This document shows, piece after piece, positions 1 through 49,189 of a stretch of 49,189 nt of DNA. Under the pieces are notes generated by a model, which was not told where the DNA came from, searched no databases, and saw only the letters and a program-made list of their open reading frames with translations. The DNA lies in assembly GCA_012520615.1 (NCBI GenBank), contig JAAYNX010000023.1:1-49189 (forward strand), read 5' to 3'. This DNA comes from Clostridiaceae bacterium. Its GTDB lineage: Bacteria; Bacillota; Clostridia; DSM-8532. The stretch's first letter is position 1. Every line of letters begins with the position of its first letter. Position numbers and translations under genes: made by a program.

Positions 1-768
1 AGTATGTTCCGCAAGGAAACCCGCCTTTCACCAAAGGCATTCGTTGAATCTTTGGAGAATGGCGCTAAAAACACCATCGGCGTTGCCGCTGCATGTGCAA
101 TAGCCGGTATAATTGTAGGTATAGTGTCTCTTACCGGTATCGGGCTTAAACTTGCCGATGGTTTACTCTTACTTTCGGGAGGCATTGATATTTTTGCTTT
201 ATTCTTGACAATGATTGCTTGTATTATATTGGGGATGGGTGTTCCCACAACTGCGAATTATGTTATCATGGCCACTATTACAGCACCAATCATTTTAAAA
301 CTCATACCTTCGACCCCTGTGCTGGCAGCTCATATGTTTGTCTTCTATTTCGGCATCGTGGCAGATATTACACCACCCGTAGCTTTGGCAGCCTATGCAG
401 GTGCGGCAATATCAGGAGGAAATCCGATACGCACAGGTGTTATTGCAACTAGGTTGGCAATTACTGCTTTCATAATCCCATATATATTTGTGCTTAATCC
501 TGCAATGCTCCTTATAAATACTTCAGTATTTAAGGTAATACAAATTGTAATTACTTCATCAATAGGGATGTTTGCAATTGCCGGCGGTCTTGAGGGCTTT
601 ATGAAGAAAAAGCTGCCTTGGTGGCAAAGAATTCTGGCAATTGTCGGAGGCCTTGGAATGATTGACCCCAACTTTGCAACAGATATAGTTGGTATGGCGC
701 TGATATTAATAGTTGTGGTGTTCCAATACATTATCAAAGACAATACTCATGAGCTTCAAAAAGCATAA
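1..768 (+). CDS. TRAP transporter fused permease, C-terminal part (cut by window edge)
   Basis: This is the C-terminal end of a DctM-type large permease of a TRAP (probably TAXI-type, fused DctQM) transporter, which uses an ion gradient to import organic acids or similar solutes captured by an extracytoplasmic binding protein. The reading frame is open to base 1, so the gene begins to the left and the first ATG at 4 is probably not the start. Visible are about seven hydrophobic membrane segments and the conserved family stretches GMGVPTTANYVIMATITAPI and ADITPPVALAAYAGA. A C-terminal pair of hydrophobic helices follows a KKKLPWWQR basic turn, as in the fused TAXI permeases. The substrate cannot be read from this fragment. 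A hairpin terminator follows at 806-837. Confidence 0.9.
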   Translation, partial: SMFRKETRLSPKAFVESLENGAKNTIGVAAACAIAGIIVGIVSLTGIGLKLADGLLLLSGGIDIFALFLTMIACIILGMGVPTTANYVIMATITAPIILKLIPSTPVLAAHMFVFYFGIVADITPPVALAAYAGAAISGGNPIRTGVIATRLAITAFIIPYIFVLNPAMLLINTSVFKVIQIVITSSIGMFAIAGGLEGFMKKKLPWWQRILAIVGGLGMIDPNFATDIVGMALILIVVVFQYIIKDNTHELQKA

Positions 769-805
769 TCATGGGATAGAATATTAAAAATAGTTAAGAC
801 ACAGA

Positions 806-837
806 ATACCTTCATTATTAATGAGGGTATTTTTTTA
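806..837 (+). terminator. Rho-independent terminator after TRAP permease
   Basis: An 11-bp stem with one mismatch (ATACCTTCATT / AATGAGGGTAT, loop ATT) is followed directly by a run of seven T. It lies 38 bases after the permease stop. Confidence 0.85.
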
Positions 838-1085
838 TCATGACAGGCTTAACCAAAAGCGGGTAAAAGCTTGATTTTAGAGCGGACATCCTTATAATGG
901 ACGCGGCAGATTAGTATTTCCTAATGTATTTACTGGTATGGTATAATATCTATAAACACTACCTAAGCGTCATTATGGTTTTGCCATTCATTAACGTTTC
1001 ACCGGGAGTATACACCCAAACTTAAAAAGGCATCCTTTGCCTATAATTGTGCAGAATATATTTACTTTTATCATAGGAGGAAATT
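838..1085. other. Intergenic region upstream of DUF362 gene
   Basis: No ORF with a ribosome binding site is visible. A TATAAT hexamer at 1042-1047 could be the -10 box of the following gene, but no good -35 box lies 17 bases upstream. The last bases carry the AGGAGG ribosome binding site of the DUF362 gene. Confidence 0.35.
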
Positions 1086-2183
1086 ATGGGGACAAATGTA
1101 TTATTCGCTCCGATGGCTTATTCACGTTATGAAGCATCTCAAAGCCTGCCGGAAAAGTTTTCACGGTTGCTTAAAAAAACCGGACTTGCCGAAAAAGTAA
1201 ACGGCAAGACTGTGGCAATAAAGATGCATGTAGGAAGCGGCATAACTTATTCAACCATTCCACCGGTTTTTATCCGGAAGCTTGTGGATTTTATTAAGCG
1301 TAATAAAGGAGACTGTTTTATAACAGATCACTATGTTTACTCACGCCACCCCGAAAGACGAGGATATACAGAGAGTAATCTTGGTTGTCCCGTTTTGGAT
1401 GACTGCGGGCACTTAGGAAAGTATTACTATACAAAAGATATAGACTTCAGAACCTTTAAACATGTAGATGTGGCAGGCCTTATCCATGATGCCGATATGA
1501 TGATTGATTTTTCTCATGTAAAAGGCCATGGTGCCTGCGGATACGGCGGCGCATGCAAGAATATTGCAATGGGATGTGTTACTGACAGGACCCGTCGAGA
1601 AATACATGGTTTAGAAGGCGGTCTTGTATGGGATAAAGAAAAATGCACATATTGTAAGAAGTGCCTTGACTCCTGCAACCATAAAGCTAACAGTTTCAAT
1701 GAAGAGGGCAGAAACGGTGAATATGTGGTTGATTATCATAACTGTACCCTTTGCCAACACTGTGTAAAGGTTTGTCCTGTTCATGCTATAACACTGGATT
1801 CTCATAATTATACGGATTTTCAGATGGGCATGGCCATATGTACAAAAACTATTCTAGATACCTTTGAACCGGGAAGTGTGTACTATATTAATGTGCTTAC
1901 CTCAATAACAGCTATATGCGATTGTTGGGGACTTACCACCCCCTCTTTGGTTCCCGATATCGGAATAATGGCTAGTAATGATATTGTGGCTATTGAGCGA
2001 GCAAGCCTCGATGCTATAAAAATTGAAAACCTGATCCCGGTAGGTGTACCTCAAGGTTGGGAACTCACTGGCGAAGGCCATCTGTTCCAGCAGCTCCACG
2101 GAAAAGACCCGTATGTTCAGCTGGAAGCTCTTGAGAAGGTTGGGCTGGGAAGCCAGAACTATGAGCTTGTAACGATAAAATAA
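1086..2183 (+). CDS. DUF362 domain protein with two 4Fe-4S clusters
   Basis: This 365-residue protein has an N-terminal DUF362 region (about residues 1-170) and a ferredoxin-like insert with two CxxCxxCxxxC/P motifs: CTYCKKCLDSCN near residue 186 and CTLCQHCVKVCP near residue 220. These should bind two [4Fe-4S] clusters. The remaining C-terminal part resumes the DUF362 fold. DUF362 proteins are common in anaerobes; their reaction is unknown, and an electron-transfer or metal/cofactor role is usually assumed. The ATG is preceded by AGGAGG at good spacing. There is no signal peptide, so it is probably cytoplasmic. It stands alone. Only seven bases after its stop begins a duplicated remnant of downstream genes. 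Confidence 0.88.
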   Translation: MGTNVLFAPMAYSRYEASQSLPEKFSRLLKKTGLAEKVNGKTVAIKMHVGSGITYSTIPPVFIRKLVDFIKRNKGDCFITDHYVYSRHPERRGYTESNLGCPVLDDCGHLGKYYYTKDIDFRTFKHVDVAGLIHDADMMIDFSHVKGHGACGYGGACKNIAMGCVTDRTRREIHGLEGGLVWDKEKCTYCKKCLDSCNHKANSFNEEGRNGEYVVDYHNCTLCQHCVKVCPVHAITLDSHNYTDFQMGMAICTKTILDTFEPGSVYYINVLTSITAICDCWGLTTPSLVPDIGIMASNDIVAIERASLDAIKIENLIPVGVPQGWELTGEGHLFQQLHGKDPYVQLEALEKVGLGSQNYELVTIK

Positions 2184-2190
2184 TAACCAC

Positions 2191-2403
2191 TCTCCTTTCA
2201 GAATGTGTAAAACATCGTAAAAAAACAAACTCTGACTCAGATTAATTTAACCTATATGAGTGAAAGAGTCATCCTATATTGGGTGACTCTTTTTGTTAGT
2301 CTTCTAAAATCAGCGCAACACCGTATCGTAGCATTTCTTCATCAATACCCCCTTCGAGGCCTCCGATAATATTTCCGTCTTTATTAAAAACGTAGCTGGC
2401 AGT
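2191..2403. pseudogene. Remnant copy of RHH-gene 3' end, terminator and thioredoxin 3' end
   Basis: This stretch is about 92 percent identical (about 16 substitutions and two small indels by eye) to 5351-5572. It therefore contains the last codons of the small ribbon-helix-helix gene on the plus strand, the shared bidirectional terminator, and the last codons of the TlpA-type thioredoxin gene on the minus strand. No complete reading frame remains. The similarity stops at a GCA shared with the sequence at 7350, suggesting that the rest of the thioredoxin, ccdA and yjfB copies were deleted. Confidence 0.9.
2263..2295. terminator. Hairpin terminator inside the remnant copy
   Basis: AAAGAGTCATCC pairs with GGGTGACTCTTT across a six-base loop and is followed by a T run. 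It is the duplicate of the hairpin at 5423-5456 and may now terminate the DUF362 transcript. Confidence 0.75.
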
Positions 2404-2427
2404 GCAGATATTTCTTGCGTATGACTA
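2404..2427 (+). repeat. Short direct repeat marking a duplication junction
   Basis: A 24-base stretch starting GCAGATATTT is repeated at 7350-7373 with one mismatch, and weaker similarity continues for roughly 35 more bases. In the left copy it directly abuts the thioredoxin remnant; in the right copy it lies upstream of yjfB. This marks the deletion point described in the findings. Confidence 0.8.
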
Positions 2428-2494
2428 ATAAAACTTATAAAACGGTTAGGTGGTATACTTTTCATTAAATAAGGGAAATGTCGCATATTTTATC

Positions 2495-2523
2495 TTGACA
2501 AAGTCTTCTATTTGTACTATAAT
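2495..2523 (+). promoter_or_regulatory. Consensus sigma-A promoter for secreted protein gene
   Basis: TTGACA at 2495-2500 and TATAAT at 2518-2523 are separated by exactly 17 bases, matching the vegetative consensus perfectly. The gene starts about 80 bases downstream. Confidence 0.88.
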
Positions 2524-2602
2524 TTAACCATCATAAATAACAATGGTAATCATGATATACTCTACTATTTGTGTATTTTATTAATATCACGGAGGTTTTA
2601 GT

Positions 2603-3271
2603 ATGAAACATTTTAGAATTTTAACATTAGCACTATGCTTTTGCACCTTTTTTTCAGTTACTTCCTTTGCATTCACTGATAATACTAACAACATTGTTAC
2701 AGAACAGATTACAGAACAGATCAAGGTGTATAGTAGGGAGGATTTTATTGCCCGAATAGCAGAAGTTGAAAATAGTACTATTGGAAGTTCAAATAGAAAA
2801 GTCGCACAAATTGAGACTTCTTCTAAAGTCAGGCTCCCTCTTAACGACTACAGTTATAAGACCTTACCTCTAACACGAAAAGGAACCATGGACGGTTTTT
2901 ACACTTATCATGAATATATAAAAACTAAGAACTTCGGAGCTGGAAATTCCGCAGAGCAGGGAGTTTTATACATCCAATACAATGTTTTATCTTTCCGTCA
3001 AATAACCGGTATTGCTGCAGCATGGACTGGTGCAAACGCTTCTGGTCCATACACATTTACCGAGTACTATCATAATTATACTTATACAGGTAAGAGTATT
3101 TCTCAGCAAGCCAGAGGAGCTATTGAAATAGCAATTGACGTATCTGGAAAAGGTGGCTTAGATTATAAGAACAAACTACTAGGTGTTGGATTTAGTGTAT
3201 CGGTGACTATAGGAACTACGTGTTATGTAAGAAAAGTCGAATCTTGGTCCGGTACACTGTCAATTTACTAG
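2603..3271 (+). CDS. Secreted protein of unknown function
   Basis: This 222-residue protein begins with a clear signal peptide: a short basic N-terminus, a hydrophobic core and a likely cleavage after SFA near residue 24. The mature part has no motif I can name. It is rich in Tyr, Ser, Thr and Gly, and the C-terminal half looks like beta-strands (for example GVGFSVSVTIGTTCYVRKV), so a secreted beta-rich domain is likely. There is one cysteine in the mature chain. The ATG has a CGGAGG ribosome binding site, and a perfect sigma-A promoter lies upstream. It precedes a membrane-anchored protein, separated by a GC-rich hairpin. No intact second copy exists in the duplicated locus. Confidence 0.75.
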   Translation: MKHFRILTLALCFCTFFSVTSFAFTDNTNNIVTEQITEQIKVYSREDFIARIAEVENSTIGSSNRKVAQIETSSKVRLPLNDYSYKTLPLTRKGTMDGFYTYHEYIKTKNFGAGNSAEQGVLYIQYNVLSFRQITGIAAAWTGANASGPYTFTEYYHNYTYTGKSISQQARGAIEIAIDVSGKGGLDYKNKLLGVGFSVSVTIGTTCYVRKVESWSGTLSIY

Positions 3272-3285
3272 GCCCAATTACATAA

Positions 3286-3312
3286 AGGGGGCTAAAGATA
3301 TTATATGCCCCC
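3286..3312 (+). terminator. GC-rich hairpin between two genes
   Basis: AGGGGGC and GCCCCCT pair across a 13-base AT-rich loop just after the secreted protein gene. There is no T run, so it may be a weak terminator, an attenuator or an mRNA-stabilising 3' structure. Confidence 0.5.
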
Positions 3313-3341
3313 TCTATACATAATATGGAGGGTACAACATC

Positions 3342-3947
3342 ATGAAAAAGTTTTTCATAACTTTTGCCATCATACTTACTTGTGTCTTTATCTGGCTCTT
3401 TATCAGGCCTGCACAAGAAACATACATTAAAGAAGTGCCCAGTTACAAGGTAACAGAGTTCAATTTTAGCCATGCAATATCATCAGCCATTGGGCTAAAA
3501 GATATTGGCGGTGATTTAATGATAACCGATTTTAGTATATCCAATGATAATCAGGGCTATATCAGCTATTTATCAATTCATGCCTTACATACATCAAAGG
3601 AAGTATACGACCAGTATGCCATTCAATATCTTACAGAAAATGAAAAGGGAAAATACATAATCCATAAGGCCGTTTTACAGCAGGCTAGTATCAAGGGTAT
3701 TGATATCAACACTATTTCAAACACCCTCAAGGATTTACCAATGGAAGACTTCTCTTCCATAAGGAGCTTAGGCTATTATCAAACGATCAATATTACCTCT
3801 AAAGCTCAAAGTTTTATAGTTGGCCAGGATGGCATAAAACTTTTAGAGGGCAATACCAAAAATGAATTGGAGAATGTTTATGTCATCTATGGCACACCAA
3901 GGGAAACCAATGAATACCCCATTTTTTACTACATTTCAGTGAAATAA
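3342..3947 (+). CDS. Membrane-anchored protein of unknown function
   Basis: This 201-residue protein has a single N-terminal hydrophobic segment (about residues 4-22, FFITFAIILTCVFIWLFI) after a KK pair, so it is an uncleaved membrane anchor or a signal peptide; the rest should lie outside the membrane. No known domain is recognised. It starts with ATG after a GGAGGG ribosome binding site and may be cotranscribed with the secreted protein gene just upstream. Its last 42 codons and stop are duplicated at 7419-7547, where they form a truncated copy. A palindromic repeat follows its stop at 3977. Confidence 0.72.
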   Translation: MKKFFITFAIILTCVFIWLFIRPAQETYIKEVPSYKVTEFNFSHAISSAIGLKDIGGDLMITDFSISNDNQGYISYLSIHALHTSKEVYDQYAIQYLTENEKGKYIIHKAVLQQASIKGIDINTISNTLKDLPMEDFSSIRSLGYYQTINITSKAQSFIVGQDGIKLLEGNTKNELENVYVIYGTPRETNEYPIFYYISVK

Positions 3948-3976
3948 TATTTTTTGAATGTATCATATAATTTAAT

Positions 3977-4119
3977 AGGGGCTGCCTAAAATAGACGGTC
4001 ATCCTGTGAGAATGAAGGATCTTAATAGAATCTGTGCATAACAGCATGATCTTAAAGATCCTTCATCTAATTTATATCTTCAGAATGACACCTTCAATAT
4101 TTTGAGACAGCTCTTTTTG
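3977..4119. repeat. Palindromic MITE-like element, copy 1
   Basis: The element has imperfect terminal inverted repeats (AGGGGCTGCCTAAAATA versus AGAGCTGTCTCAAAATA on the other strand) and internal arms (GTCATCCTG / CAGAATGAC, AAGGATCTT / AAAGATCCTT), so its whole length of about 140 bases can fold into one hairpin. A related element lies at 28619-28763. It has no coding capacity. The right end carries a T run and could serve as a terminator. Confidence 0.8.
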
Positions 4120-4140
4120 TATGCAAAAGAAAAAAATATA

Positions 4141-4169
4141 TTGACTTAAGATTTTTACGATGATATCAT
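4141..4169 (+). promoter_or_regulatory. Sigma-A promoter of the SPFH-RHH operon
   Basis: TTGACT at 4141-4146 and TATCAT at 4164-4169 are separated by 17 bases. It lies between the palindromic repeat and the SPFH start codon, about 45 bases upstream of the latter. Confidence 0.72.
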
Positions 4170-4212
4170 TTTAATATTATATATATATTATTTTGAAATC
4201 GGAGGTCTGTAT

Positions 4213-5223
4213 ATGGAAAAAATTTATTCCAACGAGATTGAGCTTAATGCCAAAAACGGAATGCCTGTACTAATACTTAGCATTTTTCTCGTATTTGCCG
4301 GAATAGCCGCTATAATTGTAGGTGCTATTCTTATAGAAAATCTAAAGCCGGCAGCAATCGGTGTGATTCTTCTTATTCTAGGCATACTCTACACTTGCGT
4401 TTGTTGGATTCCGTTTTTAGGATTGAAAATACTAAAGCCCCAGGAAGCCCTTGTTCTCACATTATTCGGTGAGTACATCGGCACTATAAAGGGAGAAGGC
4501 TTTTTCTTTGTAAATCCTTTTGTATCAGCTGTAAATCCCACTGCGGGGAAAGGCATGGCAACAGGAACAGAAGATCAGAATCCCAACGCACAAATAAATA
4601 CAACTACAGGGAATATTAATCTAAACATCCCTAGCAAGATTATTTCTTTAAAAGCTATGACTCTTAATAACAATAAACAAAAGGTCAATGACGCTCTTGG
4701 AAATCCTATTGAAATAGGGATTGTAGTAATATGGCGTGTCATTGATACTGCTAAAGCCGCATTTAATGTAGACAATTATAAAGCATTCCTATCAATACAA
4801 AGTGACTCTGCTCTTCGCAACATTGCAAGGCTCTATCCTTATGACATGGCCGATGACGGTGAGGAAATGACCTTACGAGGCAGCAGCCAAGAAGTTGCAG
4901 ATAAGCTTAAAGCAGAAATTCAATCCAGAGTAGATATCGCCGGTCTCGAAATAATCGAGGCAAGAATTACACATTTGGCCTACGCACCGGAAATAGCTGC
5001 CGCAATGCTGCAAAGGCAACAAGCGGCAGCAATTATTGATGCCAGGAAGATGATTGTCGACGGCGCTGTTGGAATGGTTGAAATGGCTTTAGCAAAATTA
5101 AGCGAAAACGATGTTATACAGTTGGATGAGGAAAGGAAAGCTGCCATGGTCAGCAATCTGCTTGTAGTACTTTGCGGTAATAAAGACGCTCAGCCCATAG
5201 TAAATAGCGGGTCGATATATTAA
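4213..5223 (+). CDS. SPFH (band 7) domain membrane protein
   Basis: This 336-residue protein has two N-terminal hydrophobic segments (about residues 17-40 and 45-70), then an SPFH/band 7 domain from about residue 75 ([23 protein letters not shown]) to about 285, ending with a helical tail. SPFH proteins form membrane-bound oligomeric rings and scaffold other membrane proteins or proteases. There is an Asn/Thr-rich insertion near residues 120-140. It starts at ATG after CGGAGG and has its own promoter. A 58-residue ribbon-helix-helix gene follows after five bases, so the two are almost certainly translated together. The partner suggests a regulatory link, but no function is established. Confidence 0.88.
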
Positions 5224-5228
5224 TTGTT

Positions 5229-5405
5229 ATGGTAAAGAAAAATGAGAATGACAAAAAGCAAATATTGTTACGTTTAGCTCCAACTCTCTGGAAAGAGCTG
5301 GCATCATGGGCTGAGGATGATTTCCGCTCAATCAACGGGCAGATTGAATATCTCCTTTCAGAATGTGTAAAACATCGTAAAAAAATAAACTCTGACTCGG
5401 ATTGA
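5229..5405 (+). CDS. Small Arc-type ribbon-helix-helix protein paired with SPFH
   Basis: This 58-codon ORF starts at ATG 5229, five bases after the SPFH stop. Its translation has the hallmarks of a ribbon-helix-helix (Arc/MetJ-like) DNA-binding protein: a short strand KQILLRLAP, a first helix TLWKELASWAEDD, the turn RSINGQ, and a second helix IEYLLSECVKHRKK. The FRSINGQIEYLL segment resembles the Arc-like stretch that ends in a tetramer-forming helix. Such proteins bind DNA as dimers through the first strand. The gene is too short for usual ORF cut-offs. Its 3' end is duplicated at 2191. The identity of the fold is clear by pattern; the DNA target is unknown. Confidence 0.8.
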   Translation: MVKKNENDKKQILLRLAPTLWKELASWAEDDFRSINGQIEYLLSECVKHRKKINSDSD

Positions 5406-5422
5406 TTTAACCTATATGAGTG

Positions 5423-5457
5423 AAAGAGTCTCCCTATACTGGGTGACTCTTTTTTTG
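5423..5457. terminator. Bidirectional terminator between RHH and thioredoxin genes
   Basis: GAAAGAGTC and GACTCTTT pair around CCCTATACTGGG with a T run on the plus strand. It lies between two convergent genes, and its duplicate is at 2263-2295. Confidence 0.8.
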
Positions 5458-6138
5458 TTAGTCTTCTAAAATCAGTGATACGCCGTATCGTAGTGTTTCT
5501 TCATCAATGCCCCCTTCGAGGGCTCCGATAATATTTCCGTCTTTATTAATAAAAAACGTGGTTGGCAGTGCACGTATGCCATATGTTGCCGCAGCATTCT
5601 GCTTGGTATCAAAGAGTACGGTAAAAGTAAATCCCTGCTCCTCTACATGCATCTTTCCTTTTTCTACTGTCTCTCTTCCCCCATCGACCATATCAACCAT
5701 CAGGAATAACAACTCATCTTTGGAGTACTCTTCCGATACTTTGTTGAAATGAGGCATCTCATCCTTGCAAGGCGGGCACCAACTAGCCCAGAAATTGAGA
5801 ACAATCGGAGTTCCTATATAATCTGACAGCTTTACTTCGTTTCCGTCATAATCCAATACCTTAAAGTCTGATGCCTTAAAAGGCTCATCTTCTTGCGGTT
5901 CTTCCCCTTGTTGTAGCTCTTCTCCCTGAGGATCTTCTTCTTGAGGTTCACCTCCCGGCGCAGATGTCTCTGAAGGCGGAACTGAAGCGGAGGATGTCGG
6001 TGTACTTGTTTCTGTGGGAAGTCCTAGGGAATTGGGCGCTTTATATCGCTCGGTTAAATAATTGTATCCTATTACAGCAACTAGAATTAGCAATATAAAA
6101 CCCGCAATATATAATAATGATTTTACTTTTTTGTTCAT
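5458..6138 (-). CDS. TlpA-like membrane-anchored thioredoxin
   Basis: This 226-residue extracytoplasmic thiol-disulfide protein has an N-terminal membrane anchor (about residues 7-26) and a Pro/Glu/Gln-rich low-complexity linker (about 36-90). An AhpC-TSA/Redoxin-type thioredoxin domain follows, with the active site WCPPC near residue 120 and a cis-proline in ALPTTFF. It would reduce or rearrange disulfides outside the membrane, receiving electrons through the CcdA protein encoded just upstream on the same strand. The ATG is preceded by AAGGAGG. The glutamate-rich linker contains imperfect GEEPQE-like repeats. The 3' end of this gene is present as a decayed copy at 2290-2403. Confidence 0.9.
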   Translation of the reverse strand: MNKKVKSLLYIAGFILLILVAVIGYNYLTERYKAPNSLGLPTETSTPTSSASVPPSETSAPGGEPQEEDPQGEELQQGEEPQEDEPFKASDFKVLDYDGNEVKLSDYIGTPIVLNFWASWCPPCKDEMPHFNKVSEEYSKDELLFLMVDMVDGGRETVEKGKMHVEEQGFTFTVLFDTKQNAAATYGIRALPTTFFINKDGNIIGALEGGIDEETLRYGVSLILED

Positions 6139-6183
6139 GGTGCCTCCTTACTGATTTGAAGTTTACGTCTTAATATTTATTCA

Positions 6184-6849
6184 CTAGAATGTAAAAAAAG
6201 CAAGTATTCTTCCCAATAAACCTGTCATCATTGCAATACCTAATATTATCAATATGAGTCCCGAAATAATGTTCACTGTCCTATAATTTCTCTTAATAAA
6301 GTCAAAAACACCTTTTAGTTTATCAAGAATCATCGCAGAAACAACAAATGGTATTCCCAATCCCATTGAAAAACTCAGCAGCATAAGAATTCCTTTATAA
6401 CTTCCCTGAGAGGTAGCTGCTAACATAAGAGCAGAGCCAAGGAAAGCTCCCACGCAAGGTGTCCATCCTATTGAGAAAATAACGCCGAATAAGGCCGACG
6501 AAAAAAATCCCGGTTCTGAGGGCTTATAATCAAAACTATTGTTTCTTGTTAAAAATGAAAGGTTGATAACACCCATATAGCTAAGCCCAAAGATAATGAT
6601 AATACCCCCAGCCATAATGTTTATCCACTTAGAATATCTTATAAGTAGGCTTCCAAGTGTACCAGCAAATGCCCCTAACAATACAAATACTATGGTAAAG
6701 CCAAGCACGAAGCCCAATGCATTTCTAATAGTTTTTTTACCGTTTTCGGTGCCTCCTGCAAAATAGGAAATATATATGGGAAGCAACGGAAGCATACACG
6801 GTGAAATAAATGCTATGATCCCTTCTAGAAAAGTAATAAGATAATCCAT
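6184..6849 (-). CDS. ccdA: CcdA-type thiol-disulfide membrane transporter
   Basis: This 221-residue protein has six hydrophobic membrane segments typical of the CcdA/DsbD core. It carries two membrane cysteines in family positions: SPCMLPLLPIY near residue 17 and GWTPCVGA near residue 130. CcdA moves reducing equivalents from cytoplasmic thioredoxin across the membrane to extracytoplasmic thioredoxin-like proteins. The natural acceptor here is the TlpA-like protein encoded 45 bases downstream, so the two form an operon. No cytochrome c maturation genes are nearby, which fits a general or sporulation-related disulfide reduction role. Confidence 0.93.
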   Translation of the reverse strand: MDYLITFLEGIIAFISPCMLPLLPIYISYFAGGTENGKKTIRNALGFVLGFTIVFVLLGAFAGTLGSLLIRYSKWINIMAGGIIIIFGLSYMGVINLSFLTRNNSFDYKPSEPGFFSSALFGVIFSIGWTPCVGAFLGSALMLAATSQGSYKGILMLLSFSMGLGIPFVVSAMILDKLKGVFDFIKRNYRTVNIISGLILIILGIAMMTGLLGRILAFFTF

Positions 6850-6975
6850 AGACGGCTCCTTTTATTTACTTAGGGTTTCCCCTTTTATGCAAAAATCCCC
6901 AGAATGATTGTACATACTTATTCTAATTGTTTGCTTAAGAATCGGGTAACATATCAATTTGGTTATAAGAATTAT

Positions 6976-7005
6976 ATTATATCCCCGACCTTTTTTCAGT
7001 AACAA
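6976..7005 (-). promoter_or_regulatory. Putative promoter of ccdA-thioredoxin operon
   Basis: Read on the minus strand, TTGTTA (7005-7000) and TATAAT (6981-6976) are separated by 18 bases. It sits about 130 bases upstream of the ccdA start. Confidence 0.5.
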
Positions 7006-7021
7006 AGTGACATAACAGCAC

Positions 7022-7054
7022 AAAAAAATACCGAGGATTGCATATCCCCGGTAT
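7022..7054 (-). terminator. Terminator of yjfB
   Basis: On the minus strand ATACCGGGGAT pairs with ATCCTCGGTAT across a short loop and is followed by seven T. It starts 13 bases after the yjfB stop. Confidence 0.87.
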
Positions 7055-7067
7055 GGTATCGGAAGAT

Positions 7068-7244
7068 TCAAAGTCTAATATCAACATTCTGTCCTAAATT
7101 TGGTTGGACACTTTGCTGCAATACTTTAAGCAAAGCCTCTACGTTTGTCTCCGCACTGGTCATAGCCTTTTTCATAACAGCTATCCCCACCTGTTGCATC
7201 AATTGGCCTTGCTTCATCGAAATAGATAATGCTGCAACATCCAT
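7068..7244 (-). CDS. yjfB: YjfB family small protein (putative motility-associated)
   Basis: The encoded 58-residue protein begins MDVAALSIS and contains the block MKQGQLMQQVGIAVMKKAM, which matches the YjfB family found in motile Firmicutes. The function is not established; in Bacillus the family is associated with sigma-D/motility genes. I chose the internal ATG at 7244 because GGAG lies 9 bases upstream; the longer frame to 7262 would include that ribosome binding site. A strong terminator follows, so it is monocistronic. No other motility gene is in the window. Confidence 0.78.
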   Translation of the reverse strand: MDVAALSISMKQGQLMQQVGIAVMKKAMTSAETNVEALLKVLQQSVQPNLGQNVDIRL

Positions 7245-7349
7245 AAAAATCAACTCCAGCATTTAGTACTATAATAATACCCACAATAACTTAGCTTGAA
7301 TCACTTCACAGCTCCTTTATTTTACGGTTATGCTCCGCAATTCTTAAAA

Positions 7350-7373
7350 GCAGATATTACTTGCGTATGACTA
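7350..7373 (+). repeat. Right-hand copy of the duplication junction repeat
   Basis: It matches 2404-2427 with one mismatch in 24 bases. It lies upstream of yjfB and about 45 bases before the truncated gene copy at 7419. The rest of 7245-7418 holds no ORF that I can support. Confidence 0.78.
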
Positions 7374-7418
7374 AAAAGTTTTAAACGACAGGGACGTATA
7401 CATTTTATAAGCTTTTTA

Positions 7419-7547
7419 GTTGACCATGATGGCATAAAGCGTTTAGAAAGCAATACAGAAAATGAATTAGAGAATGTTTATGTCCTCTATTGCATACCAA
7501 AAGAAACCAACGAATTCCCCGTTTTTTACTACATTTCAGCGAAATAA
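7419..7547 (+). pseudogene. 3' fragment of a second copy of the 3342-3947 gene
   Basis: This 129-base segment aligns without gaps to 3819-3947 and keeps the reading frame for 42 codons to the same TAA stop, with 18 substitutions (86 percent identity by eye). It lacks a start codon, ribosome binding site and the first 159 codons, so it is a pseudogene. Similarity continues for about 20 bases after the stop. Many substitutions change amino acids, consistent with loss of constraint. Confidence 0.88.
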
Positions 7548-7600
7548 GTGTTTTTGAATGCATCATATATGATGACCAAGAATTTGACATACACTTATTC

Positions 7601-7630
7601 AAAAAGGAGCAGATTCCTCTGCTCCTTTTT
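7601..7630. terminator. Bidirectional terminator downstream of dehydrogenase operon
   Basis: A perfect 12-bp stem (AAAAAGGAGCAG / CTGCTCCTTTTT) with a six-base loop carries its own A and T tracts, so it can act on both strands. The dehydrogenase gene ends 80 bases to the right on the minus strand. Confidence 0.82.
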
Positions 7631-7711
7631 GGAGGTCTTTCTTATATAAATGACGCCTCTATACCCCCATACCCTATCATGCTCTTGTACTGATAAAGTT
7701 TAGAAATTTTA

Positions 7712-8671
7712 TTACTTGTTTACCACGTTTACTGGTGTGCCATTCAGATACTGTCTAAGGTTATCAACGGCTACATCCATTAAGCGTTGCCTGCTTTCTT
7801 TTGACGCCCAGCTTATGTGCGGTGTAATGTAACAGTTCTTTGCCTTAAGAAGTGGATTATCTCCCTTTATAGGCTCAGTTGAAACTACATCCAAGCCTGC
7901 TGCGTATACTTTGCCGCTGTTAAGAGCATCTGCAAGGTCTTGTTCCACAATCAACGGGCCGCGGCTGTTGTTCAGAATAATAACGCCGTCCTTCATCTTG
8001 GCTATAGAGTCCTTATTAATAATGCCTTCTGTTTCAGGGAACAAAGGACAGTGTAATGATATAACATCAGATGTACTCAACAGAGTATCTAAGTCTACAT
8101 ATTCAGCAATTTCTTTTCCGCTATCGTTAGGATAATTGTCATACGCAATAACTTTCATACCAAGAGCTTTTGCAATCCTTCCAGTAGCTTGTCCGATTCT
8201 TCCGAACCCAATTATACCCATGGTCTTTTGGTCAAGCTCAATTAGCGGATAATCCCAGAAACACCAATCCGGGTTGCTTTCCCATCGCCCTTCACGTACA
8301 GCATTACTGTGATGGCCAATGTTATGACATATTTCCAAAAGAAGCGCTATTGCAAACTGGCCCACCGCTGCCGTACCGTAAGACGGAACATTTGTTACGG
8401 GTATTCCTTTTTCCTTTGCGGCAACATAATCTACCACATTGTAACCTGTGGCCAGCACTCCGATATATTTCACAGTTGGGCACGCATCTAATGTTGCACG
8501 GCTAATTGGAGTTTTGTTTGTAAAAATAATCTCCGCATCACCGATACGTTCTACTATTTTATCAGCAGGGGTTCGATCATGCACTGTCAATTCGCCGAGA
8601 GCCGCTAATGGTTCCCAGCTTAAATCCCCCGGATTTTCTGTATAACCATCTAATACCACAATTTTTGCCAT
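7712..8671 (-). CDS. D-2-hydroxyacid dehydrogenase (NAD-dependent)
   Basis: This 319-residue enzyme of the D-isomer specific 2-hydroxyacid dehydrogenase family should reduce a 2-keto acid or oxidise a D-2-hydroxy acid such as glycerate or hydroxypyruvate. The nucleotide-binding Rossmann motif GFGRIGQATGRIAKALG, the catalytic Arg in NNSRGPLI and the catalytic His in TPHISWAS are all present. I chose the ATG at 8671 because AGGAGG lies at ideal distance; the upstream Met would overlap the ribosome binding site. It follows the TIM-barrel gene by 17 bases and is likely its operon partner. The exact substrate is not determined; glycerate dehydrogenase-like members are the closest by feel. Confidence 0.9.
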   Translation of the reverse strand: MAKIVVLDGYTENPGDLSWEPLAALGELTVHDRTPADKIVERIGDAEIIFTNKTPISRATLDACPTVKYIGVLATGYNVVDYVAAKEKGIPVTNVPSYGTAAVGQFAIALLLEICHNIGHHSNAVREGRWESNPDWCFWDYPLIELDQKTMGIIGFGRIGQATGRIAKALGMKVIAYDNYPNDSGKEIAEYVDLDTLLSTSDVISLHCPLFPETEGIINKDSIAKMKDGVIILNNSRGPLIVEQDLADALNSGKVYAAGLDVVSTEPIKGDNPLLKAKNCYITPHISWASKESRQRLMDVAVDNLRQYLNGTPVNVVNK

Positions 8672-8688
8672 AATTAATTCCTCCTTTT

Positions 8689-9585
8689 CTAATCCTCTAA
8701 TAATGCCCATGCACGGTTGATAACACGCTTTGTATTGGCCAGAATAATATCCTCGTCCTCATCGCCCCAAGGCTTTACCTCAAAAGATAACACATAGGGG
8801 TCATGCGGATTAAAGAAGCCCTCTTCTTTTAATACCCGGAAAAAGTCAACCAGCTCCGCAACATCATTAGCGCTATTTGGATATCCAAACCTTGGGTGCA
8901 TGTCACCATAAGCTTCAGCACCTTTTTTAACCACTGCATTTCCAATATGGAAATGGGTGATATATGGGCGTAATGTACGCACTACAAATTGGCTGGTCTC
9001 ATATGTTGTCGGGAAATGGCTAAGATCTACCAATAAACCAAAGTTATTGTGTGTTGTACGCATATCAGCAGCAAACTTTGCAGCATAAGGAGCAGGGCCG
9101 ATTAGAGTAGCCTTGTCCATATCGTAGTCGAATACTTCAATCTCAACCATCATTCCTTTTGTCGCAGCATAGTCACATACCGCCCGAGTTGTCTTTAGCA
9201 ACTGATTATATGCCTCATCTTTTGTCTCAGGGCTCCATTTACCTGCCAGATAAGCAATGCCTTTAGCACCAAGATATTCGGCCTCATCAACAGCCTCAAT
9301 CAATGTCTTTTCTGCCTTTTTACGTCCTTCTTCATCGATATCGTTAGGATTAAGCTTAGGTCCCAACAATCGTGGCTGCGCACCATAGCACACCTTAAGA
9401 TGGGACTGTTCTAATAGCTTCTTAGCCTTTTTACGTGTTTCATCATCGTTAAATTGAGTGATTTCCAAAGCATCAAAGAAATCATCGCTGGCAAAAGCTT
9501 TGATTGATTCTAGTACATCCCTGCGAGGGTGACTCATCCATTGAATAGTTCCAATTTGGAAATATTTGTGAATACTATCTCGCAT
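8689..9585 (-). CDS. Xylose isomerase-like TIM-barrel protein
   Basis: This protein of 298 residues belongs to the sugar phosphate isomerase/epimerase (AP endonuclease 2-like TIM barrel) group. Candidate metal ligands follow the family pattern: a Glu in VEIEVFDYD, Asp/His in LVDLSHFPTTYE, His in ITHFHIGN and a late Glu in LSFEVKP. It probably isomerises or epimerises a sugar, sugar acid or hydroxy-keto compound feeding the dehydrogenase encoded directly downstream. The start at 9585 follows AAGGAGG; the longer frame begins inside that site. The gene is divergent from a GntR regulator, which likely controls it. Confidence 0.85.
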   Translation of the reverse strand: MRDSIHKYFQIGTIQWMSHPRRDVLESIKAFASDDFFDALEITQFNDDETRKKAKKLLEQSHLKVCYGAQPRLLGPKLNPNDIDEEGRKKAEKTLIEAVDEAEYLGAKGIAYLAGKWSPETKDEAYNQLLKTTRAVCDYAATKGMMVEIEVFDYDMDKATLIGPAPYAAKFAADMRTTHNNFGLLVDLSHFPTTYETSQFVVRTLRPYITHFHIGNAVVKKGAEAYGDMHPRFGYPNSANDVAELVDFFRVLKEEGFFNPHDPYVLSFEVKPWGDEDEDIILANTKRVINRAWALLED

Positions 9586-9839
9586 AATCTCTGCCTCCTT
9601 CAAGCGTTTTATTTAAATCATCTCTTACCTTTTAAACAATTGCATCTTAGCTCTTCTGTTTTTAGATTAGTATTGCTTTTTTTATCTTCTTTAATGTTTT
9701 ATTTACTGTGCTCAAAAGAAGATTACTATACCAAGTAACGTTGTATTATATCTTGGATATTTTTTAATACATCATAGGTCAAGTATATAGTGATATAATC
9801 AAAATGTCAATATATCGATTTATATTTGAGCAAAAAATC

Positions 9840-9868
9840 TTGACAATATATCAAATATATTTTATTAT
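9840..9868 (+). promoter_or_regulatory. Promoter of gntR
   Basis: TTGACA at 9840-9845 and TATTAT at 9863-9868 are separated by 17 bases, a near-perfect vegetative promoter. The start codon is about 70 bases downstream. Confidence 0.82.
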
Positions 9869-9876
9869 GCTATATG

Positions 9877-9887
9877 TTGTAATACAA
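9877..9887. promoter_or_regulatory. Candidate GntR/FadR-type operator
   Basis: TTGTAATACAA is an odd-centred perfect palindrome and matches the TNGTNNNACNA pattern reported for FadR-subfamily GntR regulators. It lies at the predicted transcription start of the gntR gene itself, which suggests autoregulation and control of the divergent operon. Confidence 0.6.
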
Positions 9888-9940
9888 GTATGATAATGAT
9901 ATAATAATTAGCAGATTATTCTTTAGGAGAAGATGATGCC

Positions 9941-10615
9941 ATGAAGATTAAAATAAGCGATAAAATAGCCGAACAAATTAAGCAAGCAATAGCTTCAAAG
10001 GTTTGGCTACCGGAATCACAACTTCCATCTGAAAAACAGCTAGGAGAAATGTATGGCGCCAGCAGAGTATCTGTCCGTTCTGCCCTTCAAAAACTATCCG
10101 GAGAAGGGCTGGTTAAAACTGTAAGAGGAAAGGGCTCTTTTGTTTGTTCTTCTCCTGCCGAGAATAAGTCTACTGAAATACTCCCATTTTATATAAAGGA
10201 TAAGTCAGATCGCATTAATTTATTTGAATTTCGTATGATTTTTGAAGTTGAAAGTGCATATATTGCCGCTTTGCGAGCTGATACAGCAATTATTCAGGCT
10301 TTGAACGATTCTGCTGTAAAAATGCGTGACGCTGCAACCAATGAAGAGATCGCAAAATATGATGCAGAATTTCACAGGTTAATTGCTGAAGCAACACGTA
10401 ATCCTATCATAATTAGGATATTTGAACTTATGAAAGATGCTTATAACCAAATGTTTTGCCAGAATGTTTCTTTATTAGGTGCAGCAGGTGCAAATGCCCA
10501 TATGAAAATTATAACCGCAATAGAAATGCGTAATGGAGAATTAGCTAAAAAATATATGGCAGAACATTTAACCAATACAATGGAGCAAACCTCATCCCAA
10601 GGGGCATACAAGTAA
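9941..10615 (+). CDS. GntR family regulator, FadR subfamily
   Basis: This 224-residue regulator has an N-terminal winged helix-turn-helix (about residues 5-70, with LPSEKQLGEMYGASRVSVRS) and a C-terminal all-helical FCD effector domain (about 85-215). The FCD metal/ligand residues are suggested by DAEFHRLIAEAT and by the late His in MAEHL. FadR-subfamily proteins usually sense carboxylic or sugar acids and repress neighbouring catabolic genes. The divergent isomerase-dehydrogenase pair is the obvious target, and the palindrome at 9877 a likely site. The citrate synthase gene starts 109 bases downstream and might also be affected. Confidence 0.9.
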   Translation: MKIKISDKIAEQIKQAIASKVWLPESQLPSEKQLGEMYGASRVSVRSALQKLSGEGLVKTVRGKGSFVCSSPAENKSTEILPFYIKDKSDRINLFEFRMIFEVESAYIAALRADTAIIQALNDSAVKMRDAATNEEIAKYDAEFHRLIAEATRNPIIIRIFELMKDAYNQMFCQNVSLLGAAGANAHMKIITAIEMRNGELAKKYMAEHLTNTMEQTSSQGAYK

Positions 10616-10632
10616 TTAGTCCGGCATAATTG

Positions 10633-10642
10633 TGGTATACTA
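10633..10642 (+). promoter_or_regulatory. Extended -10 element with operator-like palindrome upstream of citrate synthase
   Basis: TGGTATACTA contains an extended -10 (TGG plus TATACT at 10636-10641) and is itself a near-palindrome of the TNGT-ACNA type with a two-base centre. No good -35 box is seen. It lies between gntR and the citrate synthase gene. Confidence 0.4.
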
Positions 10643-10724
10643 TCATTTGATTTAAAAGGGGCCATATTGTAGGAAAATAATGTATAATGGTATAAACCAC
10701 AAAATGCAGGAGGTATATATCCAT

Positions 10725-12083
10725 ATGAATTTAAATAGTGCTAATACTGATTGGTTGGTTCCTTTAGCTGATAAGGCAGTAAAATGCAGTTCTATAAATC
10801 CTGAGCTGTATAAAAAATATGATGTTAAGAGGGGCCTGCGGGATATCAGCGGCAAAGGCGTTCTTGCAGGGCTTACTGAGATCGGCGAAATACACGCCTA
10901 TAATATTGATGAAGGTGATTTAGTTCCTTGCCCCGGCAAGCTCTATTATAGAGGCTATGATATAGAAGATATTGTCAAAGGTTTTTTAAGTGAAAACAGG
11001 TTTGGATTCGAAGAAATCTGTTACTTGTTGCTTTTCGGAGAATTGCCCGATAGTAAAACGTTAAAAGAATTTACGGCGAATCTTAGTGAGTACAGACGGC
11101 TTCCGGTAGATTTTAACCGTGACCTAATTATGAAAGCACCAGCAAAGGACATGATGAATGTTCTTTCCAGGTCTGTATTAGCATTATATAGCTTTGATGA
11201 CAACCCTGATGATAACTCATTACAAAATGTTTTACGTCAGTGCCTCCAAATGATTGCATATTTTCCGTTACTTGCGGTCTACGGCTATCAAGCATATAGC
11301 CATTATCACGGTAAGAAAAGCCTTTATATTCACAGCCCTCTTCCTGAATTAAGCACAGCAGAGAATATCCTCCATATGTTAAGGCCTGATAGCCAGTTTT
11401 CTGAACTTGAAGCAGTGCTCTTGGATCTGGCACTGGTATTGCACGCAGAACATGGGGGAGGTAATAACTCCAGTTTCACAACTCATGTTATGACCTCCAC
11501 CGGTACCGATACCTATTCGGTAATGGCAGCAGCTTTAGGCGCCTTAAAAGGTCCAAAACATGGAGGTGCAAATGTTAAGGTTGTTCAAATGATCGATGAA
11601 ATAAAGAAGGAAATAAAAGATTGGTCAGACGATGAGGAAATTGAAGCCTATCTCCAGAAGCTTTTAAATAAAGAAGCCTTTGATCGCTCGGGTCTTATTT
11701 ATGGTATGGGGCATGCTGTTTATTCGATTTCAGACCCTAGAGCCGAAATCTTTAAGGGACATGTAGGACAACTTGCTCAACATAAAGGTATGGGTGAAGA
11801 ATTTAAACTTTACTCAAAAATTGAGGAGCTGGCTCCTGCAGTAATAAGTAAGTGTAGGAAGATATACAAGGGTGTAAGCGCTAATATTGACTTTTACTCA
11901 GGATTTGTTTATCGTATGTTAGAAATTCCCGTTGAGATGTTTACCCCGGTCTTTGCAATTTCAAGAACCGCAGGTTGGAGTGCTCACCGCCTTGAAGAAT
12001 TAATCAATAACGGCAAGATTATTAGGCCGGCATACAAGAGCATAGCTCCACGCAGAGCATATGTTTCTATGGATCATAGATAG
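10725..12083 (+). CDS. gltA: Citrate synthase (Si-type)
   Basis: This enzyme condenses acetyl-CoA and oxaloacetate to citrate. The 452-residue frame shows the citrate synthase signatures: YYRGYDIEDI near the N-terminus, LHAEHGGGNNSSF, the GPKHGGANVK block, the catalytic His in GMGHAVYSISDPRA, and the catalytic Asp in NIDFYSGFVY. These identify a Si-face enzyme rather than the unrelated clostridial Re-citrate synthase. The extended N-terminal portion (about 50 residues before the core) is common in clostridial homologs. ATG 10725 is chosen because CAGGAGGT precedes it; an upstream in-frame start lacks a ribosome binding site. No aconitase or isocitrate dehydrogenase gene is adjacent. Confidence 0.93.
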   Translation: MNLNSANTDWLVPLADKAVKCSSINPELYKKYDVKRGLRDISGKGVLAGLTEIGEIHAYNIDEGDLVPCPGKLYYRGYDIEDIVKGFLSENRFGFEEICYLLLFGELPDSKTLKEFTANLSEYRRLPVDFNRDLIMKAPAKDMMNVLSRSVLALYSFDDNPDDNSLQNVLRQCLQMIAYFPLLAVYGYQAYSHYHGKKSLYIHSPLPELSTAENILHMLRPDSQFSELEAVLLDLALVLHAEHGGGNNSSFTTHVMTSTGTDTYSVMAAALGALKGPKHGGANVKVVQMIDEIKKEIKDWSDDEEIEAYLQKLLNKEAFDRSGLIYGMGHAVYSISDPRAEIFKGHVGQLAQHKGMGEEFKLYSKIEELAPAVISKCRKIYKGVSANIDFYSGFVYRMLEIPVEMFTPVFAISRTAGWSAHRLEELINNGKIIRPAYKSIAPRRAYVSMDHR

Positions 12084-12123
12084 GACGGCCTAGTGCCGCG
12101 GTGCTTTTTTAATCATGTATGGT

Positions 12124-13062
12124 TTACGGTGTCACCGTGAAGTAATGAGTGTCCGGCGTGTATTCTCTGGGAAGGAATCCAGCTATAAACCATGGGAAAT
12201 GGCGGTTCATTTCATTCATTACATTTACGAGTGTGTTGATATACGGCATATATATCTGCTTTAATACCATTTCGTCATCAATATGGTAATACCAGTTGAG
12301 ATTAAACTCATTGCGGCTTATTATTGTCAACCCTGAAAAGTGGTAAAAAGTCAAAGGGTGTTCGTCAACAAATATCTTGCCTTCTTTTACTGTGACGGTG
12401 TAATTCTGAATATTCCACAGTGCAGTGTTGGCGCCTTTGCTTCTAACCACATGAACACCCCGGAATTCTTCAGGCCAGCTTTCAACATACCTTTGATCCC
12501 CAAAAACCTTTCTTATTTTATCTTCATTTATAGGACAATATAAAATGCATTGTGTCCTCCATTTGCTAACGGCGTCCATTGCATTTACATCGTTTTTACA
12601 CCCGACAAAGCCGGTATTAAAAACACCTGATGACCCATAGTATTTAAGAAAATCTCTCGCATTCCTATGGTGAGTTAAAAATAATGAAGCGGAAGGGTTT
12701 TCAAGAAATATATTGTCCGGGCTTGAGAAAAAGAAGAGATCCGCATCAAGGTGGGCAAAATATCGGCAATCCGGGTATTTCTCCATTACATAATGTAAAA
12801 ATACCGGCTTTAATGTCCAGCAGAAGGCCTGAAAAGGTCTTTCATTCTTTGCTCTTATGAGCATATCACTTTCAACCTCTTTAAGCATTATGGGAACTAT
12901 TTCTTCAATATTTATTTTGTTTAAAATATGCCACACTATATCATTCACACAAAGGGTATATAGTTTAAAATCGCTATAATTCGCCCTTAGAGAAGAAATC
13001 ATTGCAAGATATTTAAATAAATGATCCTGAGAAACCACTGTTGTAAAATGATACTTATTCAT
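12124..13062 (-). CDS. Glycosyltransferase with DxD motif
   Basis: This 312-residue protein looks like a GT-A fold nucleotide-sugar glycosyltransferase, probably related to family GT8. It has an N-terminal sugar-nucleotide region ([23 protein letters not shown]), the metal-binding DxD motif in AHLDADLFFF near residue 107, and an acceptor/catalytic region VFNTGFVGC. It lacks membrane segments. It is the last gene of a four-gene minus-strand operon and overlaps the upstream GT2 gene by eight bases, so it is translationally coupled. The donor sugar may be the CDP-sugar made by the first two genes, but that is inference. Confidence 0.75.
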   Translation of the reverse strand: MNKYHFTTVVSQDHLFKYLAMISSLRANYSDFKLYTLCVNDIVWHILNKINIEEIVPIMLKEVESDMLIRAKNERPFQAFCWTLKPVFLHYVMEKYPDCRYFAHLDADLFFFSSPDNIFLENPSASLFLTHHRNARDFLKYYGSSGVFNTGFVGCKNDVNAMDAVSKWRTQCILYCPINEDKIRKVFGDQRYVESWPEEFRGVHVVRSKGANTALWNIQNYTVTVKEGKIFVDEHPLTFYHFSGLTIISRNEFNLNWYYHIDDEMVLKQIYMPYINTLVNVMNEMNRHFPWFIAGFLPREYTPDTHYFTVTP

Positions 13063-14296
13063 AACTGCCTCCCTTTTCTTTTCGATTTGCCTTTAATAGC
13101 CTCTCAAAATCTATATCAAAGGCCTGCTTTAATAATGCCGATAATTCCTTGATAAAATAATTCACACCTTCTTTTTCTTCAATAATGAGTATTTTTTTTA
13201 TATAATAGTCCAGTTTATTGATAAAACTTAGAAACACGGGTTTTCCATTGTCCTCAAGTGGTGAAAAAAGTCTTTTTCTTATTACTTGCAAAACATCTAA
13301 GAAAATCTGTAATATATCATGATACTCATTATTAGGAATTAGCTGATATATATCTTTAACAATTCCATTAAGGCTGTCTCTATCAAGGCCTAGGTTATCA
13401 CTCATGCACACCAGGGGAACATCAATAAAATAAATATTGTTGTATTTATCACACATAAAATTAATATTTACTATAAGATCGTCAGACCGGTAGTTAGCCG
13501 GATGCTCTTGATGTAGGCTCAAAATATAATCGGCCATCACAAAGTTACAGCCCGATTTATAGAGCCTTACACCTAAGTCGTAGTCTTCATAGCCATAGCG
13601 CACTATATTGGTGTCAAACATGCCTACATCCATAACTTTTTGCTTTTCAACGGAAACATTGTTTGTTATAAAAAATCGCCAAGGCAAATAATAATCTGTA
13701 AAGTTTCTACCAAATTGTTTTACTATCTCCTTTAAATCATTAATAAAGCCAAAATCAAGATCGAAACTGTATTCCCATAGATCCTCATCTTTTATACTCT
13801 CTTCTTCTATCAGCGGATAGGCATCCCAATATAAAGACAAACGATGAAGGCCGAACTTTTCCCGGATTTTCTCAAAATTTGCAACCTGATCATATGTGAA
13901 GTTTTTATAATAATATGTAAATATTCTTCGCCAGAATAACCCGCAAACCACTTGATTAGGCTTTATATGCGCATCAATATGCTGTTTTAAATAATCCTTT
14001 GATGCAATCATATCGCTATCATGGAAAATCAAGATTTCGCCTTCTGCGCTTAATATTCCTTCGTTTCTTCCATATGCAATTCCCCTGTTTTTTTCAATCC
14101 GAATAATTTTCATGGGGTATTTAAGCTCGAAACACTTTAGCATCTCGATGGTGTTGTCGGTAGAGCCATTATCGATAACCACAACCTCTACATCATCACC
14201 ATCATAGCTTTGACAGTTTAACGCCGTCAGGTTTAAATAGAGCCGTTCCTTGGCATTGTAAGAAGGTATGATAATACTTGCTTTCACTTCATTCAA
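13055..14296 (-). CDS. Family 2 glycosyltransferase
   Basis: This 413-residue protein has a clear GT2 domain at residues 5-260: [34 protein letters not shown], the DxD-like LIFHDSDMI, and ED in [12 protein letters not shown] as the likely catalytic acid/base region. A longer C-terminal helical part follows with no recognised domain. It has no membrane helix. Its start overlaps the end of the rfbG gene by four bases and its end overlaps the next glycosyltransferase by eight, indicating a tight operon. It probably builds a surface or spore-associated glycan. Confidence 0.88.
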
Positions 14297-15267
14297 GCAT
14301 CCTTCCCAAAAAATCTTCTATACCACTCAATTGTCCTTATAAGTCCTTCATCTATTGTGAATGAAGGGTTCCATCCTAATATCTCCCTTGCCTTTTTTGC
14401 CGAAAGATACTGATGTACTATCTCATTACTTCCCTGATTTAGAATAGCAGGAGTCAAGTCTGTGTCCATTAGTGCAAGTATTTTATTAACAAGTTCCAAT
14501 ACTGTAAGTTGAATTTCATTGCTAAAGTTAAAAGCCTGGCCTTCAAGCCCAAGGTCAATCATTTTTTCTGCCAGAAGCATATAGGCTTTTACCGCATCCT
14601 CAACATAAAAATAGTCTCTTATAAATGTTCCGTCGCTTCTTATTACAGGCCTTTCCCCCCGCAAAACACTTTTTATTGTCTGAGGAATAATCCTGTTAAA
14701 ATTAAGGTCTCCTCCTCCGTAAAGATTCCCGCAGCGCGTTATGCATACAGGAAGGCCATATGTTTTATGATACGCTTGGGCTATCAAATCGGTGCAGCTT
14801 TTAGATACATCATAAGGGTGACTTCCTTTTAAGGGCATATCTTCATGGTAAGGAAGCTGTGTCTGATCCCCATAAGCTTTGTCGCTCGACGCAACTATAA
14901 TTCTTTTTATAAGAGGGCTTCGTCTGGCAGCCTCCAAAATATTATATGTACCCCTTATATTAGCTTCAAATGTTCCCAAAGGGTTTCTGTTAGATATCCC
15001 TACAATGGCCTGGGCAGCAATGTGGAACACTGTATCAATTTCATATTCTCCCATTATGCGCTCTAATAGGGGTTCGTCCTCGACTGCTCCCCAAACGACA
15101 TTTATTTTCTTATATTCTTCACCTGTATATAGATTTGATTTCGGCACCTTGTCTCTCACAAGTCCGGTTACGTTTGCCCCCTGATTCACCAATTCCTTTG
15201 CTATATAACTTCCTAAAAAGCCGGTGCAGCCTGTCAGAAAGACATTTTTACTATCCCAAAAGCTCAT
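14293..15267 (-). CDS. rfbG: CDP-glucose 4,6-dehydratase-like SDR enzyme
   Basis: This 325-residue enzyme of the extended short-chain dehydrogenase family probably converts CDP-D-glucose to CDP-4-dehydro-6-deoxy-D-glucose. It has the NAD-binding [10 protein letters not shown] near residue 15, IAAQAIVG, the catalytic SSDKAYG block and the active-site YDVSK, followed by [20 protein letters not shown], which is typical of RfbG. The N-terminal [13 protein letters not shown] matches RfbG, so I start it at ATG 15267, four bases after the rfbF stop. It sits directly behind its substrate supplier, the cytidylyltransferase. No CDP-sugar dehydrase (RfbH) gene is in the operon, so the final sugar is unclear. 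Confidence 0.87.
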
Positions 15268-15271
15268 GCCT

Positions 15272-16036
15272 TTACCACGCCTTCCATAAATATTCATCAT
15301 TATTGCTTTGTTGATTAATTCTTAAAATATCGCTGTAAGTATCGCAGGCAGTCCAATAGCCTTCGTGGAGATAGACTGCCAATTGCCTGTCTAATGCAAG
15401 ATTTTTTAGAGGTTCCTGCTCCAAAACACTTGTGGTATCGTCCTTTATATAATCAAATATTTCAGGCTCAAAAACGAAGAAACCTCCGTTTATAATTCCG
15501 CCGAAGTTTTCCTTTTCGCTAAAAGACGTTGCTATGCCTTCTTCAACGGTTAGAATGCCATATTGAGTCTTCTTTTTTACTCCGGTTACCGTGGCAATCT
15601 TCCCCATTTTTTTATGATATGTAAGAAGCTTGTTAATATCTACATTGGAAAGTCCATCACCGTATGTAACCATAAAAGTCTCGTTTCCAATATATTCTTT
15701 TGCCCTTTTTATACGGCTTCCTGTCATGGTTTCCATTCCCGTGTCCAGAAATGTTACCCTCCAATCCTCCTTTTCCTCTAGCAGCTCCAAACTGTTTTCT
15801 ATGGTATCAAGCCTGAAATTGTGCTGTTTCCATCCATAATCCATAAAATATTCTTTTATTTTTTCTCCCTTATAGCCTAGAAGGAGAATGAAATCATTAA
15901 AGCCAAAGTGCTTATAGTTTTTCATAATATGCCAGAGCATCGGTTTTCCGCACACCAAAGCCATAGGCTTGGGCATGTCCTCAGTAAGTTCATACATCCT
16001 GAGCCCCTTGCCCCCGCAAAGTATAACGACTTTCAT
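15272..16036 (-). CDS. rfbF: Glucose-1-phosphate cytidylyltransferase
   Basis: This enzyme of 254 residues makes CDP-glucose from CTP and glucose-1-phosphate. It is a Rossmann-like nucleotidyltransferase with the N-terminal signature [10 protein letters not shown] followed by the Lys of MPKPM, the metal-binding Asp in [10 protein letters not shown], and [12 protein letters not shown]. The closing region [11 protein letters not shown] is typical of RfbF. ATG 16036 follows GGGAGG; the longer frame starts 24 bases upstream within the ribosome binding site region. It is the first gene of the rfbF-rfbG-GT2-GT operon and sets its entry into CDP-linked deoxysugar metabolism. Confidence 0.92.
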
Positions 16037-16122
16037 CCCTCTGCCTCCCTTGTTTTGCATAATGGTTGTACTTATATAGTATCTTATGTTGTACGCTGCT
16101 TATGGGTGAAACGGTTACCCCG

Positions 16123-16632
16123 TCACACTGAGCGTATAATCCCGCATGCCAGCCTTTTCCCCGCATCGCCGGCGGGCTGTGACCTATAATCATCAGGGTT
16201 CTGATGTATTATCACCGTTCGTCCAATCACTTGTGCAGGGACAAATCTATCTGTAAAAAAGGCTAAGAATGCATACCCTTCATTGCCGAAGAGTACCGGC
16301 ATATCACCTGCATGTGCCGGATGAGGCATATTTCTAGGGTTATAGTGGCCCATAGCTGCCTTGAAAGGATCTGAGGGGTCTCCCTTTTCACAGGTATTTC
16401 CTTCATGAATGTGAAATCCAAAGGGATTTATAGGTGGTGTGCTATTTGTTGGAAGAGCAGTCTTTGGAAGGTTATAGACCTCGGCTACTACCAAACTACC
16501 ATTGTGTGCAGGATAAAAGCTTACCTCCCCGGTAATTGAAGGTGCCAAGGGCCCTCCTGCAAGTGAAGCCTTCGCTGAAGGCTTCTTATTGAGTATTAAA
16601 TTGGAGAAAAAATTTATATTTTTTATTTTCAT
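16123..16632 (-). CDS. sodC: Cu/Zn superoxide dismutase family protein
   Basis: This 169-residue protein has the complete Cu/Zn SOD ligand set: the copper pair in FGFHIHEG, the bridging His in GHYNP, the zinc His residues in MPHPAHAGDMP with its Asp, and the last copper His in VIIHQNPDDY. The Cys pair that would form the intrasubunit disulfide (NTCEKGD and LACGII) and the active-site Arg region (AGKRLACG) are also present. It would dismutate superoxide. Unlike most bacterial SodC, no signal peptide or lipobox is visible; the N-terminus MKIKNINFFSNLILNKK is only weakly hydrophobic, so it may be cytoplasmic or associated with spores. It is a single gene. Confidence 0.85.
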   Translation of the reverse strand: MKIKNINFFSNLILNKKPSAKASLAGGPLAPSITGEVSFYPAHNGSLVVAEVYNLPKTALPTNSTPPINPFGFHIHEGNTCEKGDPSDPFKAAMGHYNPRNMPHPAHAGDMPVLFGNEGYAFLAFFTDRFVPAQVIGRTVIIHQNPDDYRSQPAGDAGKRLACGIIRSV

Positions 16633-16889
16633 GATTTGCTCTCTTCAGAATGATTCCGCTACATTATATGCTAGATAAAAAAAAGGGGGACTATGGCTAT
16701 TCCTTTCTAGTCATACAATTGTTTTATGTTTCTTTTAGAATCTAATTAAAAGCTATTTTTTTTCCCTATTTCATAGTAATATGTGGTTATAGGATTAAGC
16801 TTGATAAACTAGTAAACGCTGTTTTTTTGTTCGTATCAAGTGGGCTATTCCTTAGCTAATAAGTGCGTTAAATGCGAGGATTAATAAAT

Positions 16890-17354
16890 ATGGCTATTGA
16901 AATTGAGCGTAAATTTCTGGTTATAAATGATGATTATAAGAAGGGGATCAATGGAACCCATTATAAGCAGGGATATTTAGATACTAACCCACAATGCACG
17001 ATTCGGGTAAGAACAACAGGAAATCAGGGCTATCTTACTATAAAGGGCATCTCAATAGGTGCTGCTCGCACCGAATACGAATATCCCATTCCCTATGAAG
17101 ACGCCCAAGGGTTGTTCTCTTTATGTGAAAAGCCCTTAATTGAAAAGTACCGCTATCTGGTGCCATATGCAGGAAACACATGGGAAGTAGATGAGTTCTG
17201 CGGTGAAAACAAAGGACTTGTTATAGCTGAAATTGAACTAGAATATGAAGACCAGCCTTTTGAGCTTCCCCCGTGGGTAGGGGCGGAAGTAACCTCAGAT
17301 CCAAGGTATTACAATTCAAATCTCATACGTTTTCCGTTCAAGTCATGGCTATAG
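16890..17354 (+). CDS. CYTH domain protein (triphosphate tunnel metalloenzyme)
   Basis: This protein of 154 residues opens with AIEIERKFLV, which contains the ExExK motif of CYTH/triphosphate tunnel enzymes. Further tunnel residues follow in TIRVRTT, YLTIKG and EKYRY, EVDEF, and AEIELEYED. Family members hydrolyse inorganic triphosphate or thiamine triphosphate, or act as class IV adenylate cyclases; short stand-alone bacterial forms are most often triphosphatases. ATG 16890 is chosen because GAGGA lies upstream at fair spacing. It is monocistronic or weakly linked to the next gene, which has its own ribosome binding site about 120 bases downstream. Confidence 0.9.
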   Translation: MAIEIERKFLVINDDYKKGINGTHYKQGYLDTNPQCTIRVRTTGNQGYLTIKGISIGAARTEYEYPIPYEDAQGLFSLCEKPLIEKYRYLVPYAGNTWEVDEFCGENKGLVIAEIELEYEDQPFELPPWVGAEVTSDPRYYNSNLIRFPFKSWL

Positions 17355-17477
17355 GTAGCAGGGCGACTTTTCTCACCTTGTATTAACGGAATTTTTAAGC
17401 TAATAAAATATTAAAATGTCAGTCGGACGGGCACAAAATGCGCTTTCCACCAATAGAATGGTGGTGAGGTGGTATCA

Positions 17478-18155
17478 GTGAAGTGCGATTTTATTAAAAC
17501 TAAGACAATAAAGGACCGTTTATATCATAATAAGATATTAATGGTTAATGTAAAAATTGATTATCCTTATTTAGTTTCAAACTACAGCAGAAACTCAATG
17601 CGCTTTAACATGCATTATCGGGAAAAGGCACATAAAAATAACCGCTATGCTTCTACCAAGCTCTATCAGGCAGCTGTAAAACAATATAATGTATCCGTTG
17701 CACAAGGCTTCCCCTTTCACAGCTTTGAATTTGTAGAAGCTTTTGAGCCCACTTACTGCAAAAAAACTATAATAAGCTTATTTTATGATATTTATGAATT
17801 TACAGGAGGCGCTCACGGGAACACTGTCAGAAGCGGCAACACATGGGATATGAAAAGAGGTACTATACTAAGATTAGAATCATTGTTTGTAAATGACTAC
17901 AACTATAAGCCGGTAATGTTGAAATATATCGCCTCTGAAGCTAGGAGAAGACAAATAACCGGAATGGCACATTATTTTGACAACTTGGATGAGAACCTAA
18001 ACAAATATTTTGATTCAAAAAATTACTACCTGACAGACGAAGGCCTTGCGATTTTCTATCCCTTGTACACCATTGCACCATATTCCGAGGGTATTCAGGT
18101 CTTTATAATACCCTACCAAATGTTTGGCGATAATCTTAAATACGATTTGATTTAA
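17478..18155 (+). CDS. DUF4163/DUF3298 domain protein
   Basis: This 225-residue protein probably has an N-terminal DUF4163 part (about residues 18-95, VNVKIDYPYLV) and a C-terminal DUF3298 part (about 100-215, with the typical FTGGAHGNTVRSGNTWDMKRG and YSEGIQVFIIPY). These domains occur in secreted or anchored Firmicutes proteins, including the extracellular part of the anti-sigma factor RsiV. Here there is no signal peptide or membrane segment, which is unusual. The GTG at 17478 is preferred over the one at 17469 because GAGGTGG precedes it at proper spacing. A hairpin with GGTCAAA/TTTGACC follows the gene. Confidence 0.78.
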   Translation: MKCDFIKTKTIKDRLYHNKILMVNVKIDYPYLVSNYSRNSMRFNMHYREKAHKNNRYASTKLYQAAVKQYNVSVAQGFPFHSFEFVEAFEPTYCKKTIISLFYDIYEFTGGAHGNTVRSGNTWDMKRGTILRLESLFVNDYNYKPVMLKYIASEARRRQITGMAHYFDNLDENLNKYFDSKNYYLTDEGLAIFYPLYTIAPYSEGIQVFIIPYQMFGDNLKYDLI

Positions 18156-18215
18156 TCTTTGATAAAATTTTAGAAAATTATTTTGTAAAAGAGCAATCTC
18201 ACTTCTGTAAGGGGT

Positions 18216-18247
18216 GGTCAAACAGGCCATCCCTATTTGACCTTTTA
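18216..18247 (+). terminator. Likely terminator after DUF3298 gene
   Basis: GGTCAAA at 18216-18222 pairs with TTTGACC at 18236-18242, followed by TTTTAAG. It is about 60 bases after the gene. Confidence 0.6.
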
Positions 18248-18543
18248 AGAATATTCAAGGGTCATTGCTACCGCTCGCCTCACCGGGCGGAACCGTTGCT
18301 AAATGGAAGGATCCCACTGGTCGAAACATTAGCTGAAGTACTTAAAACTACAATTAGTATAAGATTTAAACAAAAAAGACTACCGCGTAAGCCGGAAGCC
18401 TTTATAAATAGTAGGATTATCGGATGGGCGGTGTATCCATCATCTCAGGTACTCTTTCGAGTGCGTCGGGAACCTTTTCCGACCTCAATAACCCTACCAA
18501 AACTAATATATACATTTACATACTAATAATACATCAATTGTTT
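18248..18543. other. Intergenic stretch with no recognised content
   Basis: A stretch of about 300 bases contains a short open frame (18296-18526) starting with TTG and lacking a ribosome binding site. The base composition here is more GC-rich around 18250-18300 and 18380-18480 than nearby, so it could be a decayed insertion, but nothing is recognisable. Confidence 0.4.
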
Positions 18544-18930
18544 TTATGCGTCAATATAAAATTTTTTAATTCTTCCACTATGTAGTCTACGAGCTAGTTT
18601 TGATTCTTGTATATCATGCATTGTTGAAACATATAGATATCCTCTATCTGTATTTAACTTTATACCAACTAATATATTTTTATCAAGTACTTTTATGAGT
18701 TCGATTGAATCCCCATTTTCATTGGGGTTAATCCCTACATAATCTGGATGCTCAATTATATCTGGAATATCATCAATGTGTTTTAAACAATTTAAATGTT
18801 TGTGGTTTATTAAATGGGATGGAAATCCTTTTGAACGGTATATTTTATCCAATGGTAGGTTCGTTCCAGCTATATCATTTAGTTGTTGATAAAATTCTCC
18901 AACCTCTATTAATTTATCAGAACTCGACAT
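18544..18930 (-). CDS. Putative PBECR-type nuclease/polyvalent-protein domain
   Basis: This 128-residue protein contains HPDYVGINPNENGDSIELI, a central LDKNILVGIKLN, and DRGYLYVSTMHDIQESKL-RRLHSGRIKKF. That pattern resembles the PBECR (phage Barnase-EndoU-ColicinE5/D-RelE-like) domains found in phage polyvalent proteins and small Firmicutes proteins, which are predicted RNases. Conserved polar residues (His in HPDY, Ser/Arg near the C-terminus) could be catalytic, but this is by analogy. It is a solitary gene with no visible partner antitoxin or phage genes. The ATG is at 18930, and the following sequence is AT-rich. I am moderately sure of the domain and unsure of activity. Confidence 0.55.
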   Translation of the reverse strand: MSSSDKLIEVGEFYQQLNDIAGTNLPLDKIYRSKGFPSHLINHKHLNCLKHIDDIPDIIEHPDYVGINPNENGDSIELIKVLDKNILVGIKLNTDRGYLYVSTMHDIQESKLARRLHSGRIKKFYIDA

Positions 18931-19200
18931 TTTTTGACCCCCAAAAGCACAAGACTATTTATATTATTAAATCATACTTTGTTGATTTATGGTACATATT
19001 GTAGTAAAATATTTTTGTAGCAAATTTTGAGATATTGTACTGCTGCATTAAAGAACCTTAGCTAACACTATTTTCACGCTTCGAGGTGTTCACGGAGTAT
19101 TAATTTATGATATCCAAAAAGAAAAAAGAATGTTTTAATTAGGCTGGTAAGTAACCTGTATACTGAAACACGCCAGATTGGATAATAAAGGAGCTTAAAA

Positions 19201-19773
19201 ATGATACTTGAAACTAAAAGACTTATCCTTCGTCCGTGGCAGGATGAGGATGTTGAAGAATTATATAAATACGCCAAAAATCCGCAGGTGGGACCCATTG
19301 CAGGTTGGCAAACACATACATCGGTGGAAAACAGCCTTGACATAATCCGCAATGTGCTGTCTGCGCCCGAGACTTATGCGGTTGTTCTTAAAGAAACCAA
19401 TAAGCCTGTCGGTAGCATAGGCATCATGTTCAAAGATAACAGTCACGCCCCGTTGACGGACACAGAAGTCGAAATTGGCTATTGGATTGGTGTTCCCTAT
19501 TGGGGGCAAGGTCTCATCCCAGAAGCAGTCCGGGAACTGCAACGTCGTTGCTTTGAGGATTTAGGTTGTACCGGTATCTGGTGCGGGTATTACGATGGAA
19601 ATACTAAATCTAAACGAGCGCAGGAAAAGTGCGGTTTTGTATATCATCATACGGAATCAGATATGCCCTGTCCACTTATGGGTGATATTCGCACTGAGCA
19701 TTTTACTTATTTAAGCAAGGGGGACTGGGAAAAGAGCGAAACCCCGATATCTACCGGACATAAAGAAACATAA
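19201..19773 (+). CDS. GNAT N-acetyltransferase (RimJ/RimL-like)
   Basis: This 190-residue GNAT-family enzyme transfers an acetyl group from acetyl-CoA to an amine. It begins with the RimJ/RimL-type [19 protein letters not shown] and has the acetyl-CoA pyrophosphate loop region [14 protein letters not shown], and the [15 protein letters not shown] block that marks strand 6. The acceptor could be a ribosomal protein N-terminus, another protein or an antibiotic-like amine; motifs do not decide. It is preceded by a GGAG-type ribosome binding site and is convergent with the ZIP transporter gene. Confidence 0.9.
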
Positions 19774-19821
19774 TGGCAAGATAAAGCAGCCACAGGTAAA
19801 CTAATTCTTTCCTCATTTTGC

Positions 19822-20631
19822 TTATCCTAAAAGCAATAGACCTAGCCCCATTACAATCATACCGCATATCAATCCAAATATGGCCAAGTGATGCTCTCCA
19901 TACTCTCTTGCTGAGGGTAACAGCTCATCAAAGGAGATGAATACCATGATTCCTGCAATTAATGCGTATATTATGCCAAAAACAACATCGTTTAAGAAGG
20001 GAGACAAAATTAAAAATGCCAGGATAGCCCCTACAGGCTCCGCAAGTCCCGATAACAGGGACATATAAAACGCTTTCTTTTTATCGCCTGTGGCGCAATA
20101 TATTGGTATAGCCACCGAAATTCCTTCAGGTATATTATGTATAGCTACCGCAACTGCAATTGCGATACCCAAAGACAGCTCATTCATACCGGATACAAAG
20201 GTAGCTAGACCTTCCGGGAAATTGTGGATAGATATAACCAGCGCCGCCATCTTCCCCGTTTTTATAAGTTTTTGTGAATTCTGTCCAAAACCACAGACAT
20301 CAAGGTTTTCAACACTTTGGGGTTCATGTGGATTATCTTCTTCCGGAACAAGCTTATCAATAATTCCGATTAAAAAAATACCTGCAAAAAAAGCAAAAAA
20401 TGCTACCCAATCACCCTTCGAGGCACCATATGCTTTTTCCAAAAAACTCTTTGCTTCGGGTAATATTTCTATAAATGATACATAAATCATCACACCAGCT
20501 GAAAACCCTAGTGCGACTGATAATATCTTAGTATTAATTTTTTTGAAAAGAAGAAGTATTAAGCCTCCAATACCTGTTGAAAGCCCTGCGAAAATTGAAA
20601 GGCCAATGGCGGCAATAACATCATAATCCAT
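19822..20631 (-). CDS. zupT: ZIP family metal transporter (ZupT-like)
   Basis: This 269-residue transporter has eight hydrophobic membrane segments and the two ZIP metal-site helices: SIHNFPEGLATF near residue 138 and AIHNIPEGISVA near residue 170. A cytoplasmic loop rich in acidic residues, His and Cys lies between helices 3 and 4. ZIP proteins import Zn(2+) and other divalent metals. It is the last of three minus-strand genes behind prfA and the PHP gene, 28 bases after prfA. No zinc regulator or Zur box is seen next to it. Confidence 0.9.
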   Translation of the reverse strand: MDYDVIAAIGLSIFAGLSTGIGGLILLLFKKINTKILSVALGFSAGVMIYVSFIEILPEAKSFLEKAYGASKGDWVAFFAFFAGIFLIGIIDKLVPEEDNPHEPQSVENLDVCGFGQNSQKLIKTGKMAALVISIHNFPEGLATFVSGMNELSLGIAIAVAVAIHNIPEGISVAIPIYCATGDKKKAFYMSLLSGLAEPVGAILAFLILSPFLNDVVFGIIYALIAGIMVFISFDELLPSAREYGEHHLAIFGLICGMIVMGLGLLLLG

Positions 20632-20659
20632 CTTAAATCCCCCTGTTGGTCATATAAAA

Positions 20660-21736
20660 TCAAGCATCTTCACTATTTGTCAGCCTGTTGGCTTGATCTG
20701 TGGTTATTAACGCATCTATCAACTCATCCATGTCGCCGTTTATAAATTGCTCAATTTGATAAATAGTAAAGCCTATCCGATGATCAGTAACCCTTCTTTG
20801 CGGAAAATTATAAGTCCTTATTCTTTCACTTCTATCTCCTGTTCCTACCTGGCTTTTCCGGTTTTCAGCCAACTCAGAGTCATGTTTCTGCCTCTCAATT
20901 TCATAAAGTTTGGCTTTCAATACTCTCATGGCTTTCTCTCTGTTTTTGTGCTGGGAGCGTTGGTCTTGACAAGTAACTACTATTCCCGATGGAAGGTGAG
21001 TAATACGAATAGCAGAAGAAGTCTTGTTGACGTGCTGCCCTCCGGCACCTGATGCCCTGAATGTATCTACTTCAATATCATTTGGATTAATATCAACATC
21101 TCCAACATCATCTGCCTCAGGCAAAACGGCTACCGTTGCCGTAGAAGTGTGGATTCTGCCGCTAGACTCGGTTGTAGGTACCCGTTGTACCCGGTGTACG
21201 CCACTTTCAAACTTTAGCCTACTGTATGCACCCTTACCCTCAATTTCGAAAATGATTTCTTTGAATCCTCCGATTTCTGTTGGGTTAGAGTCAATAATGC
21301 TTACTTCCCATCCTCTGCTTTCGGCATAATGAGTATACATTCTATAAAGAACAGCCGCAAAGAGAGCCGCTTCATCTCCTCCGGCACCTCCACGTATTTC
21401 AACAATAACATCCTTGTCATCATTAGGATCCTTAGGCATAAGAAGAATCTTAAGCTCTCTTTCGGTTCGTTCTATGCCGTCCCTTGCATCGCTAATCTCC
21501 GCCTCGATCATTTCCTCTAGTTCCTTATCGGGCTTTTCCTCTAGCATTAACTCTGCTTCTTCCAATGCTTTTAGAAACTGCTTGTGTTCACGAAATTTAT
21601 CCACTATATCAGATAGCTCGGAATGCTCTTTCATAAGCTTCAGGTACTGTTCCTGATCATTTACTACTGACGGATCTGCCAGTCTCATATTTAATTCTTC
21701 AAAACGGTTTTCTATGGCTTCAAGTCTTTCAAACAT
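20660..21736 (-). CDS. prfA: Peptide chain release factor 1
   Basis: RF1 releases finished proteins at UAA and UAG codons. The 358-residue frame has the family length, the catalytic GGQ in [10 protein letters not shown] that acts in the peptidyl-transferase centre, and the codon-reading PxT motif (PTT in [13 protein letters not shown]), which distinguishes RF1 from RF2. The start ATG directly precedes MFERLEAI. The gene follows the PHP hydrolase gene by six bases and is probably cotranscribed with it. In many Firmicutes prfA lies next to a prmC methyltransferase gene; none is visible here. Confidence 0.97.
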
Positions 21737-21742
21737 GCAGTT

Positions 21743-22459
21743 TTACCTTCTCCTTATTTTGAGCCTTTGCTTAAGCTTACTCAGATTTGCGTTGGCAATC
21801 AGTTCTTTTGGATAGCCGAGTTTTCTTACAAGTTCCTGTGCTTCGTCTGTTTCACCTATATCCTCATAAAAATGGGCATCGCTGTTTAAGATAATATAAA
21901 TCTTATATTTTTCGCATTCTTCCAAAAGTTTTTCATAGTTCTCATTAGCATTCAATCTAAAAGATGTGGGTTTTAATGATGAATTATTAACCTCAATCAT
22001 AACCCCACTGTCAGCAGCAGCCTTAGCCAATTCTTTGTAGTCAAGTTCAACCCGTGAATCGTCCGGGTGACCGATAATATTGACATAACGATTTTCTAAA
22101 CTCTTTATGACAGCTTGAGTGTTTTCCTTAATCGAAGATGGCTTCAGACATGAGCTATGGAAGCTGGAAATCACTATATCCATTTCAAAGCGCAAATCTT
22201 TTGCATCTGTTTCACCGTCATATCCAATAATATTTGCTTCAATACCTTTATACAACTCAACCCCATGCAAAACATCGGGCAATATCCTTAGATTATCAAA
22301 AAAGTATTCATGAGGGCCTCCAGGCATTGCGGGGCCGTGTTCAGTCATACCTATTAGTTCTAAGCCCTTCTCCGATGCTTCCATAGCATATTCATTTATG
22401 GTACTGTAAGCATGTCCAGCGTCAACCGTGTGGAAATGACAGTCCGCTACAAGTTTCAT
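21743..22459 (-). CDS. PHP domain metal-dependent hydrolase (YcdX-like)
   Basis: This 238-residue PHP domain protein resembles the YcdX family of zinc-dependent phosphatases. The metal ligands follow the PHP order: DCHFHTVDAGHA (motif I), MTEHGPAMPGGPH (motif II), Glu in EANIIG, SSFHS, GHPDDSRV and NSDAHF. It probably hydrolyses a phosphoester; the substrate is unknown. It begins the short operon upstream of prfA on the same strand. The long region upstream (22460-22645) shows only AT-rich sequence and a small GC-rich remnant. Confidence 0.88.
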   Translation of the reverse strand: MKLVADCHFHTVDAGHAYSTINEYAMEASEKGLELIGMTEHGPAMPGGPHEYFFDNLRILPDVLHGVELYKGIEANIIGYDGETDAKDLRFEMDIVISSFHSSCLKPSSIKENTQAVIKSLENRYVNIIGHPDDSRVELDYKELAKAAADSGVMIEVNNSSLKPTSFRLNANENYEKLLEECEKYKIYIILNSDAHFYEDIGETDEAQELVRKLGYPKELIANANLSKLKQRLKIRRR

Positions 22460-22645
22460 CTATTCACATCCTCTATATATTTTTGTTTAGTACAAACAAC
22501 ACTACAATTATACATAATGACCGTTAAAATTAAAACTATAATAGGGTGTATTTTGCTTTATACTTTATTTCATTGAATAATATACCCGGATTTTTTGCTG
22601 TCATAACTAAGCGGCGTGACTGCTGTCGCTTCGCTCTACAAGAAG

Positions 22646-22674
22646 AGGCCATAGATATCAAGTATCTATGGCCT
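22646..22674 (-). terminator. 12-bp perfect hairpin downstream of hsp20
   Basis: AGGCCATAGATA and TATCTATGGCCT form a 12-bp perfect stem with a five-base loop, 24 bases after the hsp20 stop. Only a few T follow, so it is a likely but weak terminator or a 3' stabiliser. Confidence 0.65.
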
Positions 22675-22697
22675 AAATAAGGAAGGATATATCAATC

Positions 22698-23147
22698 TTA
22701 TTCTATATTAATTTTTCTTGTTTTCTTTTCCCCTTCAGCCTTCGGTAGGTTAATAGTAAGAATACCATCCTTATAAGAAGCTTTCACGTCTTCATTTTTA
22801 ATATTGTGAACATTAAAGCTTCGTCTGTAAGATCCTCTTTGCCGTTCCCTATAAATGTAGCCATCGTTCTCTTCATTTTTTTCTGTCTTAGTATCGACAC
22901 CAAGTGTTAAAACATCATCATGCAGGTCGATTATAATATCTTCTTTGTTAACGCCTGGGAGCTCTGCCTCAACAATATATTCTTTTTCTGTCTCCTTTAC
23001 ATCAGCTCTGATAGGTGTTGTCATTGCAGATACTCGTGTAAAAAAAGGATCTCTAAAGAAATCATCAAAAAATCTGTCAATACCAAACCAATCGTCTTTT
23101 CTTGTTATGTCACCATTCTTTCTTGAATAAGGGATAAGATTAAACAT
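22698..23147 (-). CDS. hsp20: Hsp20/alpha-crystallin small heat shock protein
   Basis: This protein of 149 residues is an ATP-independent holdase chaperone. The alpha-crystallin domain spans about residues 45-140, with EKEYIVEAELPGVNKEDI and the family-typical GILTINLPKAE near the end; a short C-terminal RKINIE carries an IxI-like oligomerisation motif (INIE). The N-terminal MFNLIPYSRKN and DWFGIDRFFDDFF match clostridial Hsp18/Hsp20. ATG 23147 follows GGAGGTG. The promoter is flanked by two CtsR operators, so heat and protein-damage control by CtsR is strongly suggested even though ctsR is not in the window. Confidence 0.95.
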   Translation of the reverse strand: MFNLIPYSRKNGDITRKDDWFGIDRFFDDFFRDPFFTRVSAMTTPIRADVKETEKEYIVEAELPGVNKEDIIIDLHDDVLTLGVDTKTEKNEENDGYIYRERQRGSYRRSFNVHNIKNEDVKASYKDGILTINLPKAEGEKKTRKINIE

Positions 23148-23184
23148 AAAAAAACACCTCCAATTAATTAACACACTTTATTAA

Positions 23185-23201
23185 TTTGACTTTCTTTGAC
23201 C
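23185..23201 (-). promoter_or_regulatory. CtsR operator, promoter-proximal copy
   Basis: On the minus strand this reads GGTCAAAGAAAGTCAAA, an exact direct heptad repeat of the CtsR type (RGTCAAANANRGTCAAA). It lies just downstream of the hsp20 -10 box and upstream of its ribosome binding site, where a repressor would block RNA polymerase. Confidence 0.92.
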
Positions 23202-23209
23202 TTAGCTAT

Positions 23210-23238
23210 ATTTTACATTGATTATTCTAATCCATCAA
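23210..23238 (-). promoter_or_regulatory. hsp20 promoter
   Basis: Minus strand TTGATG (23238-23233), 17-base spacer, TAAAAT (23215-23210). It is placed between the two CtsR boxes. Confidence 0.8.
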
Positions 23239-23245
23239 GTTTGAT

Positions 23246-23262
23246 TTTGACTTTCTTTGACC
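23246..23262 (-). promoter_or_regulatory. CtsR operator, distal copy
   Basis: The same 17-base heptad repeat as at 23185-23201, identical in sequence, 61 bases further upstream and just outside the -35 box. Confidence 0.92.
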
Positions 23263-23357
23263 TTTGTTTGTGCTATTTTTTTATTTTCCCTAATACTTTC
23301 TTTAATTATCTCCTGTTTTCACAGTTTTTTACCTTTTTTTGTTTTTCGATTTAAAAC

Positions 23358-24923
23358 TTATAGTATTATATTACTATTTATTATATTGCCTTTTCCCGTC
23401 CAGCGTTTTAAATCCTCTTTTTTTATTATTCTCATAATTAGAAATACTATTATCATTGATGTTATGGTAATAAATACGCCCCATATCAGGCTGAGTCTCT
23501 GTGGTATCCCGGCAAAAACGGGCAGTTGTTTTAGCAACAGCGCTATAATTGAGCCGGCCAAAGAGGCTGATAGAGGTCTCAAAATCCATTCCCCCATATC
23601 AATAGATATGCCGGTAAGCTTGGAGATGGTTCTGAAATTTAAAATTATAGTAAATATACTTCCCGCAATGACAGCATAAATATAAGCGCCTACCCCCCAA
23701 ATCGGCATAAAGAACCACATGGCTACAATCCGGACTATACTTCCCATTAAGGTGTTAACGAGCATAGCTCGCTCCTTTGCAAGGCCGTTTAAGATTCCCA
23801 GCATAGTTTGCTGCAAGTACAGAAATACACCTGTATACGAAAGCAAATGTAGAATTCCACCGACGTTCTGTCCGGGGTATACAAGCTCAGCTAGTTCATT
23901 ACTACACGATGCAAAAAACGATGTGAAGAATAAGCCCATTATAATAGTTAATTTAATAGACTGGGCTATTTGTCTGTTTGCCACATTATATCTTCTTGCA
24001 GCAACCGAGCTTGCAATAGCTGGTACTAATGCGGTTGCCAGTGACATTGGCAGCATGGAAGGAAAGAATACTAACGGGGATGCCATACCATTTAATCTGC
24101 CAAACTCTTCTAAACTTTCCTGGAAGTTAAGACCATAATGTATAAGTCTCTGTGGTATAAGAAGGCTTTCAACGGTTCCTATCGTTGACAACAGAAGTCG
24201 GTTTGCTGAAATTGGAAGAGCTGTTCTGGTCACTTTTTTAATACATCTAATAGTGCTTTCACATTCATTTCGTTGCTTTCTCTTTGTCTTGTTTTTTGAA
24301 ACTGAAAACAAAACATACACAACCAAGACATTAGCGCATTCACCTATAAGCATGGCCAAAACGGCTAATAGGCACATGCTTTCTACACCTTTGCCTTTAA
24401 AACTGCCATAAAAAATTAATACAAACGAAAGCTTAACTATTTGTTCAAAAATCTGGCCAATAGAATTAGGCAGCATCTCCTGCTTTCCGTAAAAGTAACC
24501 TTTATATGCCGAAACTGCTGCTATGGGAGGTACAAGAACCAGAATCCAAAACAGTGACTGCTTCGTTCTTGTATCGCCTGTTGTTACCAGAACTAATGTA
24601 TCTAAATTAAATAGTAGAATTCCACATATAATAATTCCCGCACCAAGAACGAGGCCGGATGATAATGATGCTATTTTAATTCCGGTGCGACTTAAGCCTT
24701 TTGCGCTTTCTTCGGCTACAAATCTTGAAACTGCAACAGAAATACCCGCTGATAGCACAAGAACCAAAAGGGAGTAAATCGGTGTCATAAGCTGATACAG
24801 TCCTAACCCCTCAGTTCCTATACTGTTTGCGATAAATACCCGATAGGCAAACCCGATTGCTTTAACTATAAATCCTGTGGCCGTTAGAATAGCAGCATTG
24901 TACTTAAGTGATTTACGAGCCAT
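23358..24923 (-). CDS. MATE/MOP-type flippase, SpoVB-like
   Basis: This 521-residue protein has about fourteen hydrophobic membrane segments and belongs to the polysaccharide biosynthesis branch of the MOP exporter superfamily (SpoVB, YtgP and MurJ-like proteins). The N-terminal block SLKYNAAILTATGFIVKAIG and the following GLYQLMTPIYSLLVLVLSAG are typical of SpoVB. Such proteins flip lipid-linked precursors, for example lipid II during spore cortex or cell-wall synthesis. Several paralogs usually exist in clostridia, so a specific name is not given. It has no operon partner; the neighbour hsp20 has its own promoter. Confidence 0.88.
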   Translation of the reverse strand: MARKSLKYNAAILTATGFIVKAIGFAYRVFIANSIGTEGLGLYQLMTPIYSLLVLVLSAGISVAVSRFVAEESAKGLSRTGIKIASLSSGLVLGAGIIICGILLFNLDTLVLVTTGDTRTKQSLFWILVLVPPIAAVSAYKGYFYGKQEMLPNSIGQIFEQIVKLSFVLIFYGSFKGKGVESMCLLAVLAMLIGECANVLVVYVLFSVSKNKTKRKQRNECESTIRCIKKVTRTALPISANRLLLSTIGTVESLLIPQRLIHYGLNFQESLEEFGRLNGMASPLVFFPSMLPMSLATALVPAIASSVAARRYNVANRQIAQSIKLTIIMGLFFTSFFASCSNELAELVYPGQNVGGILHLLSYTGVFLYLQQTMLGILNGLAKERAMLVNTLMGSIVRIVAMWFFMPIWGVGAYIYAVIAGSIFTIILNFRTISKLTGISIDMGEWILRPLSASLAGSIIALLLKQLPVFAGIPQRLSLIWGVFITITSMIIVFLIMRIIKKEDLKRWTGKGNIINSNIIL

Positions 24924-25100
24924 TTATATTCTCCCAGCTCATTTGTCTGTGTCTTTTCATACTATGTTGAATATAATATGATTATGAGTTATAGGGTATA
25001 TATTCATTTCCAGATATATTTTGTTAATATTATCCTTTATTCGGAATTCGCTATGTGCTAAAATATTCCTATATATTAAAAAATTTCGGAGGAAATAATC

Positions 25101-26057
25101 ATGAACTTTAAAAAGCTACTTAGCCTGTTGATGATTTTTTGTATGATTTTTAGTTTCGTCGCATGTGGAGACAAAGATAAAGATGACGACGATAACAGAA
25201 GTTCAAAATCTAGCTCGCAAAAAGACGCCAGAGACGACGATGATGATGATGACAAAGACGAGAAAAAAGACAAAAAAGACAAAGATGACGAAGATGACGA
25301 AGACGATGAAGACGACAAAAAGGACAAAGACAGCAAGGGTGACAAAAAGGACAAAGATGATGATGTTCTCGCTAAATATGACGAGATTGACCTTCCTAAA
25401 AATTACCCCAGTGATAAATTTCCCATTTATAAGGGCGGACTGGTTTACTCTGCTATAGTTGACAAATCTAGCGGTTTAGAAACCTTCATAGTCAGCGCTG
25501 TATCTAAGGATGATGTTGAAAAAGTAAATGCTTTTTATAAGGGTTTAATAGCAGATGCTGAAGATTTTAGCGATTTCTCTATGGATGAAGTCTACATGTA
25601 TTCCGGTAAATACGAAGGCTATGAATTCACAATCACCTGTGCGCCTGAAGATACTAATAAAGACTACGCTCTGTTTAATTTAATGCTTAAAAAATTGCCC
25701 TCAGTTGAAAGCCTTTTAGAACAACTAAACGAAGGGGAACTACCGGATGATTATCCAGCTGACCATTTCCCAATAATAGATGGTGCAGCTATTATAAATG
25801 CTTCCGAATCTGAGAGTAATGGAGTAGTATCCTATAATCTTAACCTGTACACAGATAAGAGTTTCAAAGAAATTTTGGCTTTCTATGAAGAAGCTATTGG
25901 AGAAATAACAGGCAAGTCAAAGTCGAGCTCTACTGATAGCTTTGAACTTGGCGGAGAGGCTCACGGATATGACTTCGATATTAGCGGCCGCAAAACCGAG
26001 CGGGACGGTATTGATTTAGTAGAATACTGGATCTATCTCTATCCGCTATCAGAATGA
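25101..26057 (+). CDS. Acidic lipoprotein with internal duplication
   Basis: This 318-residue protein has a lipoprotein signal peptide with lipobox FVAC (Cys near residue 22). A remarkable low-complexity stretch of Asp/Lys repeats (about residues 23-88) follows, then two related domains of about 95 residues each. The first begins LPKNYPSDKFPI and the second LPDDYPADHFPI; both contain a VxAFY/LAFYEE-type helix and end in a short YxLFNLMLKKL or YWIYLYPL strand, so they arose by duplication. No enzymatic motif is seen. It is likely an exported cell-surface protein with a highly charged linker next to the membrane. A strong terminator follows, and an extended -10 (TGCTAAAAT at about 25056-25064) precedes the gene. 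Confidence 0.75.
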   Translation: MNFKKLLSLLMIFCMIFSFVACGDKDKDDDDNRSSKSSSQKDARDDDDDDDKDEKKDKKDKDDEDDEDDEDDKKDKDSKGDKKDKDDDVLAKYDEIDLPKNYPSDKFPIYKGGLVYSAIVDKSSGLETFIVSAVSKDDVEKVNAFYKGLIADAEDFSDFSMDEVYMYSGKYEGYEFTITCAPEDTNKDYALFNLMLKKLPSVESLLEQLNEGELPDDYPADHFPIIDGAAIINASESESNGVVSYNLNLYTDKSFKEILAFYEEAIGEITGKSKSSSTDSFELGGEAHGYDFDISGRKTERDGIDLVEYWIYLYPLSE

Positions 26058-26080
26058 TCAATTAAAATTTTAGTACTTAT

Positions 26081-26110
26081 AGGATCGGATTTTGTGTCCG
26101 ATCCTTTTTT
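26081..26110 (+). terminator. Terminator of the lipoprotein gene
   Basis: AGGATCGGA and TCCGATCCT pair across a seven-base loop and are followed by T6. It begins 24 bases after the stop. Confidence 0.9.
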
Positions 26111-26368
26111 ATTCCTTTCTTTTGTATAATCTTGCCTTTCGTTGCAGTACACTATAGAAAAACACTACACACTTTTAAAACATTATAGACATTAATCTCT
26201 GATTACTAGAAGTTTTACTATAAACTATTCTAAACTATAGTTTATAATTGTATGGCAGTAATATTGAATGCAGACATTAATTGCTATAGAATTAATAATA
26301 ATAATTTAATTTAAATTCTGTTATTATTATAAGGGCACTTATGATAGACAACAGAAAGGAGAACAACA
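26111..26368 (+). promoter_or_regulatory. Upstream region of nfnAB with AT-rich palindrome
   Basis: About 260 AT-rich bases without an ORF. A 12-base perfect palindrome AAACTATAGTTT lies at 26232-26243, overlapping a TATAAT at 26243-26248; no convincing -35 box is visible. The palindrome could be an operator, but I do not recognise the regulator, and it does not match the Rex consensus. Confidence 0.4.
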
Positions 26369-27214
26369 GTGTATAAAATAGTCAGAAAAGAAATTTTAAA
26401 TTCGCAAGTGACGTTACTTGAGATAGAAGCGCCTTATGTTGCACGAAAAGCCGAACCTGGCCAGTTTATTATACTTAGGGTAGCCGAAGATGGCGAACGT
26501 GTTCCTTTTACTATAGCTGATTATGACAGAGATAAAGGGACTGTTACTATTATATTCCAAGAGGTCGGCGCTACAACTCAAATACTAGGGCAAATGAACG
26601 AGGGAGATCATTTGGTTGATTTTGTCGGCCCTCTTGGTGTTGCGTCCCATTTTGAAGGCGTTAAAAAGGCTGCTGTCATTGGTGGAGGTTTAGGTACCGC
26701 AATTGCTTATCCGCAAGCTAAAAAGCTGCATAGCATGGGTGTTTCGGTAGATGTTATCGCAGGCTTCAGAAACAAGGATATCATTATTCTTGAAAAAGAA
26801 ATGGCTGCTGTATCAGATAGATTATTCATTACTACTGACGATGGTTCCAATGGAACAAAGGGTTTTGTATCCGATATACTGCAAAAGCTACTTGATGAAG
26901 GTAACAAATACGATATTGTTATAGCCATCGGTCCACCAATTATGATGAGAGTGGTATGTGAAGTTACCAGACCCTATGGTATTAAAACTATCGTAAGCTT
27001 AAATCCTATTATGATTGACGGAACTGGGATGTGCGGCGGCTGCCGTGTTACAGTTGGCGGAAAAACAAAGTTCGCATGTGTTGACGGGCCTGATTTTGAC
27101 GGTCATCAAGTAGATTTCAACGAGCTTATGCGGCGCCTTTCAATGTACAAGGATAGCGAAAAAGCATCAATAGAGAGACATCAATGTAGATTGGAGGGTC
27201 AAACAAATGCCTAA
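26369..27214 (+). CDS. nfnA: NADH-dependent ferredoxin:NADP oxidoreductase subunit A
   Basis: This 281-residue FAD and [2Fe-2S] subunit of the Nfn complex couples NADH and reduced ferredoxin to NADP reduction by electron bifurcation. It has a ferredoxin-reductase-type FAD domain (RVPFTIADYD), an NAD-binding domain (VIGGGLGTAIAYPQAK) and the C-terminal Cys block GMCGGCRVTVGGKTKFAC that binds the 2Fe-2S cluster. The GTG start at 26369 follows GAAAGGAG. The 3' end overlaps nfnB by eight bases, so the two subunits are made together. Older annotation would call it a sulfide dehydrogenase subunit. Confidence 0.93.
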   Translation: MYKIVRKEILNSQVTLLEIEAPYVARKAEPGQFIILRVAEDGERVPFTIADYDRDKGTVTIIFQEVGATTQILGQMNEGDHLVDFVGPLGVASHFEGVKKAAVIGGGLGTAIAYPQAKKLHSMGVSVDVIAGFRNKDIIILEKEMAAVSDRLFITTDDGSNGTKGFVSDILQKLLDEGNKYDIVIAIGPPIMMRVVCEVTRPYGIKTIVSLNPIMIDGTGMCGGCRVTVGGKTKFACVDGPDFDGHQVDFNELMRRLSMYKDSEKASIERHQCRLEGQTNA

Positions 27215-28598
27215 TATGTCACCAAAAAAAGTTCCAATTCCTGAGCAAGATCCTAAGGTTCGCAGTGGGAATTTTAAAGAGGTTACTCTGGGTTATACAG
27301 AAGAAATGGCCATAGAAGAGGCTCAGCGCTGTTTGAATTGTAAGCATAAACCATGTGTAAGCGGCTGCCCTGTAAATGTAAAAATCCCCGAGTTTATCTC
27401 CCTTATATCGGAAGGTAAGTTCGAGGATGCTTATAATAAAATTCTAGAAACCAATAGCCTTCCTGCTGTTTGCGGACGTGTCTGCCCACAGGAGAGTCAG
27501 TGTGAGGAGAAATGTGTCCGGGCAATTAAAGGCGAATCAGTTGCTATTGGCAGACTTGAACGATTTGCTGCCGATTGGGCTATTAACAATGTTGAAAAAA
27601 CCTATGAAAAGGTTCCAAGTAACGGTAAAAAGGTAGCTATTATAGGTTCTGGTCCTTCCGGATTGGCTTGCGCCGGTGATCTTGTTAAACAGGGCTATCA
27701 GGTAACAATATTTGAAGCCTTCCACCTTGCCGGAGGGGTGTTGGTATACGGCATACCTGAATTCAGACTTCCTAAAAGTCTTGTACAAAAAGAAATCGAG
27801 GGGCTTTTAAGACAAGGCGTACAGATACGCACAAATATGGTCATCGGAAAAGTTCTGACTATAGAGGAGCTTTTTGAAGAGGGGTATGATGCTGTATTTA
27901 TCGGCTCAGGAGCAGGGCTTCCATCCTTTATGAATATTCCTGGTGAGAACTTAAACGGGGTATATTCAGCTAACGAATTTTTGACCCGTATTAATCTTAT
28001 GAAGGCCTATAAAGAAGACGCCGAAACCCCCATTATGCATGGAGATGCCGTGGCTGTTGTCGGAGGCGGAAACGTGGCTATGGATGCTGCCAGGTGCGCT
28101 AAGCGTTTAGGGGCTGAAAATGTTTATATAATCTATAGACGTTCCGAGGCCGAAATGCCTGCCCGTCTAGAAGAAGTTCATCATGCAAAGGAAGAGGGCA
28201 TTATATTTAAAGTTCTCACAAATCCTACTCAAATTCTCGGCGATGAAAAGGGCTGGGTTAAGGGAATTGAGTGTATCGAGATGGAATTAGGGGAACCTGA
28301 TTCATCAGGTCGACGTCGCCCAATCGCTAAAGAAGGCAGTGAGCATGTCATTGATGTAGATACAGTAATAATGTCAATCGGTACCTCTCCTAATCCTTTA
28401 ATTCGCACTACTACCCCGGATCTTGAAACAAATAAATGGGGTTGTATAGTTGTTGATGATAAAACCGGGCAAACAAGTAAAGAAGGCGTATTTGCCGGCG
28501 GAGATGCAGTAACGGGTGCTGCCACAGTTATTTTGGCTATGGGTGCCGGAAAAACTGCTGCAAAGGCCATAGATGAATATATTAAAAGTAAATCTTGA
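27207..28598 (+). CDS. nfnB: NADH-dependent ferredoxin:NADP oxidoreductase subunit B
   Basis: This 463-residue large subunit of NfnAB is homologous to the small subunit of glutamate synthase and is often annotated gltA. It has two N-terminal [4Fe-4S] cysteine sets (CLNCKHKPCVSGCP and CGRVCPQESQCEEKC), an FAD-binding GSGPSGLACAGDL near residue 150, an NADP-binding VVGGGNVAMDAARC near residue 285, and the closing FAD motif GVFAGGDAVTGAATV. The pair NfnA-NfnB is the arrangement of the bifurcating enzyme, so I prefer that over glutamate synthase. A MITE-like hairpin starting 20 bases after the stop may terminate the transcript. Confidence 0.93.
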   Translation: MPNMSPKKVPIPEQDPKVRSGNFKEVTLGYTEEMAIEEAQRCLNCKHKPCVSGCPVNVKIPEFISLISEGKFEDAYNKILETNSLPAVCGRVCPQESQCEEKCVRAIKGESVAIGRLERFAADWAINNVEKTYEKVPSNGKKVAIIGSGPSGLACAGDLVKQGYQVTIFEAFHLAGGVLVYGIPEFRLPKSLVQKEIEGLLRQGVQIRTNMVIGKVLTIEELFEEGYDAVFIGSGAGLPSFMNIPGENLNGVYSANEFLTRINLMKAYKEDAETPIMHGDAVAVVGGGNVAMDAARCAKRLGAENVYIIYRRSEAEMPARLEEVHHAKEEGIIFKVLTNPTQILGDEKGWVKGIECIEMELGEPDSSGRRRPIAKEGSEHVIDVDTVIMSIGTSPNPLIRTTTPDLETNKWGCIVVDDKTGQTSKEGVFAGGDAVTGAATVILAMGAGKTAAKAIDEYIKSKS

Positions 28599-28618
28599 TT
28601 ATTTGGTTTATCTGGTAA

Positions 28619-28763
28619 GAGGGGCTGTTTCAAAATAGACAGTCATCCTGAGCGAAGCGAAGGATCTTCAGCAATCTGTGCTTTACAGCAGATTTCTTGA
28701 AGATTCTTCGGCCATTTATGGCCTCAGAATGATACGTTTCGTATTTTGATGCAGCCTCTTTTT
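28619..28763. repeat. Palindromic MITE-like element, copy 2
   Basis: Terminal inverted repeats AGGGGCTGTTTCAAAATA and (on the other strand) AGAGGCTGCATCAAAATA enclose arms GTCATCCTGAG / CTCAGAATGAT and AAGGATCTTCAG / TTGAAGATTCTTC, so the whole element folds into one long hairpin. It is a relative of 3977-4119 and ends in a T run, so it can also terminate nfnB transcription. It has no ORF. Confidence 0.85.
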
Positions 28764-28795
28764 TATAATTTTTTTGCAACTTTCGAAATTAATTC

Positions 28796-28824
28796 TTGCA
28801 TTGCACTATCCCATTTGCTATAAT
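28796..28824 (+). promoter_or_regulatory. Promoter of gdhA
   Basis: TTGCAT at 28796-28801 and TATAAT at 28819-28824 are separated by 17 bases. Confidence 0.75.
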
Positions 28825-30370
<1,546 letters not shown>

Positions 30371-30385
30371 TAGATAGGCATTGTA

Positions 30386-30430
30386 AGGGGGACGGTTTTG
30401 TTGTCTAATGAAACCGTCCCCCTAATTTTT
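30386..30430 (+). terminator. Terminator of gdhA
   Basis: AAGGGGGACGGTTTT pairs with AAACCGTCCCCCT across a loop of about 11 bases, then TAATTTTT. The 3' arm ends exactly where a 53-base copy of the peptidase gene begins. Confidence 0.88.
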
Positions 30431-30473
30431 CGGTGGTTTCCTTAAAGTGATCTAAAATTTCTTTGGTATACCG
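30421..30473 (+). repeat. 53-base copy of an internal peptidase gene segment
   Basis: This segment matches 31629-31681 (inside the M20 peptidase gene) at 52 of 53 positions in the same orientation. It carries no function here. The remainder of the intergenic space to 30684 contains AT-rich sequence and a weak, RBS-less frame only. Confidence 0.92.
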
Positions 30474-30684
30474 CTATATTCACCTGCTAATCAATCAATA
30501 TTTACATTTATTTCTATTATACTACAAAGCCGATACAGGATAAGGTTCGGTTTTAATTTGAATAAATTTCTATAAATTTTTTGTAGTTTAAACTAAATTA
30601 TGATATTATTCAATGGGTAAGCAGTTCGTTGTTAATTCAGTTATACATGTTAAACAGCATTATAGTATTGTGGGGGGAATCCAA

Positions 30685-31245
30685 TTGAAGGCTTTTTTAA
30701 TAAGTTTCGCAATAGCAATAGTCTTGTATGGGATATCATTGTATATTTCAGCGCTAGTAAAAAGACCGATATTATGTAGCAATGTTTTTATAGCATTCGC
30801 TTCTCTATGTATAGCATTAAGAAGTTTTTTCGAAAGAGGGATTTCCAGTATAGATCAGCCTATTATAATTATATCGCTACTACTACTGTTTTCCTTAATT
30901 CATTTTGTTACAATCGGCCTTAAGTATTCTATAGGGGTTGACATGGACGTGCTCAACAATGAGCTGATTTCTCTTAAGTTTACGCCTGAAGGACAAAAGC
31001 GGGATAATAAAACACATAAATACTTTGCCCCTAATGGCACAAAAATAATAGCAAAGCAATATCCACAAAATAAATTCATAGAGATACGTATAGTAAACGG
31101 AATACGATTTAAAAGAATAAACGATGTAAGAACATCACTTCTTCCTGTTTTAAAGAAGTATACGGTAAATAGCAATTTGAAATTAAACAGTATTTTAATT
31201 ATTTTGTCAGGCTTAGTTCTCTTCGGCATATATCTGTTTATCTGA
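30685..31245 (+). CDS. Small membrane protein of unknown function
   Basis: This membrane protein of about 186 residues has hydrophobic segments near residues 3-20, 30-48, 60-80 and 166-184. Between them lies a soluble part rich in Lys, Arg and Ile. I recognise no family. The start is uncertain: TTG at 30685 follows GGGGGG at good distance; an upstream in-frame ATG at 30613 lacks a ribosome binding site and would add 24 residues. The gene sits between two short copied fragments of its right-hand neighbours (30421-30473 and 31259-31327), so it may have arrived during or after the duplication that made them. Confidence 0.6.
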   Translation: MKAFLISFAIAIVLYGISLYISALVKRPILCSNVFIAFASLCIALRSFFERGISSIDQPIIIISLLLLFSLIHFVTIGLKYSIGVDMDVLNNELISLKFTPEGQKRDNKTHKYFAPNGTKIIAKQYPQNKFIEIRIVNGIRFKRINDVRTSLLPVLKKYTVNSNLKLNSILIILSGLVLFGIYLFI

Positions 31246-31258
31246 TAGATGAGGGAGA

Positions 31259-31327
31259 TCTTCCTGAATTTCAATAGAAGCGTTATTGAATATATTTATT
31301 GAAGCTTCTGCACAAAGCGGTATATCG
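31259..31327 (+). repeat. 69-base copy of an internal U32 peptidase gene segment
   Basis: This matches 33754-33822 (inside the U32 gene) at 67 of 69 positions, same orientation. It ends seven bases from the stop codon of the M20 peptidase gene. Confidence 0.92.
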
Positions 31328-31333
31328 CTATCC

Positions 31334-32455
31334 CTAACCAAGATAAGCTGCCTTTATAATAGCCGTCAGGAAATGGCATGCCTTTTCCATGTCCGATATG
31401 CGGATATATTCTGTAGTGCTATGGACATTTGCCATTCCAACGCTTGTATTAACAGCGGGTATGCCAGCACCATTTATAATATTGGTGTCGCTTCCTCCAC
31501 CTGTGGCATGGAATTTTAATGGTATATTCGACATAGTCGAAGCCTTTTTCAGAAGATTAATAATATCATCGGTCTCTTTAATATTAAAACCGGGATACAT
31601 TTTTTCCAGTTCTATTTCTACTGTTCCGCCTAATTTTTCAGTGGTTTCCTTAAAGTGATCTAAAATTTCTTTGGTATACCGATCAATCTTTTCTTCCGAT
31701 ATAGACCGCACCTCACCCTCAATGGAGCAAGTTTCGCATACGATATTGCGTACCTGCCCACCCTGTATTGTGCCTATGTTAGAGGTGCTTTCTTCATCTA
31801 TTCTTCCAAAATGGGGCATATCGGCTATTGCTTTTGATGCCAGCATAATAGCGCTTAATCCCTTTTCAGGTTCCAATCCCGCATGGGCGGCCCGTCCAAT
31901 GAATTTAACCGCAAATCTGTTGTAATATGGGGCTTTAACAGCTACTGTCCCGATTTCTCCACCCTCATCAAGAATTATGGCATAATCTGCCGGAATCTTT
32001 GAAAGGTCAAGGCTTGCCGCTCCGAATAACCCACCTTCTTCTGCCACCGTAAAAGCTATATAAATGTCTCCAAATGGCGTTTTATCCTCCATAAGAGACT
32101 TTATTGTTTCCAAAATTACAACAACTCCTGCGGCATCGTCTCCGCCAAGAACAGTTTTCCCATCAGTCTTTATAATGTCTCCATCTATTATTGGATTTTT
32201 GGAAAGCCCCGGCACAACCGTATCCATATGCGCCATCAAAAGCAATGCTGGCTCTGCTTTCTCGCCCTTTATATGACAAATCACATTCCCTGCATTGCCG
32301 CCTATTTTAGAGCCAGTATTGTCCTCATATGGTTCAAGGCCCATATCTTTCAGTTTTCTTAAAAGTGCATCAGCCATTTTTCTTTCCTGCTTTGAAAGAC
32401 TGTCTATCTTTACTAAACTTATAAATTCATCAGTGAGTCTTTGCCTGTCTACCAT
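31334..32455 (-). CDS. M20 family metallopeptidase (peptidase T-like)
   Basis: This 373-residue zinc aminopeptidase-like enzyme probably trims short peptides in the cytoplasm. M20 residues are in place: HMDTVVPG (first metal His and Asp), GGDDAAGVV (bridging Asp), AEEGGLFGA (general base Glu), DEGGEIG and the last His in NVHSTTEYI. A dimerisation (lid) domain lies at about residues 180-290. It belongs to the PepT/YqjE-like branch; the specificity is not determined. Its stop abuts the 69-base U32 fragment, and part of the gene (31629-31681) is copied upstream of the membrane protein gene. Confidence 0.9.
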   Translation of the reverse strand: MVDRQRLTDEFISLVKIDSLSKQERKMADALLRKLKDMGLEPYEDNTGSKIGGNAGNVICHIKGEKAEPALLLMAHMDTVVPGLSKNPIIDGDIIKTDGKTVLGGDDAAGVVVILETIKSLMEDKTPFGDIYIAFTVAEEGGLFGAASLDLSKIPADYAIILDEGGEIGTVAVKAPYYNRFAVKFIGRAAHAGLEPEKGLSAIMLASKAIADMPHFGRIDEESTSNIGTIQGGQVRNIVCETCSIEGEVRSISEEKIDRYTKEILDHFKETTEKLGGTVEIELEKMYPGFNIKETDDIINLLKKASTMSNIPLKFHATGGGSDTNIINGAGIPAVNTSVGMANVHSTTEYIRISDMEKACHFLTAIIKAAYLG

Positions 32456-32585
32456 TTTTTCTTCTCCTATCCTTATATCAAGATTTTAATGGGATTTTAT
32501 TTTTTGAGAACGCCTTACCCTAGCCTCCATTAAATCCCGAAACGTTGGACTGATGCATATTATAACTGATTTATACTGACTTCCT

Positions 32586-33080
32586 CTATAACCCGGTAGA
32601 GCCAAAACCTCCACCTCTGTCAGTGCCTATATCCTTAACTGAATCCACTATTTTAAGGTTCATTCTCGGAACCTCGGCTAAAACCAGTTGTGCAATCCGC
32701 TCCCCTTTTCTGATAATATATGTGCCCTTTTGATTCCCTTTGCTGTCTAAGCCCAAGTAATCATCAGCATTTTTATCATTACTTACTATGGATGAATTGC
32801 TCATTATTATACCCAGTTCGTCCCTATATCCCGCATCGATTGTACCCGGAGAGTTGGCAATACGAAGAGGGGTTTTAAGGCTAATCCCGCTCCTAGGGCG
32901 AACCTGAATTTCATAACCTTCGGGAATTGCAAATTTTAACCCCGTTGGGATAACGGCTGTCTGCCCGGGCTCTATTATTATTTCCTCTGCTGCGCATACA
33001 TCCATACCTGCATCGTAGGGATTAGCGTAATAAGGCAATTTAACGCCTTCTCTTATTATTTCAACATGAACATCAATCAT
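32586..33080 (-). CDS. dut: dUTP diphosphatase
   Basis: This enzyme of 164 residues hydrolyses dUTP to dUMP, keeping uracil out of DNA and feeding dTMP synthesis. All five trimeric dUTPase motifs are visible: PYDAGMDVCAAE, RPRSGIS, GTIDAGYRDELGI, GERIAQLVL and the flexible C-terminal RGGGFGSTG. It is somewhat longer than the roughly 145-residue enzymes because of an insert near residues 100-120 (NADDYLGLDSKGNQKG), seen also in other clostridial dUTPases. It lies between the U32 gene and the M20 peptidase gene on the same strand. Confidence 0.96.
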   Translation of the reverse strand: MIDVHVEIIREGVKLPYYANPYDAGMDVCAAEEIIIEPGQTAVIPTGLKFAIPEGYEIQVRPRSGISLKTPLRIANSPGTIDAGYRDELGIIMSNSSIVSNDKNADDYLGLDSKGNQKGTYIIRKGERIAQLVLAEVPRMNLKIVDSVKDIGTDRGGGFGSTGL

Positions 33081-33260
33081 AATCCGCTCCTAAAACAATT
33101 CAATCTAAGATAGAAATTGAATATATTATATCACAAGCCATCGCAAGGAGCAGTAATCGCTTCTTTGAGCTATGATAACCAAAAGAATATTTGAAAATCA
33201 ACCTGACGCACTTAAAAAAAATGAGAATTTTAATTAATCAACACACAAAAAAGTGAACTT

Positions 33261-35708
33261 TTACTCCACTCCCCTAAACCAATGGCCTTTGGTAAATCCA
33301 TTGTCCCTAATCTCTTTTATAGCTTCGATAATCCAAGGCTCATGGTTATTTTTGCCCTTTAATTTTTCTCTATAATATTGAGCTAGCGCTTTGCGGGCAT
33401 CCCTATTTTCATTGGTAAAAACGAGTCTGAGGGTACTTATCTCTGTTTCCTTCAATGCGTCTACATCATCAATGAAGATTGGATATGCGTTGAAAATTTG
33501 AGTGCGTTTTAATATTGAATCCCTTATAAATGGGAAAACTTCGTTCTTCCTATCCTTTAAGAATCCTTTATTTCCACTACATTCCGCACATTTACCCGAA
33601 CAAGGAATCTCAAGAGATGAGGGACAGTGTTCCATAGTCATAAGAGGAATTCTACCATATATTATAGCTTCCAAATCTACTTGTGAAGATACTATTTCTT
33701 TAACCTCTTTTAAATTCAGCTCCGGCGATAAAACAGCCGTTGCGACATTGAGTTCTTCCTGAATTTCAACAGAAGCGTTATTGAATATATTTATTGAAGC
33801 TTCTGCACAAAGCGATATATCGGGGAAAGCTTCTTTGCACAACTTATAAACGCCAAGGTTTCCAAAGGCTATACCGTCAATAAAAGGCACTATGCTTTGG
33901 AGCTCTTTTTTTATACCTGATAACTCCATATCTTTAAGTATTGAAGGTGTCCAAATATATATTTCGCCGCTAAATTTGTCTTTAATATTTTGAAGAATTT
34001 TATACGATGAAATTGGAAGATAAACACGGCTTACCAGGCCATTTAACTCATCAATTGAATCGGGTAACGCATGAAAGAATGCTGACAGACTTTTTTCATG
34101 CTTGTATATAGGAGCAGACCATTGCTCAACTGTATTATCAATTACAGAAGGAGCAGACTTTTTGTGGTTTTTTATACGTAAAGTTTTTATGCCTTCCAAA
34201 GCCTCACGCCTCATGGCGTTAAGGGCTGAAATGGGCATAGTGCTTTTATTATCGGTATCTATGGACAAATTTCGTAAATAGTAAGGGGTACCTCCCGTTT
34301 TTTCAAGCTGCTCTCTTATTCGTTCATTTGATAGTACCTTATTAATGGCTTTTTCGGCTACAGTATCAGAGATTAAATTAATAAAATTGCCCTCAGAATC
34401 TGTTGCTTTAAGCTTTGCCGGTTGACCTATTTTTAATGTGAACTCCATATCAAGGGGTACTGTAGGCACCTCTTTTTGTTCGAAGGTTCTTCTTGCATCC
34501 TCAAACAAAGGCTTGGAAAGAGTCTTGTAAACCTGGCTTCCTTCTTTTGCATCAGCCTTAACATCTCCTATCCATACCTCAGTGCCTGCCTGGGCAAAAC
34601 GCACCTGCTTATCATTTTCCAAAATAGATGTAACTATAAAACTAATGGTATCCCCATGAGGATTCATAATCTCAATTCCGTCTCCCATATGAAGAGACTT
34701 ATCCAATTTCACTTTTATATATAATGGTTTGGTTGCTAATACTTTTCCAATCAGCACTCCCTGATTCTTAGGATGCTTTGGATATACAAGCTTTCTAAAA
34801 TTACGGCTTCCCTCTAGATATCCACGGGTAAAACCGCCCCGATTAAAGGCTTGCATTAAGATTTCCTTGTCAGCCTCTTCAACCAAATATTCCTTTTCGC
34901 CCAATCCTTCCAACATATCTACATACTTTCTGTATATAGAGGTCACAATTGCTACATATTCAGGGGATTTCATCCGTCCTTCAAGTTTAAGGGAGCAAAC
35001 ACCCGCTTTTTTAAGCCGAGGCAAAAGTTCAATGGTCATAAGATCTCTGGGACTAATTAGATAAGAGGTGTCGCCGTATTTATTACCATCTTCTGATAAA
35101 GACCATGGTAGTCTGCAGGGTTGTGCACACAAGCCACGATTACCGCTCCTTCCGCCTATAAAGGAAGACATTAGGCATTGGCCAGAATAGCATACACAAA
35201 GAGCTCCGTGAATGAATACTTCCAGCTCGGCGGAGCTTTTTTCACATATAAACTTGATTTCTTCAAGGGTTAGCTCCCGGGGCAGGACCACCCTGTTGAC
35301 ACCCAAATCCTCAATAGTTTTCACAGATTCACTATTAGCAAGGGTCATCTGGGTACTGGCATGTATATTTAATTCGGGGAGATATTTCCTAAGAAGCTTA
35401 ACCAAACCCAAGTCTTGAACAATAACAGCATCCGCACCCTCTTTATAGATATACTCTGCGAATTTTAGTCCGTCATATAGCTCATGATTTTTCATCAGTG
35501 TATTAAGGGTTATATAAACCTTTTTGCCTCGTTCGTGAGCATAGTCTAAAGCATCTGTAATTTCTGCCTCTGTAAAATTGGCCGCATTGACTCTGGCGTT
35601 GTGTTTACCTCCGCCTAAATAAACTGCATCTGCACCATTCAAAATTGCCGCTTTAAGTGATTCAAAGCTGCCCGCGGGAGCGAGCAGCTCTAATTTATAA
35701 TCTCTCAT
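33261..35708 (-). CDS. U32 peptidase-like protein with DUF3656 (RlhA-like)
   Basis: This 815-residue protein combines an N-terminal U32 TIM-barrel domain (about 1-290: ELLAPAGSFESLKAAILNGADAVYLGG) with the U32 cysteine signature (FIHGALCVCYSGQCLMSSF and NRGLCAQPCR) and a DUF3656 region in the middle and C-terminal parts. The cysteines of GKCAECSGNKG near the C-terminus are additional. The same layout occurs in E. coli RlhA (YdcP), which hydroxylates 23S rRNA C2501; a similar role is likely here rather than proteolysis. It lies downstream of a small membrane protein gene and zapA, a frequent clostridial order. A segment of it is copied at 31259-31327. Confidence 0.85.
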   Translation of the reverse strand: MRDYKLELLAPAGSFESLKAAILNGADAVYLGGGKHNARVNAANFTEAEITDALDYAHERGKKVYITLNTLMKNHELYDGLKFAEYIYKEGADAVIVQDLGLVKLLRKYLPELNIHASTQMTLANSESVKTIEDLGVNRVVLPRELTLEEIKFICEKSSAELEVFIHGALCVCYSGQCLMSSFIGGRSGNRGLCAQPCRLPWSLSEDGNKYGDTSYLISPRDLMTIELLPRLKKAGVCSLKLEGRMKSPEYVAIVTSIYRKYVDMLEGLGEKEYLVEEADKEILMQAFNRGGFTRGYLEGSRNFRKLVYPKHPKNQGVLIGKVLATKPLYIKVKLDKSLHMGDGIEIMNPHGDTISFIVTSILENDKQVRFAQAGTEVWIGDVKADAKEGSQVYKTLSKPLFEDARRTFEQKEVPTVPLDMEFTLKIGQPAKLKATDSEGNFINLISDTVAEKAINKVLSNERIREQLEKTGGTPYYLRNLSIDTDNKSTMPISALNAMRREALEGIKTLRIKNHKKSAPSVIDNTVEQWSAPIYKHEKSLSAFFHALPDSIDELNGLVSRVYLPISSYKILQNIKDKFSGEIYIWTPSILKDMELSGIKKELQSIVPFIDGIAFGNLGVYKLCKEAFPDISLCAEASINIFNNASVEIQEELNVATAVLSPELNLKEVKEIVSSQVDLEAIIYGRIPLMTMEHCPSSLEIPCSGKCAECSGNKGFLKDRKNEVFPFIRDSILKRTQIFNAYPIFIDDVDALKETEISTLRLVFTNENRDARKALAQYYREKLKGKNNHEPWIIEAIKEIRDNGFTKGHWFRGVE

Positions 35709-35760
35709 TTAAAAACCTACTTAATAATTAACATTTCTATATTGGTTATAATCTCTTTAT

Positions 35761-36321
35761 TTATTCAACATTTTCTTCCATAGGCTCTTCATTAGCTTCC
35801 GGCTCTACCTTTACATAATCATCGGGAGCAATGTCCTGCTCATGGATTTCGTTAGTTTCTACCTCTACTTCATCGGGCTTGTTAATACCGGGTTTATACT
35901 TGTATTTATAAACCGTTCCGCTTTTCTTTTTTGACTTACTTTTTCTCTTCTCATACATTGTCTTAACTGCATCTATAATATCAAGAATCGATTTGGCCTT
36001 TAACACAATATCCTTTTGTATTGTTTCAGCGCCTTTCTTTACTGTTTCCGAAATTTTTCCTACATCTTCAACTACTTTTCCAAGGCCATCAAGATTATCT
36101 TTTACCATCCCTGTAATTTTGGCTGTATTCTCGGTTATTTCGGGAAGATTTTCCACAGTCTTATTAATATTATCTTTATTCTTTTCAATTATTTGATTTA
36201 CATTTTTTAAAATCCGAAGTAAGTTCACCACAGCTAGAATAAGATAAAAGATAAGTGCTGACCCAAGAACAAAGAGAACAAGAACTATAAGTTCTCCCCA
36301 TGATATCATTTCATTAAACAT
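35761..36321 (-). CDS. Membrane-anchored coiled-coil protein
   Basis: This 186-residue protein has a single N-terminal membrane segment (about residues 10-35) followed by a long helical coiled-coil with Asn/Ile/Lys/Glu heptads (about 40-120). The C-terminus is Lys-rich then acidic with Glu/Val/Pro repeats. It resembles the DUF948-like type of membrane-tethered coiled coils. The function is unknown; its place between zapA and the U32 gene suggests a link to division or envelope. ATG follows CGGAGG. Confidence 0.7.
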   Translation of the reverse strand: MFNEMISWGELIVLVLFVLGSALIFYLILAVVNLLRILKNVNQIIEKNKDNINKTVENLPEITENTAKITGMVKDNLDGLGKVVEDVGKISETVKKGAETIQKDIVLKAKSILDIIDAVKTMYEKRKSKSKKKSGTVYKYKYKPGINKPDEVEVETNEIHEQDIAPDDYVKVEPEANEEPMEENVE

Positions 36322-36335
36322 AGTATATCCTCCGT

Positions 36336-36752
36336 TTAATAATTGTTCTTCTTGTTAGAAATAGTATTTATGGTATTCCTCACTTCTTTTAGCTCTGTTT
36401 CTCTTCTTGTTAATTCTATCCGAAGCTGAGATTCCCGTTCCTTCAGTTTTACGTTTTCAGTTTTATTTCTTTGTGATTCTTCCTTAAGGTCCTGATATTT
36501 CTTTTTAAGTTCTGCTAATTCCGCTTCGGTTTCTTTAAGTTCCTCGCCCGTTTTAAACAGCTCATCGGCCATATTTATTGCAGTCAGAACTGATGCCATT
36601 GAAGTGCTAAGCAGATGATTTTTTCTGGTAATCTCCAAAACCTTTCTATCAACAAAAAGAGCAATTCTTTGTATGTATTCTGGAGACTCGGACCCGGTTA
36701 ATACATATTCATTTCCTGCAATACGAACAGTTACTTTATTTTTTTCAGCCAA
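36336..36752 (-). CDS. zapA: Cell division protein ZapA
   Basis: ZapA promotes bundling of FtsZ filaments at mid-cell. The protein of about 138 residues has the N-terminal ZapA domain (VTVRIAGNEYVLTGSESPEYIQRIA, about 4-90) and a long C-terminal coiled coil with Lys/Glu heptads, longer than the classical short ZapA. I start it at TTG 36752, which follows GGAG at about 8 bases; upstream only another TTG is available, with no ATG. It is cotranscribed with the coiled-coil protein that follows after 14 bases. Confidence 0.85.
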   Translation of the reverse strand: MAEKNKVTVRIAGNEYVLTGSESPEYIQRIALFVDRKVLEITRKNHLLSTSMASVLTAINMADELFKTGEELKETEAELAELKKKYQDLKEESQRNKTENVKLKERESQLRIELTRRETELKEVRNTINTISNKKNNY

Positions 36753-36889
36753 GATACCAGCTCCATTCAATAACAATTTCTCTTAAGTAGTTTATAATTA
36801 ATTCAATTGCATTTTAATACTTTTAATTATACTATATTTTGTCAAGTAAAACACTCTAAACAAAAACAAAAGCAACACGATTGCCTGCT

Positions 36890-37312
36890 TTATTTTTCAT
36901 ACTTTTCTCTTAAGAATTCACCAAATTTCCTATCAATATCCAGGATATGATGTTCAAGCCATTTACTTAAAAAATCCAACACACTCATTATGGTCTCATT
37001 CTGATTCTCATCCAAATCGTACAGATTTATAGATGTTACTTTGTTTACAAAGCCTTTATGCTCAAGCTTCTGTATCTTTGTGTTGAATGAATCATAGCCA
37101 TGCTCTTCAAATAACTTTTCCTCATGATTGAAGTGGTATACAGTGTAATCTTTCAGACGGCCAAAAACCTCTACAATACTGTCATAGCGATCAATATGAT
37201 CATCATATAAAGATAAATCATTCATTTCATTAATCATATCAATCATCTTTTTGTGCTGTTCATCAATTGTGCTGTCATAACAGCTAAACTCAGGTTTCCA
37301 TTTAATAATCAT
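36890..37312 (-). CDS. Bacteriohemerythrin
   Basis: This 140-residue single-domain hemerythrin has the diiron ligands: His in IDEQHKKM, His and Glu in YHFNHEEKLFEE, His in LEHKGF and His plus Asp in LEHHILDIDR. Bacteriohemerythrins bind O2 reversibly and protect or sense in anaerobes. It starts at ATG after GGGGGAT. It stands apart from the zapA operon and upstream of it; the 194 bases toward sigH hold a T-rich region with no gene. Confidence 0.93.
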   Translation of the reverse strand: MIIKWKPEFSCYDSTIDEQHKKMIDMINEMNDLSLYDDHIDRYDSIVEVFGRLKDYTVYHFNHEEKLFEEHGYDSFNTKIQKLEHKGFVNKVTSINLYDLDENQNETIMSVLDFLSKWLEHHILDIDRKFGEFLREKYEK

Positions 37313-37505
37313 AGCGAACGATCCCCCTAAAATAAAATCATAAAAACTATATCTTTGTGCTAAACGGCAAATTTTCTTGCTTTTTCGACAAATTTCTTAT
37401 ATAATTTTTTTGACACTGATACCTTAACATACTTTTACCTCCTTTTTAGCACATTTTTTTAATTTGGCCTGTTTTATTGACAGGCCAATATTTTTAGTAT
37501 CAGGT

Positions 37506-38156
37506 CTAGTCAATGTCTTCTGCTTTTATTTCCTGAACGCTTTTTTCGATTTTCTTCTTCAACCGTTGAAGCGCGTTATCCACCGATTTTACCGGCTTAT
37601 TGAGTTGCTTTGCAATATCATGATAGTTTATTCCCACTAAATACTTTTTTAATACTTCTCTTTCAAAAGGACTCAAAAGCTCTATTACCATACTTTCAAT
37701 AACCGTATATTCTTCTTTGTTTATGAAAAGCTCCTCAGGGTCAACGATAGATTCTTCTTGAACTAATTCAATCAAGGACTTATCAGAATCTTCGTCAAAT
37801 ATTCTTCTGTTAAGTGAAACATAAGAATTTAAGGGCATGTGTTTTTGCCTTGTAGCGGTTTTAACAGCAGTAATAATCTGCCGGGTAATGCATATTTCTG
37901 CAAATACTTTAAAAGGAATACGTTTATCATCCTTGTAATCACGAACCGCTTTGAAAAGGCCAATCATACCTTCTTGAACAATATCCTCTCTATCGGCACC
38001 CACAAGGAAGTAGCTCCTGGCCTTTGCTCGTACCAAGGGCTTGTACTTTTCAATAAGATGTTCCATCCCGCGCTTACATCCTGAATGAACGTATGAAAGA
38101 ACTTCTTCATCGCTCATACTAAGATAGTCTACTTTAGATTTTCCCAAGTAAGGCAC
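37506..38156 (-). CDS. sigH: Sporulation RNA polymerase sigma factor SigH
   Basis: SigH directs transcription at the transition to stationary phase and early sporulation. The 216-residue protein has a sigma-70 region 2 (EYLIEK..PLVRAKARSYFLVGADREDIVQEGMIGL) and region 4 (LSPFEREVLKKYLVGINYHDIAKQLN) that match SigH of Bacillus and Clostridium closely. The start is GTG 38156 with GGAGG nine bases upstream. It lies downstream of the P-loop/Asp23 gene by 20 bases on the same strand and may share its transcript. Confidence 0.95.
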   Translation of the reverse strand: MPYLGKSKVDYLSMSDEEVLSYVHSGCKRGMEHLIEKYKPLVRAKARSYFLVGADREDIVQEGMIGLFKAVRDYKDDKRIPFKVFAEICITRQIITAVKTATRQKHMPLNSYVSLNRRIFDEDSDKSLIELVQEESIVDPEELFINKEEYTVIESMVIELLSPFEREVLKKYLVGINYHDIAKQLNKPVKSVDNALQRLKKKIEKSVQEIKAEDID

Positions 38157-38176
38157 TTATTCTTTCCTCCATCACT

Positions 38177-39010
38177 CTAGAAATCCGGCGTACCTTTTTT
38201 TAATACCAAGCTTTTCACATTTATGTTCAGTACGTTTACATTAAAACCTGCGAATCTGTCCAATTCCTTGATGATTTGTTCCCTAGCCGTTTTAACTGCT
38301 TCAAGTAAATTATAACCAAATACCATTATAACATCTATATCAATATAAAGTCCATCAGGGCTATTACTGGTACGAAACCTGCTCACTTTCTCCATTTGAG
38401 GCATGGTTACTATTATGTAATTTACTAATTGATATATGGCATAATCCGATATTGTGTAATTACCGAAATAGCTAAATGTAGGCCTTACCACAGATTTTTC
38501 ACCTATACTCTGAAACTGTCCTTTTCCTTTTCTCCTGAAAAGCTGAAGAGGGTCTAAAAAATATCCTGAAAACTGCTTCTTTAATTGCATAGCAGGAACA
38601 GGAATTACATGTTTCCCCTGCTTAATTCTAGTGTTTTTTGCCTGTTCTATCTCATATGGACTAGCCACATCTTCAATATAAATTCTCTTGTCATACTCTC
38701 CCAACTCTAAAACTGAAGCAATTTTGTTCACCATTCCGTCAGATGTTCCTAAAACAAGAATCCCCTGTGGTTTATGCACTTCAATAGCTTTTTTAATTTC
38801 CTTCTGATGCTCCTCCTCAAAAAAGAGAGCAATCTTTACCGAGCTGATTTTCGAGGGAGCCTTTTTAGCAGATTTCCCAGCTATAATTGAATTCTCGTGA
38901 ATTAAAAGGCCATCGTCTATTATATAATCCAGGTCATTTTCTCTAGCCACCCAAAAGGCACGGTGACTTTTACCCGACCCGCTTGATCCCACAAATGCTA
39001 CAAGTTTCAA
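38177..39010 (-). CDS. P-loop ATPase / Asp23-like fusion protein
   Basis: This 277-residue protein starts with a Walker A motif (GSSGSGKSH at about residues 8-16) and a D/E-rich nucleotide-binding region (about 1-110, with IIDDGLLIHE and ILVLGTSDG). The C-terminal part (about 190-275) resembles the Asp23/Gls24 fold: FGNYTISDYAIYQLVNYIIV, DIDVIMVFGYNLLEAVKTAR and VLNINVKSL. Asp23 proteins are small envelope-stress or cell-wall-linked proteins. Fused to a P-loop domain they are seen in clostridia without a known function. It is located immediately upstream of sigH. ATPase activity and membrane link are inference. Confidence 0.72.
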   Translation of the reverse strand: MKLVAFVGSSGSGKSHRAFWVARENDLDYIIDDGLLIHENSIIAGKSAKKAPSKISSVKIALFFEEEHQKEIKKAIEVHKPQGILVLGTSDGMVNKIASVLELGEYDKRIYIEDVASPYEIEQAKNTRIKQGKHVIPVPAMQLKKQFSGYFLDPLQLFRRKGKGQFQSIGEKSVVRPTFSYFGNYTISDYAIYQLVNYIIVTMPQMEKVSRFRTSNSPDGLYIDIDVIMVFGYNLLEAVKTAREQIIKELDRFAGFNVNVLNINVKSLVLKKGTPDF

Positions 39011-39100
39011 CTAATAATCCTCCGCAAAATACAAATACAATTCATGAGTGTTACTATACTATATTATTCCACTATTATAGCGCAAAAAACATAGACTATT

Positions 39101-39210
39101 TCTTTTTTACTTCGTCAGACTGTGTGAAAACTGTTATAACATTGAGGTTATAGTATTTGATTATGCAATCGTAAATAAACGGCGTGCTTGCACAGTCTGT
39201 CGTTAAAAAG
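39101..39210. repeat. Palindromic element with nested hairpin
   Basis: Imperfect inverted repeats (CAGACTGTG at 39116-39124 with flanking CTTTTTT...CG, and CACAGTCTG at 39191-39199 with flanking TCG...AAAAAG) enclose a further hairpin GTTATAAC...GGTTATAG (about 39133-39153). The whole region can fold into a branched palindrome. It lies in the non-coding space between the P-loop gene and the ABC ATPase and does not match the other MITE-like repeats. Confidence 0.65.
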
Positions 39211-39231
39211 AATCGTGGTGTGCATAAGAAA

Positions 39232-39262
39232 CTGGCAGGCAATCTAGACGACCACCTGCCAG
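39232..39262 (-). terminator. Terminator of the ABC ATPase gene
   Basis: On the minus strand CTGGCAGG pairs with CCTGCCAG across a 15-base loop and is followed by TTTCTT, 60 bases after the gene. Confidence 0.7.
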
Positions 39263-39321
39263 AAACATATAGATATATTTAAGTTTACATTGTTCCACCC
39301 CAATAATTGAGCAGAACCTGA

Positions 39322-40431
39322 TTAATGCACAATAGCCTTCTCGGTTTCTTTGTCAAAAATATGGAGATGAGGCATATCGAATACAACCTTAACAGTTTCA
39401 CCGGCATTAGTGGTAGATTTAGGACTTACACGAGCGGTGAAGTTTATACCATTGATAAGGACATAAAGGTAGGTCTCGGAACCTAAACGTTCAGTAACTT
39501 CAACATTTGCTTCAAGGGTACCGCTGCCGTTTGCCAGCATGGCTTCATCATCATGAATGTCTTCCGGACGAATTCCGAAAGTTACTTCTTTACCAATATA
39601 GCCCTCTTTTTCAAGCACCTCTGCCTTATTTTTAGGAAGTTCTAATTGATATTCGCCGAATTTCAGAAATACTTTATCATCCTGTTTTTCAACTATACCA
39701 TTAGCCATACTCATTTGAGGACTTCCGATAAAGCCTGCTACAAAAACATTTACAGGCTCATCATAAAGCTTCTGTGGACTGTCTATCTGTTGAACTATTC
39801 CGTCCTTCATAACAACAATGCGGGTACCCATTGTAAGGGCCTCTGTCTGATCGTGGGTAACATATATAAAGGTTGTGTTTAACTTCGAGTGAAGTTTAGA
39901 AATCTCTGTTCTCATTTGAACTCTTAGCTTTGCATCAAGGTTTGAAAGCGGTTCGTCCATCAGGAATACTTTAGGCTCACGAACAATGGCACGTCCTAAA
40001 GCTACACGCTGCCTTTGTCCACCTGAGAGAGCCTTTGGTTTTCTGTCAAGGAGATGCTCTATTGACAGAATCCTTGCAGCTTCCTGAACTCTTCTTTTAA
40101 TTTCTTCTTTTGGTGTCTTTCTGAGTTTAAGACCGAATGCCATATTATCAAATACTGTCATATGAGGATAGAGCGCATAGTTCTGGAAAACCATTGCGAT
40201 ATCTCTATCTTTAGGAGCTACGTCATTACAAAGCTTATCTCCTATATATAATTCTCCAGATGTAATTTCTTCAAGACCTGCAATCATTCTGAGTGTTGTG
40301 GTCTTCCCACAACCGGAAGGCCCTACAAGAATAATAAACTCTTTATCCTCAATATCAATGTTGAAATCACTTACAGCTGTCACTCCACCGGGGTACGTTT
40401 TGAATACATTTTTTAGTATTACTCCAGCCAT
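39322..40431 (-). CDS. MsmX/UgpC-type ABC transporter ATPase
   Basis: This ATPase of 369 residues powers sugar or glycerol-phosphate ABC importers. Walker A GPSGCGKTT, signature LSGGQRQRVALGRA, Walker B FLMDEPLSNLD and the His-switch VTHDQTEAL are all present, and the C-terminal TOBE/OB regulatory domain (about residues 235-365) is of the UgpC/MalK/MsmX kind. No permease or binding-protein gene is near, so it is probably a shared ATPase used by several transporters, as MsmX is in Bacillus. ATG 40431 follows AGGAGGTT; the longer frame is not supported. Confidence 0.93.
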   Translation of the reverse strand: MAGVILKNVFKTYPGGVTAVSDFNIDIEDKEFIILVGPSGCGKTTTLRMIAGLEEITSGELYIGDKLCNDVAPKDRDIAMVFQNYALYPHMTVFDNMAFGLKLRKTPKEEIKRRVQEAARILSIEHLLDRKPKALSGGQRQRVALGRAIVREPKVFLMDEPLSNLDAKLRVQMRTEISKLHSKLNTTFIYVTHDQTEALTMGTRIVVMKDGIVQQIDSPQKLYDEPVNVFVAGFIGSPQMSMANGIVEKQDDKVFLKFGEYQLELPKNKAEVLEKEGYIGKEVTFGIRPEDIHDDEAMLANGSGTLEANVEVTERLGSETYLYVLINGINFTARVSPKSTTNAGETVKVVFDMPHLHIFDKETEKAIVH

Positions 40432-40614
40432 TAGAATTAACCTCCTGCTTAATAGCATATTTACATTTCGTTTTCGTGGTAATAATAATTTAGCATGGAA
40501 CAACAGCATGAAACTACCCTACTATTTACTAAAAATAAAAATTGGCTTTTAGCTACTTTTTATTAGTAAATATACACAAAGAAAAAAACAAAAAGGCGAA
40601 AATACAAAACTCTT

Positions 40615-40652
40615 GTTGAATTATTATACATTTAAATGTATAATTATGAGTA
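40615..40652 (+). promoter_or_regulatory. Two ARG-box-like operators upstream of argC
   Basis: Positions 40615-40632 match the ArgR box pattern TNTGNATWWWWATNCANA with only its two end bases differing. A second, weaker copy at 40635-40652 follows after two bases. Paired ARG boxes near argC are the usual ArgR/AhrC arrangement. They lie about 100 bases upstream of the start codon. Confidence 0.72.
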
Positions 40653-40747
40653 TTATTTACTTGTTTTTTGTTGCTACTATATAAATATTACAATAGGCTT
40701 TTATGAATATTACCTAAAATAAATAGTTGAAAGTCGAGGGGTAAAAA

Positions 40748-41791
40748 ATGCTGAATTTAGGTATCATCGGTGCAACAGGTTATGTGGGTGCAGAGATTGT
40801 TCGGCTTCTAGCCTTAAGGGATGATGTAAAAATAACAACGGTGGTTTCGAATAGTTTTGTTGGCCAACCCTTTTCTTCTGTATACCCTTCTTTAAGGGGT
40901 ATATATGACAAGGTATGTGACAAATTAGATATTGATGTTGTGGCGCAAAAGGCTGACTTCTTTATAACTGCCCTTCCCCATGGAGTGTCCACAACGGTGA
41001 TTCCCGGTCTTTTGGAAAAAGGAAAAAGGGTAATCGATCATAGCGGTGATTTCAGATTCAGGGACATAAAGACTTACGAAAAATGGTACAAAGTTACTCA
41101 TGGCGCCCCTGAGCTAATCGATAAAGCTGTCTACGGCTTACCTGAGCTTTACCGAGATGAGATTAAGACAGCTTCCCTAGTTGCTGACCCTGGCTGTTAC
41201 CCTACTTGCTCTGTTATGGGAATAGCTCCGGCTTTGAAAAATAAAGTTGTCTCCCATCAGGATATAGTAATTAATGCTGTTTCAGGTGTATCAGGGGCAG
41301 GGCGGAAGTCAGATTTACCCTATGCATTTTGCGAAACTGATGAAAATTTCAAAGCCTATGGCGTGGCAAACCACAGGCATACCCCCGAAATAGAGCAAGA
41401 ATTATCATTGCTATGCGGGGAACCTGTTATGGTATCATTTACACCACATCTTGCACCAATGAAGCGAGGTATGCTCGCTACCTGTTATCTAAATTTGATT
41501 AACCAGGAGCTTAGCCCCGCTGATATACATTCGATCTATGAAGATTATTACAAGGGCGAACCTTTTGTACGGATTCTTCCTTTGGGGCAGTTACCTGAGA
41601 CCAAGTATGTAGCCGGCTCCAACTATATTGATATCGGCATTGCCGTTGATACTCGGATGAATAAGCTAATTGTTGTTTCAGCCTTGGATAATCTGGGTAA
41701 AGGTTCTGCCAGTCAGGCTATACAAGCCCTAAATATTATGGCCGGAATTGATGAAACTAAGGGATTACTATCTCCTGGGCTATATTTATAA
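40748..41791 (+). CDS. argC: N-acetyl-gamma-glutamyl-phosphate reductase
   Basis: This 347-residue enzyme makes N-acetylglutamate semialdehyde in arginine synthesis. It has the NADP-binding GATGYVGAEIVRLLA at the N-terminus, the catalytic Cys in DPGCYPTCSVMG, the family NHRHTPEIEQEL and the C-terminal YVAGSNYIDIGIAVD. ATG 40748 follows GAGGGG. It is followed after 30 bases by argB, and no argJ, argD or argF is visible next to them, which is unusual for clostridia with long arg operons. Confidence 0.97.
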   Translation: MLNLGIIGATGYVGAEIVRLLALRDDVKITTVVSNSFVGQPFSSVYPSLRGIYDKVCDKLDIDVVAQKADFFITALPHGVSTTVIPGLLEKGKRVIDHSGDFRFRDIKTYEKWYKVTHGAPELIDKAVYGLPELYRDEIKTASLVADPGCYPTCSVMGIAPALKNKVVSHQDIVINAVSGVSGAGRKSDLPYAFCETDENFKAYGVANHRHTPEIEQELSLLCGEPVMVSFTPHLAPMKRGMLATCYLNLINQELSPADIHSIYEDYYKGEPFVRILPLGQLPETKYVAGSNYIDIGIAVDTRMNKLIVVSALDNLGKGSASQAIQALNIMAGIDETKGLLSPGLYL

Positions 41792-41821
41792 CGATTTTAT
41801 TTTTAAAGAGGTTGAAAATAT

Positions 41822-42733
41822 ATGTTTGATTACACCGAAATAATTAAAAAAGCCGGAATTCTCGTGGAGGCTCTTCCATATATTCAGGCCCTTGCGGGAA
41901 AAACCGTAGTTATTAAATACGGCGGAAATGCCATGATAAACGAAGATCTGAAAAACTCCGTGATGGAGGATATAACCCTGCTTAAATATATAGGGTTAAA
42001 CCCGGTGGTAGTTCACGGAGGCGGGCCTGATATAAACGCCGCTTTAAAGAATTTCAATATCGAATCTGAGTTTATTAACGGCCTTCGTAAAACCGACAAA
42101 CAGACTATGGAAGTTGCCCAAATGGTTCTCATGGGTAAAACAAATAAAGAGATTGTTTCACTTATAAACCAGAAGGGCGGCAAGGCAATAGGTATTTGCG
42201 GAATTGACGGTATGCTTTTTGAATGCGAAAAGCATTATGAAACAATAAACGGTGAAAAGGTCGATTTAGGATATGTGGGGAAGATTAAGAAAGTAAATAC
42301 CCGCGCCCTTGAAATTCTAACGCAAGATGAATATATTCCTGTAGTAGCCCCCATCGGAACTGATAAAAACGGTCAGAGCTACAACATAAATGCCGACACT
42401 GTGGCCGCAGAATTGGCATCCGCTTTAAAAGCCGAAAAATTGATACTTTTGACTGATGTGGAAGGGGTTAAAAACTCCAAAGATAATAACAGCATTCTAT
42501 ATGCTATAACCAGTGATCAGGTCAATTCACTCATAGTAAGCGGTGTAATTGTTGGGGGAATGATTCCAAAGGTTATGGGCTGTGTCTCGGCTCTTGAAAA
42601 CGGAGTAAACAGAACTCACATTATAGATGGGCGTATTCCGCACTGTATACTACTGGAAATATTTACCAATAAAGGTATTGGAACAATGATTACGCAGGAA
42701 ATCAAGCCTTATTTTGAAAAAGAAAATCTTTGA
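41822..42733 (+). CDS. argB: Acetylglutamate kinase
   Basis: This 303-residue amino acid kinase phosphorylates N-acetylglutamate. It shows [10 protein letters not shown] at the N-terminus (phosphate-binding Lys), [13 protein letters not shown], the [16 protein letters not shown] segment and a C-terminal arginine-inhibition region ([20 protein letters not shown]). The length and N-terminal helix (about residues 1-20) are typical of the arginine-sensitive hexameric kinase. It is coupled to argC. A strong hairpin terminator follows at 42766-42809. Confidence 0.97.
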
Positions 42734-42765
42734 ACTGTTCGCCAGACCATGGGAAAACTGCAACT

Positions 42766-42809
42766 AACAATTTTCAGTGGGAGATTGGTCTCTCACTGAT
42801 TTTTTGTTG
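42766..42809 (+). terminator. Terminator of argCB
   Basis: CAGTGGGAGA pairs with TCTCTCACTG across a four-base loop with flanking A and T arms (AACAATTTT / ATTTTTTGTT). Confidence 0.88.
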
Positions 42810-42873
42810 TTTAAATAGCGTTTTCACCAGAATAATGTTATATAATACTTAGTGACCTATCGGGGAGATGTAT

Positions 42874-44040
42874 ATGAAATCGAAAAGAATTAATAATTTA
42901 AAGTCAGTTATTATAGCACTTATAGCGGTTTTCCTTGTGATGATACCTGTAACCTCATTTGGTGATGATAGTCTCGCCGAATCTCCTGTTTTCAATGTAA
43001 GGGGAAAGGTCAACCGAGTTATTGGTTCACGAGATGAGGGTATCGATTATTCGGGAGGAAGCTTACAGAATTCATTACAGATTGTAGAAATAAAAATAAT
43101 AACTGCGGGGCCTTATAAAAACAAATTGATTGAGGCTGAGTATTCCCTGAGTATTACTTTTAACGAAAAACAGGACCAAGCATTATTAAAACCCGGCGAT
43201 GAAGTTTTGATGGTGATAGAAACAGATGAATCAGGGGAGATTTCTCAGGCATATATTTATTCTGTGGTTAGAGACAAATACCTGTTATTGTTGTTAATAA
43301 TATTTTCAGTGATTATCTTGTCGGTAGGTAAGCTAAAAGGCCTTAAAGCACTTATATCATTAATTTTAACTATTTTAGGCATAATTTATATATTGCTTCC
43401 GCTGATACTAAAAGGTTTTGATCCTGTGTTAGTATCTACATGGGTTTGTGTTGCTATTGCCGGAATAACATTACTTTTAGTAAGTGGATTTAACAAAAAA
43501 ACTCTGGCAGCTGTCATCGGAACCTCCGGCGGATTAATTTCAGCAGGCATTATAGCTCAGGTAATCGGTGAAATGGCTAAGCTAACAGGTCTTGGCGATG
43601 AGGAATCTCAAATGCTAATGTTTATACCCCAAGAAATTGCATTTGACTATAAAGGTTTATTATTCGCAGGTATTTTAATCGGTGCATTAGGCGCTGCTAT
43701 GGACGTAGGAATGTCTCTTTCTTCTGCCATGTTTGAAATTAAGGAAATAAACCCTGAAATCAAAAAAGGACAACTACTTAAAGCAGGAATGAATATCGGC
43801 CGGGATATGATAGCAACAATGTCAAGTACGCTGATTCTCGCTTACACAGGAGGTTCGTTGCAACTAATGCTCCTCTTCATGGCGCATCAGATACCCTTCG
43901 TAGATATCATTAATCAAGACGGATATGCAACGGAAGTTGTAAGGTCATTAGCAGGAAGCATAGGCCTTATATTGACTATTCCTATAACAGCAATAGCGGT
44001 AGGCTTTTTGTGTGAAAAACCGGAGGAAGAGCGATATTAA
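42874..44040 (+). CDS. YibE/F family membrane protein
   Basis: This 388-residue protein has a signal-like first hydrophobic segment (about residues 10-30), an exported N-terminal domain of about 100 residues, then about seven membrane segments of the YibE/F family. Conserved YibE/F pieces include LKALISLILTILGIIYI, IGALGAAMDVGMSLSSAM and TGGSLQLMLLFM. The function of YibE/F is not established; a transport role is suspected. ATG 42874 is selected because GGGGAG precedes it by six bases; the ATG six bases earlier overlaps that site. A hairpin follows at about 44043. Confidence 0.85.
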   Translation: MKSKRINNLKSVIIALIAVFLVMIPVTSFGDDSLAESPVFNVRGKVNRVIGSRDEGIDYSGGSLQNSLQIVEIKIITAGPYKNKLIEAEYSLSITFNEKQDQALLKPGDEVLMVIETDESGEISQAYIYSVVRDKYLLLLLIIFSVIILSVGKLKGLKALISLILTILGIIYILLPLILKGFDPVLVSTWVCVAIAGITLLLVSGFNKKTLAAVIGTSGGLISAGIIAQVIGEMAKLTGLGDEESQMLMFIPQEIAFDYKGLLFAGILIGALGAAMDVGMSLSSAMFEIKEINPEIKKGQLLKAGMNIGRDMIATMSSTLILAYTGGSLQLMLLFMAHQIPFVDIINQDGYATEVVRSLAGSIGLILTIPITAIAVGFLCEKPEEERY

Positions 44041-44042
44041 AA

Positions 44043-44096
44043 AAGAGCTACACTCAAATAAAAATTTTATCATTCTGAGTTAGCTCCTTTTAAATA
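44043..44096. terminator. Bidirectional terminator between convergent genes
   Basis: AAAGAGCTACACTCA pairs imperfectly with TGAGTTAGCTCCTTTT across an AT-rich loop. The ends resemble the MITE-like repeats (AGAGCT...CTCAAATA, TCATTCTGAG), so it may be a shortened relative. Confidence 0.65.
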
Positions 44097-44112
44097 AGCA
44101 AAAATTTCTGTA

Positions 44113-44304
44113 TTATTGGTTCTGATTTAATGCATCTACCAGTTTGTTGATATCCATTCCGTGAACTTGGGATGCCTCTTCCAGAGTTTCGGCCTGAGAA
44201 GCGGGGCAGCCAATGCATCCCATACCAAAACCCATGAGTATTTGGGCCGCATTAGGGTTTGTTCTTATTATCTCACCAATTGTCATATCCTTTGTTATTT
44301 TCAT
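44113..44304 (-). CDS. DUF1858 domain protein
   Basis: This protein of 63 residues contains the DUF1858 pattern [39 protein letters not shown] with a CIGC cysteine pair. These small proteins are annotated as hybrid-cluster-protein-associated redox disulfide domains, but the function is not settled. ATG 44304 follows AGGAGG with 7-base spacing; an adjacent ATG three bases upstream is possible. It is convergent with YibE/F and not coupled to the cyclase gene. Confidence 0.88.
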
Positions 44305-44478
44305 CATTAAGCCTCCTAGCGTTTTACAGTTAATTTAACCTTTTGTTGTCTATTATACTCTATATCAGCAATATAAATAAAACTGTGATTTTCGTCACAA
44401 AATCATAGTTTTTACTTTTGTTCTTGCAAATTATGCAGTTACAATGGCTTTTGAAGCAAGTTTCGTAAAATCCAAGTT

Positions 44479-45102
44479 TTACATACCGACAATTAATACG
44501 GCTCTTACCGGGGATGCTTCGACTCCTTTAATCTTTACAGGTGCCGCGAACAGAAAATATTCCCCTTCATTCACTTCATCAAGCTTCAAACCCTCAAGAA
44601 TAACGATTCTAGCGCTAAAAAGAATTTTATGGGTTTCATGGCCCGGCTGTGCTCTTTCAATTCCAAGAGCATCAATACCCACTCCTTTTACCTTTTTACC
44701 ACTTAAATACTCAGCACCGGATTTATCAAGATAGATAAAATCCTTCTCTAAAATGTTCTCAATACTGTTTCTGGTTTTAAGAAGGATAAAGTCGCCCATT
44801 TGTATTTCTTTTGCTTCTAAATCGGTTTTAGACACCTTTTCGGCAACATGGGTAAGGTCTATAACCTTACACTTTGTAATTACTTTGTCCAAATCGAATC
44901 CGTCAAGGTTCTTACCATCCTCTATCATATGGAGCGGGGCATCCAAATGAGTTCCGGTATGCAAATTCATTTCCAGCCTCGTTTCATAAGCTGAGCCTTT
45001 GTTAAAGTCATTGTCAATTTTAAAAACAGGTCTTTTTTCTGTTCTTCCTTTATAAACGGGCATTTCGTGAGATATTTCCATTGATATATCATAAATTTTC
45101 AT
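44479..45102 (-). CDS. Cyclase family protein (kynurenine formamidase-like)
   Basis: This 207-residue metal-dependent hydrolase of the cyclase/KynB superfamily has the metal signature HTGTHLDAPLHM near residue 48 and an acidic residue in GIDALGIE. It could open an amide or cyclic ester; the natural substrate is unknown in clostridia. It is likely expressed with zwf, which lies 33 bases upstream on the same strand, although no metabolic link is evident. Confidence 0.88.
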   Translation of the reverse strand: MKIYDISMEISHEMPVYKGRTEKRPVFKIDNDFNKGSAYETRLEMNLHTGTHLDAPLHMIEDGKNLDGFDLDKVITKCKVIDLTHVAEKVSKTDLEAKEIQMGDFILLKTRNSIENILEKDFIYLDKSGAEYLSGKKVKGVGIDALGIERAQPGHETHKILFSARIVILEGLKLDEVNEGEYFLFAAPVKIKGVEASPVRAVLIVGM

Positions 45103-45135
45103 AACCGCTCTCCTATTCCCACACCGTTTTCTCTT

Positions 45136-46629
45136 CTATACGTCCCACCATTTACGTCCGTCCATTGCTAAAAGTTCAAAAGCCTTAACAGGGCCCATGG
45201 TACCGGCATCGTAGTTGGGAAAATCAAATTTTTTCTGTCCTCTGTACTCAATAATTCTGTCCGCAAATATCCATGATGCTTCCACCTCATCCCACCTTGA
45301 AAAAAGCGTAGCATCGCCTCTTAAAATGTCATACAGCAGGCGCTCATAGGCTTCTGGAGTATTCCCCACCGTGGGATTGTAGTAGCTGGTATCCATTTTT
45401 GTAGATACAATATCGTTATGGGTACTAAAATCCTTGGTGTTAAACTGGAAAAAGACACCCACATTAGGTTGTATCCTTATTACCAACAAATTTGGTATCT
45501 GCACATGCCCCTCTTTAAAATACAGGACTTCAGGCAGCTCTTTAAACTGAATTACAATCTCTGATGACGTCTTGCCCATTCTTTTACCTGTCCTAATATA
45601 AAATGGGGTGCCTGCCCATCTGAAATTATTTATTTGCAATTTTATTGCCACAAAGGTCTCTGTTGTTGAATTAACCGGAATATTTTCCTCTTCTCGATAT
45701 GAAACTACATGCTGACCATCTATTACACCTTTTCCGTACTGACCGAAAATAACGTTTTTTCTTAATCTATCACCGGTAAAACCTTCTATGGCTTGAATTA
45801 CTTTCAGTTTCTCTGTACGGATGGATTCGGTTTTCAGGTTAATAGGCGGCTCCATAGCAACTAGAGATAAAATCTGGACGATATGATTCTGAACCATATC
45901 CCTCATTGCCCCTGAGTTTTCATAATATCCGCCTCTGGTTCCTACCCCGTGTTTTTCATTGAGGGATATTTGCACATTATCAATATATTTATTGCTCCAG
46001 AGAGATTCAAAAACAGTGTTGCAGAACCTAAGCACCATAATGTTCTGTATCATTTCTTTGCCAAGGTAATGGTCGATTCTGTAAATGCTGCTTTCGTCAA
46101 ACACCTCGATAAGCTTATCATTGAGCTTTTTAGCGGTTATTAGATCTTTTCCGAAAGGCTTTTCTATTACAAGCCTTGTCCATGAGCCCTCCTGGTGAGC
46201 CAAGCCATGATCCGATATTCCTTGAACAACTAATTCAAAATATTCAGGCGCCACCGCTAAATAGAAAACCCTGTTGCCACCGGTATCATATTTTTCATCC
46301 AGCTTTTTAAGGTAGTCCTTTAGCTTTACATAGCCCTCTTGATCGGTAAAATCAAATTGCACATAGTAAAGTAAATCCCTCAATCTTTCCCAATACTCAA
46401 GGTCAATTTTATTTCTTGAGTATTTATTAAGCGACCCAAACACTTCATCTCTATACTGCTCGCTTGTCTTGGCCTTTCTACCTATCGATACCACCGCAAA
46501 ATTTTCAGGTAAAAGCTTATCATATACAAGATTATATAGCGCCGGCATCAGCTTTCTGTGGGTTAAGTCACCTGTACCACCGAAAATCACCATTATTGCC
46601 GACAAACTCTTATTGCTGTCGTTTCTCAT
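45136..46629 (-). CDS. zwf: Glucose-6-phosphate 1-dehydrogenase
   Basis: This 497-residue enzyme oxidises glucose-6-phosphate with NADP in the pentose phosphate pathway. It shows the N-terminal nucleotide motif IFGGTGDLTHRKL, the active site RIDHYLGKEM near residue 175, the substrate Lys in VIEKPFGKDL and the C-terminal domain with FYIRTGKRM and ERLLYDILRGD. The full length fits the family. ATG follows GGGGGC. No 6-phosphogluconolactonase or Gnd gene is near. Confidence 0.97.
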   Translation of the reverse strand: MRNDSNKSLSAIMVIFGGTGDLTHRKLMPALYNLVYDKLLPENFAVVSIGRKAKTSEQYRDEVFGSLNKYSRNKIDLEYWERLRDLLYYVQFDFTDQEGYVKLKDYLKKLDEKYDTGGNRVFYLAVAPEYFELVVQGISDHGLAHQEGSWTRLVIEKPFGKDLITAKKLNDKLIEVFDESSIYRIDHYLGKEMIQNIMVLRFCNTVFESLWSNKYIDNVQISLNEKHGVGTRGGYYENSGAMRDMVQNHIVQILSLVAMEPPINLKTESIRTEKLKVIQAIEGFTGDRLRKNVIFGQYGKGVIDGQHVVSYREEENIPVNSTTETFVAIKLQINNFRWAGTPFYIRTGKRMGKTSSEIVIQFKELPEVLYFKEGHVQIPNLLVIRIQPNVGVFFQFNTKDFSTHNDIVSTKMDTSYYNPTVGNTPEAYERLLYDILRGDATLFSRWDEVEASWIFADRIIEYRGQKKFDFPNYDAGTMGPVKAFELLAMDGRKWWDV

Positions 46630-46797
46630 ATAGGCAACGCCCCCTAATTTTTATATATCTTTTTCCCCTACTTACAGCTATGCTAATCATTATTTTTACT
46701 ATTACCAAAATATTATTATTTTCTGAATTAAGTTTATCCAGCCTTATAGTGGGCAAATACAATTTAGGAGGCTAATGCATTTTAGGGGGTGTTAATT

Positions 46798-47058
46798 ATG
46801 ACCGTAATTAAAAAAGACGGACGAATTCAAGATTTTGATGTTGAGAAAATGCGCCTTTCTGTCGCAAATGCATCTGATGATGCAAAAGCACCTATGTCAA
46901 GCTCAGATCTTGATTTGGTTATTAAGGATGTTATGGCATCCATTGAATTAGTTAAAACAAAACAGCATTTAAATACTGCTATGCTGCGAGAATTTATTAT
47001 TGATTCCTTAACAAAGTTCGGATTCTCAAAAGTTGCAAAACATTACAGCGAATACTAA
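46798..47058 (+). CDS. Stand-alone ATP-cone domain protein
   Basis: This 86-residue protein is essentially a single ATP-cone domain (VIKKDGRIQDFDVEKMRLSVANA, then the helix pair and MLREFIIDSLTKFGFSKVAKHYSEY). ATP-cones bind ATP or dATP and regulate ribonucleotide reductases or NrdR, to which they are normally fused; here nothing follows. It starts at ATG 46798 after AGGGGGT. The next plus-strand bases contain a weak hairpin AAGCCC/GGGCTT (about 47064-47108). A regulatory partner supplied in trans is possible. Confidence 0.85.
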   Translation: MTVIKKDGRIQDFDVEKMRLSVANASDDAKAPMSSSDLDLVIKDVMASIELVKTKQHLNTAMLREFIIDSLTKFGFSKVAKHYSEY

Positions 47059-47186
47059 AGCAAAGCCCATCACAATCTGTAAAATAATAACAGCGCATGA
47101 CGGGCTTAGCTCAAATTAACAGTTTGTTTATCAATAGTGAATTCACGAGCAATTTCTTTTGATTTTTAAGTTGGTATGTAGTGTCA

Positions 47187-47615
47187 CTATAGCTGTACTT
47201 TTTCTTTTGGAGCAAAGTTTTTATCCATTGTCCAAGGACATGCAGTTCCGTTTTTCAACCTGAAAACAGCAATCGCCTCATAGAAATTTTTAAATGCGCC
47301 TTTTTCCTTCCACGCCTTTAAAAATGCTCGAGATGGATGTTCAACGATTTCATCTTTAAAGTTATTATCATCAATTAGTTCTAATTCCCCGCTAATCCTA
47401 ATTTGTGTTCCATTGCAGCTAAAGCAAAGCTCTGCTTTATTATTTTTGCAAATTTGTTTGTAAACATCTTTTGCTGTCGCTGTGTGAAATATTATTCCCT
47501 CCTCATCTGCCCGGTATAAAAACATTGCTCTAACTCTCGGTTGATCATCTTCCACAGTGGCAATATAAAAAACGGGATTTTGCGTTATAGCTTCAAATAC
47601 TTCATTTTTAGTCAT
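47187..47615 (-). CDS. Pyridoxamine 5'-phosphate oxidase family protein
   Basis: This 142-residue split-barrel flavin-binding-like protein begins TKNEVFEAITQNPVFYIATVEDDQPRVRAM and includes the ELCFSCNGTQIRISGELEL strand pair, as in the small PNPOx-related proteins of clostridia. The substrate and cofactor (FMN, F420 or heme) are not fixed by sequence. It has AGGAG upstream of ATG and stands alone, followed by a region of AT-rich sequence. Confidence 0.88.
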   Translation of the reverse strand: MTKNEVFEAITQNPVFYIATVEDDQPRVRAMFLYRADEEGIIFHTATAKDVYKQICKNNKAELCFSCNGTQIRISGELELIDDNNFKDEIVEHPSRAFLKAWKEKGAFKNFYEAIAVFRLKNGTACPWTMDKNFAPKEKVQL

Positions 47616-47737
47616 TAATATCTCCTCCGATCATTACAAAAATTTTATTAGATGCAATTTTATAATAATCAAAAGGGTTATTCTATGACTAAGTGCGCAT
47701 TAAATATAACATTGTGCGCAAAACACACATTTTTTAG

Positions 47738-48781
47738 TTATGTATTAGAAAGCTTGTTGCGTTCTATTTCTCTGTATTCTTTTGTTGTCACCCCAAACCA
47801 TTTTTTAAATGCCCTTCGAAATGCGCTTGGCTCTGAGAAACCGAGAAGATAAGTAATATCCTCGATTGAATAATTCTCAAGCAAGTACTTTTTAGCAAGC
47901 TGCTCACGTGTTTGCCGTAGTAGTATATTAAATTCTGTTCCCTCATTACGCAAATTAGCCTGAAGAGTTCTACAGCTTATAGATAACTCCTGTGCAATTC
48001 TTTTTACTGTCAGGTTTTCCGTATCCATATAAGACAAAATCAGTTTTTTAGTCCTGTATGTAAAACTATTGATTGATTCAATTTCTTCTAAAAATTCCTT
48101 GGCATAGCTCTCAAAATACATTAAGAGACTCTCATTTGGAAGAAGAACCGGTGTGTTGGCTACCCGAATACTCATGACCATATAATTTCCACTCTGACTA
48201 AACCGAACTTCTTTTCCAAACACCTTAATATATTCATCTATCAATTCCGGCTTAAAAGATGCTAAAGCAACTTCAGTTGGATAGATGTCTTTACCGCTTA
48301 AGTTCCGTGCTAAATTTATAAGGCTTGAAAAATACCCCTCATAACAATGTTTTGAGATTTTTGGAGCATCTATTGGTTCGGTCAGTTTTATAACTATAGT
48401 GTCATGCTCAATAGATATTTCACCTTTTATCAAATTTCCTATAACACTTGAATATCGGGAGAATTTATGAAAAGCTTCTAAAACCGTTTTGCAATTCATC
48501 ATCATATAACCGAGTATCGACCAATTACCCGCTTCTGTGAATTGCCCCATATTCAGACCGAAGCAAGGATCATTAGTTACTTGTGAAGCTGTTTCCTCAA
48601 CAATTACATACTTTTCAACAGGAATACGCTCATCAGGATTACTCAGTATGCTTGATTCCAACTCTACGGATTTCATAAATTCGTCTATATTTACGTTTCT
48701 ACTTGCAAGATACCTAAGTACTTGTGTTAAAACGCCAACAGAAACAGTATATTTATGCTCTAATAAAGGCTTTCCTGTCAT
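47738..48781 (-). CDS. AraC family transcriptional regulator
   Basis: This 347-residue regulator has an N-terminal arabinose-binding-like (PF12625-type) domain (about 20-210, VLRYLASRNVNIDEFM) and a C-terminal double helix-turn-helix AraC domain (about 245-340, with LTVKRIAQELSISCRTLQANL and ITYLLGFSEPSAFRRAFKKWFG). Such proteins usually activate genes in response to an amino acid, siderophore or lipid signal. The target is unknown. The gene is transcribed toward the PNPOx gene, which is a possible target. ATG 48781 lies downstream of GGGGTG. Confidence 0.92.
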   Translation of the reverse strand: MTGKPLLEHKYTVSVGVLTQVLRYLASRNVNIDEFMKSVELESSILSNPDERIPVEKYVIVEETASQVTNDPCFGLNMGQFTEAGNWSILGYMMMNCKTVLEAFHKFSRYSSVIGNLIKGEISIEHDTIVIKLTEPIDAPKISKHCYEGYFSSLINLARNLSGKDIYPTEVALASFKPELIDEYIKVFGKEVRFSQSGNYMVMSIRVANTPVLLPNESLLMYFESYAKEFLEEIESINSFTYRTKKLILSYMDTENLTVKRIAQELSISCRTLQANLRNEGTEFNILLRQTREQLAKKYLLENYSIEDITYLLGFSEPSAFRRAFKKWFGVTTKEYREIERNKLSNT

Positions 48782-48944
48782 ATCATTTCACCCCAGTTCA
48801 GCTTTATTTCTTGAGATTTATTATTTATCTATTTTTCATATGAATAATATTACCCTCGACATAAACAACCCGGTTTACAGCGCTCATTTACTCGACTTTC
48901 CACATTATACTAGTATACCATATTTTTATTTGCATAATTAAAAA

Positions 48945-48977
48945 TCCCTGAACCGCTTCATTTAAGCAATTCAGGGA
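48945..48977 (-). terminator. Terminator of the tRNA-Cys gene
   Basis: On the minus strand TCCCTGAA pairs with TTCAGGGA, followed by TTTTTAATT. It lies just after the tRNA. Confidence 0.85.
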
Positions 48978-48986
48978 CTTTATTTT

Positions 48987-49061
<75 letters not shown>

Positions 49062-49070
49062 GGATATAAA

Positions 49071-49111
49071 AACCGCAGCCGGTACATCTTCCGATATAAC
49101 TCTCTGCGGTT
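49071..49111 (-). terminator. Terminator-like hairpin between two tRNA genes
   Basis: On the minus strand AACCGCAG pairs with CTGCGGTT across a loop of about 25 bases and is followed by a T run. It lies between tRNA-Gly (upstream) and tRNA-Cys (downstream), which might attenuate read-through to tRNA-Cys. Confidence 0.6.
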
Positions 49112-49117
49112 CCTTTG

Positions 49118-49189
49118 TGGAGCGGGATACGAGATTCGAACTCGCGACTTTCACCTTGGCAAGGTGACACTCTACCACTGAGTTAATCC
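49118..49189 (-). tRNA. tRNA-Gly (GCC), cut by window edge
   Basis: On the minus strand the D-arm (ACTCAGTGGTAGAGT), the anticodon loop TTGCCAA with GCC, the T-arm (CGAGTTCGAATCTCG) and the acceptor ATCCCGC plus T and CCA are visible. The first three bases of the 5' acceptor strand lie outside the window. Confidence 0.95.

Follow-up and report, generated by a model that had tools for sequence, protein, structure and literature searches.

A membrane protein gene between near-identical scraps of its neighbours in a clostridial genome points to a probable local duplication with asymmetric loss

The window (the whole 49,189-nt stretch of DNA analysed, from a Clostridiaceae genome referred to here as G000) carries, between the terminator of gdhA and an M20-type peptidase gene, a membrane protein gene that is bracketed by two short copies of parts of neighbouring genes (Table 1). 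Three intact genes follow on the opposite strand, encoding the M20 peptidase, a protein that we take to be dUTPase (dut, 32586–33080, named from its sequence rather than from a family scan) and a U32-family peptidase.

Table 1. Features of the gdhA–M20–dut–U32 region (positions in the window)
Feature	Position	Strand	Basis and remarks
gdhA hairpin terminator	30386–30423	+	Terminator scan, 17-pair stem; tail AATTTTT; T-run belongs to M20 copy
M20 left relic	30417–30473	- (coding sense)	55/57 identical to 31625–31681
Region upstream of membrane gene	30474–30684	+	First 33 nt resemble dut upstream (suggestive only)
Membrane protein gene	30685–31245	+	ORF, 186 codons, TTG start; hydropathy; homologues
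U32 right relic	31255–31327	- (coding sense)	70/73 identical to 33750–33822
U32 relic/native M20 end junction	31328–31333	.	Sequence; putative duplication joint
M20-type peptidase gene, intact	31334–32455	-	ORF; Pfam Peptidase_M20, M20_dimer, M42; left relic's parent
dut (presumed dUTPase), intact	32586–33080	-	ORF; present in all 13 genus loci fetched
dut–U32 gap, present	33081–33260	.	Membrane gene or 30474–31258 trace undetected
U32 peptidase-family gene, intact	33261–35708	-	ORF; Pfam Peptidase_U32 3.2e-97; right relic's parent

The frame of the membrane protein gene is intact and encodes 186 residues, its translation likely beginning at the TTG at 30685, which sits behind a G-rich, ribosome-binding-like stretch. 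Hydropathy describes three N-terminal hydrophobic stretches, a soluble part of ~80 residues and one C-terminal hydrophobic stretch. An earlier note on this DNA had placed a membrane protein of no known family, with this start, between the two scraps, a description that we can uphold: the product has no Pfam match at curated cut-offs, no persuasive hit in NCBIfam, PHROGs or PADLOC (lowest E 0.03–0.09, single members) and a best E of 0.53 against the sequences of solved structures. The AlphaFold model, derived from three sequences, is of low confidence (mean pLDDT 64.5), and a Foldseek comparison of this model with the PDB gave nothing at an E of 0.001, the best value being 0.042. We name no function, the family, structure-sequence and fold searches having given nothing. 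The gene is poorer in G+C (0.32) than M20 (0.42) or gdhA (0.45), as it is at third codon positions (0.29, versus 0.35 and 0.40); this composition could hint at another origin, but the homologue of a related species (G003, described below) is alike (third-position G+C 0.32).

Both flanking scraps are direct repeats of sequence inside the intact genes downstream, recovered by repeat search and by self-BLAST of the window, the self-alignment proposed in the earlier note (E 5.9e-20 for the M20 pair and 5.1e-27 for the U32 pair, ~96% identity each). The counts first reported, 52/53 and 67/69 in the same orientation, hold for the cores of repeats that prove slightly longer; the core alignments contain one mismatch in 53 (M20) and two in 69 (U32), and the longer alignments add two more mismatches near their edges. 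Beyond parent and copy, no third instance of either scrap sequence occurs in G000 (2.67 Mb), where a query of 31328–35708 found one weak extra match (79% over 52 nt on contig C1), away from the scrap parts. In a search of 14 genomes no relative showed a counterpart of the scraps, the three matches outside G000 falling in the U32 stretch of the query. While the surroundings of the parents are 72–78% identical to those of the three closest species (G011, G001 and G002), the scraps are 96–98% identical to their parents, and the copies are therefore recent, made in this lineage after its split from those species; the recent origin proposed earlier is borne out. Both core differences in the U32 scrap alter an amino acid (V to I, S to P), and at one of the two the scrap matches G011 and G001 and not its parent; the three core differences give no decision on dating or polarising the copies.

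These same details bear on whether the arrangement is an assembly chimera. The genome is metagenome-derived and lies in 256 contigs, and the relatives G003 and G005 are likewise metagenome-assembled, yet the scraps carry substitutions of their own, their longest exact runs with the parents are only 41 and 44 nt, the joints are formed of single-copy sequence and two other assemblies bear out the gene family; we regard a chimera as highly improbable.

We gauged how unusual such scraps are by comparing with itself the window together with 40 further stretches of G000 (416,602 bases, ~16% of the genome) and 16 loci of relatives (248,792 bases), retaining local repeats of 30–300 nt at ≥88% identity and <6 kb apart, with the low-complexity filter on. 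Besides the two scrap pairs, eight others passed: four in the organism's own DNA (window 2191–2406 with 5351–5572, and one each in L098, L111 and L114) and four in relatives (L033, L035, L037 and L038). After inspection of frames, in none of these eight pairs does one member fall within a clear gene while its partner lies beyond it; both L114 members lie within the same frames, and the short frames (81–112 codons) over the L033 and L038 members look spurious in our judgement. Given that no comparable gene scrap occurs elsewhere in the compared DNA, we treat the two scraps, within 1 kb and flanking one gene, as products of one history. Among the window's other repeats, 2191–2406 with 5351–5572 (222 nt, 90%) lies outside frames of at least 80 codons, 3809–3969 pairs with 7409–7569 (161 nt, 85%), and 3973–4118 pairs with 28616–28765 (~150 nt, 77%).

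The edges of the block are closely set against native sequence. The M20 scrap lies at the gdhA terminator, as first described, and overlaps it (30417–30473, with the stem at 30386–30423). At the right, the U32 scrap ends near the M20 stop codon (31334–31336), 6 nt before it; it directly adjoins the sequence just downstream of M20, placing the duplicate beside the original segment. There is possible microhomology, CCTAATTTTT, at the left joint, found in both the terminator and M20, and the left edge may have formed by deletion between the two occurrences; since the tail of the terminator could just as well be M20 sequence, the microhomology is not proof. The right ends of the two scraps share 12 of 13 nt (30465–30477, GGTATACCGCTAT; 31319–31331, GGTATATCGCTAT), the last four bases of this string lying outside the copied parts of both parents.

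The order of the genes around the block was compared across the genus. The M20 peptidase gives one match per genome in 14/14 genomes; in the relatives' M20 loci it lies beside dut in 13/13, with gdhA within the stretch in 11 of these 13, and dut stands between M20 and U32 in all 12 loci that reach U32. In six outgroup species of the genus (L039, L040, L041, L042, L043 and L044) two further long frames lie beside M20, on its gdhA side where gdhA is held; by eye, they resemble a proton-channel (ExbB/MotA-like) and OmpA/MotB-like pair. A midpoint-rooted FastTree phylogeny of nine joined proteins from the 14 genomes, some of them incomplete, unites G005, G006 and G007 in one clade (support 1.000), whose sister clade comprises G003, G000, G011, G001 and G002; the clade that includes G000 and G003 has a support of 0.977.

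Homologues of the membrane protein occur in 5/32 genomes of the family, the present one included, and all five belong to one genus (5/14 of its genomes). Those of G003 (36% identity) and G005 (29–30%) are close, those of G004 (27%) and G009 (19%) distant. A wider search of relatives found 6/41 genomes, the sixth (G028) being a marginal match with three stop codons, and among 84,980 GTDB species scanned there were two loci, apparently those of G003 and G005. The gene is absent from the closest relatives, G011, G001 and G002, and from G007, and none of the phage, plasmid or viral contigs searched carries it. In G005 the homologue sits between dut and U32, both of which are encoded on the other strand (its match at the DNA level is weak, with a score of 34 against 33 for the best shuffle), and in G006 the dut–U32 gap of 198 nt holds a frame-broken remnant of the start of the gene (local score 50, against at most 31 in 200 shuffles; tblastn E 0.019 only). 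In G003 the homologue (L045 35–571) has hisZ as its neighbour and lies right where a contig ends, which makes three locations in the genus. The earlier note had asked whether the protein occurs in other species between other fragments: homologues were found, and around the G003 homologue comparison with the G003 M20–dut–U32 region gave nothing beyond chance, a result of hardly any weight with only 34 nt preceding the gene on its contig. The same note counted relatives with the gene and no fragments as contrary evidence; formally G005 is such a case (no scraps in L038), but there the gene occupies the donor place, where none are expected.

The G005 homologue and G006 remnant speak against the first description of a new gene; judged from these comparisons, it is most likely an old one that has moved a few thousand bases from a G005-type place. 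We consider it probable, if with reservation, that a local duplication followed by asymmetric loss took it out of the dut–U32 interval and left it between gdhA and M20. The ancestor would have held gdhA, M20, dut, the membrane gene and U32 in the order of G005; with the gene missing from G011, G001 and G002, the sister clade has to supply the donor place assumed for this lineage. A tandem duplication would then have taken in the segment between the sequence immediately downstream of M20 and a point within U32 (~31328–33822 plus the membrane gene). A duplicate of this stretch had already been proposed, with a unit of 31629–33822 that now appears inexact: because the U32 scrap is directly followed by M20 downstream sequence, the tandem unit would be ~31328–33822, of which 31328–31628 would later have been lost from the left copy. 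Also gone from that copy would be dut, the end of M20 and the greater part of the U32 piece; what we observe is 53–57 nt of M20 and 69–73 nt of U32, and between them the membrane gene together with the region upstream of it. The right copy would have kept M20, dut and U32 and dropped the membrane gene, which is indeed absent there, although the order of events is conjectural. The idea of a tandem duplicate worn down to its ends thus stands, whereas replacement of its interior by the gene does not: its position in G005 and the remnant in G006 make the gene a likely part of the interior.

Several features argue for duplication with asymmetric loss. The old place is visible in relatives, and relics of the genes that flank it there lie on the expected sides in the old order and orientation, M20 at the left and U32 at the right. 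The U32 scrap adjoins the native end of M20 in the way expected of a tandem joint. The order of M20 scrap, membrane gene and U32 scrap in the window is the G005 order, with the same relative strands, minus dut. By our own arithmetic, three oriented pieces allow 48 arrangements, and the collinear one would arise by chance in 1/48.

This collinearity weighs against a single replication-based event, in which template switching (e.g. microhomology-mediated break-induced replication) would have copied the M20, membrane gene region and U32 pieces into the gdhA–M20 gap, the old gene being lost separately. Such an event would account for the shortness of the scraps, their closeness to the source genes and their position where a single block is joined in, for the possible microhomology at the left joint and for the string common to the right ends of both scraps, which the duplication–loss model does not predict and which we cannot explain. 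It would need three switches, and neither a collinear order nor a single orientation is required by it; the microhomology, moreover, may just be M20 sequence now serving as terminator tail. We hold template switching to be unlikely.

What fits duplication with loss badly is the intergenic sequence. The present dut–U32 gap (33081–33260) has no recognisable similarity to 30474–31258 (148/200 shuffles scored as well), and a gene remnant in that gap, sought by DNA shuffling and by tblastn, was not found. A match between the copies is expected only if both kept the same part; if they were ~97% alike recently, the mismatch calls for either complementary losses, later replacement of the gap or the arrival of the block from a different strain. 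The block's first 33 nt score against the dut upstream sequence of the three closest relatives at a level reached by 6/202 control gene starts, and against that of G005, G006 and G007 at a level reached by 17/202, whereas for the real dut upstream sequence the corresponding counts are 137/202 and 28/202; a longer comparison of the block upstream with dut upstream was not significant (p 0.12, mixed ranks). Because the gap shares no recognisable sequence with the moved block, both template switching and import from another strain retain some weight. Under import, the block would have come from another strain of the species, or from a near relative, in which the gene still lay between dut and U32; it would have been joined in next to M20, and the scraps would be donor M20 and U32. 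This would explain how the block upstream and the present gap can differ while the scraps are 96–98% alike, and the core U32 difference shared with G011 and G001 fits it; both core U32 changes, however, alter an amino acid, which suits a copy in decay better than a functioning allele, and three differences are too few to decide. We rate strain import as distinctly unlikely.

The three neighbourhoods in three species (gdhA–M20 in the window, dut–U32 in G005 and beside hisZ in G003) might suggest a transposon, integron or phage insertion that picked up the membrane gene. This appears extremely improbable: the list of open reading frames holds no transposase- or integrase-like frame in 30371–31340, no inverted repeats were found in 26000–38000 at the settings used, none of the plasmids, phages and viral contigs searched matched, and the M20 and U32 scraps would be left unexplained. 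That the gene hops locally without a transposase, by a recurrent copy-and-join relocation leaving it in three places in three species, with scraps at both ends and the shared 13-nt string, seems to us very unlikely.

Duplication with asymmetric loss has counterparts elsewhere, and the best reading of the locus is as a further example of this known kind of event. In animal mitochondrial genomes, tandem duplication and random loss leave relics between reordered genes; the logic is the same, but here the setting is a bacterial chromosome and the relics are very short. Templated insertions at break-repair joints, in a largely eukaryotic literature, likewise leave a rearranged block bordered by short, almost identical copies of DNA from close by, whereas the present scraps are collinear with an ancestral gene order. 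Our literature searches brought up no bacterial report of such short relics on both sides, a negative that carries little weight. Closest is the SNAP model, in which different genes are lost from each copy of a duplication to give a new gene order (Brandis and Hughes 2020, PMC7055797), and which has also been invoked for operon rearrangements (PMC8046335). The model shares with the locus a new gene order, duplicate relics of flanking genes and the loss of different genes from two copies; it is framed for duplications of at least tens of kb held by selection, whereas here the unit would be ~2.5 kb plus the gene, with no selection shown. Its authors note that the completed process leaves no unique feature and propose seeking intermediates, for example pseudogenes with matching active copies (PMC7055797). 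On a very small scale, the locus resembles an intermediate of that sort, since a single genus displays the old order, the new one and the relics, and a systematic search for short collinear scraps flanking relocated genes would make the idea testable.

We assume no function for the scraps themselves. The U32 scrap lies antisense in the predicted 3' transcript of the membrane gene, with no terminator between; that it pairs with U32 mRNA is a very unlikely possibility. Elsewhere in the window, a skipping-rope RNA (RF02924) is found at 18415–18493 on the minus strand (74.5 bits).
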